In this document: positions 1 to 64,000 of the stretch, one piece after another | Layout: the number at the start of each line of letters is the position of its first letter | How positions within the stretch are numbered: the stretch's first letter is position 1 | Source: Yoonia sp. | GTDB taxonomy: Bacteria; Pseudomonadota; Alphaproteobacteria; Rhodobacterales; Rhodobacteraceae | Reading direction: 5' to 3' | Length of the DNA: 64,000 bases | Assembly: GCF_018402175.1 (NCBI RefSeq) | Contig: NZ_JAGYJK010000018.1 | Location: 248,001 to 312,000, forward strand | Made by a program: the position numbers and the translations under genes | Notes under the pieces: model-generated | Seen by the model: only the letters and a program-made list of their open reading frames with translations | Told to the model about the DNA's origin: nothing | Database searches by the model: none

Positions 1-409
1 TGAACCGGGCATCCGATCTGCGCAGCAGATTCAGGCAGCGGGTGATGCTGGGCAGATCCTCGCGCTGGACCTCGACCAGTTTCAGCGCGGGATGTTCCGC
101 CTGAACAGCGCCGTGGATCGCCTTGACAAGGCTTGATTTTCCCATGCCCCGCGCACCCCAGAGCAGCGCGTTATTCGCTGGCATCCCCGCCGCGAACCGC
201 TGGGTATTGGCCAGCAGCGTATCGCGCGACCGGTTCACACCGACCAGCAAGGACACATCAATACGGTTGATCCGATCCACGGGTTCCAGACGGTCAGGCT
301 GCGTATGCCAGACAAAGGCGGCGGCGGCATCGAAATCGGGCGCTTTCTGCGGGGCGGGATGCATCCGTTCCAATGCCCGCGCGATGCGTTTCAACGTGTC
401 TTTGGTCAT
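1..409 (-). CDS. DUF815-family ATPase, N-terminal part (cut by window start)
   Basis: The frame is open from an ATG at 409 down to the window edge, giving about 136 N-terminal residues. A Walker A motif (GARGMGKSS) follows the segment [10 protein letters not shown], the layout of DUF815-type P-loop ATPases. Their cellular role is not settled; the family is annotated only as a predicted ATPase. The start overlaps the tatC stop by 4 bases (ATGA), so it is probably translated with tatC as the last visible member of a tatA-tatB-tatC operon. The Walker B region and the C-terminus lie outside the window. The family call rests on the P-loop and its flanks only. Confidence 0.8.
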
Positions 410-1272
410 GGCTTTTGCTCGTCATCCATGGCGGCATCGCCGTGCAGGTCATCATCCCACAGGCCTTCGGCACGCAGTTTCGCCTCGCGCTTGCGTTCGA
501 CCCGCGCGACCAGCTGGATCGACACTTCGTAAAGGCCGTAAACCACGACGAACAGGATCACCTGCGAAACCACATCCGGTGGTGTCGCAAGGGCGGCAAC
601 GATCAGGATGCCGACGACAGCATATTTGCGCGTGCCGCGCAGGCCGCGGGCCGATACCAGCCCTGCCTTGCCCATCAGCGTCAGCAGCACGGGCAGCTGG
701 AAACATAGGCCGAATGCCACGATGAATTTGATCGTCAGGCTTAGATAGGCCTTGGCCGAGCCTTGGAACAGGATGCCCGCCGCCTGCGTGCTGGCATCGG
801 TGCCAGACATCACAGTGCCGGGTTGCTGAAACCCAAGGAAAAACCCGAAGGCCAGCGGCGTGATGACGTAATAGGCAAAGGCCGCGCCCAGAAAGAACAT
901 GAAGGGCGAGGCGACCAGAAATGGGAAAAACGCCCCCTGTTCGCTTTTGTAAAGACCGGGTGCCACAAAGCGCCACAATTGGTAGGAAATGATCGGAAAA
1001 CCGATAATCAGCCCGCCCAAAAGCGAGATTGAAATCGCGACAAAGAATCCTTCTTCAAGAGCGATGAATTGAAGATCGCAGGATTGGTCGCGCGCGGCCA
1101 GCGCATCGCACAAAGGCAGCGTCAGAAAGTTGAACAGCGGGTTCCAGACCGTAAAGCTGATGATCATGCCGACGATAAACGCCAGTACCGACCGGATCAG
1201 CCGGGTGCGTAATTCGGCCAGATGTTCGATCAGCGGGGCAGAGCTGTCTTCGATCTCGTCAGACTTGCTCAT
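406..1272 (-). CDS. tatC: Sec-independent protein translocase TatC
   Basis: TatC is the inner-membrane receptor that binds twin-arginine signal peptides together with TatB. The 288 residues have the six-helix plan. The N-terminal motif [13 protein letters not shown] carries the conserved glutamate of the signal-binding surface, and the loop motif TPPDVVSQ is typical. In the fourth-helix region the sequence is FGLCFQLPV, so the position that is Glu in the E. coli protein is Gln here. A Gln at this place is known in other TatC proteins, so it does not imply loss of function. The start overlaps tatB by 4 bases. The product fits the Tat-type signals seen on the binding proteins at 37012 and 49008. 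Confidence 0.97.
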
Positions 1273-1715
1273 GCCTTGTCCTTTGGTGTGTCAGCCACGT
1301 CTGCGGGGGCTGCGGGCTTTGGCGCAGGGGGCGTGGCGGGGGCCGCCTTGACCGCGGCGCGCGCCGCATTTTCCTGTGTGGTCTTGGCCAGATCATCGGC
1401 TTTGGCCTTGGCCGCCTTGCGCTGCGCGGCCAGTTCCTGCGTCGCCGGACCTTTGGTAAAGCTGGTCGCGTCTTTCAGCGCATCGGCGCCGAATTTCTTG
1501 GGGTCAGACGCCGCGCGGATCGTCTTGCTGACGTCCTTGATGCCAGATTCATCTGCCGCCGCTTCCATCGCGCGGGAAAATTCGCGCGCCATGCCACGGG
1601 CCTTGCCAGTGAACTGGCCCAAGGTCCGGAACATGCCCGGTAGATCCTTTGGCCCGATCACAATCAGGGCCACGATGCCGATCAGCACCATTTCGCTCAT
1701 GCCGAGACCAAACAT
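1269..1715 (-). CDS. tatB: Sec-independent protein translocase TatB
   Basis: TatB works with TatC in recognising folded Tat substrates at the inner membrane. The 148 residues show the family plan: one N-terminal membrane helix ([18 protein letters not shown]), the conserved glutamate in SEM, a GPKDLP hinge, an amphipathic helix, and a long polar tail ending in Ala/Pro/Lys-rich sequence. It lies 26 bases after tatA and overlaps tatC by ATGA, so the three genes form one transcription unit. The length and the SEM/GPKDLP pattern separate it from TatA. Confidence 0.95.
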
Positions 1716-1741
1716 GGCTGGCTATCCCTTCGGGGTGTTGT

Positions 1742-1960
1742 TCAGACTTTGTCTTTGGCTTTTTGGTCTTCGGGGGTCACGTCGCGCGGTTCGGCAAGGT
1801 TATCGTCAAGTTCTTTCTTGCTGTCATCGACGCCGCGCTTGAAGGCGGTGATGCCTTTGCCGACTTCGCCCATCAGGCTGGAAATCTTGCCGCGCCCGAA
1901 CAGGACCAGCACGACAACCGCGATCAGGATAAGGCCGGGAAGGCCGATATTATTGAGCAT
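1742..1960 (-). CDS. tatA: Sec-independent protein translocase TatA
   Basis: TatA forms the protein-conducting part of the Tat system. The 72 residues contain a short N-terminal membrane helix ([17 protein letters not shown]), the FGRGK hinge motif and an amphipathic helix ([17 protein letters not shown]) followed by an acidic/basic tail, which is the standard TatA build and length. The start is supported by a purine-rich ribosome site (AGAGGAGAG) a few bases upstream. It is the first gene of the tatABC operon and is divergent from the WYL regulator at 2154. Confidence 0.95.
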
Positions 1961-2112
1961 GTCTCTCTCCTCTGGCGGGATGCGCCCTTGTCACAGATGC
2001 TGGTTTCTATGCCTATCCAAGACCCAAGGAAAGGGATCATTCCAAAAAAATGATGCTGCAAGCCCCCTTTTTTCTATGATCTATTTTCGCTTTGTGCCAA
2101 ATAACTGTCAGT

Positions 2113-2128
2113 TGCCAGAATACTGGCA
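2113..2128. promoter_or_regulatory. Inverted repeat TGCCAG-AATA-CTGGCA, putative operator
   Basis: A perfect 6+6 inverted repeat with a 4-base centre lies 26 bases before the WYL/HTH regulator gene. A further half-site pair (GTGCCA at 2094 and TGGCAC at 2124) overlaps it. The position between divergent tatA and the regulator suits autoregulation. No factor can be assigned from sequence alone. Confidence 0.5.
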
Positions 2129-2153
2129 CAATGATCTTGTTGAAAGGACATCC

Positions 2154-2852
2154 ATGCGCCGCGCTGATAGATTGATGCAGCTGGTCCAGATCCTGCGCGA
2201 TGGCAGCCTGCACCGCGCCCAGGACCTTGCGGCGGCGGTGGGCGTGTCCTTGCGCAGCATTTACCGCGATATGGAAACGCTGGCCGCCTCTGGTGTGCCG
2301 ATTTCGGGCGAACGCGGTGTCGGCTATCATGTCACGGCGGCGATCACCCTGCCCCCGCTGAACCTGACCCTGACCGAGGTCGAGGCGCTGCATCTGGGCC
2401 TGTCCGCCGTGGGTGCGGCCGAAGATGCTGATCTTGCGCAGGCTGCGCGCCAGCTGTTGGCGAAACTTGACGCCGTGATGCCCGAAAATCCCGCCAGCGC
2501 GCCGGCGCATGGCTTTGCGATCTATCCTTTTGCGGATGCCGCGCGCGGGTTCCAGCATCTGCCCCGCCTGCGCCAAGCCGTGCGCACGCGCCAGAAACTC
2601 GCACTGACCTTGCAGGGCGAAGACCGGACCATGCGCCCGTTGCAGCTGGAATACTGGGGGCGGCTGTGGACCTGCGTCGTCTGGTGCGAAAAACGCCGCG
2701 ATTTCGATCTGATCCGCGTTGACCAGATCACCGCCCTGCGGGTGCTGCCCAGCCTGTTCGTCGCCGAGGCCGGCAAATCGCTGAATGATTACAAGGCGCG
2801 CCGGAAAGACGGCGACAGCCAGTCCGCAACAGGCCCCAGCGGGCGGAAATAG
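2154..2852 (+). CDS. YafY-type transcriptional regulator (HTH_11 + WYL domain)
   Basis: This is a 232-residue DNA-binding regulator. Residues about 1-55 are a winged helix (RRADRLMQLVQILRDG, then SLRSIYRDMETLAASG and GYHV wing), and the C-terminal part is a WYL-type sensor domain (RPLQLEYWGRLWTCVVWCE, RVDQI). The family binds small ligands through the WYL domain. The reading frame is open much further upstream, but the ATG at 2154 is preceded by GAAAGGA and begins the family homology. The 3' end overlaps the convergent PhyH-type gene by 64 bases. The palindrome at 2113-2128 could be its own operator. The ligand is unknown. Confidence 0.88.
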   Translation: MRRADRLMQLVQILRDGSLHRAQDLAAAVGVSLRSIYRDMETLAASGVPISGERGVGYHVTAAITLPPLNLTLTEVEALHLGLSAVGAAEDADLAQAARQLLAKLDAVMPENPASAPAHGFAIYPFADAARGFQHLPRLRQAVRTRQKLALTLQGEDRTMRPLQLEYWGRLWTCVVWCEKRRDFDLIRVDQITALRVLPSLFVAEAGKSLNDYKARRKDGDSQSATGPSGRK

Positions 2853-3550
2853 GCGATCTTGCGGCATTGACCGGTGATCGCCGCATCCCATGGGGCCACC
2901 CCGTGCAACAGGTGCCGGTCAAGCACGACCACCTGCCCCGGCAGCGCTGTCACCGCCACTTGCGGACAGCTGGCAAACACGCGCCGCCGCGCGTCCTGAT
3001 AGGCGGCGGCAACATCGACATCGCCCCACTGCGTCGGCGGCACCCCGTCAAAACAGGCGGCAAAGGTCGCGCGCATGATGGCATGACTGCCCGGCCAGAC
3101 GACCAAGGGGCTGGCCATACTGGCGTTCAGCGGCAGCCCAAGGATGAAGCTATGCGCTTCGCGCAGATGCCGGCGTTGCGGCGTGCCTTCGGCGTGCAAG
3201 CCGTCAACATGGGCGGCACAACGGGTCACGCGAAAGGCATGGGCGGCGTCGGTATCGCCTGCGTCCTGCGCGGGATAGCCCGGAAACACCACCGATAGCT
3301 GCGCGCGGTGCCAGTGGTCCGGCACAGGCACCAGATCGCGCCACGCCCCCGCCAGCGGCACACCGCCCACCGACCCGTCAGGGCCATTGTCCAGCGCATC
3401 GACACCCACGCACCATGTCCCGCCATGGCGCAGCGGCGGGCCGCCTTGCAGCATGCGGTCGCAGGCGGCATCGGCCGCAACGGCCCAGCGCGCCACCGCC
3501 GGATCATGCGGCAGCACGGCGTAACCGTCACGGTGCAGCGCCTGTGTCAC
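2789..3550 (-). CDS. Phytanoyl-CoA dioxygenase (PhyH)-type Fe(II)/2-oxoglutarate oxygenase
   Basis: The 253-residue protein has the iron facial triad expected of PhyH-like oxygenases: H and D in AAHVDG near the middle, and a distal H in RHLLHG, followed by an Arg (RKIAYFRPLG) suited to 2-oxoglutarate binding. It opens with a typical family beginning (LHRDGYAVLP). The substrate cannot be read from the sequence; members hydroxylate lipids, amino acids and natural products. The start overlaps the TauE/SafE stop by 4 bases, so the two are likely cotranscribed, and the 3' end runs 64 bases into the opposing WYL regulator gene. Confidence 0.8.
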   Translation of the reverse strand: MTQALHRDGYAVLPHDPAVARWAVAADAACDRMLQGGPPLRHGGTWCVGVDALDNGPDGSVGGVPLAGAWRDLVPVPDHWHRAQLSVVFPGYPAQDAGDTDAAHAFRVTRCAAHVDGLHAEGTPQRRHLREAHSFILGLPLNASMASPLVVWPGSHAIMRATFAACFDGVPPTQWGDVDVAAAYQDARRRVFASCPQVAVTALPGQVVVLDRHLLHGVAPWDAAITGQCRKIAYFRPLGPVADWLSPSFRRAL

Positions 3551-4365
3551 CAGCCGACCGCCTTGCGCAGCATGTTCAGCGCCACAAGGATCAGGAAAGC
3601 CCCAAAGACCCGTTTCAAGCGGACAGGCTCGGTCCGGTGGGCAAGTGCAGCCCCCAAGGGTGCCGTGATCAAGGTCATCGCGATGACCAGCACAAAGGCC
3701 ACAAGGTTGACCGCCCCGATGGTGAATGGCGGGGCCACCGCGATATCAACGAACAGGAACGCCGCAACCGATGGCACCGCGATGATCACGCCGAACCCCG
3801 CCGCTGTCGCCACCGCGCGGTGGATCGGCACATTGAACAGGGTCATGATCGGCACCCCGAAGGATCCGCCCCCGATCCCCATCAGCACCGACAGAAAACC
3901 GATCACCGGTGACAGCACCGCGCGCGTGATCCCGCCCGGCATCACCGGACCCAGCCGCCAATGGCTTTTGCCAAAGGTAATGTAGATCGCCACGGTCGCG
4001 GCCAGTGTCGCAAAGACCACCTGCAACGTCCCCGATCGCAAGGACGCGGCAACCATGACGCCGATCACCGCGCCGATGGCGATACCGGGGGCCCAGCTTT
4101 TCAGGATCGCCCAATCAACGGCACTCTTGCGATGATGCGCCAGCAATGACCGCGCCGATGTGGCGATGATCGTGGCCAGCGATGTCGCAAGGCATATCTG
4201 CATCAGCTGAGGGCTATCGAAACCCAAAACCGAGAAGACGTAGAAGAACGCAGGCACCAGAACGATCCCGCCACCGACGCCCAAAAGCCCGGCCAGAACC
4301 CCGGCAAAGGCCCCGATCACCAGCAGGAACAAGGCCATCTGGACCAACAACATCGTTTCGGGCAT
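3547..4365 (-). CDS. TauE/SafE-family membrane transporter
   Basis: This is a 272-residue polytopic membrane protein of the TauE/SafE (DUF81) family, whose members are thought to move sulfite, sulfoacetate or other organic anions across the inner membrane. The two family signatures are visible: GVLAGLLGVGGGIVLVP near the N-terminus and the repeated counterpart GFLSVLMGIGGGSFGVP in the second half, with about eight hydrophobic segments. It is first in a two-gene unit with the PhyH-type oxygenase, which it overlaps by 4 bases. No sulfur-metabolism gene sits next to it, so the substrate stays open. Confidence 0.9.
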   Translation of the reverse strand: MPETMLLVQMALFLLVIGAFAGVLAGLLGVGGGIVLVPAFFYVFSVLGFDSPQLMQICLATSLATIIATSARSLLAHHRKSAVDWAILKSWAPGIAIGAVIGVMVAASLRSGTLQVVFATLAATVAIYITFGKSHWRLGPVMPGGITRAVLSPVIGFLSVLMGIGGGSFGVPIMTLFNVPIHRAVATAAGFGVIIAVPSVAAFLFVDIAVAPPFTIGAVNLVAFVLVIAMTLITAPLGAALAHRTEPVRLKRVFGAFLILVALNMLRKAVGW

Positions 4366-4426
4366 TGCGCGCTCTCCGCCTGCTTTGGCGCTATCGCTAC
4401 ACCCGAGGTTTGGGAATGACCAGTGG

Positions 4427-5414
4427 TCAGGCCGCCGCCTGCGTCACATGGGCAAGGGCGGCCAGAACGGTCTGCGGCCCTGCCCCGTCCTGATGGGCAT
4501 GTTCGGACAGATGCCGCCGCCAGGCCTTGGCCCCCGGACGGCCCTGAAACATGCCCAGCATATGGCGCGTGATCTGCCCCAGCCGCCCGCCGTTTTGCAG
4601 ATGCTCCGCAATATAGGGCAGCATCAGATGCACGACATCCTCGGCGCTGCGGCCATGCGGGTCGGCATAGATGCGGGCATCGGCATCCAGCAGGATATCG
4701 CAAGGCGTATGATAGGCCGCGCGCCCGATCATCACCCCGTCCAACCCGCATTCCAGAAAGTGCTGCGCCTGATCCAGTGACGTGATCCCGCCATTGACCG
4801 ACAGGTGCAGATGCGGAAACAACGCCTTCATCGCGATCACAAGATCATGGTCGAGGGGTGGAATATCGCGGTTTTCCTTGGGGCTGAGACCCTGCAACCA
4901 GGCTTTGCGCGCGTGGATAGAGAACCGGTCCACCCCCGCCGCCGACACCCGCGCGATGAAATCGGGCAGCACGTCCGACAGGGGTCTGGTCATCAACCCC
5001 GATCCGGCATTTGACCGTCACCGGAATATCGACCGCCGCGATCATTGCCGCGCAGCATTCAGCAACCAGCGCAGGGTTTTCCATCAGCACCGCGCCAAAG
5101 AACCCCGACTGCACGCGGTCCGATGGGCAGCCGCAATTGAGATTGACCTCGTCATAGCCCATGTCCGCCGCGATCCGTGCCGCCTGCGCCAGCAACACAG
5201 GGTCGGACCCCCCCAATTGCAAAGCCACCGGATGCTCCGCCGGACCATAGCCGATCAGCCGGTCGCGGTCGCCATGGATCACAGCGGGGGCGGTCACCAT
5301 TTCGGAATACACCAGCACATGCCGCGACATCAGCCGGTGTAGGTAACGGCAATGCCGGTCGGTCCAGTCCATCATCGGGGCAATCGATAATCTGGCGTTA
5401 TGATGTATCTGCAT
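4427..5414 (-). pseudogene. dusA: tRNA-dihydrouridine(20/20a) synthase DusA, one frameshift
   Basis: DusA is the flavoenzyme that reduces U20/U20a of tRNA. The N-terminal part (SIAPMMDWTDRHCRYLHR, NLNCGCPSDRVQ, TVKCRIGVDDQ) reads from the ATG at 5414. The C-terminal part (SIHARKAWLQGLSPKENR, NGGITS, DGVMIGRAAYHTP) continues in another frame to 4427. The join is at a run of four G (C on the coding strand) at 4981-4984. Removing one base there restores DDQTLSDVLPDF and a 328-residue protein, the normal DusA length. All catalytic motifs are otherwise intact, including the GCPS cysteine. Either a real recent frameshift or a homopolymer sequence error is possible. Confidence 0.9.
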
Positions 5415-5526
5415 TTTTGTATCTTCAAACTGTTGGCGGCGGATGCTGCTACGTTGCACTACGCCCCGATATCCCCGAATAGTCCACCCTACGACGACTC
5501 ATTGCACAGATGAGCCGCACACGAAA

Positions 5527-5660
5527 ATGGCCTCCATCACCAAAATCCCCTCCGGTGCCTACCGGGTCCAGACCAGACGAAAGGGCCGCTGCGCGCGCGA
5601 GACGTTCCGCCGCCGCGACGACGCCCATCGTTGGACCCGCCAAGCGGAGACCCGGGGCGC
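5527..5660 (+). pseudogene. Remnant of a tyrosine integrase (N-terminal arm-binding domain), dusA-type
   Basis: From the ATG at 5527 about 43 residues (MASITKIPSGAYRVQTRRKG, then ETFRRRDDAHRWTRQAETR) match the start of phage-type tyrosine integrases: three short strands followed by a helix, the arm-type DNA-binding domain. The core-binding and catalytic domains are absent; after about 5660 the frame has no integrase-like sequence. It lies 112 bases from the dusA start and points away from it. This is the arrangement of the known integrase family that targets the 5' end of dusA. The identification is from pattern only. Confidence 0.7.
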
Positions 5661-6087
5661 TTTGCCCACCGCCGGATGCCAGCGCAGCAGGACGCCCGCA
5701 ACGCTGTGCGAAATCACACGACCAAACCATGAATACACTTATCGCATGATAACACGCAACCATATGGAATCTTATGCAAATTGCCACCATCCATCGTCGA
5801 CACCCAAGATTGCCCCCCGAGAAGAGACGCAGTTAAAGGCTAGGTTTGAGATCTTGAGCCTCCTGACCTTCCGCAGAGCAGAAATGGAAAGCGACCTTCA
5901 AGACTGCAGAAAACACATCAGCTTCGGACACTTCATCGGTGAACACCAATAATTGGCACTTCCCATAATGGCGCGTTGGCAGGCTTACCACTCTACCGAT
6001 CAGCATGGATCTGATATTGGTGCTACTGTTCCGGGCCTTCGCAACTTCAGTATCAAATAGCTGCAAAGAGCCGAGGCGCACCGACAG
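5661..6087. other. Gap, probable island residue
   Basis: Lower GC than the flanks. An 82-codon frame on the minus strand (5833-6081) shows no family I recognise and no clear ribosome site, so it is not called. The stretch lies between a broken integrase and a broken amidase and is best read as leftover foreign DNA. Confidence 0.5.
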
Positions 6088-6760
6088 TTACTTTTTGCGC
6101 ATTTCTGCTTCGAGTGTCCCGGCGATCGCAAGAAGTTTAGCGTCAGCCCCTTGAACATCTGCCAATTGAATCCCGAGCGGACATTGACAACGGGCCAAGG
6201 GTGTCAAAGCTTGCGCCTGTCGCAGCGACACCTTGGAGCGGGATCAAACCAAAACTAGGCTTGTATCCCACCACTCCGCAAAGTGCTGCTGGAATTCGGA
6301 TAGAACCCCCAGTGTCGCTACCGAATGCAATCGGGGCAAACCCCGCAGCGACTGCAACAGCAGCCCCGCTACTTGAGCCTCCGGGAACACGATGTTGGGT
6401 GGCGTCAGAGGGGTTCCACGGTGTGCCCTGCACAGTGTTCGTGCCCCAGCTTCCCACAGCGAATTCGACCATAGTCGTTTTGCCGAGTATGATCGCACCT
6501 TCCGCCTCAAGCCTGTCTATGACCGGCGCGTTGCGCGCAGCTGGACCGATCGCATAGGCTTTTGATCCAAAACCTGTCGGGTGACCCGCAACATCAATAA
6601 CGTCTTTCAACAGAACCGGCACCCCATGCAGCCGCCCAGTGGGTTGGCCTTCGGCAGCTGCGCGATCCAGAATATCTGCACGCGCGAGTGCCGCTTCTGT
6701 TCCATGACCAAGGCACGTCTGACACGGCCGGTTTGGGTTGTTTGCACCGCGATGTTGACA
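6088..6760 (-). pseudogene. Amidase-signature hydrolase, internally deleted
   Basis: The N-terminal half has the full amidase-signature active site: catalytic Lys in PVLLKDVID, GGSSSG with the bridging Ser, and SDTGGSIRIPA with the nucleophile. Upstream of the GTG at 6622 the family sequence continues (ALARADILDRAAAEGQPTG) until a stop near 6760 without a proper start. After FDTLGPLS (near 6185) the sequence jumps, in another frame, to the normal C-terminus (PLGIQLADVQGAD to RKK and a stop at 6088-6090). Nearly 300 residues between are missing. Such amidases are usually 450-500 residues, so this is a deletion pseudogene. Confidence 0.85.
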
Positions 6761-6828
6761 CTATGACGCGCGGATTGTTTCGGTTTCTCGCTCATCAGCA
6801 TCAGATTGTCACATTCCTAGCGCCAAAA

Positions 6829-8397
6829 TCACCCGCCGGCGTCGCCCGGCACAGCAAGAGCGATCGCGCGTGCGGCATGATCGGCAAGGCCCATCCCGGC
6901 TTGATTCATCGTCAGATAGGTATGCGTCGCGCCTGCGGATGTCAGGCGGTCGATGTGGTCTTCAAACAGCGCATGCGACACGATCGGCCCCTTGAACCCG
7001 CTGCGGCGCAGTGCGCGTGCTGAACATTCCTTTGCCTCGACATTGTCCATGGCAAGGATCGCCACCTTCAAAAGAGATATATCAAGGCCCCGCCAGAAAC
7101 CCGCATCTTCGACATCCGCAAACAAGACGTTCCGGCCAGCCTCGCGATGCGCCTTGGTCTTGTAGGTGTCAGCGTCAATCGCCACGATCCGGTCGCAAAC
7201 CGGGCTTAGATGATCATAGGCCGCTGTTCCGGTGCGCCCCATACCAAGGATCAAGATACGCGCATTGCCAAGATCAGTGGGTAATTCATCTACATGAATA
7301 CGCGACAGTTCGAACCGCTGCAGGCGATCTTCGTAGCGGTCGAAAAACCTTTGCGAAAGCCTGTTCAATGGCGCAGAGACCACAAAAGACAGGCTAACCG
7401 CAACCGCCAGCGGCACCAGCCATTCCGGCAGAACACCCGCCGCCACGATCAATCCGAATTCGCTATAGGCGGTCAGGCTGGCGGCGGCCATGAAAGACGT
7501 GCGGGCGCGCATACGAAACAGAATGAACAGGAAAAAGAACAGCACCCCCTTGAGCGGCAGAACAAGTGCAAAGACCCCCGCAAAAACAAGATCATCCAGA
7601 CCCGGCAGACCCGACATCCCGATCTGCAGGAAAAACCCGACAAGAAAAACCTCTTTCAACGCCCAAAGCGCGTCGGACAGCTCATTTGCCCGGCGATGCG
7701 TGGACAGCAAAAGACCCATCACCAGCGCACCGATTTCAGCGCTCAGGCCCAGGCTTTCGAAGCCCATCCCCCCCACGACCAACGCCAACAGCATCCCCAT
7801 CAGGACCAACAGCTCGTCATGGCCGGTGAAATCCAGCAGCCGGTGCAGGACAGGTCGCAGCAGCGGAATTGCAAAGACGCCCAGCGCCCAGATGGTGGGC
7901 GTCTGACCGCCCCATATCCCCAAAACCACCAGCGCAATAATGTCCTGAACAATCAAAATGCCAATGGCTGTACGGCCATAAAATGAACCAAGATCACGCT
8001 TTGCATCCAGGATTTTTGCAGAAAACACCGTCGATGAAAACGACAGCGCGATGGCCAGCAGCAACGCGGTATTCCAATCAAGCTGCAAGAACACGGCAAG
8101 CCCCACGGCAAAGACAGTTGCCGTCACTGCAAAATGAACCAGCGACCCCGCCAGCACTTGGGGCTGGAACACCTGTTCGACGCGCAATTTCAGGCCGACC
8201 GCAAACAAGAGTAAAAGCACGCCCAAATGCGCGACATATTTCAGTATCTCGCCGGTTTCCTCTGGCACGCCAAGGCTTGGCCCCACTGCATTTATCGCAA
8301 AACCCGCGGCAAGAAAGCCAACGAGCGGTGGCAAGCCGACTTGCCGGACCGCTAGCCCAAAAAAGAATGCAAAAGAGATGCAGATGACCTCGAACAC
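6829..8397 (-). CDS. CPA2-family cation:proton antiporter with RCK/TrkA-N domain (Kef/YbaL-like)
   Basis: The 522-residue inner-membrane protein has about twelve hydrophobic segments (residues 1-390) of the Na+/H+ exchanger fold, including LLLFAVGLKLR and the ALSFSSTVFSAKIL motif. A cytoplasmic Rossmann domain follows, with the nucleotide loop ILGMGRTGTA near residue 395. This is the Kef/YbaL type, which exports K+ or Na+ in exchange for protons and is gated by nucleotide or thiol ligands. No KefF/G-type ancillary gene is adjacent. Neighbours are an amidase pseudogene and the sugar importer, so it is probably monocistronic. Confidence 0.9.
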   Translation of the reverse strand: MFEVICISFAFFFGLAVRQVGLPPLVGFLAAGFAINAVGPSLGVPEETGEILKYVAHLGVLLLLFAVGLKLRVEQVFQPQVLAGSLVHFAVTATVFAVGLAVFLQLDWNTALLLAIALSFSSTVFSAKILDAKRDLGSFYGRTAIGILIVQDIIALVVLGIWGGQTPTIWALGVFAIPLLRPVLHRLLDFTGHDELLVLMGMLLALVVGGMGFESLGLSAEIGALVMGLLLSTHRRANELSDALWALKEVFLVGFFLQIGMSGLPGLDDLVFAGVFALVLPLKGVLFFFLFILFRMRARTSFMAAASLTAYSEFGLIVAAGVLPEWLVPLAVAVSLSFVVSAPLNRLSQRFFDRYEDRLQRFELSRIHVDELPTDLGNARILILGMGRTGTAAYDHLSPVCDRIVAIDADTYKTKAHREAGRNVLFADVEDAGFWRGLDISLLKVAILAMDNVEAKECSARALRRSGFKGPIVSHALFEDHIDRLTSAGATHTYLTMNQAGMGLADHAARAIALAVPGDAGG

Positions 8398-8570
8398 TGA
8401 GCCTCTCTTTCATCCTTGGCGCACAAAACATGTACCGGCTTTGACGAGTTGGCTCAACTGCCGATCTGCACGTGCTGCCACGCGCCACGGTTGTCAGCGA
8501 CGTGGCGTTAAGCCCGCCATATCCGCCTTGGATGATGATCTTTTGCCATGCGGTGACGCGCCGGCCCGCT

Positions 8571-9338
8571 TTAGGCGGCTTCGTCAGGCTCGCGCGCGCC
8601 GGTCATGAAGGCCACGGCATCCGACATCGTGTAATCACCCGGCTTGATCACGCACAGCCGCTTGCCCAGACGGTGGATGTGGATCCGGTCCGCCACCTCG
8701 AAGACATGCGGCATGTTGTGGCTGATCAGGATGATCGGAATACCGCGCGCGCGCACGTCAAGGATCAGTTCCAGCACCTTGCGCGATTCCTTGACGCCCA
8801 GCGCGGCGGTGGGTTCGTCCAGAATAATGACCTTGGACCCGAAGGCCGCGGCGCGCGCCACGGCCACACCTTGCCGCTGACCGCCCGACAGCGTTTCCAC
8901 CGCCTGATTTATGTTCTGGATCGTCATCAGCCCCAGTTCGGTCAGCTTTTCGCGGGCGAGCCTTTCCATCCTTGGCCGGTCAAGCTGGCGGAACACCTTG
9001 CCCATGATCCCCGGTTTGCGCAATTCGCGCCCCATGAACATGTTGTCCGCGATCGACAGGGCGGGCGACATCGCCAACGTCTGATAGACCGTCTCGATCC
9101 CTTCGCGGCGCGCATCGTTGGGCGAGGTGAACTTGACCTTACGGCCTTCCAGCAGGACATCGCCTTCGTCGGGGATGATGGCGCCGGACATCGCCTTGAT
9201 CAACGATGACTTGCCCGCGCCATTGTCGCCGATTACGGCCAGAATCTCGCCCGGGTAAAGATCGAAATCACAATGGTCCAGCGCGGTGACACGGCCATAG
9301 CGTTTGACCAGCCCGCGCCCTTGCAAAATGGGGTCCAT
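8571..9338 (-). CDS. frcA: Sugar ABC transporter ATPase (FrcA-like)
   Basis: This is a 255-residue single-domain ABC ATPase. Walker A is GDNGAGKSS, the Q-loop is in VYQTLAM, the signature is LSGGQRQG, Walker B with the catalytic Glu is VIILDEPTAAL, and the switch His is in LISHN. Sugar ATPases of the RbsA/XylG type usually have two fused ABC cassettes; FrcA has one, as here. The frame is open to 9416, but the ATG at 9338 begins the homology and overlaps the permease stop by one base (TGATG). It energises uptake by the FrcC permease and FrcB binding protein upstream. Confidence 0.9.
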   Translation of the reverse strand: MDPILQGRGLVKRYGRVTALDHCDFDLYPGEILAVIGDNGAGKSSLIKAMSGAIIPDEGDVLLEGRKVKFTSPNDARREGIETVYQTLAMSPALSIADNMFMGRELRKPGIMGKVFRQLDRPRMERLAREKLTELGLMTIQNINQAVETLSGGQRQGVAVARAAAFGSKVIILDEPTAALGVKESRKVLELILDVRARGIPIILISHNMPHVFEVADRIHIHRLGKRLCVIKPGDYTMSDAVAFMTGAREPDEAA

Positions 9339-10426
9339 CAGCCTGATACCTTTCTGATCCATTGGTCCACAGCGACCGCCGCGATAATAAGCACCCCGAT
9401 CAGCAGGAAGGTCCATTGCGCATCCGCGCCCGCAAGCCGCAGGCCCAGCGTGAAGACGCCGACAATCAGCGCGCCAAAGAACGTGCCAAGGATCGACCCG
9501 CGCCCGCCGAACAGGCTGATGCCGCCGATCACCACGGCGGTGATGCTTTCGATATTCAGCAACTGCCCCGATGTCGGGCTGACGCTGCCGATCCGCCCGA
9601 TCAAGGCCCAGCCTGCGATGGCGCAGATAAAGCCGGTCAGCGCATAGACCGAAATGATCGTCGCGCGCACATTGACGCCCGACAGCTGTGCCGCGTCAGG
9701 GTCATCGCCCACGGCGTAGATATGCCGCCCCCAGGCCGTGTGCCGCAGCATATAGGCAAGGATGACGAAAATCAGCACCATGGCGATCACGCCATAGGTA
9801 AAGGTGGCACCGCCCTGCCCCGCCTCGTTCGCGCCGACCTTGAAGGTCGTACCAAGGAATTGCAGCAGCGACGCCTCGCTTTCGATATCTTGCGCACGGA
9901 TGGTTTCGTTGCGCGAATACAGGAAATTGGCCGCCAGCACGATCTGCCACATCCCGAGTGTCACAATGAACGGCGGCAGCTTCATCACCGCGACCAGCCA
10001 GCCGTTCAGCGTGCCGATGGCAGTGCCAAAGGCCAGCCCGCACAGCACAGCCACCTCGACTGGCAAACCATAGCGAAAGGTGAATTGCCCCATGATGACG
10101 CTGGACAGCACAGCAATCGCACCCACGCTCAGGTCGATGCCCGCGGTCAGGATCACAAGGCTTTGTGCGGCGGCGACGATGCCCACGATCTGCACCTGCT
10201 GCAAGATCAGCGTCAGCGCGAAGGGCGAAAAGAACTTGGTGCCCAAAAGCAGCCCGAAGGTCAGGATCGACATGGCCAGCACGAACAGCGGCACCAGCGC
10301 AGGTTGTAGATGCAACATATGCTGGATCTGTGCCAGCCCGCCTTTGCGCGCGGGTGCAAAGGCTGCGACAGTCCCAGTAGCGCCGGTTTTCACCACGGCT
10401 TCGAAATCATCTTTCTGACTGGACAT
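9338..10426 (-). CDS. frcC: Sugar ABC transporter permease (FrcC-like)
   Basis: The 362-residue BPD_transp_2-type permease has about ten membrane segments. The conserved GIDLSVGAIAVLSSVIMG and ITAVVIGGISLFGGRGS motifs place it with the ribose/xylose/fructose permeases. A charged N-terminal extension of about 50 residues precedes the first helix, as in FrcC. It lies between the binding protein (99 bases upstream) and the ATPase (1-base overlap). Fructose is the likely cargo by resemblance to the FrcBCA system of Sinorhizobium, but no fructokinase (frcK) gene follows here, so ribose or mannose remain possible. Confidence 0.9.
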   Translation of the reverse strand: MSSQKDDFEAVVKTGATGTVAAFAPARKGGLAQIQHMLHLQPALVPLFVLAMSILTFGLLLGTKFFSPFALTLILQQVQIVGIVAAAQSLVILTAGIDLSVGAIAVLSSVIMGQFTFRYGLPVEVAVLCGLAFGTAIGTLNGWLVAVMKLPPFIVTLGMWQIVLAANFLYSRNETIRAQDIESEASLLQFLGTTFKVGANEAGQGGATFTYGVIAMVLIFVILAYMLRHTAWGRHIYAVGDDPDAAQLSGVNVRATIISVYALTGFICAIAGWALIGRIGSVSPTSGQLLNIESITAVVIGGISLFGGRGSILGTFFGALIVGVFTLGLRLAGADAQWTFLLIGVLIIAAVAVDQWIRKVSG

Positions 10427-10475
10427 GGCGCGCCTCCCCTGCGGTCCTGGTCCCCGCAGTCTAGCGCGGGGGTGG

Positions 10476-10501
10476 AAAAAGGGGCGGAATTTCTCCGCCC
10501 C
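10476..10501 (-). terminator. Stem-loop with T-run between frcB and frcC
   Basis: Read on the minus strand, GGGGCGGA pairs with TCCGCCCC around a 5-base loop and is followed by five T. This looks like a rho-independent terminator placed just after the binding-protein gene. In ABC operons such a structure usually lets some read-through and stabilises the upstream mRNA, giving more binding protein than permease. Confidence 0.75.
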
Positions 10502-10525
10502 ATTATCATCGGTTGTCTCAGAGGC

Positions 10526-11545
10526 TTAGCCCCAGCAGAGGTTCTGACCTTCGACGACGTTGATGCTGTCAACCCCATCGGCAGGGGTATCGGTGACAAG
10601 GGCGACGCCCGTGTCAAAGAAATCCTTGCCGGGGGTGTTTTCAGGCAATGTACCATCGGCGGCAAAGGCGGCAATCGCCTCGATCCCGAGGGAGGCCATG
10701 CGCAGCGGGTATTGCTGCGATGTGGCACCGATCACGCCGTCAGCGACGTTCTGCACACCGGGGCAGCCACCATCGACAGAAACGATCAGCACGTCATTTT
10801 CACGGCCGATGGCGCGCAGCGCCTCGTAAGCACCGGCAGCGGCGGGTTCGTTGATCGTATAGACCACGTTGATCATCGGATCGATGGCCAGCAGGTTTTC
10901 CATCGCGCGGCGGCCGCCCTCTTCGTTGCCTGCGGTCACGTCATTGCCGACGATACGCGCATCGGTTTCATCACCGATCCGGTTCGCATCGCCCAGATCA
11001 ATGCCGAAGCCTTGCAAAAAGCCCTGGTTGCGCAGCACGTCCACCGATGGCTGGCTGACGGCCAGATCCAGCATCGCAATGCGTGCATCGGCAGCCGCGT
11101 CACCCAGCGAGGCAGCAGCCCATTGGCCGATCAGCTCACCCGCCAGAAAGTTGTCGGTGGCAAAGGTGGCGTTTGCGGCATCGATCGGTTCCAGCGGTGT
11201 ATCCAGCGCGATCACCAAAAGACCGGCATCGCGGGCCTGCGTGACCGCGCCGACGATGGACGATGTGTCCGACGCGGTGATCAGGATACCGGATGCGCCA
11301 TCAGCGATGCAGGTTTCGATGGCAGCAACCTGCGTTTCATGGTCGCCGTCAACGCGGCCGGCATAGGACCGCAGCGTGATGCCTGCTTGGGCGGCGGCGG
11401 CTTCGGCGCCTTCGCGCATCTTGACGAAGAACGGGTTGGTGTCGGTCTTGGTGATCAGACAGGCCGAGACGCCCTGCGCCTGGACCGATGTGGCAGCGAC
11501 AGTGGTGATGGCAACAAGCGCTGTCGAGATAAGCAGTTTTTTCAT
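10526..11545 (-). CDS. frcB: Periplasmic sugar-binding protein (FrcB-like)
   Basis: This is a 339-residue type I periplasmic binding protein. A Sec signal peptide ([19 protein letters not shown], cleavage after SVQA) precedes a ribose/fructose-binding fold ([60 protein letters not shown]). The ATG at 11545 has a strong ribosome site (GGGAGGAAATC) directly upstream; the longer open frame to 11617 is not needed. It is first in frcBCA and divergent from the ROK regulator at 11717. Fructose is the best guess for the ligand by overall likeness to FrcB. Confidence 0.92.
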
Positions 11546-11644
11546 GATTTCCTCCCAGAAATTTAGGGCCGTTTGCCTGCCTGCGGCGCAGGCCGGACCA
11601 TCGGCGAATGACCGCAAAAGAGGCGATTCGTGTCAGGTTGTCAA

Positions 11645-11667
11645 TTTATTAATTAACTTTATTAATT
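11645..11667. promoter_or_regulatory. Direct repeat TTTATTAATT x2 between frcB and the ROK gene
   Basis: Two identical 10-base AT-rich units start 13 bases apart in an otherwise GC-rich divergent promoter region. ROK repressors such as Mlc and NagC bind AT-rich sites, so this is the best candidate operator for the adjacent ROK regulator acting on frcBCA and on itself. That assignment is inference from position and composition. Confidence 0.5.
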
Positions 11668-11716
11668 TATGAAATGGCGCTAGAAAGATCCCAAATGGCG
11701 GGCAAAGGTATGTCAG

Positions 11717-12898
11717 ATGGATGACGGATTGGTCAGATCGCTCAGCATGGGGCTGAGCCAGAAAGGTGTCCGCGACCATAACGAGCGGCTGCTCTTGTCG
11801 TTGCTCCAACGGCACGGATCATTGCCCGCGCCGGACCTTGCGCGCCTGTCGCACCTGTCACCGCCCACGATTTCTGCGATCCTGCGCAAGCTGGAATCGG
11901 ACGGGTTGTTGACGCGTGGCGATCCTTTGCGGGGCAAAGTCGGCAAACCTTCGGTTCCCATGATGCTTGACAAGAACGGCGTCTATTCCATCGGGATCAA
12001 GATCGGTCGGCGGTCTGCAAATTTTCTGCTGACGGATTTCACCGGCGGCATCCGGTTGCACCGTCACGTCACCTATACCCATCCCCTTCCGCGCGAGGTG
12101 TTCGGCTTTGTGCAGACAGGTCTCGCCGCTGCGGCCAGCGATCTGAGCCACAGCGAATTGGCCAGAATATGTGGCATCGGCATCGCGGCCCCCTTTGATC
12201 TATGGAACTGGCACGACCTGACAGGGCCGAACGCGGCAGAATTCCAATCCTGGAAGAACATCGATTTCACCGCAGAAATGGCGCGGTTTACCGATCTGCC
12301 TGTCTTTATCATCAATGATGCAACGGCGGGCTGTCAGGCAGAACATCTTTACGGGCGCGGCAAGCAGTTTCGCGACTATGCCTATTTCTTTGTAGGTGCC
12401 TTTGTCGGCGGCGGCATCGTGCTGAACAATGCGGTCTATGAGGGACGGCTGGGCAATGCAGGCGCGCTGGGGTCATTGCGCAGCGTCGGGCCGAATGGCG
12501 AAAGCCGCCAATTGGTTGACACAGCGTCGATCCATACTTTGGAGGCGCGTTTGCGGCAGGCCGGGCATAACCCGATCACGCTTTGGAACACTCCGCAAAG
12601 CTGGACCGATCTTGCCGATCATGTGACGCCGTGGCTGGACCAGACCGCGATCGAGCTTGCAAAGGCGAGCTTGTCCACCTGCGCGGTCATCGATTTCGAG
12701 GCGATCATCATCGACGGGGCCTTTCCACCCGCCATCCGCGAAGAACTGGTCAAAAAGGTCCGTCGCGCCATCGAGACAGAGGACACGCGCGGGCTGATCC
12801 TGCCGGTGATCGAAAGCGGCAGCATCGGCAGCGATGCGCGCGCATTGGGTGCTGCGTGCAGCCCGGTCCTGTCGCAGTTCATGCTGAACAACAATTGA
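11717..12898 (+). CDS. ROK-family transcriptional regulator
   Basis: The 393-residue protein has an N-terminal winged helix (DLARLSHLSPPTISAILRKL, ESDGLLTR) and a C-terminal ROK sugar-kinase-like fold (YSIGIKIGRRSANFLLTDF, GIGIAAPFDLW, VINDATAGCQAE, GAFVGGGIVLNN). It probably represses the divergent frcBCA genes and is relieved by the sugar or its phosphate. The family's cysteine-rich zinc motif (CxCGxxGC), expected after the GALGS segment, is absent; that place reads SLRSVGPNGESRQL. A catalytic kinase role is therefore unlikely. The AT-rich direct repeats at 11645-11667 are its likely target. Confidence 0.9.
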   Translation: MDDGLVRSLSMGLSQKGVRDHNERLLLSLLQRHGSLPAPDLARLSHLSPPTISAILRKLESDGLLTRGDPLRGKVGKPSVPMMLDKNGVYSIGIKIGRRSANFLLTDFTGGIRLHRHVTYTHPLPREVFGFVQTGLAAAASDLSHSELARICGIGIAAPFDLWNWHDLTGPNAAEFQSWKNIDFTAEMARFTDLPVFIINDATAGCQAEHLYGRGKQFRDYAYFFVGAFVGGGIVLNNAVYEGRLGNAGALGSLRSVGPNGESRQLVDTASIHTLEARLRQAGHNPITLWNTPQSWTDLADHVTPWLDQTAIELAKASLSTCAVIDFEAIIIDGAFPPAIREELVKKVRRAIETEDTRGLILPVIESGSIGSDARALGAACSPVLSQFMLNNN

Positions 12899-12956
12899 CG
12901 GCCGGCGCCGCATTGCGGCAGTCCGATACAGTCGTGTCGCGGCAATCAAACCGCGA

Positions 12957-13418
12957 TCAATCGCCCTGAACCGGGATCGCAAAGCCGGTCTTGACGCGAT
13001 CCATCACGGCGCTGGTGCGGAACCGCAGGACATTGTCTTCGGCAAAGAAATGGCGGCGGGTAAACGCCTCGTATTCGGCCATATCGCGCGCGGAAATCAT
13101 CAAGATGAAATCGGCGTTTCCGGTGACGTAATAACATTGCATCACTTCAGGCGCGGCCTGCATGGCGGATTTGAACCGGTCAAGATCGCGCTTGCGTTCA
13201 TTCTGAAGCGTGACTTCGACAATCAGCATCAAGCCGCGCCCGGCACGGGCCGGATCAAGGATCGCTATCTCGGCCTCGATCACGCCAGAGGCCCGCAGCC
13301 GCGCCACCCGTTTGCGACACGCATCCGGCGACAGCCCGACCTGGACGGACAGCTCTTCGGCGGTGGCGCGTGCGCGCGATTGCAGGGCGTTCAGAAGACG
13401 GGCGTCGAATGTGTCCAT
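12957..13418 (-). CDS. Lrp/AsnC-family transcriptional regulator
   Basis: The 153-residue protein has the family plan: an N-terminal helix-turn-helix (DARLLNALQSRARATAEELS, GLSPDACRKRVARLRASGVI) and a C-terminal RAM ligand-binding domain (VMQCYYVTGNADFILMISA, DMAEYEAF). The ATG at 13418 gives the standard length; the frame is open further upstream but without homology. It diverges from the lyase/hydrolase/racemase operon at 13591 and is probably its amino-acid-responsive regulator. AsnC-type regulators are also found with ectoine-degradation genes, which the neighbouring operon resembles. Confidence 0.9.
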   Translation of the reverse strand: MDTFDARLLNALQSRARATAEELSVQVGLSPDACRKRVARLRASGVIEAEIAILDPARAGRGLMLIVEVTLQNERKRDLDRFKSAMQAAPEVMQCYYVTGNADFILMISARDMAEYEAFTRRHFFAEDNVLRFRTSAVMDRVKTGFAIPVQGD

Positions 13419-13494
13419 GCCGACAGGGATTGCGCAACATCGGCCAAAAGAGAAGCATATTCTGATCTGTTGTCCGAAAATCGGCCCAAACAGG

Positions 13495-13548
13495 GCCAAT
13501 TCATCCCAAATTAGCGCCAATCAGGGTCAATATTTCCGCCTAGCCAAT
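13495..13548. promoter_or_regulatory. Three GCCAAT repeats upstream of the lyase operon
   Basis: GCCAAT occurs at 13495, 13516 and 13543 in the intergenic region between the Lrp-like regulator and the lyase gene. The first two are 21 bases apart, two helical turns. Lrp-type octamers bind such phased arrays, so this is a candidate site; the assignment is weak because the half-site is short. Confidence 0.35.
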
Positions 13549-13590
13549 CATGGGATGCATTAGTCTGGCCCTGTCAGGAACGGGGTGTTT

Positions 13591-14634
13591 ATGGGTCAAT
13601 ATCTGAAAAATCCTTGGCGCGGGTCAGGATTGCCGGACGAAACGCTGTTTCCGCTGGCCGATGCGCGCGCTGTGGGCCAGCTGTTGGCGCGCTGTCCTGC
13701 ACATGCCCCGACGCCCCTTCGTCAAGAGCCCGCATTGGCCGCCCACCTTGGGATCGGCCAGCTTTGGCTCAAGGATGAACGCGGGCGCATGGGGTTGGGC
13801 AGTTTCAAGGCACTTGGCGCCGCCTATGCCATCGCGCGCGCAGCGGCAGAGACAAACGCCCCCGACCTGCGCCATGCCTTGCAAGGCCAGGTCTATGTGA
13901 CGGCCAGCGCGGGCAATCACGGGCTATCGGTGGCCGCAGGCGCGCAGCTGTTTGGCGCAGCCGCAGTGATCTATCTGTCGCAGGCTGTGCCGGAAACCTT
14001 TGCCGCCCGCCTGCAGGCCAAGGGCGCCACGGTGGTCCGCGACGGTGCGGATTACGAGGCCAGCATGCAGGCCGCCACAGGTGCCGCTGACGCCAATGGC
14101 TGGACATTGCTGTCGGACAGTTCATGGCCGGGCTATACCGCACTGCCCCTGCAGGTGATGGAAGGGTATCTGCAACTCGCCGCCGAGGCCGCAGCCCAGA
14201 TCGACCAGCCCCCGACCCATATCCTGCTGCAAGCCGGTGTCGGGGGGCTGGCGGCGGCGGTGGCGGCCCATGCCCGCCATGTCTGGGGCGACAGCCCGCA
14301 GATCATCGTGGTCGAACCCGACGCCGCCCCTGCCCTGATCGAAAGCATCCGCGCAGGCCGGCTGGTGGATACCACTGGCCCTGTGTCCAGCATGGGGCGA
14401 CTGGATTGCAAGACGGCATCGAAGATTGCGCTGCATGGTCTGGCGCGCGATGCCGACAGCTTTGTCACAATTTCGGAAGGCACGGCGCAGCGCGCGGTCG
14501 ATTTGTTGGTGGAATACGGGCTGGCGACCACCCCATCGGGTGCTGCGGGCGTTGCGGCCCTGCTTGCGGGGCTGGATCTACCGCGCGAGGCGCGTGTGAT
14601 GGCCATCCTAAGCGAAGGGCCAGAGGATGGCTGA
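13591..14634 (+). CDS. PLP-dependent lyase, diaminopropionate ammonia-lyase-like
   Basis: This is a 347-residue fold-type II PLP enzyme. Lys73 in GLGSFKALGAAYA is the Schiff-base residue, ASAGNHG binds the substrate carboxylate and LQAGVGGLAAAVA is the phosphate loop. The opening (CPAHAPTPLRQEPALAAHLG, LWLKDERGRMGLGSFK) matches 2,3-diaminopropionate ammonia-lyase and related threonine dehydratase-like enzymes such as EutB of ectoine catabolism. The ATG at 13591 is chosen over an in-frame GTG six bases upstream because the GGGG stretch sits correctly before it. The stop overlaps the M24 gene by 8 bases. The substrate is not fixed by sequence. Confidence 0.8.
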   Translation: MGQYLKNPWRGSGLPDETLFPLADARAVGQLLARCPAHAPTPLRQEPALAAHLGIGQLWLKDERGRMGLGSFKALGAAYAIARAAAETNAPDLRHALQGQVYVTASAGNHGLSVAAGAQLFGAAAVIYLSQAVPETFAARLQAKGATVVRDGADYEASMQAATGAADANGWTLLSDSSWPGYTALPLQVMEGYLQLAAEAAAQIDQPPTHILLQAGVGGLAAAVAAHARHVWGDSPQIIVVEPDAAPALIESIRAGRLVDTTGPVSSMGRLDCKTASKIALHGLARDADSFVTISEGTAQRAVDLLVEYGLATTPSGAAGVAALLAGLDLPREARVMAILSEGPEDG

Positions 14635-15793
14635 ACCCATGATGATCTTTGCAGCGCAAGAATACCGTGATCGTGTGGCAAAGCTGCAGATGGGCATGGC
14701 CGCACAGGGGCTGGATGCGCTCTTGCTGACAACGCCTGCCGATATCTTTTATGTCACCGGCTTTCTGACCCGGTTCTGGGCCAGCCCCGCGCGGCCCTGG
14801 TTTGTGATCGTGCCGGTGGCGGATGATCCGGTGGTGGTGATCCCGTCGATCGGGGCGGCACTGATGGGCCAGACATGGCTGCATGACATCCGCACCTGGG
14901 ACGCGCCCGACCCGCGCGATGACGGGATCAGCCTGTTGGCGGGTGCCTTGGCCGATCTGGTCCCGGTACAGGGCCGGATTGGCGTGCCGATGGGGCTGGA
15001 AACACATCTGCGCATGCCGCTTGCCGATTATGACCTGCTGCGCGCAAGGCTTGCACCGCGCCAGATCGTGGATGCCACCGCCTGCATCCAGCGCATCCGC
15101 GAGGTAAAATCAGAGGCCGAGATCAGCAAGATCCGCGAAAGCTGTGCCATTGCGGGGCGCGCCTTTGCCCGCGTGCCAGAGTTTGCAGCCAAAGGTCAGC
15201 CACTGTCCTCGATTTTCCGCGACTTCCAGATCGCGCTTTTGACCGAAGGGGCAGATTGGGTCAGCTATGTTGCGGGCGGTGCGGGGCCAGATGGGTACGG
15301 CGATGTGATCTCGCCCGCTGGCCCGCAGCCTTTGCGGCGCGGCGATATTCTGATGCTGGACACAGGCGCTGTCAAAAACGGCTATTTCTGCGATTTTGAT
15401 CGCAATTTCGCCATTGGCCCCGCATCAGACACCGCACGGCGCGCCCATGCAGCACTTTGGCAGGCAACCGAGGACACGCTGGCCCATTTGCGCCCCGGAT
15501 GGCGCGCCTGTGATGTGCATGCGGCCCTTTGCGCAGGCCTGCACAAATACGGCGCCACACCATCCGGCGGCAGGCTGGGCCATGGGCTTGGCATCACGTT
15601 GACGGAATGGCCGTCCTTGACACCGCTGGACGAAACACCCCTGCGCGAAGGCATGGTGCTGACGCTAGAACCGGGCTGTGTGACGGGTGACGGACGGATC
15701 ATGGTGCATGAAGAAAACATCGTGCTGCGCAAGGATGGGGCAGAGTTGCTGTCACCGCGCGCATCGCATGACCTGCCAGAGATCACCGCATGA
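14627..15793 (+). CDS. M24-family metallohydrolase (creatinase/aminopeptidase P fold, DoeA/EutD-like)
   Basis: The 388-residue protein has an N-terminal creatinase domain (to about residue 155) and a C-terminal pita-bread domain. The five metal ligands are visible in order: D and D in MLDTGAVKNGYFCDFDR, H in RLGHGLGI, E in LTLEPG and E in VHEENIV. Members hydrolyse Xaa-Pro bonds, creatine or, as DoeA/EutD, the ring of ectoine. It overlaps the upstream lyase by 8 bases and the downstream racemase-like gene by ATGA. Co-occurrence with an EutA-like and an EutB-like gene favours a role in breaking down a cyclic or N-substituted amino acid. Confidence 0.82.
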   Translation: MAEPMMIFAAQEYRDRVAKLQMGMAAQGLDALLLTTPADIFYVTGFLTRFWASPARPWFVIVPVADDPVVVIPSIGAALMGQTWLHDIRTWDAPDPRDDGISLLAGALADLVPVQGRIGVPMGLETHLRMPLADYDLLRARLAPRQIVDATACIQRIREVKSEAEISKIRESCAIAGRAFARVPEFAAKGQPLSSIFRDFQIALLTEGADWVSYVAGGAGPDGYGDVISPAGPQPLRRGDILMLDTGAVKNGYFCDFDRNFAIGPASDTARRAHAALWQATEDTLAHLRPGWRACDVHAALCAGLHKYGATPSGGRLGHGLGITLTEWPSLTPLDETPLREGMVLTLEPGCVTGDGRIMVHEENIVLRKDGAELLSPRASHDLPEITA

Positions 15794-16506
15794 CCGCCTT
15801 TCCTTATGACCTGCAAGACAACAGCCTGCCGCGCCTTGGGCTGATCGTGCTGCAGGTCGATGAAACAATCGAACAGGATTTCCGCCATCTGTTCGCACCA
15901 GACTGCGCCAAGCTGCATATCAGCCGTATCCCTTCGGGCGCAGAGCTGACGCCCGATAGCATCGCCCAGATGGAAACCGCCTTGCCCGCTGCGGCCGGGC
16001 TGTTGCCTCACGGGCTGGATGTTGTCGGCTATGCCTGCACATCCGGGACGACCCTGATCGGCGCAGGGCGTGTGCGCGATCTGGTGATGGGGGCCGCGCA
16101 GACCCGTGCCGCGACAGACCCGCTGACTGCGGCGCTGGCGCAGTGCCGTGTTCTGGGGCTGACCAAGATCGGCATTGTCTCGCCCTATATCGCGTCGGTT
16201 GCCACGCCGATCCGCGCGGCATTCGAATCCGCTGGCATCACCGTGCCCGCTACCTTGTCCTTTGGCGAGCAAGTCGAGGCAAGGGTCGCGCGCATCGCGC
16301 CCGCCTCGATCGCCAATGCCGCACGCGCACTTGCGCAGCAGGCAGAGCTTGACGGTATATTTCTGTCCTGCACCAATCTGCAGACGCGCGATATCCTTGC
16401 ACCCCTTTCACTGGAATTGGGCCTGCCGGTGCTGAGTTCAAACCAATGCCTAGCCTGGCACATGGCATCGCTTTGTGGAATGCCACCGCCGTCGGGGTAT
16501 GGCTGA
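15790..16506 (+). CDS. Asp/Glu racemase superfamily protein (EutA / maleate isomerase-like)
   Basis: This is a 238-residue two-domain protein of the Asp/Glu racemase, arylmalonate decarboxylase and maleate cis-trans isomerase group. The paired catalytic cysteines are Cys83 in YACTSGTT and Cys194 in LSCTNLQT. EutA of ectoine utilisation belongs to the same group. It is the last of three overlapping genes after the Lrp-type regulator. No transporter or deacetylase (DoeB/EutE) follows, so the set would be incomplete as an ectoine pathway and may serve another amino acid. Confidence 0.8.
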   Translation: MTAFPYDLQDNSLPRLGLIVLQVDETIEQDFRHLFAPDCAKLHISRIPSGAELTPDSIAQMETALPAAAGLLPHGLDVVGYACTSGTTLIGAGRVRDLVMGAAQTRAATDPLTAALAQCRVLGLTKIGIVSPYIASVATPIRAAFESAGITVPATLSFGEQVEARVARIAPASIANAARALAQQAELDGIFLSCTNLQTRDILAPLSLELGLPVLSSNQCLAWHMASLCGMPPPSGYG

Positions 16507-16657
16507 CCATGACAGCCGCACCCCGATAGGGGCGGCGTGTCCCGCCCAACCGGCGGGCCATCAGCAAAGCGCCGCAACCGGTAGGTCAGTCTTTGCCGCC
16601 AAAAGCCACATCGCGCTGATCTGGTCAGTGCAAACACGGTACGCGCTGACGCCTTGA

Positions 16658-19600
16658 TCAGCGCACGCCTGCAGCAGCAGGCGTGCCTGCACCAGCAGGC
16701 GTTCCGCCCTCGTCGCGCGAAAAGAACAGATCGTAAAGCACCGGCACAGCAATCAAAGTCAGCACCGAGGCAAAGGCAAGCCCGCCCATGATCGTGATGG
16801 ACATCGACATGAAGAAAGCATCCCCCAACAGCGGTGCCATGCCCAGAATTGTCGTGGCCGCAGCCAAGACCACCGGGCGCAGGCGCGACACGCAGGCGGT
16901 GACAATCGCCTCGTGCAGCGCTATGCCTTCTGCGCGCACCAGATCGATTTCCTCGACCAGCACAATACCGTTCTTGATCAGCATACCCGAAAGGCTCAGA
17001 AGGCCCAGCAATGCTGTAAAGCTAAACGGAATACCCGTTGCCAAAAGCCCGATAACCACACCATTCACCGACATCGGGACCAGCAGCCAGATGATCAGCG
17101 GCTGACGCAGCGCCGAAAACAGCACGATCGAAATCAGCACCATCACGATCACGCTGACCGGCAACTGTTGGCCAAGGCTTGTCATTGCATCCATCGAACT
17201 TTCCAGCTCTCCGCCCCATGCCATGCTATAGCCGCTTGGAACCGGCATGGCTGCGACAGCGGCGCGGATCTCTTGCTGCACGGCGGCGGTGGTCAGGCCA
17301 GGGGCCACATCGGCCGACAGGGTCAGCGTCAAAACACGGTCGCGCCGGTGCAGCAATGTATTCTGAGCCTCGAATTGCAGGCCGTCTATGGCTTGCTCGA
17401 TCGGGATGAATGCATTGGCACTTGTTGAAAACACAACCTGATCCATCAAACCCAAGCCGGCAGACCGCGCCTGGCGCACCACGATGGGGATAAGCCGCTC
17501 ATCTTCGCGATAGACGCCGCCGACTGTCCCCTCGGTGGCAAACAACAGCGATTGCGCGATGTCATCGCGGTCGATACCGGCGGCCTGCGCACGGTCAGTG
17601 GCATAGATCGGGGTCAGCACAAGTTCCTGCTCGCGCCAGTCACTGCGCAGATCGCGCAGGTTTGGCGAGGCATCCTGCATGACGGCCTTCGCCGTCTCGG
17701 CCAGTTGGCGCAGCACCGCAGGGTCGCTGCCCGACAGGCGCAGTTGAATGGGGTCGCCGCCGCCCGGGCCAAAGGCCAACCGCTTGGTGCGGAATTCGCC
17801 TTGCGGCAGGGTCTCGCGGGCAAAAGCATCCAGATCGGCCTTCAGCGCCGGAATATCATCCAGCGTGCGGGTGCGGATGATCAGATGCCCATAGCTCGCG
17901 TTGGCGCGTTCGGCGGCATAGGTCAGCATGAACCGCGCCGCGCCGTCGCCTGCAAAAGCCGTGACCGACACGACTTCGTCACGCTTGGCAAGCCATTTTT
18001 GCAAATGGTCCAGATCCGCCGATGTCGTGTGGACGGACGTGCCTTGCGACAGCTTGTAATGCGCGAAAAACAGCGGGGTGTTGGAATCTGGAAAGAACTG
18101 CTGCTTGACCTGGCCAAAGCCCGCATAGCATGCCATCGTCACCACAAGCAGCGCCATCACCACCAGCCAACGCGCCCGGATCGCAGCATGCAAAACCGAT
18201 CCGTACAGCCGGAACAGCCGTCCGTCATAGGCATCCGCACCGCCCGCCGCCCCCTGCCTGAACAGATAATGCCCAAGCAGCGGGGTCGCTGTGATTGCAA
18301 GTATCCACGACAGCAGCAACGATATGCCGATCACCGCGAACAGCGAAAACAGGAACTCGCCCGTGGCGTCCGGGCTAAGCCCGATACCGGCAAAGGCCAT
18401 GATCCCGATGACGGTCGCGCCCAGCAAGGGAATCTGCGTCTTGCGGGCCACATCCTCGGCCGCATCGCGCGACGACTTGCCGCGCTGCATCGCGATCTGC
18501 ATCCCCTCGGCCACGACGATGGCATTGTCCACCAGCATGCCCATTGCAATGATCAATGCGCCCAGCGAAATGCGTTCCATCTCGATCGCAAAGATCGCCA
18601 TGAAAAACAGCGTGCCAACGACAGTCAGAAACAGGGTCGTGCCGACGACCACGGCGGCACGCCAGCCCATGAACAGGGCAAGCACCAGCACAACGATCAG
18701 CACTGACAGGAACAGATTGATCAGAAAGTCGTTCGAGGCTGCCTCAACAACCAGATGCTGCTGGTAGATCGGGTGCAGCGTCACCCCATACGGCATGTCC
18801 GATTGCAGCTCTGCCAGCCGCTGATCGACCCGCGATCCAACATCCACAATGTTTTCAGATGACGCGCCTGCAATCCCGAGGGTGAACGCGTCCTCGCCAT
18901 TGTGGCGTACAATCACCGCGGGATGTTCTTCGACGCCGCGATAGACATGCGCCATATCAAACAGGCTCAGGACCTGCCCGTCTACCCCCAGCGACAGGCC
19001 TGCAATCGCCGATACACTGTCAGATCCTTCGGGGGCCTTGATCAAGATCCGCGCGCCACCGATGTCTTGGGTGCCTGCGTCTGCGACAGAGTTTGCATTT
19101 GCAATCGCCCCCGCAATCGCCTGCGGGGCCACGCCCATGTTCACGGTTCTGACTAGGTCGGGTTCGACATAGATCACCTCGGGGGGCAGACCCCTGACCT
19201 CGACATCCGCGACACCGTCAACCACCAGCAGTTCACGGCGCACAAAGCTTGCCAGCTGGTGCTTTTCGGCATTGCTCAACCCTTCGGCCACCACTGCGTA
19301 ATAGAGGCCGAAGACGTCGCCGAAACTGTCGTTGACCACCGGTGCGCTCACGCCTTGCGGCAGGCCACGGGCTGCATCATTGATCCGGTTACGCAGCTTG
19401 ACCCAGATGGCAGGCAGCGCGTCGCCATCGTAAGTCGCGTGGATTTCAACCTCGATCAGCGATCGGCCAGGCTGATTGACCGAGCTGATCCGCGCAACCT
19501 CTGCCATTCTTTGGATTGCGGTTTCCAGCGGTTCCGACACCTCCACCGCCACCTGTTCGGCCGAGGCCCCTGGATAGTGCGTGACAATCACCGCTGTCTT

Positions 19601-19732
19601 GATCGTGAATGCGGGATCTTCCAGCCGACCAAGGCTGTTGAACCCCCACAGCCCGCCCAGCAGACAGCCAATAACCAAGATCCACGTCAGCAGAGCCTTG
19701 TCGATCGCGGCGCGTGCAATATTCATGGTCAC
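16658..19732 (-). CDS. RND-family efflux pump, inner-membrane subunit (HAE1-like)
   Basis: The 1024-residue protein has the RND layout: a first helix near residues 10-30, a large periplasmic porter domain, helices 2-7, a second porter domain and helices 8-12. RND motifs include GRLEDPAFTIKTAVIVTHYPG near the N-terminus and LGALIIAMGMLVDNAIVVAEGM in helix 4, which carries the proton-relay Asp. It exports drugs, solvents or metabolites using the proton gradient with the adaptor encoded five bases upstream. No outer-membrane TolC-like gene is adjacent. The last residues (AGAGTPAAAGV) are encoded by GC-rich repeats. Confidence 0.93.
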   Translation of the reverse strand: MTMNIARAAIDKALLTWILVIGCLLGGLWGFNSLGRLEDPAFTIKTAVIVTHYPGASAEQVAVEVSEPLETAIQRMAEVARISSVNQPGRSLIEVEIHATYDGDALPAIWVKLRNRINDAARGLPQGVSAPVVNDSFGDVFGLYYAVVAEGLSNAEKHQLASFVRRELLVVDGVADVEVRGLPPEVIYVEPDLVRTVNMGVAPQAIAGAIANANSVADAGTQDIGGARILIKAPEGSDSVSAIAGLSLGVDGQVLSLFDMAHVYRGVEEHPAVIVRHNGEDAFTLGIAGASSENIVDVGSRVDQRLAELQSDMPYGVTLHPIYQQHLVVEAASNDFLINLFLSVLIVVLVLALFMGWRAAVVVGTTLFLTVVGTLFFMAIFAIEMERISLGALIIAMGMLVDNAIVVAEGMQIAMQRGKSSRDAAEDVARKTQIPLLGATVIGIMAFAGIGLSPDATGEFLFSLFAVIGISLLLSWILAITATPLLGHYLFRQGAAGGADAYDGRLFRLYGSVLHAAIRARWLVVMALLVVTMACYAGFGQVKQQFFPDSNTPLFFAHYKLSQGTSVHTTSADLDHLQKWLAKRDEVVSVTAFAGDGAARFMLTYAAERANASYGHLIIRTRTLDDIPALKADLDAFARETLPQGEFRTKRLAFGPGGGDPIQLRLSGSDPAVLRQLAETAKAVMQDASPNLRDLRSDWREQELVLTPIYATDRAQAAGIDRDDIAQSLLFATEGTVGGVYREDERLIPIVVRQARSAGLGLMDQVVFSTSANAFIPIEQAIDGLQFEAQNTLLHRRDRVLTLTLSADVAPGLTTAAVQQEIRAAVAAMPVPSGYSMAWGGELESSMDAMTSLGQQLPVSVIVMVLISIVLFSALRQPLIIWLLVPMSVNGVVIGLLATGIPFSFTALLGLLSLSGMLIKNGIVLVEEIDLVRAEGIALHEAIVTACVSRLRPVVLAAATTILGMAPLLGDAFFMSMSITIMGGLAFASVLTLIAVPVLYDLFFSRDEGGTPAGAGTPAAAGVR

Positions 19733-19737
19733 GCTCC

Positions 19738-20787
19738 TTAGTTGCCAAACCCGGAAAACCGCCGGACGCTTTGCCCGTTTTCCAGAACCGGCAGGCCGGC
19801 GGCTACGATCTCGACCCCGGTTTCCAACCCTCTGATTGCGACAAAACTGCCGTCATCGGCAGGCTGCACGGTGACAGATTGGCGGCGCAGCGTTCCGTTT
19901 CCATCGGGCTGTGGCAGAAACGCCAGCACATAGGCCGATCCATCCGGATCAATGCCCACGGCCGATGCTGGCAGCACAGCGCCTTGCAGACCGCCTGCGG
20001 CCTCGGCGGTGACGGTTGCCGACGAGCCGGGCAGAATATGCAGCCCATCCGTCGATTGCAGCGCAAGCGTCACCTGAAAGGTTTGCCCCACGGCCGAGGC
20101 TTCGGCAGTGAATTCCCGCAGGACAAGCGGATAGCGGGTGGCATGGCTGGGAAACGTGGCATGGAAACGCACATCATCCGCGGAATCAAAGCGCTGGAAC
20201 AACACTTCGGGAACATTAATCTCGATCCACAATTCGGACATGTCATGCAGCCGCACGACAGGCGTGCCCGCCGTGATCGTGCTGAAATTGGCGATCTTGC
20301 GGCTGGCCACGAGGGCGTCAAAAGGGGCCTGCAACGTGGCATGTCGATGGCGGTTGGCCGCATCGCGCAAAGCCAGGGCAGCAAGTTGTGCCTGCGTTTC
20401 GGCCTGTTCGAGTGAAACCTGGCTGGCAGCACTGCCCGCGAGGCGCCGGAGCCGGTCGACAGTGCGGTCGGCTTCGTTTTTCTGCAACTGCGCCTGTTCG
20501 AGTTGCAACGCAAACGGTTCCATGTCGAGCTGGGCAATCATGTCACCCGCAGACAGAAACTGGCCTTCGATCACTGGCAGGTCCTGGATTTGGCCCCCCA
20601 CCTGAAAGGCCAGATCAACAGTCTGACGCCCGTTGACCTGACCAAAAAATGTCCGCGTCACCCGATGATCCTGATCCGCCACCGTCATCAGCTTGACAGG
20701 CCGCGGCAGGTCTTGCGCAAAAAGCGGCAGCGCGAGCATGCCGGACAAACCGGCCGTCGTGAAAAGAATGGCAAGGAATCTGAACAT
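19738..20787 (-). CDS. RND efflux periplasmic adaptor (membrane fusion protein)
   Basis: This is a 349-residue HlyD/AcrA-type adaptor. An N-terminal signal (LAILFTTAGLSGMLALPLFA) precedes the first beta-barrel strand (VTRTFFGQVNGRQTVDLAF), the lipoyl half-motif (QVGGQIQDLPVIEGQFLSAG), a short hairpin coiled coil (residues about 95-150) and the second lipoyl part (HRHATLQAPFDALVASRKIA). No lipobox Cys is present, so it is probably soluble or held by an uncleaved signal anchor. It bridges the RND pump to an outer-membrane channel. It is first in the two-gene unit; no regulator is adjacent. Confidence 0.92.
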   Translation of the reverse strand: MFRFLAILFTTAGLSGMLALPLFAQDLPRPVKLMTVADQDHRVTRTFFGQVNGRQTVDLAFQVGGQIQDLPVIEGQFLSAGDMIAQLDMEPFALQLEQAQLQKNEADRTVDRLRRLAGSAASQVSLEQAETQAQLAALALRDAANRHRHATLQAPFDALVASRKIANFSTITAGTPVVRLHDMSELWIEINVPEVLFQRFDSADDVRFHATFPSHATRYPLVLREFTAEASAVGQTFQVTLALQSTDGLHILPGSSATVTAEAAGGLQGAVLPASAVGIDPDGSAYVLAFLPQPDGNGTLRRQSVTVQPADDGSFVAIRGLETGVEIVAAGLPVLENGQSVRRFSGFGN

Positions 20788-21391
20788 CGGATGCTCCGGT
20801 TGCGGCTAGGGAAGGCCAGTAAACATGAAATTGATTAAGATCCGGCTACAGAACCGTTCGAGGATCAGTACGCATCGCGTGGTGATGTCGCGCGCCATGC
20901 GATAACGCGACGCAGCGGATCATCTGACAGGCACGATCCGCGACCGGCACGACGGTTTTTTCGCATATTTTCAGTTCCTTGTGGGATTCAGAAAGAAAAA
21001 TGGGGCCACTGCAGATTGCACCAATGGGTCCAGCAAAGACCGGGACTTGCGCCAGCAATATGCCATTTTTTCTCATCACTTTTCTTGCACAATCCGGCAT
21101 CTGACCGGCGCTGCGATCTGGCTTAGCAGGCCATTTGATCACCGCATAGATGCAAAAAGCCTCTGCTGGTGAAAACGGGGGCTGATCACGCGAAGTTGAC
21201 AACATTCATACCGGCACAACCGACGGCAGGGCGATCCTGATGCAGATGCTGTCCGAGGCTTGACCATCTGGCTGGTCTGGCGTGCCGACAGGGCGCGCAT
21301 GGTATTTGGCGCGGGTCGGGGTCTGTTATGCCTCGTCTTCCATGGGATTCTGGTGTAAGTCGCCCACGCAAATCAAACGAAAGGCCTTGGC
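20788..21391. other. Intergenic region between the efflux adaptor and nspC
   Basis: About 600 bases that should hold two divergent promoters. Open frames here (for example 20846-21205 minus) have no recognisable domain or codon character. No clear operator or riboswitch was seen. Confidence 0.5.
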
Positions 21392-22485
21392 GTGCAGACA
21401 CCGTATTACCTGATCGACAAGTCTTGTCTTCTTCGCAACCTCGAGAAAATCTCTTGGCTGCGCGAAGCATCGGGGGTGAAATGTCTGCTCGCGCTCAAAT
21501 GTTTTGCGACATGGTCGGTGTTCGATTTCATGGCAGAGCATATGGATGGATCGACCTCGTCGTCGCTGTACGAAGTTCGCTTGGGGCGGGAAAAATTTCC
21601 CGGTGAAACCCATGCCTATTCGGTCGCCTATGCCGATCACGAAATTGCACAGGTCTTGGCATATTCCGACAAGATCATTTTCAACTCGATCGGGCAATTG
21701 GCGAAATTCAACGATGCGTCGCAAGGGCATGTGCGCGGCCTGCGGGTCAATCCGGGGGTGTCGACGTCCGAATTCGATCTGGCCGATCCTGCCCGCCCGT
21801 TTAGCCGGCTGGGCGAACATGACCCTGCGAAAATCGCCGCGGTCGCCGATCAGATCAGCGGGTTGATGTTTCACAACAATTGCGAAAACGACAGCTTTGC
21901 CCGTTTCGACGAAATGCTGACCCTGATCGAAGACCGTTTTGGCGCGATCATCCACCAGATGGAATGGATCAGCCTTGGCGGAGGTATTCATTTCACCGGC
22001 GCGGATTACCCGCTGGAAAATCTGGCGCTGCGGCTTAAGGAGTTTTCGCAAAAATTCGGCGTCCAAGTCTATCTGGAACCCGGCGAGGCCGCCATCACCG
22101 GCGCTGCCACCCTTGAAGTCACCGTGCTGGATACGATGCACAACGGAAAAATCTGGCCATCGTGGACAGCTCGATCGAGGCGCATTTGCTTGATCTGCTG
22201 ATCTACCGCGAACCGGCCAAGATCACCCCGAACACAGGCGCGCATGAATGGATGATCTGCGGAAAATCCTGTCTGGCGGGTGACATCTTTGGCGAATTCC
22301 TGTTTGATGCGCCGCTCAAGGCAGGTGATCGTCTGTCGTTTCAGGACACTGCTGGTTACACGATGGTCAAAAAGAACTGGTTTAACGGGGTCAAGATGCC
22401 AAGCATCGCGATTCGTGAACTGGATGGAACGACACGATTGGTGCGTGATTTCGACTATGATGATTTCGCCGCCGCCTTGTCCTGA
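21392..22485 (+). pseudogene. nspC: Carboxynorspermidine decarboxylase NspC, one frameshift
   Basis: NspC decarboxylates carboxy(nor)spermidine, the last step of the alternative spermidine/norspermidine pathway. The protein is an alanine-racemase-fold PLP enzyme; the PLP lysine is in CLLALKCFATWSVFDFM, and SLGGGIHF and LEPGEAA are family motifs. The first frame runs to HNGK near 22150 and the rest (VDSSIEAHLLDLLIYREPAK to the stop at 22485) is in the next frame. Adding one A to the run of five at 22147-22151 restores HNGKNLAIVDSS and a 364-residue protein of normal length. It lies 24 bases before the dehydrogenase gene with which it works. A sequencing error in the A-run is as likely as a real mutation. 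Confidence 0.92.
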
Positions 22486-22509
22486 CTGATCAAAAAGGGT
22501 TTTGATACG

Positions 22510-23751
22510 ATGAAACGCAATGTTCTTATCATTGGCGCGGGTGGCGTCGCACAGGTCGTGGCGCATAAATGCGCGCAAAATAACGATCTTCTGGGCGATC
22601 TGCATATTGCCAGCCGGACCCGTGCGAAATGCGATGCGATCATCGCCTCTGTGCATGAAAAAGGCGCGATGAAACAGGCGGGCGTTTTCGACTCCCATGA
22701 CCTTGACGCGATGGACAGCGCGGCTGTCGCGTCGATGATCGGCAAAACCGGTGCGCAGATCGTGATCAATGTCGGCTCGCCTTTCGTGAACATGACCGTG
22801 CTGGAGGCCTGCATCCAGACCGGTGCCGCCTATATCGACACCGCCATTCACGAAGACCCCGCCAAGATTTGCGAAACCCCGCCCTGGTATGGCAATTACG
22901 AATGGAAACGCCGCGACGCCTGCGCCGCTGCCGGTGTCACCGCGATCCTTGGGGCCGGTTTTGATCCGGGGATGGTCAATGCCTTTGCGCGCTTTGCCGT
23001 CGATGAATTCATGGATGATGTCACATCCATCGATATCGTCGATATCAATGCGGGCAGCCATGGCCGGTATTTTTCCACCAATTTCGACCCAGAGATCAAT
23101 TTCCGCGAATTCACCGGCACGGTTTACAGCTGGCAGAAAGGGGCGTGGCAAGAAAACAAGATGTTCGAAATCGGCCGCGAATGGGACTTGCCTGTCGTGG
23201 GCAAACAAAAGGCCTATATGTCCGGCCATGACGAGGTGCATTCGCTGGCGGCCAATTACCCGCAGGCCGATATCCGGTTCTGGATGGGGTTTGGCGACCA
23301 TTACATCAATGTGTTCACCGTGCTGCAAAATCTTGGCCTGTTGTCCGAACAGCCCGTCACCACCGCCGAAGGGCTGGAGGTTGTGCCATTGAAGCTTGTC
23401 AAGGCAGTGCTGCCCGACCCGTCCAGCCTTGCGCCCGATTATACCGGCAAAACCTGCATCGGTGATCTGGTCAAAGGCACCAGGAACGGCCAGGAGGTCG
23501 AGGTGTTCGTCTATAACATCGCCGATCACAAGGACGCCTATACCGAGGTTGGCAGCCAGGGGATTTCCTATACTGCCGGTGTCCCGCCCGTTGCCATGGC
23601 CATGTTGATCGCGGATGGCACCTATGATCTGGGCCGTATGATGAACGTCGAAGAATTGGACCCAAAGCCGCTGTTCACGCTGCTTGACACGATGGGCCTG
23701 CCCACACGCGTGCAGGATGCGGCGGGCGATCGGGCATGGGACCAAACCTGA
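22510..23751 (+). CDS. Carboxynorspermidine synthase / saccharopine dehydrogenase-family
   Basis: This enzyme makes carboxy(nor)spermidine from a diamine and aspartate semialdehyde with NADPH. The 413 residues start with a Rossmann loop (NVLIIGAGGVAQVVAHKCA) and continue with the saccharopine-dehydrogenase core (VINVGSPFVNMTVLEACIQT, YIDTAIHEDPA, ILGAGFDPGMVNAFA). It directly follows nspC in the same operon, which fixes the pathway. With nspC broken, the pathway would stop at the carboxy intermediate unless the frameshift is an artefact. A terminator hairpin follows at 23764. Confidence 0.92.
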   Translation: MKRNVLIIGAGGVAQVVAHKCAQNNDLLGDLHIASRTRAKCDAIIASVHEKGAMKQAGVFDSHDLDAMDSAAVASMIGKTGAQIVINVGSPFVNMTVLEACIQTGAAYIDTAIHEDPAKICETPPWYGNYEWKRRDACAAAGVTAILGAGFDPGMVNAFARFAVDEFMDDVTSIDIVDINAGSHGRYFSTNFDPEINFREFTGTVYSWQKGAWQENKMFEIGREWDLPVVGKQKAYMSGHDEVHSLAANYPQADIRFWMGFGDHYINVFTVLQNLGLLSEQPVTTAEGLEVVPLKLVKAVLPDPSSLAPDYTGKTCIGDLVKGTRNGQEVEVFVYNIADHKDAYTEVGSQGISYTAGVPPVAMAMLIADGTYDLGRMMNVEELDPKPLFTLLDTMGLPTRVQDAAGDRAWDQT

Positions 23752-23763
23752 AGATTGCGGATC

Positions 23764-23792
23764 GGTGCGCCATGCGACCGGCGCACCTTTCG
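23764..23792 (+). terminator. Hairpin terminator after the polyamine genes
   Basis: GGTGCGCC (23764-23771) pairs perfectly with GGCGCACC (23780-23787) around an 8-base loop, followed by TTTCGTCT. It sits 13 bases after the synthase stop, between convergent genes. Confidence 0.65.
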
Positions 23793-23836
23793 TCTATGGC
23801 CCAAAGCGGCCTTGGCTCTTTGCTAAAGTCGCGGCG

Positions 23837-24988
23837 TCATCCCGCGGCTGGGTGCGGGTCAGAGCCACGCGGTCTGTCCTGATCATAGCCCGCCCCCCCC
23901 AGAAACGCCACGGCCACCGCCGCCCAGCTATAGCGGGCATGGGCATGCGCGCTGCGACTTTGGCGGGTGCCGGGTGCGTCCAGCGCGCGGGATATGGCGG
24001 CCCCCAGATCGTCATCCAAGGCGCCCAGCGACGGGTCGGTGACAATATCGCAAGGCCCCGGCACATCATAGGCCGCGATGGGCAGGCCACAGGCCAATGC
24101 CTCGATCAGCACGATGCCAAAGGTATCGGTGCGCGACGGAAACACGAACACATCCGCAGCGCGATAGGTATCGGCCAGCGCCTGCCCCGTCAGCGTGCCA
24201 AGAAATGCGACATCGGGGTACGCGCGCCGCAACGCGCCCAGCGCCGGACCATCGCCCACCACGACCTTGCGCGCGGGTCCGGTCTGTGCAGGTGTCAGGC
24301 CCAGAAAGGCGTCAAGGTTCTTTTCGGCTGCCACCCGCCCGACATAAAGCAGGACCGGCACATCATTGCGCACAAAAACAGCCGGTGGATGGAAAACCCC
24401 CGCATCGACACCGCGCGACAGCGGCCGGATCACGCCGGCAAAGCCCCAGACACGCAATTGCGCGGTGATCGAGGGGGTGGCGACATAGGTATATGCGGCC
24501 CGATCATGAAACCGGCGCAGCGCCCACAGCGTCAGCTTTTGCAGCGGTGCGCGGACCACCCCGGGCGCGCGCAGGGCGATATAGGCCGGAAAATTCGTAT
24601 GAAACGCCGTGGAATAGGGGCGACGATGGCGCAGGCAATAGCGCCGCGCGGCCCAGCCCAAGGGGCCTTCGACGGCGATATGGATACGGTCGGGGGCATA
24701 GCGCGCGATCTTGCGCGCCAAGCGGCGATAGGGAAACACCGCCAGCGCGATTTCGCGGTAGCCCGGCAAGGGCAAGGTCGGGAAATCCCGCGGGCTGATC
24801 ACAGCCACGTCATGGCCCAACAGCCGCAATTCGCGGATGATGTTTTCATAGCTGCGCACGACACCATTGACCTGCGGCGCCCAGGCGTCGGTCACGATCA
24901 GGATGCGCTGCGTAGGCACCTCTGGCCGCCCCTGCCCTTCAGGACAGATCGGCACGGGTTGCGCGTCAACCGGCCTGGCAATGATCAT
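23837..24988 (-). CDS. agt: GT4 glycosyltransferase, probable glycolipid synthase Agt
   Basis: This is a 383-residue GT-B fold glycosyltransferase of family GT4. The N-terminal lobe has RILIVTDAWAPQVNGVVRSY and the loop GHDVAVISPRDFP; the C-terminal lobe has VLLYVGRVAAEKNLDAF, VVVGDGPAL and the donor site SRTDTFGIVLIEALACGLPI. GT4 enzymes adjacent to PlcP in marine alphaproteobacteria make monoglucosyl- or glucuronosyl-diacylglycerol from the diacylglycerol PlcP releases. It is divergent from plcP with a Pho-box-like element 43 bases before its start. The ATG at 24988 has AGGA seven bases upstream. The sugar transferred is not known. Confidence 0.85.
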   Translation of the reverse strand: MIIARPVDAQPVPICPEGQGRPEVPTQRILIVTDAWAPQVNGVVRSYENIIRELRLLGHDVAVISPRDFPTLPLPGYREIALAVFPYRRLARKIARYAPDRIHIAVEGPLGWAARRYCLRHRRPYSTAFHTNFPAYIALRAPGVVRAPLQKLTLWALRRFHDRAAYTYVATPSITAQLRVWGFAGVIRPLSRGVDAGVFHPPAVFVRNDVPVLLYVGRVAAEKNLDAFLGLTPAQTGPARKVVVGDGPALGALRRAYPDVAFLGTLTGQALADTYRAADVFVFPSRTDTFGIVLIEALACGLPIAAYDVPGPCDIVTDPSLGALDDDLGAAISRALDAPGTRQSRSAHAHARYSWAAVAVAFLGGAGYDQDRPRGSDPHPAAG

Positions 24989-25030
24989 TTGGTGTCCTGC
25001 AACAAGGTTGGCTGACCTAGCCCGCGCAAG

Positions 25031-25048
25031 ATGACAATTTCATGTCAG
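25031..25048 (-). promoter_or_regulatory. Pho-box-like element facing agt
   Basis: On the minus strand CTGACAT and TTGTCAT begin 11 bases apart, the spacing of PhoB half-sites (consensus CTGTCAT repeated every 11 bases). It is 43 bases upstream of the agt start. Phosphate-starvation induction is inferred. Confidence 0.7.
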
Positions 25049-25129
25049 CCCGGCGCAACAGACCAGCCATACTGTCCCCCCTGTGTGGTTTTCGTCACAA
25101 TCCGGAGTTGAGACAAAACTGATACATGC

Positions 25130-25147
25130 CGGTCATGTCTCTGTCAC
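25130..25147 (+). promoter_or_regulatory. Pho-box-like element facing plcP-btaAB
   Basis: CGGTCAT (25130-25136) and CTGTCAC (25141-25147) begin 11 bases apart, close to the PhoB consensus. The element ends 50 bases before the plcP start. With the oppositely oriented copy at 25031 it would place the whole lipid-remodelling locus under PhoB. Confidence 0.75.
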
Positions 25148-25197
25148 CCCGCTGGACGACTCAATACGCGCGCAACGTGCATCAGTGATGGGGTAAT

Positions 25198-26034
25198 ATG
25201 ATGACCATTGAACGTTTGGATTGTCCGCCACGGCCGCCGCAGCGCACGTTATTCATATCCGACCTGCATCTGGGCGCGCTGTCGTCGCGGCCCGATCTGG
25301 TGTTGCGGTTCCTGCAACAGCACCGCGCGGATACCTATGTGCTGATCGGCGATATCCTTGATCTGTGGCACCCGCTGTTGCCGCATTGGACGGCGCAGGA
25401 TCAGGCCGTGATCGACCATCTGCAGGCCCGCGCGCGCAGCGGCGCACGGCTGATCTATGTGCGCGGCAACCATGACCCTGACCCCAGCCTGATCCCGCCC
25501 CATGCGCGGCTGGATGCGGACTATGTTGTATCCCATGTGCATCAGACCTCGCAGGGCAAAAACTATCTGATCGTGCATGGTGACGAGGCCGATGACCGCC
25601 TGATCCGCGCGCATATGATGACGCGGTTGGGAAGTTTGATCGACCACGGCCTGCGCCGCTGCGACCGGCTGCTGCGCAAAGTATCGCGCCGCCAGCCGCA
25701 TGTGCGCGGTCTGGTTGACTGGTTGCTGATCGCGGCGAACAAGATGCGCTATCGCGGGCGGATCTATGAACAGCGGATGGTCAATCTTGCGCGGGCCAAA
25801 GGGCTGGACGGGGTGATCTGTGGCCATTTCCACATCGCTGCCCTGCATGACCGTTTTGGCCTGACCTATGCCAATTGCGGCGATTGGGTCGATAGCATGA
25901 CCGCGCTGGAAGACCCCGGCGATGGCACGCTGCGCCGCCTTGGGGGCCGCGACCATGCGTTCGGCCTTGCGCCGCAGATTGGCGACCGCACGGGTGCGGC
26001 AACGCAACTTGCGCAGAAAGTGATGACCCGATGA
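25198..26034 (+). CDS. plcP: Metallophosphoesterase, probable phospholipase C PlcP
   Basis: PlcP removes head groups from phospholipids under phosphate starvation, giving diacylglycerol. The 278 residues carry the calcineurin-like metal motifs in order: SDLHLG (Asp22, His24), GDILD (51-55), GNHD (90-93), HGDEAD (127-132) and GHFH (209-212). A UDP-2,3-diacylglucosamine hydrolase (LpxH) is a relative, but the neighbourhood with agt, btaA and btaB favours PlcP. It starts at ATG 25198 after a GGGG ribosome site; a second ATG follows at 25201. The end overlaps btaA by ATGA. The upstream Pho-box-like element fits the proposed regulation. Confidence 0.9.
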   Translation: MMTIERLDCPPRPPQRTLFISDLHLGALSSRPDLVLRFLQQHRADTYVLIGDILDLWHPLLPHWTAQDQAVIDHLQARARSGARLIYVRGNHDPDPSLIPPHARLDADYVVSHVHQTSQGKNYLIVHGDEADDRLIRAHMMTRLGSLIDHGLRRCDRLLRKVSRRQPHVRGLVDWLLIAANKMRYRGRIYEQRMVNLARAKGLDGVICGHFHIAALHDRFGLTYANCGDWVDSMTALEDPGDGTLRRLGGRDHAFGLAPQIGDRTGAATQLAQKVMTR

Positions 26035-27254
26035 CACCAGCAACCGATGTCGCAGGCCAGCTTAACGCGGCCGTGTCCCAGAACCCGCGTTTTCATGTCA
26101 CGGGGATGCAGGAATGGCTGTTTGCACGGCTGTTCGCAGGTTTGGTCTATGCCCAGATTTGGGAAGACCCCGTTGCCGATATGACGGCGCTGGCGCTGCC
26201 CGCGGGGGCGGATATGATCTGCATCGCATCGGGCGGCTGCAATGCGATGTCCTATCTGACTGCTGATCCCGCCTCTGTGACGGCTGTCGATCTGTCGCCT
26301 GCCCATATCGCGCTGTTGCGTCTGAAGGCGGCTGCGGCCCAGCATCTGGACCAAGCTGCATTCTATGACCTGTTCGGCCGCGCCAACCTGCCTGGCAATC
26401 CGGCGCTGGTGCTGGACCGGCTGGCACCGCATCTGGACGCCCAAACCCGCGATTATTGGGCGGGGCGGCATCTGGGCCGCAAAAGGGCCGACATGTTCGC
26501 GCGCAATCTTTACCGGCACGGGATATTGGGGCGGTTCATCGGCGCGGTGCATCTGCTGGCCAAACTGACGCGCACCGACCTGCGCCCGCTGTTATCCGCG
26601 CAAAGTCTGGACGCGCAGCGCCAGTTTCACGCCGCCGTCATCGACCCGTTGTTCGATAACCGGATCGTGCGGATCATGGCACGCCAGCGCACATCGCTGT
26701 TCGGGCTGGGTATCCCGCCTGCGCAATACGACAAACTGGCCGCTGATGGGGGCGGTGATGTGATCGAGGTGCTGCGCGAACGCACGCGGCGGCTGGTCTG
26801 CGATTTTCCGGTGCAGGACAATTATTTCCTGTGGCAAGCCTTTCACCGCGGTTATGCTGATCGTCCGGACGCGGCGGTCCCGCCTTATTTGGCGCGCCAG
26901 AATTTTCCCGTGATCGCTGCGCGTGCCGACCGGGTCCGCGCGCTGAACCAGTCACTGACCGATCATCTGGCCACGCGCGCAAAGGCAGCGCTGGATGCTT
27001 ATGTGCTGCTGGATGCGCAGGACTGGATGAATGACGCGCAGCTGACCGCGCTTTGGACGCAGATCACCCGCACCGCACGGCCCGGCGCAAGGGTCTTGTT
27101 CCGCACCGGCGGGCAGGCCGATATTCTGCCCGGTCGGGTGCCGACCGATCTGCTGGCGCGCTGGCACTATGATGCACCCGCATCGGCGCTGGCATTCGCG
27201 CAGGACCGATCGGCGATTTACGGGGGCGTGCATCTTTATCGCTTTGCAGGGTAA
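26031..27254 (+). CDS. btaA: S-adenosylmethionine:diacylglycerol 3-amino-3-carboxypropyltransferase BtaA
   Basis: BtaA moves the aminocarboxypropyl group of SAM to diacylglycerol, the first step of the betaine lipid DGTS. The 407 residues match the DUF3419 family: VYAQIWEDPVADMTALAL, the SAM-site segment MICIASGGCNAMSYL, VTAVDLSPAHIALL and later FPVQDNYFLWQAFHRGY. It is translationally coupled to plcP (4-base overlap), which would supply its diacylglycerol, and is followed after 3 bases by btaB. The three genes together are strong support for the assignment. Confidence 0.94.
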   Translation: MTPATDVAGQLNAAVSQNPRFHVTGMQEWLFARLFAGLVYAQIWEDPVADMTALALPAGADMICIASGGCNAMSYLTADPASVTAVDLSPAHIALLRLKAAAAQHLDQAAFYDLFGRANLPGNPALVLDRLAPHLDAQTRDYWAGRHLGRKRADMFARNLYRHGILGRFIGAVHLLAKLTRTDLRPLLSAQSLDAQRQFHAAVIDPLFDNRIVRIMARQRTSLFGLGIPPAQYDKLAADGGGDVIEVLRERTRRLVCDFPVQDNYFLWQAFHRGYADRPDAAVPPYLARQNFPVIAARADRVRALNQSLTDHLATRAKAALDAYVLLDAQDWMNDAQLTALWTQITRTARPGARVLFRTGGQADILPGRVPTDLLARWHYDAPASALAFAQDRSAIYGGVHLYRFAG

Positions 27255-27257
27255 CAT

Positions 27258-27893
27258 ATGACCGACAGATCACATGCCGCGCTGATGGACGACACGTACC
27301 GGTATCAGCGCTGGGTCTATGATGCCACACGGGCCTATTATCTGCTGGGGCGCGATCATCTGATCGCAAACCTTGCGCCAGTGCCGCAAGGACGGGTGCT
27401 GGAAATCGCCTGTGGCACGGGGCGCAATCTGCAGCATATCGCGCGGCGCTATCCGCAGACGGTGCTTTACGGGCTGGATATATCCCAACAAATGCTGCGC
27501 AGCGCGGGTGCGAAACTTGGCGCGCGCGCCACGCTTGCCCAAGGTGATGCCTGCGATTTCGACCCACGCGCAGCCTTCGGGGTCGCGCAGTTTGACAGCA
27601 TCATCTTTTCCTACAGCCTGTCGATGATCCCCGACTGGCAAGCAGCATTGCGCCATGCGGTGGACCAGCTGGCCCCAAAAGGCAGCCTGCATCTGGTCGA
27701 TTTCGGGCAACAGCACCGCCTGCCCCCGATCGCAAGGCGTGTGCTGAACGGCTGGCTGGCGCGGTTTCATGTCACGCCGCGCCACAGCCTGCCCATGGTG
27801 CTGTCAGATCTGGCGACAACGCATGGCCTGACGTTGCAGATACACGATCTGCACGGCACCTATGCGCAACATGCGATCCTGACGCGGACCTGA
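27258..27893 (+). CDS. btaB: Betaine lipid N-methyltransferase BtaB
   Basis: BtaB methylates the amino group of diacylglycerylhomoserine three times to give DGTS. The 211-residue class I methyltransferase has motif I VLEIACGTGRNLQHIA, the acidic loop YGLDISQQML and a post-motif stretch FDSIIFSYSLSMIPDW. It follows btaA by only 3 bases, and no gene follows in the same direction for about 300 bases, so it closes the plcP-btaA-btaB unit. The methyltransferase fold alone would not define the substrate; the operon does. Confidence 0.92.
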   Translation: MTDRSHAALMDDTYRYQRWVYDATRAYYLLGRDHLIANLAPVPQGRVLEIACGTGRNLQHIARRYPQTVLYGLDISQQMLRSAGAKLGARATLAQGDACDFDPRAAFGVAQFDSIIFSYSLSMIPDWQAALRHAVDQLAPKGSLHLVDFGQQHRLPPIARRVLNGWLARFHVTPRHSLPMVLSDLATTHGLTLQIHDLHGTYAQHAILTRT

Positions 27894-28212
27894 CCGGCCT
27901 GCGCGGCCAGCCACCCGACCTATGCCGCATTTCCAATGATCTGGCGTGATCCGTCACGAGTTGCAGAGCGTGCATAGCGCAAGACGTCGCAAGTGTTGCA
28001 ACCCAAACGGCAATTTGCGGCGCAGGTGTCTATACGAAACATTTATTCAATTTATAGATTATTTTTATTTATAATATTATTAAATCAGTATTTCGCACAA
28101 TCCTCCTAGATTATGCCAGAACGCGCAAAGAGAATAACACGCCGCTGACGATAGCATTCGATCAAGATTTTCCATCACGGCGTGTGCCAGAAAACGATTG
28201 AAAGAAATATCA
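27894..28212. other. AT-rich promoter region of the rfb operon
   Basis: This 319-base stretch holds no gene. From about 28040 to 28085 it is almost pure A/T (TTTATTTATAATATTATT), in sharp contrast with the flanks, and is a likely promoter zone for rfbCBDA. No defined operator was seen. Confidence 0.5.
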
Positions 28213-28779
28213 GTGCAGATCACGGCAACAAAGCTCTCCGGAGTCATGATGTTAATCCCTGCCCGTTTTGGCGATGCGCGCGGGTTCTTTTCGGAAAGCT
28301 GGAACCGCAAAACGCTTGCTGCGCAGGGGATCACGCTGGATTTCGTGCAGGATAACCATTCGCTATCGGCGCAAATTGGTACAATACGCGGTTTGCATTT
28401 CCAATCGCCCCCCCATGCGCAGGCCAAATTGGTGCGGTGCGGCAGGGGCTGCCTGTTTGATGTCGTTGTTGATATTCGCCGTGGCTCGCCAACCTATGGC
28501 CAATGGTTGGGCGAGGAATTGGCGGATCAAAACGGGCGGCAGTTACTGATCCCCGCCGGTTTCCTGCATGGGTTCATCACCCGCGCGCCGGATACGGAAA
28601 TCATCTATAAATGCACGGATTATTACGCGCCCGCCTGTGATGGCGCGGTCCGGTTCGATGATCCTGATATCGGGATTGACTGGGGCCTGCCTGCGGGGGT
28701 TGCGCCGATCTTGTCGGACAAGGACGCCGCAGCCCCCTTGCTGCGCGATCTTGACAGCCCGTTCGTCTTTGAGGGTTAG
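28213..28779 (+). CDS. rfbC: dTDP-4-dehydrorhamnose 3,5-epimerase
   Basis: RmlC/RfbC makes the third step of dTDP-L-rhamnose synthesis. The 188-residue cupin shows the family signatures FGDARGFFSESWN, FVQDNHSLS, the catalytic-His segment TIRGLHFQ and the Tyr-bearing end EIIYKCTDYYAPACDGA. A TTG at 28198 opens the same frame, but the GTG at 28213 gives the standard family beginning (QITATKLSGV), so I take it as start. It is the first of four tightly packed genes rfbC-B-D-A. The product feeds a surface polysaccharide, consistent with the glycosyltransferase at 31609. Confidence 0.94.
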   Translation: MQITATKLSGVMMLIPARFGDARGFFSESWNRKTLAAQGITLDFVQDNHSLSAQIGTIRGLHFQSPPHAQAKLVRCGRGCLFDVVVDIRRGSPTYGQWLGEELADQNGRQLLIPAGFLHGFITRAPDTEIIYKCTDYYAPACDGAVRFDDPDIGIDWGLPAGVAPILSDKDAAAPLLRDLDSPFVFEG

Positions 28780-28782
28780 CCG

Positions 28783-29832
28783 ATGAAGCTGCTGATCACA
28801 GGGGGCGCGGGCTTTATCGGATCAGCCGTTGTGCGGTTGGCCATCGCGCGCGGACATAGCGTGGTCAATCTGGATGCGCTGACCTATGCCGCCTGTCTGG
28901 ACAATGTCGCCAGCGTCGCCAGCAACCCTGATTATGCCTTTGAACAGGCCGATATCCGCGACCGCGCGGCGCTGGACCGGATTTTTGCCGCCCATCGCCC
29001 CGACGCGGTGATGCATCTGGCCGCTGAAAGCCATGTGGACCGGTCCATCGACGGGCCGGCCGATTTCATCGCCACCAATATCACCGGCACGTTCAACATG
29101 CTGGAGGCCGCGCGCGCCTATTGGACAGCGCGGGGCAAGCCTGCGGATTTCCGGTTTCACCATATCTCGACCGACGAGGTGTTCGGCTCTTTGCCAGCGG
29201 ACCCTGCCGTCAAATTCACCGAAACAACCGCCTATGACCCGCGATCGCCCTATGCGGCATCCAAGGCGGGCAGCGACCATCTGGTGCGCGCCTGGCATGA
29301 GACCTATGGCCTGCCCGTGGTGCTGACCAATTGTTCCAACAATTACGGGCCCTATCATTTTCCAGAAAAGCTGGTGCCAGTGGTTATTCTGAACGCGCTG
29401 GCAGGCAAGCCGCTGCCGATCTATGGCGACGGGTCCAATGTGCGTGACTGGCTTTATGTCGAAGACCACGCCGATGCGCTGTTGCTTGTGCTGGACAAGG
29501 GCGCAGTGGGCCGCAGCTATAATATCGGCGGCGAGAATGAGCGCAGCAATCTGGAGCTTGTGCGCACACTTTGCGCGATCTTGGATGATTTGCGCCCCAA
29601 GGCAGCGGGCTCTTATGCAGATCAGATCACCTTTGTCACCGACAGGCCCGGCCATGATGCGCGCTATGCGATTGACCCCAGCCGGATGCGCGACGAATTG
29701 GGCTGGCGGCCCAGTGTCACTGTGGAACAAGGTTTGCGCCTGACGGTGCAATGGTATCTGGCGAACGAAAGCTGGTGGCGCCCTTTGCAGGCCCGTCAAG
29801 GTGTCGGCACGCGGCTGGGGACCAAGGCATGA
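28783..29832 (+). CDS. rfbB: dTDP-glucose 4,6-dehydratase
   Basis: RmlB/RfbB converts dTDP-glucose to the 4-keto-6-deoxy sugar, step two of dTDP-L-rhamnose synthesis. The 349-residue extended short-chain dehydrogenase has [10 protein letters not shown] for NAD binding, [15 protein letters not shown], the catalytic STDEVFG with Asp-Glu, and YAASK with the active Tyr/Lys, then [14 protein letters not shown]. It begins 3 bases after rfbC and overlaps rfbD by 4 bases. All catalytic residues are present. Confidence 0.96.
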
Positions 29833-30698
29833 TGCGGGTGCTGGTCTTTGGCCGGACAGGTCAGGTGGCGCGCGCCTTGGCGCAACAGGCCAGTGCGGAT
29901 ATCACCATCACCTGCCTTGGCCGCGACCGCGCCGATCTGACCGATGCCGCCGCTTGCGCCGCGATCATCGCGGGTGCCGATGCCGATATCGTCATCAATG
30001 CCGCCGCCTATACCGCCGTTGACCGCGCCGAGGCCGAAGCGGATCTGGCCCATGCAGTCAATGCTGCGGCCCCCGCCGCCATGGCGCGGGCCTGTGCCGC
30101 GCGCCAGATCCCGTTTTTGCACATCTCGACCGATTATGTGTTCGATGGCAGCGGCAGCACCCCGTGGCAGGTGGATGACCTGACCGGTCCTTTGGGCGTT
30201 TACGGCCAGACAAAACTGGTGGGCGAGGCGGGCGTGCGCGCCGCCGCTGGCACCCATGTGATCCTGCGCACGTCTTGGGTGTTTTCGGCCAATGGCGGGA
30301 ATTTCGTGAAAACGATGCTGCGCCTTGGCGCGACGCGGCCCGAGATCAACGTGGTCGCCGACCAGCACGGCGGGCCGACAGCGGCAGATGATATCGCCAC
30401 GGCGCTGATCAGCATCGCGCGCGCCTTTCACACGGGACGCGGGATCAGCGGCACCTATCATTTCAGCGGCAGCCCCGATGTCAGCTGGGCCGATTTCGCG
30501 CGCGCGATCTTTGCCCATGCGGGCGTGGATTGCACGGTGCAGGATATTCCCACCAGCGCCTATCCCACCCCCGCCGCGCGCCCTGCCAATTCGCGCCTCG
30601 ATTGCAGCGCCTTGGCCCGCGATTACGCCATTACCCGCCCCGATTGGCAGGCCAGCCTGACCAACGTTATCCGCACGCTCAAGGAAGGTTCCCAATGA
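29829..30698 (+). CDS. rfbD: dTDP-4-dehydrorhamnose reductase
   Basis: RmlD/RfbD performs the last, NAD(P)H-dependent step of dTDP-L-rhamnose synthesis. The 289-residue protein has the family nucleotide loop [34 protein letters not shown] and the catalytic YGQTK. The frame is open further upstream, but the ATG at 29829 overlaps the rfbB stop (ATGA) and begins the homology. It overlaps rfbA by 4 bases in the same manner. Confidence 0.95.
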
Positions 30699-31576
30699 CC
30701 CAACGCAAAGGGATTATTCTGGCGGGCGGTTCCGGCACGCGGCTTTACCCGATCACGATGGCTGTGTCGAAACAGCTTTTGCCAGTCTATGACAAACCGA
30801 TGATCTATTACCCGCTGAGCGCGCTGATGCTGGCCGGTATACGCGAGATCGCCATCATCACCACGCCGCAGGATCAGGACCAATTCCAGCGCTTGATGGG
30901 GGATGGCAGCCAATGGGGGCTGGCGTTCACCTATATCATGCAAGCCTCGCCCGATGGGCTGGCGCAGGCCTATCTGCTGGCCGAGGATTTTCTGGCCGGT
31001 GCGCCATCGGCCATGGTGCTGGGCGACAACATCTTTTTCGGCCATGGTCTGGTTGATCTGCTGCGCGGTGCGGCGGCGCAAACCACGGGCGGGACAGTCT
31101 TTGGCTATCAGGTCAGCGATCCGGAACGCTATGGCGTGGTGGGGTTCGATGCGGCGGGCCAAGCGGTGTCGATTGTTGAAAAGCCCAAGGTACCTGCATC
31201 GAACTATGCGGTGACGGGGCTTTATTTCCTTGACGGCACCGCCCCCGCCAAGGCGCGCAGCGTCACACCATCCGCGCGGGGCGAGCTGGAAATCACCTCG
31301 CTGCTGGACATCTATCTGGCGCAGGGCGCGCTGTCGGTCCAGCGCATGGGGCGGGGCTATGCCTGGCTGGACACCGGCACCCATGGCAGCCTGCTGGACG
31401 CCGGCAATTTCGTGCGCACGCTGGAACAGCGCCAAGGCCTGCAAGTCGGCTGCCCCGAAGAAATCGCCCATGCCCAAGGCTGGATCGACAGCGCCACATT
31501 GGCCAAGGCTGCCGCAAGCTATGCCAAGAATGACTATGGGGCGTATTTGAATCGCCTGCGTCAACCTGCGACCTGA
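30695..31576 (+). CDS. rfbA: Glucose-1-phosphate thymidylyltransferase
   Basis: RmlA/RfbA joins dTTP and glucose-1-phosphate, the first step of dTDP-L-rhamnose synthesis. The 293 residues start with the nucleotidyltransferase signature [16 protein letters not shown] and contain [25 protein letters not shown] and [17 protein letters not shown]. The start at 30695 overlaps the rfbD stop by 4 bases. It completes the rfbCBDA set; a low-GC glycosyltransferase gene follows after 32 bases. Confidence 0.96.
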
Positions 31577-31608
31577 CCACGGGGAAACAATTTCTATTGG
31601 AGAGCCGA

Positions 31609-34326
31609 ATGACAAGTTTTCTTAATCAACCTCTTTCACAGCCTCGGTATGTTCCCCAAACCGCTTGGATGCGACATGGCCCATTTGCGATGTGGCTCGT
31701 GAAAAAGGCGCGTCCTAGACGCATCGTCGAATTGGGAACGCATTATGGATACTCCTACTTTGCGTTCTGTCAAGCGGTTCAGGAAGGTGGAATTACAGCA
31801 GATTGCTTCGCAGTCGATACGTGGACTGGTGACGAGCATTCAAGCTTTTATGGTGAAGATGTATATGAAACCGTAGAACGCGAAAACAGAAAATACCACG
31901 CGTTCAGCACACTTTTACGGAAAACTTTCGCACAAGCGCTGGATGACATCGAAGACGGATCCGTCGATCTGCTGCATGTAGATGGTCGCCACTACTATGA
32001 CGATGTGAAAACCGACTTTGAGACATGGAAACCAAAACTTTCCAAACGCGCGGTTGTTTTGTTTCATGATACAATGGTTACAGAGCGCGGGTTTGGTGTG
32101 CACAAATATTGGGCTGAAATATCCAAGCATCATCCATCGCTAAACTTTTTACATGAACATGGCCTTGGTGTTCTCTTCTGGGGTGAAAATTGTACAGATA
32201 CTCTCAGCGATATTCTGGCCCTTATCTCGACACAAACTGGTGCGGATGCATTTTGTACCATCTTTGAAACTAGTGGTGACCTGATGGCTTCACTTCATAA
32301 TTTAGCCACAAGCCCTGATCAAGATAATACTGAGCATAAAAATATAATACGAATGGCACAACAAGCTGAGCGGCAAAATACTACGACACAACATAAGCTG
32401 GAACAACTTCAACAAAAACTTATCATTGCACGAAATAAGCCACTGCGCATGCTTAAGCATAAAATCCTATACAGAATATTAAAGACTATGTCAAAATATG
32501 ATAAAATATTTGGAACCAAGGCAGTGGATCGATTCAAAAAGTCAGCTGAAAAGCGGAACCCGCACAGACGGGAGATGGATAGCGTAGACATAAATAGTAT
32601 GTCACTCGCCTATTCCGACGTTATCAGTGCTTGGCAGAATGAACGCAGCCTGAACAAAAGCATTATTTCCAAAGTTAAGTCAATACTATCGGATGGACCA
32701 CTCATTTCTGTGGTTGTACCCGTTTATAATCCTGAAATACCTCACTTGATAGAAATGATAGAATCTGTCCGTGCCCAATCTTACGAAAATTGGGAGCTTT
32801 GCATTGCCGATGACTGCTCGAATGATTTGGTAAAGAATACGCTTTCAGACTACTGTAAGAATGATGTTCGGATAAAAGTTTTATTTCGTGATACAAATGG
32901 ACATATATCAAACGCTACTAACTCGGCGATATCACTGTGCAAAGGTGAATATATCTCATTCTTAGATCATGATGATATTCTGGATATTGATGCCTTATTA
33001 GAAACAGCCGTTATAATCCGGCGGAATCCAGAGATAAAGTTTATATATACAGACGAAGACAAAATTTCAGATTCGGGTGATCGTATCGACCCACACTTCA
33101 AACCTGACTGGAACCTTGATCTACTTTATAGTCATAATTACATCAAGCACTTTTGCACGTTCAATGCAGATTTAATCAAAAAATTAGGTGGGTTGTCCGT
33201 TGGAAAAGAAGGCGCACAAGATTATGATTTAATTTTACGTGCCTCTGAGATTATTTCCCCCAAGGAAATTCACCACATTCCAAAGGTACTTTATCACTGG
33301 AGGGCGAGCAAAAATAGTACTGCAAACAATAGTGAGGCAAAATCTTATGCAAAGCGGGCAGGTCAAGATGCACTCAAGGAGCACTTATCACGGCTCTATA
33401 AAAGTGAGATTCATGTAGAGCAAGCCGCGGCAGCATTCACATACAAAGTTTTATGGCCGATTGATACATGCCCTCTTGTATCGATCATTATTCCGACGCG
33501 AGATAACCTTTCATTAACTCGCCTCGCGGTGGAAAGCCTTCTGGGTATAACAAGTTATGAAAACTACGAAGTTATCATAATTGACAATGGGTCAATTGAG
33601 CCAGAGACACTAAAATGGTTTGATGAAATACAGGCTAAATACAAGAATATCTATATCAAACGAGATGATCGCAGCTTCAATTATTCAGCCTTAAACAATG
33701 CGGCAGTTAATCAAACTTCCGGCGAGTATGTTCTTCTTTTAAATAATGATATTGAGATAATAGCACCTGATTGGCTTTCAGAGATGGTTTCGCTGGCTGT
33801 TCGTCCCGGCAACGGCTGCGTCGGCGCGAAGTTGTACTATCCGGATGGTCAAATTCAACATGCAGGTGTTGTTGTGGGTATCGGCGGTGTCGCTGGCCAT
33901 GTCCATTGCCACTTCGATGGCCGTCATCCAGGATACTTCGGCAGGTTGACCATGCGACAAAACTTTACAGCAGTGACGGCAGCCTGTTTGCTGGTGAAGA
34001 GGTCGATCTATGATCAGGTTGGTGGGCTGAATGAAGCTGACCTTGCAGTTGCATTTAATGATATCGATTTTTGTCTAAAAGTACACGAAGCGGGTTATAA
34101 AAACGTTTGGACACCTTTCGCTGAAATGATCCATCATGAGTCTGCATCGCGAGGCTATGACGACACACCCGAAAAGCGGGCTCGTTTCGCGGGTGAAGTG
34201 GCATACATGAAGGACCGATGGAATACTGCGAGGTATTTTGATCCTGCGTATAATCCGAACCTGACACGCGATCATGGCAATTTTTCATTTTCTGAACCAC
34301 GGTGGGCCGTTCCAATTTTAGAGTGA
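31609..34326 (+). CDS. Methyltransferase / double GT2 glycosyltransferase fusion
   Basis: The 905-residue cytoplasmic protein has three parts. Residues about 1-200 are a class I methyltransferase of the Methyltransf_24 type (RIVELGTHYGYSYFAF, DLLHVDGRHYYDDVKTDF). About 230-300 form a helical linker. Two GT2 domains begin near residue 365 (ISVVVPVYNPEIPHL, with DHDD) and near 622 (VSIIIPTRDNLSL, with LLNNDIEI). It probably builds and methyl-caps a surface glycan containing the rhamnose made by the genes upstream. The ATG at 31609 has GGAGAG five bases before it. The first 2.2 kb is clearly AT-richer than the rfb genes; from about 33780 the composition returns to GC-rich, which points to mosaic origin. 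Confidence 0.85.
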   Translation: MTSFLNQPLSQPRYVPQTAWMRHGPFAMWLVKKARPRRIVELGTHYGYSYFAFCQAVQEGGITADCFAVDTWTGDEHSSFYGEDVYETVERENRKYHAFSTLLRKTFAQALDDIEDGSVDLLHVDGRHYYDDVKTDFETWKPKLSKRAVVLFHDTMVTERGFGVHKYWAEISKHHPSLNFLHEHGLGVLFWGENCTDTLSDILALISTQTGADAFCTIFETSGDLMASLHNLATSPDQDNTEHKNIIRMAQQAERQNTTTQHKLEQLQQKLIIARNKPLRMLKHKILYRILKTMSKYDKIFGTKAVDRFKKSAEKRNPHRREMDSVDINSMSLAYSDVISAWQNERSLNKSIISKVKSILSDGPLISVVVPVYNPEIPHLIEMIESVRAQSYENWELCIADDCSNDLVKNTLSDYCKNDVRIKVLFRDTNGHISNATNSAISLCKGEYISFLDHDDILDIDALLETAVIIRRNPEIKFIYTDEDKISDSGDRIDPHFKPDWNLDLLYSHNYIKHFCTFNADLIKKLGGLSVGKEGAQDYDLILRASEIISPKEIHHIPKVLYHWRASKNSTANNSEAKSYAKRAGQDALKEHLSRLYKSEIHVEQAAAAFTYKVLWPIDTCPLVSIIIPTRDNLSLTRLAVESLLGITSYENYEVIIIDNGSIEPETLKWFDEIQAKYKNIYIKRDDRSFNYSALNNAAVNQTSGEYVLLLNNDIEIIAPDWLSEMVSLAVRPGNGCVGAKLYYPDGQIQHAGVVVGIGGVAGHVHCHFDGRHPGYFGRLTMRQNFTAVTAACLLVKRSIYDQVGGLNEADLAVAFNDIDFCLKVHEAGYKNVWTPFAEMIHHESASRGYDDTPEKRARFAGEVAYMKDRWNTARYFDPAYNPNLTRDHGNFSFSEPRWAVPILE

Positions 34327-34713
34327 GCGGCCACAATATGGCTCTGTGGCGCCAAATAGAGCAAAACTATTCGCTGGTGAGCGCTCGCGTATCGCATTAG
34401 GTACTACCGGACACCTTGCGCGCCGCGATACGCCACCGAAAAAAATGATAACCGATCACTGACTGCCGGCGCGTCACGCTGGGCTGTACCGGCTGTGGGC
34501 GGATCTGGCCAGCCTCGCACCACGGGCCGCTTCTCTTTTCCAAAAATACTCATAGCGGCACGGCGAAGCCAGGCAGTCTGGCTGCGGACATGGCGCACTG
34601 GCCCCAAAACCGCAACCCTGCTGGCAAGTCCCCGCTTGTCCAACCATGGCAGGCTTGTGCGACGGGCCATAGCCAATAGGATATCGCGTGAACAATGAAA
34701 ACGCGCGCATAAT
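34327..34713. other. Intergenic region with an imperfect hairpin
   Basis: GCCACA and TGTGGC (34330-34350) could form a weak hairpin directly after the glycosyltransferase stop; no T-run follows. The sequence TTTCCAAAAATACTC near 34538 resembles a short motif I recall as common between genes in Rhodobacterales. No convincing gene is present. Confidence 0.4.
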
Positions 34714-35649
34714 ATGACGACCGACAGACGTTTCATCATCGCGGCGCTGGGTGCAAGCCTGCTGGCCGGATGTGCCTCGTGGCGTGACACGAGCGGCACC
34801 ACGCCGCCTGACCTGCTGCCGCAGCGCGATGCGGGCTATGACGCATGGGTCGTGGGGTTTCGCGGCCGTGCGACAGCAAAAGGCATATCACCCGCCACCT
34901 TTGATGCGGCTTTCCGCGACGCGGGCTTTCTACCCGGCGTGGTGACGCGCGACCGCAACCAGACCGAATTCCGGCGCAGCCTCGAAGACTACCTTGCCAT
35001 CGCCGCCTCGGACGAACGGATCGCCAAGGGCCGCGCCGCCTATGCCCGCCATGCGCCGGTGCTGACCGCGATCGAGGCGCGCTATGGCGTCAACCGCTAT
35101 ATCGTGACCGCGATCTGGGGGCTGGAAAGCTTTTACGGCGAACGCCAGGGCGACATTCCGGTGATCGCGGCCACATCAACGCTGGCCTATGAGGGCCGGC
35201 GCGGGGCATTTTTCGAGGCGCAGACGCTCGAAGCCCTGCGCATCCTGCAAGCGGGCGACATCAGCCCCGCGCGGATGACCGGATCATGGGCCGGTGCGAT
35301 GGGCCATACCCAGTTCATCCCCACGACTTTCGCGCAATTCGCGGTGGATTTCACCGGCGACGGGCGGCGCGACATCTGGGCGGATGACCCAAGCGACGCG
35401 CTGGCCAGTGCGGCCAATTACCTCGCCCGCAGCGGCTGGCAGACCGGCACCGGCTGGGGGCGCGAGGACCCGCGTGGCACGCTGGAACCGCAGCGGGGCG
35501 GGCCAAGGTTTACCACCACCGTCAATTTCCGCGCAATCAAACGCTATAACAATTCCGATGCCTATGCGATCGGCGTGGGCCATCTGGCCGACCGGATCGC
35601 CGGTGGCGCAAAGTTGCAGATGCCTTTCCCACCGCCCGTTTCGGGCTGA
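34714..35649 (+). CDS. Lytic murein transglycosylase, MltB-type lipoprotein
   Basis: The enzyme cleaves the glycan strands of peptidoglycan to 1,6-anhydro products. The 311 residues begin with a lipoprotein signal (LLAGC, Cys20), so it is anchored in a membrane facing the periplasm. The SLT_2 domain follows: YIVTAIWGLESFYGERQG with the catalytic Glu, VIAATSTLAYEGRR, WAGAMGHTQFIPTTF and ANYLARSGWQTG. The C-terminal peptidoglycan-binding domain found in some relatives is absent. It appears monocistronic. Confidence 0.92.
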   Translation: MTTDRRFIIAALGASLLAGCASWRDTSGTTPPDLLPQRDAGYDAWVVGFRGRATAKGISPATFDAAFRDAGFLPGVVTRDRNQTEFRRSLEDYLAIAASDERIAKGRAAYARHAPVLTAIEARYGVNRYIVTAIWGLESFYGERQGDIPVIAATSTLAYEGRRGAFFEAQTLEALRILQAGDISPARMTGSWAGAMGHTQFIPTTFAQFAVDFTGDGRRDIWADDPSDALASAANYLARSGWQTGTGWGREDPRGTLEPQRGGPRFTTTVNFRAIKRYNNSDAYAIGVGHLADRIAGGAKLQMPFPPPVSG

Positions 35650-36414
35650 CCGAACTGAACCACAGCGATTTGTAAACTGGCAAGACACAGCCCGCTACTG
35701 GCACCCAACGGGCCGAGGGCGGGCGAGCCGACATCTTCGACTGTCTGGTGCTGTGCTTGACCGCGCGGCGCCCGTTCAGATCACGCCGGACCGCCGAGGC
35801 CATTCGAGGCGTTCTCTGCGCGATCTACATCGCGCCTATTGCGAAACCGCAAGGGACGCTTTGCGATTGCGCTGTCACATGCGGCCGACGCTGAGGCCCA
35901 GTTGCAAACACCTAAGACGTCTTTGGCCACACACCGCACACGGGCGTCTGCGATGGAAGCAAACCTGCATACGCAGCGGGTGCCTTGTCTGTGCAGCAGA
36001 CAAACTTCGCCGCACTGGACGATCGGCGCCTTGTGAAAGAGGCACGCCAATTGCTGGCTGCGCGTGTTGAGGCATGGCCGTCAGAACCGCCGTCACCGAA
36101 ACAAATGCGCCGCGGCGTTGCGTTGCAATCTCACCTGTCATGCGTTAACTTGTCGACCTATACGGTCTTGGCAGGATGAAAAACCTGTGGTGGGCCCGGG
36201 GTATCACCCCAAGTTACGGCGTTCTGCGTAAGAGGCTGGTTTGAGCCTGCGTCAGTAAAATCAATGCCAGTAGTTATGTTATCCAGTGCGTCTTGTTCGC
36301 AAATTTTACCTTTAATTGCAATAGATTAAGAGCGATGAGCCGCAAAATGGACGATTTCAACTTTGTCGCGCAACTTTGTAAAAATCCGGCCCAAGTCAAC
36401 ATGTGGCGCAAGTG
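35650..36414. other. Gene-poor stretch after the transglycosylase
   Basis: About 760 bases without a supportable gene. Several frames are open (for example 35294-36070 plus) but are shadows or random, with arginine/alanine-rich translations. The last part before 36415 is AT-rich and is probably the promoter of the small winged-helix gene. Confidence 0.45.
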
Positions 36415-36729
36415 ATGACGAACGGATTAATGCGTTTAGCAGATCTGCGACAGCTTCTGTTGGATATGGAACGTGATCTTGGACTTGCTGATCTGCCAGA
36501 GCAGGAGACCCGCCTGCTCTATGCCGTTGCCATACAGACCCGTGCCAAACCAGAGGTTTCGCTGGTCGAATTGCAAGAACATCCGTTGATGGCAGACATA
36601 TCCCGCAGCACGTTTTTTCGGGCACTGAAACATTTGATCAAACGTGGCTACCTCGAAAAGACCGGGGCCGAAAAGCGAGCAGGCTACAAGCTGATCAATG
36701 CGCCGCTTTCTTTGTTGCCGTTACAATAA
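36415..36729 (+). CDS. Small winged-helix DNA-binding protein (MarR-like fold)
   Basis: The 104-residue protein reads as a single winged-helix unit: helices in LRQLLLDMERDLGLADLP and ETRLLYAVAIQT, then the recognition-helix region ISRSTFFRALKHLIKRGYLE and a wing KRAGYKLI. It resembles MarR-like or replication-initiator-like wHTH domains, but I recognise no named family. The ATG at 36415 is preferred to one four codons earlier. It is followed at once by an IS5-family transposase remnant. The target is unknown. Confidence 0.7.
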   Translation: MTNGLMRLADLRQLLLDMERDLGLADLPEQETRLLYAVAIQTRAKPEVSLVELQEHPLMADISRSTFFRALKHLIKRGYLEKTGAEKRAGYKLINAPLSLLPLQ

Positions 36730-36905
36730 TCACGAGACGGAATGCAGGGCGACTTGCCCAAGATGGTAAGGACGTGGCGGAACCAGTCGGCACCGTCTGC
36801 CCGGTTCCGGCGCAGACGGCGGCGCGAGACCGTGCTGAAGTCGGCCACCACGCAATCCAAACCGATCAGATGCAATAGGCACGCGATGAACCCGACCGAT
36901 TGACT
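36728..36905 (-). pseudogene. IS5-family transposase remnant, internally deleted
   Basis: The minus strand reads VGFIACLLHLIGLDCVVADF, then STVSRRRLRR, which matches the TTGFVESLLGLVGLDWTVPDFSTLSRR region of the transposase at 57854. It then jumps to DWFRHVL...CIPSR, a motif from the later catalytic part of IS5 transposases. About 80 residues between are missing, and no ends or inverted repeats are left. Confidence 0.7.
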
Positions 36906-37011
36906 GCCTTGAGAAACTTCACGAGATATTCATCTTAAGGCAACTCGCCTGTTACAAAACAAGCGCGATACCCCATGACCCAAGGTTGGGCAAAATATTC
37001 TGGGGGACATC

Positions 37012-38130
37012 ATGTCATTCAATCGCCGTACAATTCTGAAACTTTCTGCAGCTGGTCTGGCTGCCCCAATGATACTGAGGGCTAATGACGCGCTTGCTGC
37101 GTCCGGCAGCGTCAAGGTTCTTGCATGGGGTGACTACATCCAGCCCAATATAGCTGAAGCGTTCGAGGCCGAAACCGGGATCACGCTTGAGCTGACCACC
37201 TTCGGTTCCAACGATGAAGCCGAAAGCACAATCCGCGCCAATGGTGGCAAAGGTTTTGACATCGTGTTCCCGTCGATCACCAACTCTGCAGGCTATATCG
37301 ACGACAACGGCGACAGCTTCTTTGCCGCTATTCCTGCGGGCGTCAATGTGGACAACGTGATCCCGTCGTTTCTGCGTGACAGTGCTGCCTTGGGCGGTGT
37401 GTTCAAGGGCGAGCAGATCCTGCTGCCGTTCGACTGGGGCACAGAAGGTGTGACCTACAATCAGGCGCAGATGCCGATCAACGGTCAAGTCTCCTATGGC
37501 GATCTCTGGGCCAATGCGGCTAAGGGCAAAGCGGCGTTCCGTCAGAAATCCGTGATCATGGGCACAGGTCTTTATCTCGATGCGATCGGCGAAGTGCCGT
37601 CCAACCGCATGCTGGACGTCTACAAATCCGAAGACGATGCGCGCCGCGTCTGGGGTGCCATCACCCAGTGGATGCTTGAGCGCAAGGACAACTTTGGTGC
37701 CTTCTGGAACAACGCGACCGAGGCCAGCTCGGCCTTTACCGAAGCTGGTGCAATCATTGGCCAGACATGGGATACCACCGGGCTGTTGCTGAACCGCGAC
37801 AATGCCGATTTTGTCTATCGCGCGCCGAAGGAAGGCATCATCACGTGGTTGGACAGCTTTGGCATACTGAAGCAGGCAGAAAACCCCGAACAGGCGGTCG
37901 CCTTCATGAACTTCATGCTCAAGCCTGAAACCGGCGGCATGTTCGCCAACAACACAGGGTATAACTCGGCGGTTGTGGGTGCGGCAGACTTTGCGTCGGA
38001 AGAGTTCAAGACACAGTTCAACGAAGTCTATACCTCCGATGTTCTTGGCAACATGTGGTGGTGGCAAGCGGATACGCCGTTCTTCGGACCGGTACGCGAC
38101 GAGTTCGTTGAGATCATCACCAACGCTTGA
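37012..38130 (+). CDS. Polyamine-type ABC transporter substrate-binding protein, Tat-exported
   Basis: The 372-residue PotD/PotF-like protein binds a cationic or small organic solute in the periplasm. The N-terminus has a twin-arginine motif (NRRTILKLSAAG) followed by a hydrophobic stretch and cleavage near ALA-AS, so it should use the Tat system encoded at 406-1960. The mature part starts VKVLAWGDYIQPNIAEAFE, typical of the spermidine/putrescine-binding group, and contains LPFDWGTEGVTYN. The polyamine-binding aspartates of PotD could not be checked. It is the first gene of an ABC operon and a hairpin follows it. Confidence 0.9.
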   Translation: MSFNRRTILKLSAAGLAAPMILRANDALAASGSVKVLAWGDYIQPNIAEAFEAETGITLELTTFGSNDEAESTIRANGGKGFDIVFPSITNSAGYIDDNGDSFFAAIPAGVNVDNVIPSFLRDSAALGGVFKGEQILLPFDWGTEGVTYNQAQMPINGQVSYGDLWANAAKGKAAFRQKSVIMGTGLYLDAIGEVPSNRMLDVYKSEDDARRVWGAITQWMLERKDNFGAFWNNATEASSAFTEAGAIIGQTWDTTGLLLNRDNADFVYRAPKEGIITWLDSFGILKQAENPEQAVAFMNFMLKPETGGMFANNTGYNSAVVGAADFASEEFKTQFNEVYTSDVLGNMWWWQADTPFFGPVRDEFVEIITNA

Positions 38131-38149
38131 TCGACGGCTTTGAAACTTT

Positions 38150-38185
38150 GGGCGGCCCCGGATAATACCGGTGCCGCCCTTGTGA
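38150..38185 (+). terminator. Intercistronic hairpin after the binding-protein gene
   Basis: GGGCGGC (38150-38156) pairs with GCCGCCC (38173-38179), with an inner CCGG/CCGG pair, followed by TTGTGATT. The T-run is weak, so it more likely limits decay or partly attenuates transcription than fully terminates it. Confidence 0.6.
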
Positions 38186-38201
38186 TTATATAGGAGCTGC
38201 A

Positions 38202-39305
38202 ATGCGCGGAAAATCAGTGACGCTCGAGCAGCTTGAGGTCACCTACCCGAACGGGTTCAAGGCAGTCCATCCGACCGATCTTGTGATCCAGGCAGGCGAA
38301 TTTTTCTCTATTCTTGGCCCGTCTGGCTGTGGCAAAACAACGATCCTGCGGGCTGTGTCGGGATTCGTGGAACCATCTGCCGGGCGTATCTTGATCGGAG
38401 ACGCTGATCAGCGCGGCAAAGGGCCAAATGTGCGCGAAACCGCGCTGATTTTTCAAAACCTCGCATTGTTTCCGTTGATGCGGATCTGGGAAAACGTAGC
38501 CTTTGGGCTGGAAGCACGCGGCGTTGCCAAGCGCGCGCGCCGCGACAAGGCACAAGAACTGCTCGATCTTGTGGCCCTGACGGATCAGGCCGAGAAGACG
38601 CCAGGTGAATTGTCCGGTGGCCAGCGCCAGCGTGTGGCAATCGCGCGGGCATTGGCGGTGGATCCGTCGGTCCTGTTACTGGACGAGCCGCTGTCGGCGC
38701 TGGACCTGAAGCTCCGGCAACATATGCGAGCCGAGCTGCGAAGCATCCAGAAGAAAACTGGTGTGACTTTTATTTATATTACCCACGATCAGGGCGAAGC
38801 GTTAACCATGTCCGACCGGATTGCCGTCATGAACGCGGGGCGTATCGAACAAGTTGGAACGGCTGATGAGGTATACTCCAACCCAGTGTCGGCTTTTTCA
38901 GCGTCGTTTGTCGGTGAAGCCAATCAATTCGCAGGCCGCATTTTGGCACAAGATGGGGAGATGGCGCGGATTGATACCCCGCATGGGCAATTCAACGGGC
39001 GCAACCCGACCGGACTTGTGGTCGGGCAGGAGGCGATATTGTTTGTCAGGCCGGAAAACATTCGCTTTTCTGCGCTGGAAAACGTGCTGCACACGCATCT
39101 GTTGCGCCGCGATCTTGAAGGGCCGTTTGTGAATCTGTTCATGGCGACACAAAGCGGGGCCTGCGTGGCGATGCATGTCCCCAACACCGCAGAGACAAGC
39201 CCTGCCATGGGCACTCAGGTCACGATCGGATTCATGAGCACCACCGCGACTATTCTGCCGCTTGGGCCGGTGGCACGCACCGGACAGGACATCGCCGCAG
39301 AATGA
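38202..39305 (+). CDS. Polyamine-type ABC transporter ATPase (PotA-like)
   Basis: The 367-residue ATPase has Walker A LGPSGCGKTT, Q-loop LIFQNLALFP, signature LSGGQRQR, Walker B LLLDEPLSALD and switch His in ITHDQ. A C-terminal TOBE domain begins near residue 275 (GRNPTGLVVGQEAILFVRPE). This is the spermidine/putrescine/thiosulfate-type layout. It follows the binding-protein gene by 71 bases and overlaps the first permease gene by 4 bases. Its spectrum of substrates is fixed by the binding protein. Confidence 0.93.
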   Translation: MRGKSVTLEQLEVTYPNGFKAVHPTDLVIQAGEFFSILGPSGCGKTTILRAVSGFVEPSAGRILIGDADQRGKGPNVRETALIFQNLALFPLMRIWENVAFGLEARGVAKRARRDKAQELLDLVALTDQAEKTPGELSGGQRQRVAIARALAVDPSVLLLDEPLSALDLKLRQHMRAELRSIQKKTGVTFIYITHDQGEALTMSDRIAVMNAGRIEQVGTADEVYSNPVSAFSASFVGEANQFAGRILAQDGEMARIDTPHGQFNGRNPTGLVVGQEAILFVRPENIRFSALENVLHTHLLRRDLEGPFVNLFMATQSGACVAMHVPNTAETSPAMGTQVTIGFMSTTATILPLGPVARTGQDIAAE

Positions 39306-40708
39306 AAGATCTGGTCCGCAGTTTTGGCAAAGGGCTGACTACTCTGTTCGTTGCGGCTGTTCTGGGCTGGGCGCTGGTGCTTATTATCCTGCCGCAGTTG
39401 GCAATGCTTGAAATGGCGTTGACCAAGCCTGTGCGGCAGCTGGACAGCTCAATCGTTGGTTCGCTCGAAAGGGATGCCGCCAGTTGCGTGAACATCCTTG
39501 GTCAATATGCCGAACCCGACGCGCCCGCGTCTGAGAATGGCGGGATGGCGGTGCCGTCGATGTCGGGCATGGCCGTGCCTTCCCTATCCGGCATGGCGGT
39601 GCCGTCGATGTCGGGCATGGCTGCACCTACGTTGAGCGCGGATGCCGCGCGTCCGTATATTCTGCAATGCGACCGCGCCACGACCCAAAAACGGTTGGTG
39701 CGTGAAGACGGCGCAGAAGTTTACCTTGACCAGTTTTATGACTTACCGCTGCTCAGCGTTGCCGCAGATGCTTCCATCGCAGAGCAGATTGCCGCTGCTG
39801 GACAAATCGAAGCGCTTGCAGCGGGCCTGTATCAGCAACTGCTTGTCGAGGAGGCCAGTTCTGCAAGACTGGGCTTTGGCAATTTCACAGCGATCAGCAA
39901 GCCGGTTTTGATCCCCCGCTCGGAGGAGGCGCAAGCGCAAAGCGATGCCAGCCTGAACGGAAAGGCGATGTCGCTGCTGGGGCTGCGATATGCAGTCGAC
40001 GGCCAGAACTACCAACGTATTGGCATGGAAATACTCGTGCGGACGCTATTTTTCGCGGTTTGCGCAACGATGCTTGCCTTGGTTGTATGTTATCCGGTTG
40101 CGTACAAGGTTGCGCTTGCCACGCCGCCGCAGAAGGTGGTCTGGCTGATGCTGGGCCTGATAATTCCTTATGCAATCGTGGAACTGATGCGCATCTACGC
40201 ATGGACCTCGATCATCGATAATCGGGGACTTATCAATGAAACACTGATGTGGGCTGGCGCTATCACCGAACCGATCCAGTTCAAGCGCTCGGCGCTAACG
40301 GTCTTTGTTGTGATCGTCTACACCTATGTCCTGTTTATGGTTTTCCCGATCTACAACGTGATGAGCACGCTGGACCGCAACCAGATCGATGCGGCCCGTG
40401 ATCTTGGCGCATCAGCGCCCCGCCTGCACTGGCGGATCATCATTCCGCATTCCAAACCCGGTATTGCAGTGGGCTGTATCGCGACGTTCATGCTGGCGGC
40501 TGGCGCGTTCTCGGTGCCTCGGATCATCAGTCGTGGCCTCCAGTCGGAATGGTTCAGCCAGACGATCTACAACAAGTTTTTCGAGGTTAACAATTCCAAC
40601 GTCGGTGCCGCTTATAGTTTTGCATATACGCTGATCTGCTTTTTGATCGTTGGTCTGTTCATGTGGATCATGCGGGCAAGGCTCAAAGATTTTGCGAGGG
40701 TGCAATGA
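39302..40708 (+). CDS. Polyamine-type ABC permease with large repeat-bearing periplasmic loop
   Basis: This is a PotB-like inner-membrane subunit of 468 residues, against about 280-300 for PotB. The first helix is near residues 13-38. The helices of the transport core begin near 245 (LVRTLFFAVCATMLALVVCY), and the coupling EAA loop is DAARDLGASAPRLHWRIIIP. Between lies an extra segment of about 200 residues, probably periplasmic. It carries four tandem eight-residue units of the form GMAVPSMS (residues 81-112). Some relatives of this permease group have a long loop after helix 1, but the repeat is unusual. The rest of the protein looks intact. Confidence 0.88.
   Translation: MKDLVRSFGKGLTTLFVAAVLGWALVLIILPQLAMLEMALTKPVRQLDSSIVGSLERDAASCVNILGQYAEPDAPASENGGMAVPSMSGMAVPSLSGMAVPSMSGMAAPTLSADAARPYILQCDRATTQKRLVREDGAEVYLDQFYDLPLLSVAADASIAEQIAAAGQIEALAAGLYQQLLVEEASSARLGFGNFTAISKPVLIPRSEEAQAQSDASLNGKAMSLLGLRYAVDGQNYQRIGMEILVRTLFFAVCATMLALVVCYPVAYKVALATPPQKVVWLMLGLIIPYAIVELMRIYAWTSIIDNRGLINETLMWAGAITEPIQFKRSALTVFVVIVYTYVLFMVFPIYNVMSTLDRNQIDAARDLGASAPRLHWRIIIPHSKPGIAVGCIATFMLAAGAFSVPRIISRGLQSEWFSQTIYNKFFEVNNSNVGAAYSFAYTLICFLIVGLFMWIMRARLKDFARVQ
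39542..39637 (+). repeat. Tandem 24-bp repeat, four units, inside the permease gene
   Basis: Four in-frame 24-base units encode GMAVPSMS, GMAVPSLS, GMAVPSMS and GMAAPTLS. Units one and three differ at one base, while two and four have diverged. The pattern is that of slipped-strand duplication and may vary in copy number between strains. Confidence 0.9.
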
Positions 40709-41532
40709 CGTCGCAACGCATTTTGAATGCCTATATCGGGGCGTTTCTGGCATTCATGTTTGCACCATTGGTGTTGATGATCATCGCGTCATTCAACGAT
40801 GCCTCGCCGCCCTCGGTGACTGATTGGCGCGGGTTGACGGGCAAATGGTATGCGTTCTTCTGGATGTCCGAGGCGGAGTTGCGCGCCGATCCGGTGCTGC
40901 GTGCGCTGGATCGTGACCGGTTTATCGGTTGTTTTGGCAATTCGCTTCAGGTGGCGGCAGTGGTGGTGCCACTGTCGCTCATTCTCGGCCTTTCCGGCGC
41001 TGTGATGTTGACCCGCTGGCGCAGCAGGGCCAATGGGCTGCTTTGGTGGGTTCTGTTGTCGCCGATGTTGGCACCGGGGATTGTGTTGGGCTTATCGGCC
41101 TTGGTGTTCTGGGGCCGGCTCGGCGTTGGGGCAGGACTTTTCACGATCATGATGGCGCAAGTAACGTTTGTTGCGGGCTACCCCATGCTGATTCTGATGG
41201 CGCGCCTGCAACGCCAGCCGGTTGAATTGGAAGAAGCGGCCCTTGATCTGGGGGCAACCCCGTTTCTGGTCTTCAGACGAATAACTTTGCCGTTTCTGTT
41301 GCCTGCCTTGGCCTCTGCTGCTGTCATCGCCCTGCTCTCCTCGATTGAGAACTACAACACCACGATGTTTGCCAAAGGCGGAGCCTGCACCTTCGCTACC
41401 GAGATCGGCGCCATGAGCCGCAACCCCAACGGCCATCCGCCAGTGATCAATGCCGTAGGCTCGGTCATCATTCTAATCACGGTGAGCGCCGCGTTGGTCC
41501 ACGCAGTTTTAACGCGCCGCGAAATGCGCTAA
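40705..41532 (+). CDS. Polyamine-type ABC permease (PotC-like)
   Basis: The 275-residue inner-membrane subunit has six membrane helices, and the coupling loop EEAALDLGATPFLVFRRITL identifies it as the second permease of a PotABCD-like importer. The start overlaps the previous permease by ATGA. The loop after helix 1 is somewhat long (NDASPPSVTDWRGLTGKWYA, then FWMSEAELRADPVLRALDRD). A hypothetical gene follows after 9 bases and may be cotranscribed. Confidence 0.92.
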   Translation: MTSQRILNAYIGAFLAFMFAPLVLMIIASFNDASPPSVTDWRGLTGKWYAFFWMSEAELRADPVLRALDRDRFIGCFGNSLQVAAVVVPLSLILGLSGAVMLTRWRSRANGLLWWVLLSPMLAPGIVLGLSALVFWGRLGVGAGLFTIMMAQVTFVAGYPMLILMARLQRQPVELEEAALDLGATPFLVFRRITLPFLLPALASAAVIALLSSIENYNTTMFAKGGACTFATEIGAMSRNPNGHPPVINAVGSVIILITVSAALVHAVLTRREMR

Positions 41533-41541
41533 CCTTTGCGC

Positions 41542-42228
41542 ATGAAAATAATCGCCCGATGTCATCCTTTGCTGGAACCGCTTTTACCAAAACCAGTCCG
41601 CGCCACCCATGCGCTGCCCGATTGGCTGGGCGAGATGCCTTCGCAAATTGACGCCGCGACCCTTGGAGGCGCGACCGTCCGCACGCTCAAACACTGTCCG
41701 CCGATCATTGATGCGATGCGGCTGGGTGTTCTGATCTTGTGCCCGACAGACATCACCGTGCGCGGGGGGGTGGTCTCGTGGGATTGGGACCCGCCGATCC
41801 TGACAGACGCCAACATCAGCCGCGCACCCATTGGCGTTCATGTGCCCGAGCAGGCCAAGGGCAGCCCCTATGCAGGACAACAACTTTTTCTGAAATTCAT
41901 GAATTTCTGGACATTGCAAACGCCGCCCGGCTGGTCGCTTTTGTTCATGCACCCACAGGGCTATCCTGATCTGCCATTTACCACGCTGGGCGGTGTGGTC
42001 GATTGCGACACCTATAGTGATGGCTATGTGCATTTTCCCGCGCTTCTCACGCCGGGGTTCGAGGGTGTGATCCCCAAGGGGACGCCCGTCGCACAGGCCG
42101 TGCCCGTTCAAAAAGAGACAGCGCTCGAGATCGCAGCGATGTCACCTGTGCAAGTCGCAGACAACCGCGCTGTGCAAGATGAGCTGGCGCGCACGCCGGG
42201 CCAATACCGCAAGGTATTTCGCCGCTAG
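41542..42228 (+). CDS. Conserved hypothetical protein, DUF6065-like
   Basis: The 228-residue protein has no signal peptide or membrane helix. The central segment FMNFWTLQTPPGWSLLFMHP, followed by YPDLPFTTLGGVVDCDTY and YVHFPALL, resembles the DUF6065 family as I recall it. That family has no known activity; its layout suggests a jelly-roll fold. The ATG at 41542 is taken rather than a TTG two codons earlier. It follows the ABC permease by 9 bases and its end overlaps the convergent TPR gene by 4 bases. A function in the transported compound's metabolism is only suggested by position. Confidence 0.65.
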   Translation: MKIIARCHPLLEPLLPKPVRATHALPDWLGEMPSQIDAATLGGATVRTLKHCPPIIDAMRLGVLILCPTDITVRGGVVSWDWDPPILTDANISRAPIGVHVPEQAKGSPYAGQQLFLKFMNFWTLQTPPGWSLLFMHPQGYPDLPFTTLGGVVDCDTYSDGYVHFPALLTPGFEGVIPKGTPVAQAVPVQKETALEIAAMSPVQVADNRAVQDELARTPGQYRKVFRR

Positions 42229-42776
42229 GGTTCAAGGTTGAGCGGGACAGACCCTTTTGCTGTGCGGGTCAGGGTTTTGATCACCTCAGGCCGCCAGCTG
42301 CGTTCGGCGAGCAACGCATCGCGTAAGTCCGTTATGTCTGATCCTGTCTCAGCGGCAATTCGATAGCGGGCCAATCGCGCCTCCTGATCGCTGTGCGCCA
42401 AGAAACAATCCGTCGCTATATCCCAGTCTCCCAGTCGCAAGGCGACGCGCCCAAGATTGCGTTGTGTGTCTGCGTCGTCCGGCATCAAGACCGATGCTCG
42501 AACAAAGGCGGCCAAGGCATCAGACAACGCCTTGTGTTCCAGTGCGACCCGCCCAAGTTCGAACCAAGCAAGACCATAGCTTGGGTTCGCGGCAACAGCT
42601 CTTTCAAGCCAATGCTTCTTTTGGTCCGGTTTCCCGCCAGCTTCCAACACTTTGGCGAGATTATAGAAGACAGCAGAATGTGGCGCTTTACCCTTGGCAA
42701 GACGTCGCAACAGCCGCTCGGCCGCTGGCCAGTCTTTGGCTGCCAGAAGCGCTGGCAGGAAACTAAGATCTTTCAT
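42225..42776 (-). CDS. Tetratricopeptide-repeat protein
   Basis: The 183-residue soluble protein has at least three TPR units (AVFYNLAKVLEAGGKPDQKK, GLAWFELGRVALEHKALSDA, ADTQRNLGRVALRLGDWDIA) and no signal peptide, so it is probably a cytoplasmic scaffold. It is convergent with the DUF6065-like gene (4-base overlap) and divergent from the PHP gene. Partners are unknown. Confidence 0.8.
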   Translation of the reverse strand: MKDLSFLPALLAAKDWPAAERLLRRLAKGKAPHSAVFYNLAKVLEAGGKPDQKKHWLERAVAANPSYGLAWFELGRVALEHKALSDALAAFVRASVLMPDDADTQRNLGRVALRLGDWDIATDCFLAHSDQEARLARYRIAAETGSDITDLRDALLAERSWRPEVIKTLTRTAKGSVPLNLEP

Positions 42777-42850
42777 TGCGCTCGCTTCCCTTTCGTCACA
42801 GCACTTTCACACAGCATTGTCACAAGCGCATGAGGCAAGAGGTTTATATT

Positions 42851-43771
42851 ATGCAGACTGACATCTTTTCACTTCCCGGTAAATTCTGGCGTGGAAATCT
42901 TCACACGCATTCGACCCGCTCAGACGGAGTGCTGGACCCTGCTGAGGTTTGCCGTCGTTACAAGGCCGAAGGTTACGACTTTATCGCGTTAACCGACCAT
43001 TTCATTGGGCTCTATGACTATCCGATCACGGATACGACCGGCTTCAGGGATGCAAACTTCACAACCATCCTCGGTGCCGAACTGCATTCCGGCGCAATGG
43101 AGAACGGAGAGCTTTGGCATATTCTTGCTGTCGGGTTGCCGGCCGATTTCGCATATGCCGACGTGCCCGATTTCTACGCGACATCCGATCAGGAAAGTGG
43201 CCCCGCGCTGGCCGCACGTGCCCGCGCTGCAGGGGCCTTTGTCGCTGTGGCACACCCCGAATGGTCCGGACTGACAACCGCAGATGCGCGCTCGATCGAG
43301 GCCGCCCACGCGATTGAGGTCTACAACCATGGTTGCGCGACCGGCTGTGATCGTCCTCACGGGTTTTATACGCTGGATCAGTTGCTGACCGAAGGCCGCA
43401 AGCTGATGCTGTGTGCGACCGATGACGCGCATTTTTCTGAACCCGACCACTTTGGTGGATGGGTCATGGTCAAGGCCGAGGAGAACACACCAGAGGCGCT
43501 GCTTGCGGCGCTGAAAGCTGGTCATCACTACAGTTCAACCGGTCCGGACCTGTGGGGCATTGAATGGCACGACGATGCTGTGATCATTGATAGCTCTGCC
43601 GTACGATCGGTGGTTGTACAGGGTCAGGGGTCTGCGGCCGTTGCGGTTCATGGTCAATCCATGACGCGCACACGGGTAAAGCTGGACCGATTCAAAGACA
43701 GCAAATGGTTGCGCATCACGGTGACGGACGCCGCAGGACAACGCGCGTGGTCCAACCCTTATTGGCGCTAG
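42851..43771 (+). CDS. PHP-domain metal-dependent phosphoesterase-like protein
   Basis: The 306-residue protein carries the four PHP motifs: NLHTHSTRSDG, ALTDHF, GAELH and AHPEW, ending with CATDDAH. These residues bind three metal ions in phosphoesterases such as histidinol phosphatase and YciV-like enzymes. The C-terminal 80 residues form an extra beta-rich part (VVVQGQGSAAVAVHGQ, ITVTDAAGQRAWSNPYW), seen in PHP proteins of unknown substrate. The ATG at 42851 has a purine-rich ribosome site (AAGAGG) before it. A strong hairpin terminator follows at 43882. Confidence 0.88.
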   Translation: MQTDIFSLPGKFWRGNLHTHSTRSDGVLDPAEVCRRYKAEGYDFIALTDHFIGLYDYPITDTTGFRDANFTTILGAELHSGAMENGELWHILAVGLPADFAYADVPDFYATSDQESGPALAARARAAGAFVAVAHPEWSGLTTADARSIEAAHAIEVYNHGCATGCDRPHGFYTLDQLLTEGRKLMLCATDDAHFSEPDHFGGWVMVKAEENTPEALLAALKAGHHYSSTGPDLWGIEWHDDAVIIDSSAVRSVVVQGQGSAAVAVHGQSMTRTRVKLDRFKDSKWLRITVTDAAGQRAWSNPYWR

Positions 43772-43881
43772 GTCAGGGTGCGGGCATCGCGCGGCAACAC
43801 ACTGCGATTTCCGCGACACCTGCCCCAACTGGGCGCTTACGAAAATCCAGAAAATATCGGTTATGGGTGCGGCATTGAATT

Positions 43882-43914
43882 AGATGGCACCGGAATCCGG
43901 TGCCATCTATTTTA
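43882..43914 (+). terminator. Strong hairpin terminator after the PHP gene
   Basis: A 12-base perfect stem (AGATGGCACCGG with CCGGTGCCATCT) closes a 3-base loop and is followed by ATTTTAC. It separates the PHP gene from the convergent coiled-coil gene and may serve both strands. Confidence 0.85.
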
Positions 43915-43940
43915 CATTTAACCGGAGCTATGCGCGCCGT

Positions 43941-44657
43941 TTATCCGCGCGCAATCTTCGCGCGGTTGGACGCGATGATTGCTCGGTTCGCTATGATCCT
44001 GGTGCGACGTTCTGAAATTTCAGCCTTATTTTGCGAAATACTCTCACGATTCTCGAGGGTTTTTGTGAGATGCTCTTCAAGTTTGGCTGAATTTTCAGAT
44101 GCAGTTGATCCTAGATCTGCAATGGTTTCTGCATTCGTCGAGATGACCACAGCATTTGCACTTACAGTGGCCTCGGCCATGCTATGTTCACCTGCAATCA
44201 TCGCCGAGTTTGCCGCAAGCTGCGCGCCGTTGAAGGCAACAATTTCTTCGTTAGCTTGCATAATGGCGCGGTTGACGTCGATCAGTTGCGCGTTGAGCTC
44301 GGCCATTCTTGCACTGATTTCAATGACTTTGCTATTGAGTGCGGCGCGATGAACAAGCGCATCAAGCCTGGCTTTGTTGATTTGCGAATTTACAAAATTC
44401 GTCTGCACATCATTCTCTGGCGATAATGTCCGCAGAAAGGCGATGCGATTTGAAAAAATCGCGTCGGTGTTCATATTGGCAAGCTGGCGGTTACCGGCAA
44501 AGGCTGCGGTGTAATTGCTAAGCAGCATCATGCGATTTTCTTCGATCAAAGAACGGTGATCGTATGCGCGGGACTTGTTTCCAAGAACGACAGATTCAAG
44601 CTCCAGAATGCGTGCTTCGTTTTCAGCAATGTTTTTGGCATTTTCTTCAGCAGTCAT
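43941..44657 (-). CDS. Unrecognised helical protein with Asn-periodic heptads
   Basis: The 238-residue protein is almost wholly predicted helix and matches no family I know. Asparagine recurs at seven-residue steps, most clearly at the C-terminus (NRESISQ, NKAEISE, RRTRIIA, NRAIIAS, NRAKIAR). The N-terminus (ENAKNIA, ENEARIL) has the same rhythm. That is a coiled coil with Asn where a hydrophobic core residue is usual. There is no signal peptide or membrane helix, and cysteine is absent. The ATG at 44657 has a near-perfect ribosome site (AAAGGAGG), suggesting high expression. The gene is flanked by a terminator and an IS5-family element and appears monocistronic. Confidence 0.8.
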   Translation of the reverse strand: MTAEENAKNIAENEARILELESVVLGNKSRAYDHRSLIEENRMMLLSNYTAAFAGNRQLANMNTDAIFSNRIAFLRTLSPENDVQTNFVNSQINKARLDALVHRAALNSKVIEISARMAELNAQLIDVNRAIMQANEEIVAFNGAQLAANSAMIAGEHSMAEATVSANAVVISTNAETIADLGSTASENSAKLEEHLTKTLENRESISQNKAEISERRTRIIANRAIIASNRAKIARG

Positions 44658-44758
44658 GTATTCATCCTCCTTTGTTGATGTTGCGGAATAAATATTTGTG
44701 ATCCAGCGTATGTGCCGGATTGTCACATCTATATGTCAATAAAAGTCATGACTGAATA

Positions 44759-45945
44759 ATCTTAAGGAACGTCTGATCAACGTCTTCGGCTGCGCCGACA
44801 TTGCCGCTTGATGGCACCATGGGGCCAGACAGGCACCGTTTCCAGTGATTTTCGCGCTGTTTGAGCCGCCTGAGCGGCGTCGATGCCGATTTCGGACAGA
44901 CTCGTCCTCATGCCAGCAGCCGTCGTCGCACGAGGAACAGGTTGCCGAGTGCGAACAGGGTGAACAGATGCGCCCGGTTCTTGGCCAGCCCCCGATAGCG
45001 GGTCTTCATATGACCGAACTGGCGCTTGATGACGCGGAAAGGATGCTCGACCTTTGCACGCACCTTGGCGATGATCCGGTTGATCTCTTCGTCGATGGGG
45101 TCGAGCTGGCCGCCCTTGGACGCCTTGCGCATCACGCCCCAGACCTTGCCTTCCTTGCTGAAGGCGGCCTCGCGCTCGGCGCTGACATAGCCCTTGTCGG
45201 CCCAGACAGATTTCTCTTCGCCATGGAGCAGCTCATCCCAGACCCGGCTGTCATGCACCTTTGCGGTCGTGGCCTCGAGGCTGTGGACGGTGCCGCTGTC
45301 CACATCGACGCCGACGTGAGCCTTCATACCAAAATACCAGTCGTTGCCCTTTTTTGTCGAAGACATCTCCGGGTCTCGTGCCTTGGCTTGGTTCTTGGTC
45401 GAGGACGGCGCGTCGATGATCGTCGCATCTACCAACGTGCCAGAGCGCAGCGTGATCCCCTTGTCAGCCAGATGCGCATTCACATCGGCGAAGATCGCCT
45501 CGGTCAGCCCATGACGCTCCAGCAGATGCCGGAAGTTGAGGATCGTTGTCTCGTCCGGAATGCGGTCATCGCCCAACTCGATCCCAGCGAACCGGCGCAT
45601 GGCCTCACTGTCATACAGCGTCTCTTCGGCCATCGGATCGCTCAGGGCGTACCAGTTCTGCAGGAAGTAAATGCGCAGCATCGTCTCCAGCGGCATCGGC
45701 GGTCGCCCGCCCTTCAGCCCAGCCTTTGGGTAGTGCGGTTCGATCAACGCCTGCAAACGCATCCACGGAACCACCGCATCCATATCTGCCAGAAACTGCT
45801 CGCGTCGCGTGACCTTCCTCTTCATTGCATCACGAAGTCCGGGAATGGCGGGCTGTTTGGGCATCGGCGCGGTCTCCTTCAGTCGTTGCCCGCAGCCTAC
45901 CACATCACGCCAAAAGCGGCAGGTTTTTCAGACGTTCCTTAAGAT
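44759..45945 (-). mobile_element. IS5-family insertion sequence (intact)
   Basis: An 18-base perfect inverted repeat bounds the element: ATCTTAAGGAACGTCTGA at 44759-44776 and its complement at 45928-45945. One transposase gene fills the 1187 bases between. I see no convincing target duplication in the flanks. Confidence 0.9.
44908..45864 (-). CDS. IS5-family transposase (IS5 group)
   Basis: The 318-residue DDE transposase has the IS5-group N-terminus (MPLETMLRIYFLQNWYALSD, DETTILNFRHLLERHGL) and the catalytic triad in TLVDATIIDAP, WADKGYVS and KVRAKVEHPFRVIKRQFG. The frame is open to 45903; the ATG at 45864 begins the homology. It looks complete and the element has intact ends, so it is probably active. 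It lies between the coiled-coil gene and the FAH locus. Confidence 0.95.
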   Translation of the reverse strand: MPKQPAIPGLRDAMKRKVTRREQFLADMDAVVPWMRLQALIEPHYPKAGLKGGRPPMPLETMLRIYFLQNWYALSDPMAEETLYDSEAMRRFAGIELGDDRIPDETTILNFRHLLERHGLTEAIFADVNAHLADKGITLRSGTLVDATIIDAPSSTKNQAKARDPEMSSTKKGNDWYFGMKAHVGVDVDSGTVHSLEATTAKVHDSRVWDELLHGEEKSVWADKGYVSAEREAAFSKEGKVWGVMRKASKGGQLDPIDEEINRIIAKVRAKVEHPFRVIKRQFGHMKTRYRGLAKNRAHLFTLFALGNLFLVRRRLLA

Positions 45946-46420
45946 AGACGTTTCCAGTCGGCGTGCGAAAATACGGTAGCTTGCATGCGGCGCTGCCCTT
46001 TTATGCTCAATTCACCTTCGGGCGTCAGGAGGCGGTTCTGGTCGGCCGGCGGCAGTTTTCCCGATAAAGGCGCGCACCATGTCACGGTTGGTTGCCGATG
46101 TGATCTGAATCCATGATCATCGGGGCTTGCCCCGCATGCGCCAACCAGCGATGCGATTTCTATGACGCCTCCTAACCCGGCTTTGGCGTACGGGTGGCGT
46201 CGAGCGGTGCTTTGTCGCGGGTGTTGCTGATGCGTGAGATTGGCCCAGCATTTTTGATGCATCACCGCGCTTTGCTGTCGCGAACATCCGCTTGATCCCA
46301 TTTGGCAGTCGCGGCCATTGATCGGCCTCGTCATCAACCAATTACAGCATTGGTCAGATTGATCTCTCGCTGCGCGCTATCTACTAGTGTGCGTGAAATC
46401 ATGAAAACTGGAGCGGTAGA
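45946..46420. other. Region between the IS element and the FAH gene
   Basis: No supportable gene. A 132-codon minus frame (45939-46337) has a random-looking translation with no domain. The useful content is the palindrome at 46337-46354 and the promoter of the FAH-family gene. Confidence 0.5.
46337..46354. promoter_or_regulatory. ACCAAT-N6-ATTGGT operator upstream of the first FAH gene
   Basis: A perfect 6+6 inverted repeat with a 6-base centre lies 66 bases before the FAH start. The identical half-sites and spacing recur at 47872-47889 over the start of the GntR regulator gene, so it is the probable binding site of that regulator. Confidence 0.75.
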
Positions 46421-47104
46421 ATGTCCGATTTTGTCATCCCATTGCCTGCGGTCACAACAATACCTGTGGCTTCGGGCGGGTCTTTTCCTGTGCGGCGCGT
46501 CTATTGCATCGGGCGCAATTATGCCGCCCATGCCATTGAAATGGGCCATGACCCTGACCGCGAAGCGCCGTTCTTTTTCCAGAAAAACCCCAATAATCTA
46601 GATTGCACCGGCACATTCCCCTATCCACCCCATACGTCCGATGTCCATCACGAGGCTGAATTGACCGTCGTTCTTAAGGCCGGCGGCACGAATATCGCGG
46701 TCGAGGATGCGCTTGATCTGGTGTATGGCTACGCGCTGTCGCTGGATATGACGCGCCGCGATCTTCAGGGCGAGATGAAAAAAGCAGGGCGCCCGTGGGA
46801 AATCGGGAAGGCGTTTGAACGCTCTGCCCCGATTGGTCCGATCCACACCGTCAGCGAAGTCGGTCATCTTGATAGCGGCGCGATCACCCTGAAAGTGAAC
46901 GGCGAATTGCGCCAGCAAGGCGATCTGAACCAGCTGATCTGGAAGACATCCGAGATGATTTCCTATCTGTCGGAATATTTCGAACTGGCCGCAGGCGATG
47001 TGATCATGACTGGCACACCATCAGGCGTCGGACCCGTGGTCAAAGGCGATGTGATGGAAATGGAAATTGCCGGATTGGGCAGCCTGACCGTCACCGTGAC
47101 CTGA
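46421..47104 (+). CDS. Fumarylacetoacetate hydrolase-family protein (fumarylpyruvate hydrolase-like)
   Basis: The 227-residue FAH-family enzyme resembles FAHD1 and fumarylpyruvate hydrolases, which split or decarboxylate acylpyruvates in aromatic-ring catabolism. Metal-site motifs are visible: YCIGRNYAAHAIEMG at the start, the acid pair in HHEAELTVVL, a further acidic residue in YALSLDMTRRDLQ, and GTPSGVGPV near the end. A palindrome identical in half-sites to that of the GntR gene lies upstream. The substrate is unknown; the cluster also holds a second FAH protein and an ABC importer. Confidence 0.9.
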   Translation: MSDFVIPLPAVTTIPVASGGSFPVRRVYCIGRNYAAHAIEMGHDPDREAPFFFQKNPNNLDCTGTFPYPPHTSDVHHEAELTVVLKAGGTNIAVEDALDLVYGYALSLDMTRRDLQGEMKKAGRPWEIGKAFERSAPIGPIHTVSEVGHLDSGAITLKVNGELRQQGDLNQLIWKTSEMISYLSEYFELAAGDVIMTGTPSGVGPVVKGDVMEMEIAGLGSLTVTVT

Positions 47105-47169
47105 CTGAATCTGAGATCGCACCCACGGCCTGTTTGATGCGGGCGTGGGGGCGCAGAGACGCCGATGGA

Positions 47170-47862
47170 TCAAGCATATTCTTCGGGAATACCCAAATTC
47201 ATCGACGGCAAAATACGGCTGTAAACCGATCGCAAATGATCAATCATTGATTGTGCCGCCAGATCCGCGTCATGGTTCAGGATCGCTTGCACGATCACGT
47301 CATGTTCACGGAAACTGGAATAACCATCGGCAGGTTTGATAGTCTTGCGCGGCTGTCCCCAAACCACAGACCTGCGCACGACATTCAATGTCTCGAAGTA
47401 ATACAGATGCAACTGGTTTTGCGATGCTCGTGCAATCGCATGGTGCAGTTTATTGTCCCACGCCTCGTAGCCGCGCCAATCGGGTGCATTGCGGCAGCGA
47501 TCCGCGCAATGCTGGATTTCCGCGTGATCGGCCTTTTTGCCATAAATCGCAGCAAGCCGTGCCAGTGCCGGCTCGATCGTGAGACGCACCGACACCACTT
47601 GCGCAGGTTTCACCCGATCGCGCAGATAGGTGACATCCTCTAGGTTCAGCACCGGTCGCGCACCAAGGAATGTGCCGCGCCCAACATGCCGCCAGATCAG
47701 CCCCTGCCCTTCGAGCTCGGCCAAAGCGCGGCGTAGCTGGTTACGCGCGACTCCTAAGGCTTGGCACATCTCGCGTTCGCACGGCAGCCTGTCGCTATGG
47801 GCATAGCCGTGGCTGTCGATCATCTGTTTGACGCGCTGGACAAGTATTTCGGTCTTTGACAT
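47170..47862 (-). CDS. GntR-family regulator (FCD type)
   Basis: The 230-residue regulator has an N-terminal winged helix (LVQRVKQMIDSHGYAHSDRL, PCEREMCQALGVARNQLRRA) and a C-terminal FCD helical domain (RLTIEPALARLAAIYG, WDNKLHHAIARAS, EHDVIVQAILNHD). The FCD metal-site histidines are present (HHAI, EHDVI, DHL). Such regulators respond to organic acids, which suits the two FAH enzymes beside it. The ATG at 47862 has GGAA before it; an in-frame start 7 codons upstream lies inside the palindrome at 47872-47889, its likely own operator. Confidence 0.9.
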   Translation of the reverse strand: MSKTEILVQRVKQMIDSHGYAHSDRLPCEREMCQALGVARNQLRRALAELEGQGLIWRHVGRGTFLGARPVLNLEDVTYLRDRVKPAQVVSVRLTIEPALARLAAIYGKKADHAEIQHCADRCRNAPDWRGYEAWDNKLHHAIARASQNQLHLYYFETLNVVRRSVVWGQPRKTIKPADGYSSFREHDVIVQAILNHDADLAAQSMIDHLRSVYSRILPSMNLGIPEEYA

Positions 47863-47871
47863 CGCGTTCCG

Positions 47872-47889
47872 ACCAATCGGCATATTGGT
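47872..47889. promoter_or_regulatory. ACCAAT-N6-ATTGGT operator at the GntR promoter
   Basis: The same half-sites and 6-base spacing as at 46337-46354. It lies 9 bases upstream of the GntR start and between it and the divergent FAH-ssuABC-like unit, a good place for autoregulation and control of both directions. Confidence 0.75.
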
Positions 47890-48032
47890 TGATTGATTTC
47901 AGGGATACAAAACCATCTTGATATTAGCAAGTGGGTTCCCGCCGGCGGTCGTGAGGCCATCATGCTGCATGTATGATGGTTCGGTATCGCGTCAGGGATC
48001 AGCCCGCATGCGTTTTTCACGGGGGAATATTT

Positions 48033-48947
48033 ATGAGACTGGCGACACTTTTAATCGGTGGAAAACCCGCTGCTGCGGCGCAAATGGCAAGCGGCGCATG
48101 GTTGAACATCGCCCAAGCAGCAGCCGCTGATCCACAAACAACGGTGGAGGCAGACAGCCTGCAATCGCTGATCCAAGGCGGTGATGCGGCAATGGCTGCC
48201 GTGGTCGCCCTTATGGCCCAAGCGGATAGCGGCCAGCATGCAGATGCCGTCGTGTCTGACGCTGTGCTCATGGCTCCAATCCCCTATCCGCGCAAAAATA
48301 TCTTTTGCGTCGGGCGTAATTACGCCGAACATATCGCCGAAGGCGAAAAGGCGCAAAACATCAAAGTCGGCGTCACCGAACATCCGGTGTTCTTTACCAA
48401 ACCGCCGACATCTGTCGTGGCACCAGATGGTGATGTACTGATCTTCCCCACCGTATCCCAAGACATCGACTACGAGGTGGAACTGGCCGTCATCATCGGC
48501 AAGCCCGGACGCAACATCGCCAAAGCCGATGCTTTTGATCACGTTTTCGGCTATACGATTTTGAATGATATCACCGCCCGCGACGTCCAGCGCCGCCATG
48601 GCGGACAGTATTTCAAAGGAAAAGGGTTTGACGGGTCCTGCCCCATCGGGCCTTGGATCGTCACAAAAGACGCGATCAAGGACCCGCATGATCTGTCAAT
48701 CCGGCTCAGCGTGAACGGCCAACAACGCCAGAACGGCAAAACGGCTGATATGATTTTCGATATTCCAACGCTGATCGCATCCCTGTCCGAGGGTCTGACC
48801 TTGGAACCGGGCGACATCATTGCCACCGGCACACCGTCGGGCGTTGGCTATGCGATGGACCCGCCGCAGTTTTTGAAAGCGGGGGATCAAGTTGTCTGTG
48901 ATGTGTCCCAGATCGGACAACTGGCAAATACCGTGCGCAACGCATGA
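48033..48947 (+). CDS. Fumarylacetoacetate hydrolase-family protein (second copy)
   Basis: The 304-residue FAH-family enzyme has an N-terminal extension of about 80 residues (RLATLLIGGKPAAAAQM) before the core, as in ureidoglycolate-lyase-like and 2-hydroxyhepta-2,4-diene-1,7-dioate isomerase-like members. Core motifs are IFCVGRNYAEHI, the acid pair in DYEVELAVII, YTILNDITARDVQ and GTPSGVGYAM. The ATG at 48033 follows GGGGGAA; the frame is open further upstream without homology. It heads a unit with the ABC genes and differs clearly from the FAH protein at 46421, so the two are not a recent duplication. Confidence 0.9.
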   Translation: MRLATLLIGGKPAAAAQMASGAWLNIAQAAAADPQTTVEADSLQSLIQGGDAAMAAVVALMAQADSGQHADAVVSDAVLMAPIPYPRKNIFCVGRNYAEHIAEGEKAQNIKVGVTEHPVFFTKPPTSVVAPDGDVLIFPTVSQDIDYEVELAVIIGKPGRNIAKADAFDHVFGYTILNDITARDVQRRHGGQYFKGKGFDGSCPIGPWIVTKDAIKDPHDLSIRLSVNGQQRQNGKTADMIFDIPTLIASLSEGLTLEPGDIIATGTPSGVGYAMDPPQFLKAGDQVVCDVSQIGQLANTVRNA

Positions 48948-49007
48948 CGCATGGCGCCATCCGGTTAACCGGGCGGCAACGACTAAACACAACGGGAGGA
49001 GACCCAA

Positions 49008-50030
49008 ATGACTACCAGAAGAACCTTTACAATGTTGCTGGCGACCGTTCCTGTCTTCGGCTTACTCAGTACTGTCGCGATGGCACAGGATTTGCGCGAT
49101 GTGACATTCGTCCAGCCCAGCCCATCGGCGATCAACTCGTTTCCGGTATTCGTCGCAATCGGCGAAGGCTATTTCGCAGAAGAAGGCTTGAACGTCACCG
49201 TTGAATCGATCAACGGCTCAGGCGCTGTGCTGCAAGCACTGGCCGCCGGTCAGGCCGAATTTGGCCGTCCCGGCCCCGGCCCTGTTCTTGCGGCACGGGC
49301 GCGTGGCGAAGATGCGGTCTTTATCTATAACGTCGCGGCGCGCAGTAACTTTGGCGTCGTCGTGCGTGCGGATTCCGACATTCAAGGCCCCGAAGGTCTG
49401 CGTGGCAAAGTCATCGGCACCGGCACCGCCGATGGCGCAGAAGTCGGTTTCGCCCGCAATGTCATGGCCGGCTCTGGCCTGACCGAAGGCACCGATTACG
49501 AATTCCTGACCGTGGGTGACGGCGGCCCTGCGACCGTCGGCTTTACCACCGGCGCGATGGATGCCTATTCGGCCTCGACGGCGGATGCGGCGATCTTGAA
49601 CCAGCGCGGTATGGCTGTGCGTGACATCACACCAGGCGAATTCGCCCGCTTCTTTGGCAATGGCATTGCCACAATGGGGAACGTGATCGAAAACGACCCT
49701 GAAATGGTCGCAGGCTTTGTGCGCGCCTTTGCGCGTGGTCACGCCTTTGCGCTGGACGATGCCAACCGCGACGCCGTGCTGGCGCATCTGAAAGACGCCA
49801 ATCCGCAAGAAGGCGAAGATGTACAGTTCCAGTCGGCCTTGTTTGACGCGGTGCGTTCAAAAACGATCCCCGTCGATATGACCAACGGTCTTGGCTACCA
49901 GCCCCCCGAGGTTTGGGAAGAATGGCAAGACAGCCTTGTGTCAGGTGGCGATCTGGCGGCACCCCTGCCCGATCTGACCGCAGCCTATACCAACGCATTC
50001 ACCGCTCTGGCGCATGAGGCGATGAAGTAA
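49008..50030 (+). CDS. ABC transporter substrate-binding protein, NMT1/SsuA-like
   Basis: The 340-residue protein has an N-terminal Tat-like signal (TTRRTFTMLLA, cleavage after AMA) and the NMT1/THI5 fold (VTFVQPSPSAINSFPVFVAI, GEGYFAEEGLNVTVE, GSGAVLQALAAGQAEFG). This group binds nitrogen- or sulfur-containing organics such as alkanesulfonates, taurine, nitrate or pyrimidine precursors. A very good ribosome site (GGGAGGAG) precedes the ATG. A 12-base palindrome (CCGGTTAACCGG) lies at 48961-48972. Its ligand is probably the source of the acylpyruvate-like intermediates handled by the FAH enzymes. Confidence 0.9.
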   Translation: MTTRRTFTMLLATVPVFGLLSTVAMAQDLRDVTFVQPSPSAINSFPVFVAIGEGYFAEEGLNVTVESINGSGAVLQALAAGQAEFGRPGPGPVLAARARGEDAVFIYNVAARSNFGVVVRADSDIQGPEGLRGKVIGTGTADGAEVGFARNVMAGSGLTEGTDYEFLTVGDGGPATVGFTTGAMDAYSASTADAAILNQRGMAVRDITPGEFARFFGNGIATMGNVIENDPEMVAGFVRAFARGHAFALDDANRDAVLAHLKDANPQEGEDVQFQSALFDAVRSKTIPVDMTNGLGYQPPEVWEEWQDSLVSGGDLAAPLPDLTAAYTNAFTALAHEAMK

Positions 50031-50842
50031 TGACGACAATTTCCGCAGCCACGTCTGACGTGCAACCCGCCTTGGGCGCGCCCGTCTACGAGTTGACCCA
50101 TGTCAGCAAGACCTATGCACGCAACCGCGTGATTGCCCTTGATGACGTCAGCCTGACCTTACGCAAAGGCAGTTTTTCTTCGGTGATCGGCTCGAGTGGC
50201 TGCGGAAAATCAACACTTCTGAAAATTATGGCGGGGTTGATCCCGCCGACCAAGGGCCGCGTTGTCTTGCAGGGCAAACCCGTCACCGGCACCCGCCGTG
50301 ACATCGGCATGATGTTCCAGCAAGCAACGCTGTTCCCATGGCGGACCACGATTGAAAACATCGTGCTGCCAATCGAAATTCGTGACGGTCGCGCTGCTGC
50401 CGAAAAGGCCAAGGAAAAGGCACGCGCCTTGTTGGATATCGTCGGGCTGAATGGCTTTGAAGACGTCTTTCCAAATGAATTATCCGGTGGCATGGCGCAA
50501 CGCGCCTCGATCTGCCGGATGCTGATTACCGAACCTGCGGTCTTGTTGCTGGATGAACCGTTCAGTGCGCTGGATGAATTATCGCGCGATATGATGAATA
50601 TGGAATTACAGCGTATCTGCACCGAACAAAACGCCACCGCCTTTCTTGTGACCCATTCGATCCAAGAAGCGGTTATTTTGTCGGATGATATCTATGTCAT
50701 GAAACCACGCCCCGGTCGTCTGGCCGAGGTCGTAACCGTTGATCTGCCGCGTCCGCGCACGCTTGATATGATGACGACACCGAAATTTGGCGAGACCGTA
50801 AATTACATTCGCGGACTTTTGGACAAGGGAGAAGCGATGTGA
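50030..50842 (+). CDS. ABC transporter ATPase, SsuB/TauB-like
   Basis: The 270-residue ATPase has Walker A IGSSGCGKST, Q-loop MMFQQATLFPW, signature LSGGMAQR, Walker B LLLDEPFSALD and switch His in VTHSIQEAV. These are features of the nitrate/sulfonate/taurine group. The ATG shares one base with the TAA of the preceding binding-protein gene (TAATG), and the permease start overlaps its own end by 4 bases, so all three are tightly coupled. Confidence 0.94.
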   Translation: MTTISAATSDVQPALGAPVYELTHVSKTYARNRVIALDDVSLTLRKGSFSSVIGSSGCGKSTLLKIMAGLIPPTKGRVVLQGKPVTGTRRDIGMMFQQATLFPWRTTIENIVLPIEIRDGRAAAEKAKEKARALLDIVGLNGFEDVFPNELSGGMAQRASICRMLITEPAVLLLDEPFSALDELSRDMMNMELQRICTEQNATAFLVTHSIQEAVILSDDIYVMKPRPGRLAEVVTVDLPRPRTLDMMTTPKFGETVNYIRGLLDKGEAM

Positions 50843-51690
50843 GCGATGCAAACCTCAACACAGACGAAAACGTCACCCCCGATACGGTCTGGGTGGAACA
50901 CACATCTTTTGTCGATCAGATACCGCGCAGCATTCTGATGCTGTTCGTCTTTGCCGTCTTTGTCGGCCTGTGGCAGATCGCCACCAGCTTTAACCTTGTG
51001 TCCAGCATCGTGCTGCCAACACCGGTCGAGACATTCAACGACATGATCTTTGTCGGTAAAAACCTGCTCACGGGTGATTACATGCTGTCTGCGCTATGGA
51101 TCACCACAAAAGAGGTGATCTACGGCTTTGCGCTGGCCATGGCGATCGGCTTTTCGCTGGGGATTTTGGTGGGCGAAACCGCCTTTGGCGAACGCGCGAT
51201 CATGCCTTATCTGGTCGCCCTTGATACAATGCCCAAAGTGGCTTTTGCACCCTTGTTCATTGCGTGGCTCGGGTTTGGCATCGAATCCAAAGTGGCGCTT
51301 GCCGCCTTTATTGCGACCTTCCCGATTGTGGTCGGCACAGCCGCGGGCCTGCATGCGACGGATGAAAATTCGCGGATGTTGTTCAAGACGATGGGTGCCA
51401 GCCGCCTGCAAACCCTGTTCAAGATGAAACTGCCAATGGGGCTGCCGCAAATCTTTACCGGCCTGAAAATCGGCGCAGTCGGCGTCATGGCCGGTGCGAT
51501 CACCGCAGAATTCCTTGGCGGCGGCAAAGGCTTTGGTGAATTGATCCGCGTTGCGGCGTCACAACTGAATACACCACGGGTGTTTTCGCTGATCTTGTAT
51601 TTGAGCATCCTTGGCCTTGGGCTTTATGCCCTTGTCACATTCGCGCAGCGCAGGATCGTGTTCTGGCACCGCGACACGGTGTCAAAGTAA
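50839..51690 (+). CDS. ABC transporter permease, SsuC/TauC-like
   Basis: The 283-residue inner-membrane subunit has about six helices. The coupling loop is in RMLFKTMGASRLQTLFKMKL, and the signature LVALDTMPKVAFAPLFIAWL is typical of SsuC/TauC permeases. It starts with GTG at 50839, overlapping the ATPase stop (GTGA). A bidirectional terminator hairpin follows at 51706. Confidence 0.93.
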   Translation: MSDANLNTDENVTPDTVWVEHTSFVDQIPRSILMLFVFAVFVGLWQIATSFNLVSSIVLPTPVETFNDMIFVGKNLLTGDYMLSALWITTKEVIYGFALAMAIGFSLGILVGETAFGERAIMPYLVALDTMPKVAFAPLFIAWLGFGIESKVALAAFIATFPIVVGTAAGLHATDENSRMLFKTMGASRLQTLFKMKLPMGLPQIFTGLKIGAVGVMAGAITAEFLGGGKGFGELIRVAASQLNTPRVFSLILYLSILGLGLYALVTFAQRRIVFWHRDTVSK

Positions 51691-51700
51691 CCGCCAACGA

Positions 51701-51737
51701 AAAAAGCTGGCCTGCTTTCGCAAGGCCAGCCTTTATT
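51701..51737. terminator. Bidirectional hairpin terminator
   Basis: GCTGGCCT (51706-51713) pairs with AGGCCAGC (51723-51730). An A-run precedes and CTTTATTT follows, so it can end transcription of the permease operon on the plus strand and of the isocitrate dehydrogenase gene on the minus strand. Confidence 0.8.
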
Positions 51738-51756
51738 TCAGGCGCGATTGATCCGC

Positions 51757-53985
51757 TTACAGAACGCTCAGGATCTTGACCAAGGTCGGCGATGCCCGCA
51801 TCACGCTTTCGGTTTTGTCGGCATCGGTCAGGTAATACCCGCCCAGATCAGCCGGTTTGCCTTCGGCAGTGCTGAGTTCTGCAAGGATCGCAGCCTCGTT
51901 TTCTTCCAAGGCGCGGGCAATCGGCGCAAAGGTCGCAAGCAGGCTTGAATCCTCGTTCTGGGTTGCCAGCGCCTGCGCCCAATACAGGGCAAAGAAATAA
52001 TGGCTGGCGCGGTTATCGGTCTGGCCGACTTTGGCTTGGGGTGATTTGTTGTTGTCCAACACACCCTGCGTTGCCCGATCAACAGCATTGCCCAGGATAC
52101 GCGCCTTGTCGTTGTCTTTGGTTTCAGCAAGGAATTTCAGGCTTTCGCCCAGCGCGCAGAATTCCCCCAGCGAATCCCAACGCAGGTGGTTTTCCTCGGC
52201 CAATTGCTGCACATGTTTGGGGGCAGACCCGCCTGCGCCGGTTTCGAACATACCGCCACCGTTCATCAGCTTGACGATCGACAGCATCTTGGCCGATGTG
52301 CCAAGCTCCAGGATCGGGAATAGATCGGTCAGATAATCGCGCAAGACATTGCCACTGATGGCAATGGAATTTTTGCCATTGCGGATCGTTTCCAATGACA
52401 CACGCGTTGCCGCACGCGGCGTCATGATCTGGAATTTGTCAGCCACACCAGCGGCAGCAAGGATCGGTTCCACATATTTGATCAGTTCCGCATCATGCGC
52501 GCGCGCGGCGTCTAGCCAAAAGATCGCCTGACAGCCTTCGGCCTTTTGACGGCTGATCGCCAGCTTTACCCAATCTTCGATCGGGGCTTGCTTGGTCGAT
52601 GCTGACCGCCAGATGTCGCCCGCTTCCACCGCATGTTCCAGCACGATGTCACCATTGGCAAAGACAATGCGCGCCGTGCCTGCATGGGGAATTTCAAACG
52701 TTGTCGGGTGGGACCCGTATTCTTCGGCCTTTTGCGCCATCAATCCGACGTTCTGCACCGTGCCTGCCGTGCGCGGATCAAGCGCGCCGGTCTCTTTGAA
52801 ATAGGCCACGGATTCGTCATAGATCGGCGCATAAGAACTGTCGGGGATGATGCAGTTGGTGTCAGCCGCTTTGCCATCGGGCCCCCAGCCTTTGCCGCCT
52901 GCGCGGATCAAGGCCGGAATTGACGCATCAATAATCACATCAGACGGGACATGCAGGTTGGTAACTCCCTTATCGGAGTTCACCATGTAAAGCGCGGGGC
53001 GCTCGGCCATGACCGCATCGATCGCGGCCAGAATTTCAGCGCCTTGTGGCAAGCTGGCGACTTGGTCCAACAAAGCACCAAGGCCCGAATTGGGGCTGAT
53101 GCCCGCTGCGGCCAATGTCGCGCCATAGGTATCGAAGACCGGCTGCAAAAACACTTTGACCGCATGACCAAAGATGATCGGGTCGGACACCTTCATCATC
53201 GTGGCCTTCAGGTGGATCGAAAACAAAATGCCCGCATCCTTGGTCGCCGTGATCTGTTCCGCCAAAAACGCATCCAGCGCCTTGGCCGACATGAACGTCG
53301 CATCAACAACCGTGCCGGATGTATAAGACACTTTGTCTTTCAGCACCGTGACGCTGCCATCTGCACCGACCAGTTCGATCCGCGCGTCACCGGCTTGTTC
53401 AGCGCTCAGCGTGACCGATTTTTCATTTGAAAAGAAATCATTGCCAGACATCGTCGACACGACTGTCTTGCTGTCAGGCGCCCATGCACCCATTGAATGA
53501 GGATTGGACATCGCATAATTCTTGACCGCAACAGCCGCGCGACGATCCGAATTGCCTTCGCGCAGGATCGGGTTCACAGCCGACCCTTTGATCGCGTCAA
53601 ACCGCGCACGAATGGCAATTTCAGCATCCGTTGCCGGGTCTTGCGGATAATCGGGAATGGCATAGCCTTTGGCCTGCAATTCTTTCACTGCCGCAACAAG
53701 CTGCGGCACCGAAGCAGAAATATTGGGCAGCTTGATGACATTGGCATTGGGTGATTTCACCAATTGCCCCAACTCAGCCAGATCATCGGGCTGGCGCTGA
53801 TCGGGGCGCAGGTTTTCAGGAAATGCCGCAATAATCCGGCCGGCAAGCGAAATATCCTTGACCCCGACACTGACACCAGCCGCTTTGGCAAAGGACTGAA
53901 TAACCGGCAAAAGCGATACCGAGGCAAGCTGGGGTGCTTCGTCAACTTTGGTGTAAATGATATCTGGCGTGGCATTGTTCGTCAT
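51757..53985 (-). CDS. icd: Isocitrate dehydrogenase, NADP-dependent, monomeric type
   Basis: This TCA-cycle enzyme converts isocitrate to 2-oxoglutarate. The 742 residues match the monomeric IDH class (about 740 residues), which differs from the dimeric E. coli type. Recognisable stretches are [15 protein letters not shown] at the start, [34 protein letters not shown] and [20 protein letters not shown]. The ATG at 53985 begins the homology; the frame is open about 440 bases further without related sequence. The gene stands alone, ending at the bidirectional hairpin. Confidence 0.96.
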
Positions 53986-54703
53986 GGAACTGTTCCGATC
54001 TTTCAAATAGGAATCTGGGCTGTTGAAGCCTTTCGCATGCAATGCGCCAAATGCGGTCAAAATGCAAGTATACCATTGTACACCGCCCATCAATCGTGAC
54101 CAGTTCGGCAATTGGTCAGTGCATCCAGCATTTGCATTGCTGTGCCGGCACCGATCTGGCTTTCTCAGGAAACCAACACGCGACAACCTTTGCGCCCAAG
54201 CCGCGACAGCGCTCTGCGGCCCGGGCGGAATGAGACGCACTGTGCGCTGCGGCGGACAAGGCCGCGCTGGCGACCAGCACGCAGTGGCGGTGATTATGCG
54301 CAGCGCGTTCCTCGAAGGGGTTGGACGGCATGATCGCCTTTTCGAGGCGACACCTCCAACCCACGTCTGGCAATTCAGCGAACATGTCGTAATGCATAAG
54401 GGCAAGCTGTCCGCCACGGGCAGCACCGCGACCGCAGCAGATCAGAGGCTGCAAATAACGTTGTAAAGCTGCGGCAGGGCGGTTGATTTGGAACCATCCG
54501 CGAACGTCGTGATAGCACCACCATACCGTCAACCGCTAAGTGCTTGTTTTTATGGTGCCCCCACACGGACTCATACTCAGCCCTGTAAGCAACTTAAGTA
54601 GTTGATTTACAATGATTTGTGTATTTACCTCAAAATCAAGTTAGTACCATAAATCCAACATTTCTAGTACCATATCACTGGCAGCTTACGACTTCATGGA
54701 TCA
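53986..54703. other. Upstream region of icd, decayed DNA
   Basis: About 720 bases with no supportable gene. Overlapping minus frames (to 54532 and 54426) have arginine/alanine/cysteine-rich translations with no domain. From about 54590 the composition falls to AT-rich. The stretch marks the change from core genes to the mobile region. Confidence 0.45.
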
Positions 54704-55156
54704 TCACTCATCCCTATCTCTTTTGCTGGTGTTGCATGACATGCAAAGGGCTTGGAAGTTTGACAGACCATCGGACCCACCTTTCGACCTTGGGATGATG
54801 TGGTCGATATGCAGTGCTGTTTGGGTTTCATGCGCACCGCACAGCTCACAACGATATTTGGCCCTTTTCAAAACTTCATATCGTGTAGAGCCACTGACAT
54901 ACCCATTGGATAGGCTTCTATGACCCCATATGGCCCCACCCCGTTTTTCAATGAACAGTGCAAGCCGATCATCACAAAGGGCGCTCAGTGCGGCTCTCCG
55001 TCGCTCTGACAGGCAGTCATCAACAAGCCTGTAGCCGACGATGGCTGATCCTGACTTGATGGGTTCCACAACACCGTTTTTAGTCAGCACATCGCCAACC
55101 ATTCGCTTCGTGCGCAGCCCGTAATATTCTATCTGGGGAGCGGCGCTGACGGGCAT
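54704..55156 (-). CDS. HNH endonuclease
   Basis: The 150-residue protein ends in a zinc-ribbon HNH domain: CELCGAHE, then LHIDHIIPRSKGGSDGLSNF with the His-Asn core, and ALCMSCNTSK with the second Cys pair. Such nucleases occur in phages, restriction systems and group I introns. The N-terminal 90 residues are not recognised. The frame is open to 55201, but its first 15 codons lie opposite an unrelated plus-strand coding remnant, so the ATG at 55156 is preferred. Its neighbours are gene fragments, which suggests a small mobile insertion. Confidence 0.85.
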   Translation of the reverse strand: MPVSAAPQIEYYGLRTKRMVGDVLTKNGVVEPIKSGSAIVGYRLVDDCLSERRRAALSALCDDRLALFIEKRGGAIWGHRSLSNGYVSGSTRYEVLKRAKYRCELCGAHETQTALHIDHIIPRSKGGSDGLSNFQALCMSCNTSKRDRDE

Positions 55157-55159
55157 CTG

Positions 55160-55324
55160 GTTACGCCTATCATGGTGCATATGATGGACGACAATGGCCA
55201 CTCAGTGATGGGCATACCGCACGAGGAGCTGCATCACGTTCTAGCCGAAGCTGCTGATGCTATTCCAGAGGCTGTGACTGGTATCTTTCAGTTTTGGCGC
55301 TCTCATGGTCAGCCGATTGCCTGA
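55160..55324 (+). pseudogene. C-terminal coding remnant, unidentified
   Basis: A frame with coding character but no start reads VHMMDDNGHSVMGIPHEELH, HVLAEAADAIPEAVTGIF, then QFWRSHGQPIA and a stop. It is a gene tail, perhaps of a YecA/UPF0149-like protein. It overlaps the end of the glyoxalase remnant on the other strand. Confidence 0.4.
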
Positions 55325-55416
55325 TGCACTTCTATTACGTTGCCCTCAGGATCATGGAAAAACACCTGATGCCACTCTTTCGCAAAGACAGTGCTGTCGC
55401 GTAAGTCCGAGATGGG
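55309..55416 (-). pseudogene. C-terminal fragment of a VOC/glyoxalase-family gene
   Basis: The minus frame reads SDLRDSTVFAKEWHQVFFHD, then PEGNVIEVHQAIG and a stop. This is the end of a vicinal-oxygen-chelate protein, with the metal-site Glu in NVIEVHQ. Its N-terminus lies at 56040-56183; the middle is missing and about 630 bases including a TPR gene lie between. Confidence 0.8.
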
Positions 55417-55523
55417 TTACCGATCTAGCCAAGCACACTGACTAGAGATCACAGATCAAGCGCGGGCAAACGATTTTGGAATCTCTGCTTGACCTATCCA
55501 GTTTAGCGCGTTCAAGTTTCTAG

Positions 55524-56048
55524 ATGCGTATCATTCTTCCAATACTGTTAGCCCTTTTCGCTCAGAATGCAGCTGCTGACGGATGTCCCGTGGCGCTGGA
55601 CCATTCGGTAGCGGTCGATAAGATTTACACAGAGCTGCAACTTGCACCTAATCAGATGACGGCAATACCATATTCCAATCAATTATGGGCGCTATGGCTG
55701 GAAGCACCAGATATGCCTTCACAGCTGATGCTAGATGAGGGCCTACGTGCAATACGCGTTGGTGACTATGTAAGAGCTGTTGATCGGCTCAATGCGCTTG
55801 TTTCGTACTGCCCGTTCTATGCAGAGGGCTATAATCAGCGGGCTTTTGTGAATTTTCTACGCACGGACTATCAGGCTGCCTTACCCGACCTCGATCAAGC
55901 GATTTCATTGAACCCACGCCACACTGGCGCTTTGACTGGAAAGGCGCGGACCCTCATAGAACTCGGGAAAGATGATGAGGCGCAGGTCATACTCAAAATG
56001 GCAGTTGCCCTAAACCCATGGCTCGGTGAACGCGCACTTCTAAGATAG
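55524..56048 (+). CDS. Exported TPR-like protein
   Basis: The 174-residue protein has a short Sec signal (MRIILPILLALFAQNAAA) and two or three TPR helices (RAVDRLNALVSYCPFYAEGY, QAALPDLDQAISLNPRHTGA, DEAQVILKMAVALNPW). Similar small periplasmic TPR proteins are common in Rhodobacterales, with unknown partners. Cysteines at mature positions (DGCPVAL, SYCPFY) could pair. The gene sits exactly in the break of a VOC gene and therefore arrived with, or caused, its disruption. Its own frame is intact. Confidence 0.78.
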   Translation: MRIILPILLALFAQNAAADGCPVALDHSVAVDKIYTELQLAPNQMTAIPYSNQLWALWLEAPDMPSQLMLDEGLRAIRVGDYVRAVDRLNALVSYCPFYAEGYNQRAFVNFLRTDYQAALPDLDQAISLNPRHTGALTGKARTLIELGKDDEAQVILKMAVALNPWLGERALLR

Positions 56049-56183
56049 GTTCAGAGGAGTAGCCTCAGGGCGGGGGAATGACTGGATCGGAATATCAGCT
56101 AGACCAAGAATGTTGGTGTAGAAGTCATGCAGCCTATCGACGTCTTCAGCGACATAATTGATGTGGTGGAACTCTAGCTTCAT
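56040..56183 (-). pseudogene. N-terminal fragment of a VOC/glyoxalase-family gene
   Basis: From the ATG at 56183 the minus frame reads MKLEFHHINYVAEDVDRLHD, FYTNILGLADIP, QSFPRPEATPLN and then a stop. This is a normal VOC N-terminus with the metal His in FHHINY. About 60 middle residues are missing; the C-terminus is at 55309-55416. Confidence 0.82.
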
Positions 56184-56249
56184 GGCTTAGTCTCTATTTC
56201 CCTTAGTAATGGAATACCCATGTTCCTACCCCTAACTAGTACTTCCTTC

Positions 56250-56660
56250 TTAGTTACTCTTACTACTCTCTAACCACTTATAATGTTTAAGCCTTCTAGC
56301 TATATACTGTTCTGTGGGTGTCACCTTGTTGGGTAGGTTTACAGTAACCCGTTTCTTAATCTCGTACCCGGTAATGTTGCCCTGAATCATCCCCTTAAAC
56401 TCCCTCTTATTGCTCTTTGTGTCCTGTTCAATCCCTTTCCCTGCAACTTGGACTGATGCGACGTGTAAGACCTTTTTCAGCTCCTCCTCCTTGTCGTGTT
56501 GGATAATGAAGCTGTCATGTATGCACAGAACGGGGACGCCTTGTTGCGTGAAGTAGTCAATGACCATGTTGGCTATGATGCTGTCCTTGTTCATCAACTC
56601 TAATGCTTTCCCTGTATTTAAGGCACCCTTGAGGTCTGGGAACTTAGTCACCGTCGTCGA
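56250..56660 (-). pseudogene. C-terminal fragment of a phage/plasmid replication-type protein
   Basis: The frame is coding from about 56660 (FPDLKGALNTGKALELMNKD) to the stop at 56250. The segment IIANMVIDYFTQQGVPVLCI, followed by HDSFII, resembles the motif C region (H-D) of single-subunit polymerases and phage replication proteins. The first ten codons of the open frame, beyond 56660, belong to the other strand's protease fragment, so the gene is truncated at that junction. GC is lower than in the core genome. Exact family unknown. Confidence 0.55.
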
Positions 56661-57048
56661 GGGGGGGGTTGCACGCACCGTGGAGGCTGTCGTTTCGCAT
56701 CCGGGCCATGCCGTCCTTCCGGCCGCCCAGGCCGGCGGGGTGGATCTGGCCCGGCTAACCCTTACAGTTATAGGTCCGCCGATGGCGCAAATTGTGATCC
56801 GCCCCGCTCAGCCTAGTGCGGTCGAGATCCGGGTGGTGACTAGGTCCGGTCATTACCGCGATATCCATTGCGGATTCTTAGGCCGGTCTGGTGACCTCGT
56901 CGAATTGTCCTGCTCGGTGGATTTGGGATGGTCTGGCGCCCCCGTAGTTCAGGATGGGGCTCTCGTAGGCATTTTGAGCGCACGCGGTCGGATACGATCC
57001 GTCGATATCGCTCAGGTGGCAGACGCTATGCGGCTCCGGACCTTCTAA
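56661..57048 (+). pseudogene. C-terminal fragment of a trypsin-like serine protease
   Basis: After a run of eight G at 56661-56668 the plus frame reads coding sequence: VEAVVSHPGHAVLPAAQAGG, then CGFLGRSGDLVELSCSVDLG and WSGAPVVQDGALVGILSARG. GWSGAPV is the nucleophile-serine motif of chymotrypsin-fold proteases. The His and Asp of the triad would lie in the missing N-terminal half. The open frame upstream of the G-run is antisense to the replication fragment, so the 162-codon frame is a chimera. Confidence 0.7.
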
Positions 57049-57230
57049 CGAGCAGTGTTTTGCATTATCATCCCCTTTAGCCCGGATTATGTGACCTCAC
57101 ATAGAAAAGTGTCGTTCTTGTTGGCGTAGGGGTTGCCCCCACCTGCCGCTCACCTATACTTTCTGCCGCGTGGCTTTTGTATTCTGAACTTGGAAAATCC
57201 TACTGAAAAAATTGAACAGGGGTCAATAAA

Positions 57231-57641
57231 ATGGCGGACACACTTCTTTACATTGGGATATTCGGAATTCCGCTCTGGATCTGGTTTTCTTACTCGCAAG
57301 GCTTCTGGGGCAGCCTAGTTGGGTTCTCACTTTCAGCGCTAGTATTAACAGTTCTGGGCATGGCACTTGCAAACGGTGAGTACTCTGAAAGTAGCTTGTT
57401 TGAATTTATTGGTCTTGGCTTTTTCACAGGTGTCGTGTGGGGAGGTATAGTATTTATTGGAATTGCTGTCTTGGCTGGTATGGCAGGGGCGTCATCGGGA
57501 GGGAGCGGTGGTACAGGCAGTGGTTTGTACGCTTATGAGTGTCGAGTATGCGGTTGGTACCAAGAGAGAGCAAAAAGAAGAAACATCTATAAATGCCCAG
57601 GGTGCGGGCGGAAAGGCGGCATTATCCCAAGCGAGGTCTAG
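57231..57641 (+). CDS. Small membrane protein with C-terminal zinc ribbon
   Basis: The 136-residue protein has three hydrophobic segments (LLYIGIFGIPLWIWF, LVGFSLSALVLTVLGMAL, FIGLGFFTGVVWGGIVFIGI), a Gly/Ser-rich hinge (GASSGGSGGTGSG) and a C-terminal zinc ribbon with two CxxC pairs (CRVCGW and CPGCGR). It matches no named family I know. Lower GC and position between fragments suggest it is accessory. The ATG at 57231 follows AGGGGTC. Confidence 0.65.
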   Translation: MADTLLYIGIFGIPLWIWFSYSQGFWGSLVGFSLSALVLTVLGMALANGEYSESSLFEFIGLGFFTGVVWGGIVFIGIAVLAGMAGASSGGSGGTGSGLYAYECRVCGWYQERAKRRNIYKCPGCGRKGGIIPSEV

Positions 57642-57692
57642 TTGTCTGATGCCACGGTTTTATGGTTTGATCCTTTCGCTGGAATAGAAGGA

Positions 57693-57789
57693 TGCGCTCT
57701 GGGGCAAGTTGTTTACGGCTACGCCACAAGCAGGCAGGCCATCATAGCCGCAATAAAGCGATCGCAGGCTTCGCTCGCTCAGCTGAGCC
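57693..57789 (+). pseudogene. N-terminal fragment of an IS481-type transposase
   Basis: The frame reads GQVVYGYATSRQAIIAAIKR, then SQASLAQLSR, the start of the IS481-group transposases whose usual opening is GQV-x-G-x-AT. It is cut at 57790 by the left end of the IS5-family element. The sequence beyond the right end of that element is unrelated, so this is not a simple insertion. Confidence 0.65.
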
Positions 57790-58841
57790 GGGCTCTGTTG
57801 CACAAATCTCGTGAGGGATTCATCTTGTGAATCCAGCGTGGTAGCTGGGATGTATGAGCAGACACACACCCCCGACTTACAAGACCAGGAACTGGCCAGC
57901 CTACAATGAAGCGCTTAAGCGCCGGGGCTCGCTGACGATCTGGTTTGACCCCGAGATGACCTGGGATGCCGCGCCGACAGGCAAGCGTGGTCGCCAGCAG
58001 ACCTACAGCGATACTGCCATTCAGACTTGCCTGACGATGAAGGTGTTGTTTGGCATGGCGCTACGGCAGACGACAGGGTTCGTCGAAAGCCTGTTGGGCC
58101 TGGTTGGCCTCGACTGGACGGTGCCCGACTTCAGCACGCTGTCGCGCCGCCAGAAAACCTTGGCCGTCAACATCCCCTATCGCGGCTCCAAGGGTCCGTT
58201 GCACCTGCTGATCGATAGCACCGGCATCAAGGTTGAGGGCGAAGGCGAATGGCACGCCCGCAAGCATGGTGGCGCGAAGCGGCGGGTCTGGCGCAAAATC
58301 TACCTTGGCATCGATGAGGAAACACTGGAGGTTCGGGCTGTTGAGATCACCGGGAGCCACATTGGCGATGCACCGGTTTTGCCCAACCTGCTCAGCCAGA
58401 TCCCGGCAGACCAGGAAATCGGCAGCGTCACAGCAGATGGGGCCTACGACACACGCAAATGCCACGATGCCATAGCTGACCGCGGCGCCCACGCCGTCAT
58501 CCCGCCCCGCAAGAACGCCAAGCCATGGAAGACCGTCACTACTGGCGCGGTCGCCCGAAACGAGGCCCTTCGCGCATCAAAATACCTCGGCCGTGCCCTG
58601 TGGCGACGATGGAGCGAATACCACCGCCGAAGCCGCGTCGAAACGAAGATGCACTGTATGAAACTGCTGGGTCAGCGGCTGATGGCGCGGGACTTCGACC
58701 GCCAAGTCGCGGAGCTTCAGGTCCGTATCGCCGTGCTCAACCGCTATACGGCGCTCGGCATACCCGTCACGGAAGCTGTGGGATAAGTCCGTCCGGGGAA
58801 AGGGGAAACTCGGCGTTCAACCGATTTGTGCAACAGAGCCC
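57790..58841 (+). mobile_element. IS5-family insertion sequence (intact)
   Basis: A 19-base perfect inverted repeat (GGGCTCTGTTGCACAAATC at 57790-57808, complement at 58823-58841) bounds a 1052-base element with one transposase gene. No target duplication is visible, and the two flanks look unrelated to each other. Confidence 0.9.
57854..58786 (+). CDS. IS5-family transposase
   Basis: The 310-residue DDE transposase has the N-terminal TTGFVESLLGLVGLDWTVPD region, the first Asp in HLLIDSTGIKVEG, the second in VTADGAYDTRKCH and the Glu in YHRRSRVETKMHCMKLLG. The element around it has perfect ends, so it is probably functional. It belongs to a different IS5 group from the transposase at 44908. 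The fragments at 59135 and 36728 are related to it. Confidence 0.95.
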   Translation: MSRHTPPTYKTRNWPAYNEALKRRGSLTIWFDPEMTWDAAPTGKRGRQQTYSDTAIQTCLTMKVLFGMALRQTTGFVESLLGLVGLDWTVPDFSTLSRRQKTLAVNIPYRGSKGPLHLLIDSTGIKVEGEGEWHARKHGGAKRRVWRKIYLGIDEETLEVRAVEITGSHIGDAPVLPNLLSQIPADQEIGSVTADGAYDTRKCHDAIADRGAHAVIPPRKNAKPWKTVTTGAVARNEALRASKYLGRALWRRWSEYHRRSRVETKMHCMKLLGQRLMARDFDRQVAELQVRIAVLNRYTALGIPVTEAVG

Positions 58842-59134
58842 ACTTGAAGAAGTAAAACAAAATGCAGTATACAAAAATACTCGGGAACGCTTAAGCAGCG
58901 TACCATTTCTATCAGAAAAATCTGTTGCAGAATTAGACCAGATGGCAGAAGAACAAACCAAAAATAATAAAAGGCGCGAAATAATTTATATCTGGTACAA
59001 AGAAAATTGTGTCAACTTTAACCTTAATTAGGTTTATCAGGTTGGTGAAATAGCCGGCTATCAAGAATGACATTGTTGCAGGACCCAGACGGCAAAGGAT
59101 TCGCATCACGAATTTAGGCGGTTAGACGGTTGGC
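58842..59134. other. AT-rich fragment with a gene tail
   Basis: Directly after the IS element a plus frame reads LEEVKQNAVYKNTRERLSSV, PFLSEKSVAELDQMAEEQ, then to a stop at 59029-59031. It is a low-GC coding tail with no start, of unknown family. The following 100 bases hold nothing recognisable. Confidence 0.5.
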
Positions 59135-59629
59135 ATGAGCAAGTGTGACCTCACCCGCTACCACACGACCAACTGGTTTGACTACAGTGCCTCGCTCAGA
59201 AAGCGCGGGTCTTTGTTGATCTGGTTGGACAACGATATGACCTGGCTCGCGCCGCATAAAGGACGACCAGGGCGGCCACTAGTCTTTTCGAACGCGGCGA
59301 TCCAGTTGTGCCTGTTGATAAAGGTGTTGTTCAAGCTGCCGCTCCGACAAACGACCGGGATGCTGGCCAGCTTGCTCCTGATGGCAGGTCTGGATTGGGG
59401 TATGCCTGATTACACGAAGCTCTCGCCGACGGCAAAAGACGTTGGCCTTCCAAATCTCGTATTGGCGCGTCGATGGGCCGCTTAACTTGCTCGTGGACAG
59501 CACCAGGATCAAGTTCCTCGGCAACGCTGAATGGCAGGCCTGCAAGCACGGTGTTTACGGCCGCCGCCAATGGCGCAAGGTCCATCTTGCGATAGATACC
59601 GTCACCACCGACATCAGGGCGGTGGAGTT
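59135..59629 (+). pseudogene. IS5-family transposase, frameshifted and truncated
   Basis: The first frame (LTRYHTTNWFDYSASLRKRG, LPLRQTTGMLASLLLMAGLD, MPDYTKLS) changes to the next frame near 59420 and continues as LAFQISYWRVDGPLNLLVDS, GNAEWQACKHG, HLAIDTVTTDIRAVEF. It is cut at 59630 by the left end of the IS3-family element. The catalytic C-terminal half is not found beyond the right end. Confidence 0.85.
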
Positions 59630-59647
59630 TGAGGTGCCCCTAGTTTC

Positions 59648-60526
59648 CTAGACACCTGCCTCATTCAGTTTCTGCTGTCTGTTTTCGAAGTCAACGGGTG
59701 ACAGCATTCCGTTGTTCGTGTGCTTGCGCTTTGGGTTGTAGAACATCTCGATGTACTCGAACACGTCCTGCCTTGCTGCATCGCGGGTTGGGTAGGTGCG
59801 GCGTCGGACGCGTTCCCGCTTCAGGAGCTGGAAGAAGCTTTCGGCAACCGCGTTGTCATGGCAGTTCCCGCGGCGGCTCATGCTAGGCTCCAGATTGTGC
59901 TGGGAAAGGAATGCCTGCCACTCGCGGCTGGTGAACTGCGAACCCTGGTCAGAATGAACCATCACTCTGGCCTTGGGCTTTCGCCGCCAGACCGCAGCCA
60001 GCAAGGCCTGAAGCGCCAGGTCCGTTGTCATGCGGGGTTGGGCGGACCAGCCGACCACACGGCGCGAGAAGAGGTCGATGACGACAGACAGGTATAGCCA
60101 GCCCTCGTGGGTCTTGATGTAAGTGATGTCGGTCACCCAGACCTTGTCAGGCGCATCCACCTCGAACTGCCGAGCAAGGGTGTTCGACGCGACGGCAGCC
60201 GGCCTCCCACCGTATCGTCCAGGGCGGCGCCTGTAGCCAACCTGAGCAGCGATGCCCGCAAGGCAAGCCAGCCGGGCGACCCGGTTGTCGGAAACCTGTT
60301 CCCCTTGATCCCGCAGATCGTCAGCCAGTTTGCGATAGCCATAGACCTTGCCGCTGTCGGACCAAGCCTGCCGGATCAACTCCGTCTGGCGTACATCGTC
60401 CCGCGCCCGCAGACTTAACGGTTCCTTAAGCCATGCGTAAAAGCCGGAGACATGGATCCGCAGCACCCGGCACATGGCACGGACACTGAACTCGGCCCGA
60501 TGCGCCTGCATGAAAGCGTACTTCAC
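59648..60526 (-). CDS. IS3-family transposase OrfB (integrase core)
   Basis: The 292-residue DDE integrase has an HTH_21 region (YGYRKLADDLRDQGEQVSDN) and the rve core with the triad in VWVTDITYIK, VMVHSDQGSQF and NAVAESFFQLLKRE. It overlaps OrfA by 4 bases and lies in the -1 frame relative to it. As usual for IS3, the active enzyme would be an OrfAB fusion made by ribosomal slippage at 60556-60562. The separate GTG start at 60526 would give OrfB alone. All catalytic residues are present. Confidence 0.95.
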   Translation of the reverse strand: MKYAFMQAHRAEFSVRAMCRVLRIHVSGFYAWLKEPLSLRARDDVRQTELIRQAWSDSGKVYGYRKLADDLRDQGEQVSDNRVARLACLAGIAAQVGYRRRPGRYGGRPAAVASNTLARQFEVDAPDKVWVTDITYIKTHEGWLYLSVVIDLFSRRVVGWSAQPRMTTDLALQALLAAVWRRKPKARVMVHSDQGSQFTSREWQAFLSQHNLEPSMSRRGNCHDNAVAESFFQLLKRERVRRRTYPTRDAARQDVFEYIEMFYNPKRKHTNNGMLSPVDFENRQQKLNEAGV

Positions 60527-60798
60527 TTTGCATTCTGCGCGAAGTACGCGGCCGCCTTTTTTAGGATGTCGCGCTCCTCGGTCACCCGGGCAAGCTCGCG
60601 CTTCAGCCGACGGTTCTCGGCCTCGTGATCCGCGCCAGGCTTCTTCGACTCAAGATCGCCAAAAAGCTTGATCCACTTATAGAGCGAATGCGTACTGACG
60701 CCCAAGCGCTCGGAAACCTCCCGAACAGCATATCCCCGAACACTGATCTGATGCACCGCGTCCCGCTTGAACTCGTCGCTGTAATTGCTCGTCCCCAT
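60523..60798 (-). CDS. IS3-family transposase OrfA
   Basis: The 91-residue protein has a helix-turn-helix that binds the IS ends (SDEFKRDAVHQISVRGYAVR, ERLGVSTHSLYKWIKLF) and a C-terminal leucine-zipper-like helix (NRRLKRELARVTEERDILKK). The start has an AGGAGG ribosome site. The slippery heptamer A-AAA-AAG lies in codons for LKK near the end. Confidence 0.93.
   Translation of the reverse strand: MGTSNYSDEFKRDAVHQISVRGYAVREVSERLGVSTHSLYKWIKLFGDLESKKPGADHEAENRRLKRELARVTEERDILKKAAAYFAQNAK
60556..60562 (-). other. Programmed -1 frameshift site A-AAA-AAG
   Basis: On the minus strand the heptamer is in the zero frame of OrfA as CTA AAA AAG. A -1 slip continues directly into the OrfB frame, which is open from this point. 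It is the standard IS3 signal for OrfAB production. Confidence 0.85.
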
Positions 60799-60842
60799 GT
60801 CGGCCTCCTAGCCTAAAAGTTAGGGGGCAAAGCGTCTACAAA

Positions 60843-61251
60843 TCTAGGTGTTCCATCCCGGATGATCACATAGACCCTCGTCGATCTGCATTTTTCATGG
60901 CACGATCGATTTTGCGCGAGGTTCGGGATGGGGATGCGACATGCTGATTTCTCTTCACAAGCAGGCAACGACGACGCCGAAGATCAGGGCTGCGATCCAG
61001 GCGAGCACAGACAAATGGCATGGTCGAGCGGTTCAACGGCCGGATCGAAGACGTCCTGCAAAGCCATCGATTCCAGAGCGGCGAGGACCTTGAGCAGACC
61101 ATTCTGCGCTATGTCACACTCTACAATCAGCAGCTTCCGCAGGCAGCATTGGCCTCAAGGACGCCCTTGCAGGCGATGAAGGACTGGCACAAACTCAGAC
61201 CTGAGCTGTTCAGGAAACAGCCATACTACCTCACGGGATGTGACATCTAGG
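60843..61251 (+). mobile_element. IS481-family deletion derivative with 6-bp target duplication
   Basis: TCTAGG at 60843-60848 and again at 61246-61251 flanks a 397-base element whose ends are TGTTCCATCCCG and the complement of TGTCACATCCCG (10 of 12 match). NCTAGN duplicated as 6 bases is the IS481 habit. Inside, the transposase start (LISLHKQATTTPKIRAAIQA near 60953) is joined to its end (QTNGMVERFNGRIEDVLQSH to TGCDI, stop at 61248), in different frames, with the middle lost. It sits inside the right inverted repeat of the IS3-family element. Confidence 0.85.
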
Positions 61252-61322
61252 GGCACCTCAGTGGTTAAAATGGCAGCATAACCAACGCAAAGCGCTGCTT
61301 CAAAAGCGGGCCCCACTACATA

Positions 61323-64000
61323 TCATTTTTCAAGGGACATAATTTTCTCAACGAAGTACTGTGCTTCTGTGTCCTGGCTAAGAGCAATTGATACATCACG
61401 TAATAGTTCCAGTACGTGTTTTAGTTCGATGTCTTGTTCGGAGTACTGTGTAATTTGTAATGACAGTGCTTTCTGGAGATTTTTCTCCGCATCGTAAAAA
61501 TTGGCTTGCTGCATCTGACATTTAGCTAGAGAGATATATGTTGAATGAAGCTCGAACTCTTCTAAGCCAAGCTCTTCTTGTTCAATTTCTAGGCACTTTT
61601 CGAAATAGAAAGATGCCTCATTGTATTCTTCCAAGTCTTCGAAAATTTCTGCTAAGTTGTAATATGTTGCTGCAAGATTAATGTGAGTTGGGCCTAACTC
61701 ATATATTTCAAGAGATATTAATTGTAGAGAGAGATCAATAGCTTGTTCATAATCTTTATCTTTTTTTAACTTGTCTACACGCCAACTAAGCGCTTGTAAT
61801 TTAGGTGATATGCTGTTGTCGCCTTCGAGTTGGTTTACTTCATCAAATATCTTCTCTGCAGAGGATAAATCGCCTTTGTAGCTAAGAAGAACACCGATAC
61901 TGTGTTTTGATGATATTGCCCAGCTGTGTTTTTTTCCCAATTTCTCTGATACAATTGTGTTTGCGCGGCGAAACAAAGTTTCTGCCTCAGAGTAGCAGCC
62001 CACGTCATTAAGAGTCATAGCAAGTGAATTAAGACTTTGAGCTACATCAATAGAAGATTTTTCAAACCTATTTTCCTTAATTCTTAGATCTTCACGATAA
62101 ATTTTTATGGCGTCATCATAGCGTCCTGTCCAGCTATATAAATGACCAAGATTGTTGAGCACTTTAGCAGACCGTGGATGCTCTGGACCAAGTATCTTAT
62201 TCATTGTTCCTAACGATGTCATTAATAACGGTTCAGCTTCAACATAGTCTTTTTCGATATCCATCATGAAAATTGCTAGTTGTGACAGTGCACCAGCAGT
62301 GGATGGGCTATCTTTACCTAATTCAGAGGAATAAATATCCACCGCTCTTTGTATTAACTTTCTTGCCTCAGTATTATCACCGTTCGAAGTATTCCACAAA
62401 AAGCTTCCTAGAGCTAACAAATCATTCGCAGTATTTAGGTGATCTCTGCCGTAAATGGTCTCACGAATTAATAAAGCTTCGCGTAACAGTACTCCACTTT
62501 CGTTTTGATCGAGGGACGCAACATCTGCCATCCCACTTTTTTCGTTTGCCACCTCGTCGGTAATTGGACCATATATTTCAACGGTCCGATTGATGGTATC
62601 TCGATATATTTCAATAGCTTCACTAAATTTTTCTTTAATAGATAGTAATTCTGCAAGCTTACCTCTAGCTCGGACGTAATTTTTGCTTTGCTCATTTGAA
62701 TGAAATAATCGATTTGCGACAGCAACACGGAGGATTTTTTCTGCGAATTTTTTATATCTACCTGCATAGATTAAGAAATCAGAAAGCTCTTCAGCTATAT
62801 CGCCTGTAGCTTCTTCATGTTTATTGAGTTGCCATTTTTTCCACGCTGTTTCATATTGTGTTTCGATATCGGTTTTGATGTTTGCTTCAAGCTTAATCCA
62901 GTATGATAGAAGTTCTTGCTCACTTCGATGCCTTAAGATTGCAACTAGCATTTTCTGTTTTGTAAGAGTAGCTTGCAGTTTTTTCCATTCTTGGGCCTGT
63001 TGCCATTGGTATGGAATTTCTTCTGCCGCTCGTTCGTCAGATACGAGGCCTTGGCCGTCTTGGAATGCGTATTTCTCAAACCACCTCACAAGTTTTTTGT
63101 GCGCCACCCGTCTGAGATTTAAGGCTTCCTCGCTCTGCCCCTCATTTCCGACTTTATTGTTACCAGCCATGTATCGGTCGGAAACGGCAATACGCATATA
63201 GTCATGCGCAAATATCAAGCGCCCTGAAGCATCGATTAGTGTCGGACCTAACGCATTGCGTATATAAGCCCAATGCATTGGCTTGAGATCTGAGTAACCT
63301 AGGATCTCCTCCTCTCGCAGTCCTGATCGTGCTGCCCAAAGTGCTGTCATTATCTCGCGCAACGTATTGGCGCCGTAGTCTCGCTCAATGCGCTCAAGAA
63401 CTCGTTCAAATAAATCATCTACGGTTAAGCTGGTTAGATAATGATCTAAGCGATTGCTCAGTTGTTCATGTTCCCCAAATAGCCTTAACTCTTCTGCCAG
63501 TGTGAGAAGAAAAAGTGGGTTGACCGAAAGCTTATGCGCCATAACATGCTTAACTAATTTGTCAGGGAGGGTCTTGTTGAACAATGCCAAGTATGATGTG
63601 AAAACCAACTCAGCAGTTTTTGCATCCAAGGGCATTACGCTCACTTTAGACCAAGTAGCCCGTTCCTGCAGGACATCATTGACCTCTCCGGGAAGTGTTG
63701 AGACCACAAGATGGATATGCTTGGGCAGCATTCGTGGAAACCATCTCAGATCACGTCGATCAGTAAGGCCATTGAGCGCATCAATCACAAATAAAAATTT
63801 CTTGCCCCGCAACTCACACCAAGAGCTTGCGTTTGCGAGCCAAATTGGCAGTGAATCTAATAGCTCATCAGGATCAGAAGCGAGATCTTCAGTGCTTTCG
63901 GTCTTACGCTTGATACATTCAATCAAACGCCTTACCAAAAATACCGGATCTGTGGCATCTGCCGTTGCGCCAAGATAATGCGCATGTACTGCAATATTTT
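61323..64000 (-). CDS. STAND-type NTPase with TPR sensor domain (N-terminus beyond window)
   Basis: About 892 codons are visible and the frame is still open at the window end. The first residues (VHAHYLGATADATDPVFLVR) are the stretch that follows the P-loop in NACHT/STAND proteins of the NPHP3-like kind. Walker B is KKFLFVIDALNGL, followed by the sensor segment HLVVSTLPGEV. The middle is a winged-helix-like and helical region. From about the middle on there are many TPR units, several of the TPR_10/12 kind (ETIYGRDHLNTANDLLALGS, GPEHPRSAKVLNNLGHLYSW). It would act as a cytoplasmic ATP-driven switch sensing a ligand through the TPRs; the effector should be at the unseen N-terminus. Lower GC and IS neighbours point to transfer. 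Confidence 0.85.
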   Translation of the reverse strand, partial: NIAVHAHYLGATADATDPVFLVRRLIECIKRKTESTEDLASDPDELLDSLPIWLANASSWCELRGKKFLFVIDALNGLTDRRDLRWFPRMLPKHIHLVVSTLPGEVNDVLQERATWSKVSVMPLDAKTAELVFTSYLALFNKTLPDKLVKHVMAHKLSVNPLFLLTLAEELRLFGEHEQLSNRLDHYLTSLTVDDLFERVLERIERDYGANTLREIMTALWAARSGLREEEILGYSDLKPMHWAYIRNALGPTLIDASGRLIFAHDYMRIAVSDRYMAGNNKVGNEGQSEEALNLRRVAHKKLVRWFEKYAFQDGQGLVSDERAAEEIPYQWQQAQEWKKLQATLTKQKMLVAILRHRSEQELLSYWIKLEANIKTDIETQYETAWKKWQLNKHEEATGDIAEELSDFLIYAGRYKKFAEKILRVAVANRLFHSNEQSKNYVRARGKLAELLSIKEKFSEAIEIYRDTINRTVEIYGPITDEVANEKSGMADVASLDQNESGVLLREALLIRETIYGRDHLNTANDLLALGSFLWNTSNGDNTEARKLIQRAVDIYSSELGKDSPSTAGALSQLAIFMMDIEKDYVEAEPLLMTSLGTMNKILGPEHPRSAKVLNNLGHLYSWTGRYDDAIKIYREDLRIKENRFEKSSIDVAQSLNSLAMTLNDVGCYSEAETLFRRANTIVSEKLGKKHSWAISSKHSIGVLLSYKGDLSSAEKIFDEVNQLEGDNSISPKLQALSWRVDKLKKDKDYEQAIDLSLQLISLEIYELGPTHINLAATYYNLAEIFEDLEEYNEASFYFEKCLEIEQEELGLEEFELHSTYISLAKCQMQQANFYDAEKNLQKALSLQITQYSEQDIELKHVLELLRDVSIALSQDTEAQYFVEKIMSLEK

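Follow-up and report, generated by a model that had tools for sequence, protein, structure and literature searches.

Predicted operators with outward-facing half-sites at an FCD-type GntR regulator gene and its hydrolase-importer cluster in Yoonia

Introduction

The published consensus of the FadR subfamily of GntR regulators is TKGT-N2/3-ACMA, in which GT and AC stand 3 or 2 nt apart and the half-sites face inward (PMC4494728, available text). According to the same text the inward palindrome is common but does not define the subfamily, with NanR and BioR as published exceptions. NanR from Escherichia coli binds direct GGTATA repeats with its dimers side by side (PMC8012715, available sections). 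Atu1419 is a tetrameric, autoregulated FCD regulator of the VanR group with the ligands Asn137, His141, His192 and His214 (PMC7797058, available sections). The available part of the subfamily survey states that protein-DNA contacts were inferred only from factors with sites fitting the TKGT/ACMA consensus (PMC4494728). A conserved class of outward-facing sites would escape searches built on the inward consensus.

Here we analyze a stretch of 64,000 nucleotides from Yoonia sp. (contig NZ_JAGYJK010000018.1, positions 248,001 to 312,000), referred to as the window. An initial annotation had noticed two copies of ACCAAT-N6-ATTGGT in one of its gene clusters, designated O1 and O2 below, and had proposed them as the binding motif of the encoded GntR protein.

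Results

A two-hydrolase and importer cluster with its own regulator

The cluster consists of FAH-1 on the plus strand, gntR on the minus strand and, again all on the plus strand, FAH-2 followed by the genes for a substrate-binding protein, an ATPase and a permease (Table 1). Both hydrolases score below the NCBIfam cut-offs. The same cluster is present in the Yoonia vestfoldensis record L047, with a 95% identical regulator, and in six more named records (L048-L053, regulator 68-81% identical). Its distribution is patchy: among the genomes listed for the window's genus, a match at E 1e-52 is present in three and missing from at least 20. In some relatives the cluster also includes an Ldh_2 dehydrogenase, an AMP-ligase and a PanE-like reductase, assigned by Pfam on L034 only, and this does not settle the pathway. 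The gene for the substrate-binding protein appears in L034 as two separate reading frames (11263-12288).

An insertion sequence with 23-base inverted repeats at its ends occupies 44759-45945, about 390 bases upstream of O1. It encodes a DDE transposase on the minus strand (44908-45903) that is not matched in any of the 13 loci compared from relatives, and homology of the window to L047 starts only at 46287.

Table 1 Features of the cluster in window coordinates; operators are predicted and promoter hexamers were read by eye.
Feature	Position	Strand	Description
Operator O1 (predicted)	46337..46354	.	ACCAAT-N6-ATTGGT, ACCAATTACAGCATTGGT; upstream of FAH-1
Accessory half-site ATTGAT	46358..46363	+	3 bases after O1, in the direction of its right arm; overlaps possible -35
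Possible -35 TTGATC	46359-46364	+	Overlapped by accessory ATTGAT
Possible -10 TACTAG	46382..46387	+	17 bases after TTGATC; absent from consensus scan output
FAH-1	46421..47104	+	Fumarylacetoacetate-hydrolase family, 227 aa; Pfam PF01557, E 1.1e-54
gntR	47170..47862	-	FCD-type GntR regulator, 230 aa; Pfam PF00392 and PF07729; start set by comparison with relatives
Operator O2 (predicted)	47872..47889	.	ACCAAT-N6-ATTGGT, ACCAATCGGCATATTGGT; 9 bases upstream of gntR ATG; common to divergent FAH-2
Accessory half-site ATTGAT (ATCAAT in gntR direction)	47892..47897	+	2 bases from O2; conserved ATCAAY
FAH-2	48033..48947	+	Fumarylacetoacetate-hydrolase family, 304 aa; Pfam PF01557, E 4.3e-79
NMT1/SsuA-like substrate-binding protein	49008..50030	+	Pfam PF09084; TIGR01728 below its cut-off
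ABC transporter ATPase	50030..50842	+	Pfam PF00005
ABC transporter permease	50839..51690	+	Pfam PF00528

The regulator is an FCD (FadR-subfamily) GntR protein, a known family. It combines a GntR winged helix at the N-terminus (PF00392, E 2.9e-14, 52.9 bits against a cut-off of 27) with a C-terminal FCD domain (PF07729, E 1.5e-20), both scored on a 237-aa reading; the 230-aa reading used here begins at ATG 47862. The C-terminal part is all-helical in the AlphaFold2 model (mean pLDDT 88). The best matches of this model in the protein data bank are NanR (6on4, the top match), DhdR, Atu1419 and PmiR. Their TM-scores are close to 0.5 and the rmsd is large, which is what a difference in domain orientation would produce. 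None of the NCBIfam models for LldR, PdhR, GlcC, NanR, UxuR and ExuR scored above its cut-off, the best being LldR with 95.6 bits against 311. The DNA-contact arginines R30, R40 and R44 are invariant in 24 aligned proteins, as are D136, H140, H187 and H209. Judging from spacing and the available sections of PMC7797058, the arginines would correspond to residues of FadR and the latter four are likely the metal-ligand set of the FCD pocket, equivalent to that of Atu1419.

O1 and O2 are the only exact copies in the genome

Both sites had been described as perfect 18-base palindromes. Positions, half-sites and spacing are as reported, but the symmetry stops at the 6-base spacers, which makes each site an interrupted palindrome with 6-base arms. 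O2 had been placed over the GntR start. It overlaps only the alternative upstream ATG 47883, while ATG 47862 is the start that fits the relatives, and the nine bases between this ATG and the edge of the site are equal in the closest relatives.

A genome-wide search, proposed with the initial annotation, found exact ACCAAT-N6-ATTGGT at O1 and O2 only in all 3,009,573 bases, compared with 0 copies of a reversed control pattern. About 0.09 exact copies per genome are expected from the base composition of the window (57% GC), and a similar random frequency elsewhere was not seen (0 others). Allowing up to one mismatch gave 8 sites genome-wide (control 0). One of these (54099-54116) precedes the conserved portion of a monomeric isocitrate dehydrogenase (IDH) and was rejected as evidence for a further target. 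It sits inside the longest IDH reading frame, ahead of the Pfam match, and is taken as chance since the close relative L047 has no site with up to two mismatches at IDH and the regional alignment to L047 ends before it. The remaining five one-mismatch sites are all on contigs other than the window's.

Across the family, the exact pattern occurs in 44 of 295 genomes, with 55 copies counted from the listing versus 12 for the reversed control. For 30 of the 55 copies the locus was fetched, and in 28 of these the sequence fetched contained no homologue of the regulator; an isolated exact copy in another place therefore says little. The telling fact is that two copies lie within 1.5 kb at two promoters. 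While the family copies without a GntR homologue would suit a reading of O1 and O2 as chance matches, the 2 found within 1.5 kb against 0.09 expected in the genome, together with their conservation in relatives, leave that reading a vanishingly small probability.

The gntR-side site is conserved among related regulators

After removal of identical proteins, we examined the 200 bases upstream of 35 distinct regulators that share at least 46% identity with that of the window. All but one of them, 34 in total, have an everted N6 pair with up to one mismatch there, compared with 0.0 (to one decimal) in dinucleotide-preserving shuffles. The single miss, L013, carries an N6 pair with two mismatches as well as an exact N5 pair. 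In the larger set of 102 classified upstream regions, which includes near-copies, the everted N6 pair occurred at up to one mismatch in 47, versus 0.04 in plain shuffles. The O2-type site stays at the gntR start in the orthologous loci examined while its spacer drifts. Uniqueness and conservation in relatives thus support the proposal that O1 and O2 are the predicted GntR binding motif, as far as sequence comparison can tell.

Alignment of 35 distinct gntR-side sites revealed near-invariant arms, whereas five of the six spacer columns hold at most 0.21 bit; the last spacer position is a purine in 34 of 35. Sites within 40 bases of the nominal start were aligned and up to two mismatches admitted, so the arm conservation is partly due to selection and the shuffles are the fair control. 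L018 (45% identical) has no site within 40 bases of the start and was left out. Two bases outside the ACCAAT arm the alignment shows a conserved ATCAAY box, and an ACCAAT-type direct repeat with N2 is present at 20 of the 35 group regulators, with 0.1 expected. Both this adjacent third half-site and the everted orientation of the main pair were overlooked in the initial annotation.

A terminator scan lists 47870-47891 as terminator-like on the plus strand, raising the question of whether O2 works at the RNA level near the gntR start, as a hairpin or terminator, instead of as a protein site. We regard this as very improbable. The arms show no covariation: 24 of 35 sites end in G and one in C, so that the last base can no longer pair with the first A, and no compensating change is seen. 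The same sequence also occurs upstream of FAH-1, in another context.

Sites at the FAH-1 and FAH-2 promoters

Of 29 FAH-1 upstream regions, 24 contain a site with up to two mismatches and one a site with three; in the other four, from relatives with a 62-72% identical FAH-1, none appears even when three mismatches are allowed. The count covers only loci for which the fetched sequence included an FAH-1 at 50% identity. Nine FAH-1 promoters with the site at -80 to -84 keep TTGATC 4 bases after the operator, and where these were inspected by eye a hexamer starting with TA follows 17 bases after TTGATC. In 11 relatives the site is found farther upstream (-163 to -179), where it may serve a second, divergent GntR paralogue instead. 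A consensus promoter scan returned nothing at O1 or O2, and all -35/-10 pairs given here were read by eye. The one promoter-like site of the scan, at 46393-46422, is below the shuffle average of 1.6. For gntR, TGAAAT at 47901-47896 is the candidate -10, again by eye.

FAH-2 and the importer genes lie behind O2. In an alignment of FAH-2 upstream regions, conservation in 80% of the rows was confined to the operator, a TTGAT-type stretch next to it and a few columns close to the start codon. A second everted site at FAH-2 is by eye absent in most genomes and present in L147 and L044. The regulon originally suggested, namely FAH-1, gntR itself and probably FAH-2 with the importer, is in line with the 24 of 29 FAH-1-side sites, the 34 of 35 gntR-side sites and the position of FAH-2 behind O2.

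Several relatives have a second GntR, about 40% identical, adjoining FAH-1, and a different regulator such as this paralogue might use O1 and O2. In the more distant relatives L036, L037, L039 and L040 that have this arrangement, the FAH-1 promoter holds ATTGAT-N4-ATTGAT-like direct repeats with a 10-base period instead (by eye), and direct N4 pairs are frequent among the sister paralogues described below. We nevertheless consider a different regulator improbable, as the window genome contains a single match to GntR at E 1e-30, the site keeps within a few bases of the gntR start in the close relatives examined, and most paralogues with a recognizable site show other arrangements at their own promoters.

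Outward and inward arrangements of one half-site

O1 and O2 use the half-site of the FadR subfamily with the order reversed, facing outward across six bases (everted). No inward ATTGGT-N2/3/4-ACCAAT within two mismatches was found between 46000 and 48200, and at up to one mismatch inward N2-N4 pairs occur at 0 of the 35 regulators of the window's group; a few do turn up at two mismatches. A set of 50 sister paralogues, scored at up to one mismatch, is more mixed. Inward pairs were found with N2 in 20 and N3 in 6, everted pairs with N8 in 11, N5 in 6, N6 in 5 and N7 in 4, and a direct N4 pair in 27. The split by operator type is therefore imperfect, with everted N6 on both sides. Many sister-paralogue gntR genes show a distal ACCAAT-N4-ACCAAT at about -130 to -100, often plus a proximal inward pair; this distal repeat may be an operator that serves a divergent target gene.

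A tree of 95 rows, with many inner branches of low support and an arbitrary root, places the window's regulator in a set of 36 rows (support 96) with 35 everted-N6 labels and 0 inward ones. In the sister set of 50, 27 members have inward pairs and everted N6 is the sole type in 2. The survey also took in nine homologues belonging to other families of the class. At up to one mismatch, 8 of the nine carry an everted pair with N5 or N6, and 2 of the nine also have an inward N3 pair at one mismatch. Some of these outside homologues are placed basally in the sister set, so outward pairs may predate inward ones in these regulators.

Four records from other families (L154, L156, L158 and L160) have two everted sites upstream of the regulator, one with N6 (about -38 to -52) and one with N5 (about -125 to -138). 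One genome (L067/L113) encodes a 39% identical FCD-like regulator with an exact ACCAAT-N6-ATTGGT that is part of the longer palindrome GCATACCAATGCATGCATTGGTATGC, starting about 117 bases upstream.

Within the family, wing residue 62 is R in 35 of 35 group regulators and K in 26 of 26 inward-site paralogues. It was ruled out as a determinant of operator type by everted sites with K62 outside the family, found in five of eight homologues with a readable residue.

Discussion

Our analysis suggests that O1 and O2 are quite probably operators, with everted halves, of the cluster's own FCD-type GntR, which would repress itself and control FAH-1 as well as FAH-2 with the importer. The binding-motif interpretation of the initial annotation is supported to this extent. 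The recognized half-site would be the ATTGGT-type hexamer of the subfamily, its two strong halves facing outward across six bases. The likely gntR transcription start falls within O2 or shortly before it, suggesting that the regulator bound there represses gntR. The divergent FAH-2-importer operon and FAH-1 would also be under its control, from O2 and O1; the position of O1 just upstream of a likely -35 fits activation or repression of FAH-1. The response is probably to a carboxylic-acid intermediate bound by the FCD domain. Binding, direction of control, inducer class and stoichiometry are what we infer.

How a dimer would contact such a site can be pictured in two ways. Two FadR-like dimers may sit side by side on one DNA face, 20-21 bp or two helical turns apart, each with one strong inner and one weak outer half-site, so that the everted core consists of the inner halves of adjacent sites. 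The asymmetric dimer with one weak outer half is an idea borrowed from NanR (PMC8012715, available sections). Arrays with both an outward and an inward pair have same-direction half-sites mostly 20-22 bp apart (N5+N3, N5+N4, N8+N2; 23 in L026), about two turns, which fits two dimers on one face. This picture is weakened by the outer ATCAAY, which matches the inward partner ATTGGT at 3/6, and by the opposite flank, which is unlike it.

Alternatively, one dimer may grip both outward half-sites if its DNA-binding domains are spread apart or crossed compared with those of FadR, a possibility we hold to be rather doubtful. It would suit the symmetric core and the poor conservation of outer partners in distant members. 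The linker behind the wing (G67, R69, P70, N73, D76) is invariant in the 35 group regulators and variable in the 26 inward-site paralogues, as if the domain arrangement were constrained, but the linker region (residues 71-80) is the least confident in the model, with a mean pLDDT of 65. Moreover, conservation around the gntR-side site spans about -9 to +21, wider than one 17-18 bp site, and the wider group has both N5 and N6, which a rigid dimer would tolerate poorly. Two side-by-side dimers are thus preferred, only modestly, over one rearranged dimer.

More broadly, a large alphaproteobacterial FCD group may read ATTGGT outward (spacings of 5, 6 and 8), inward (2 and 3) and directly (2 and 4). 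We give roughly even chances to the proposal that the outward sites form an undescribed operator class, which may be ancestral, with inward sites arising within the group. Nuclear receptors likewise read one half-site in several relative arrangements. Related regulators that use the same half-site in different geometries constitute a natural series, making it testable how one fold adapts, and the motif is usable for the two-hydrolase and importer cluster.

A literature search found no description of this everted operator; RegPrecise and the supplements of PMC4494728 lay outside the search and may contain the group. GntR together with 'everted repeat' gave no match, and 'GntR', 'everted' and 'operator' jointly returned, by title, reviews of drug efflux pumps only. 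Both hexamers appear with GntR in papers such as PMC4746285 and PMC13274462, where, in the sections available, they belong to primer tables.

Compared with known systems, the regulator shares with FadR, PdhR, LldR and UxuR the same two domains, the invariant DNA-helix arginines and the TGGT/ACCA half-site, but the sites given for the subfamily in the available text are inward TKGT/ACMA, whereas ACCAAT-N6-ATTGGT faces outward (PMC4494728). NanR is the top fold match, and like NanR sites O2 also holds a direct half-site repeat, here with an 8-base period. Unlike in NanR, the core is everted and the direct N2 repeat merely accessory. The 32-residue N-terminal extension of NanR (PMC8012715, available sections) has no counterpart in the 230-aa protein, as its GntR domain begins near residue 7. 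Atu1419 resembles the Yoonia regulator in fold, in a similar metal-ligand pattern and in having two sites in one cluster, but its sites are ATGTATACAT palindromes of 10 bases separated by 190 bp (PMC7797058, available sections). Overall, the predicted operator geometry breaks with the published rule and has been retained across many genera.
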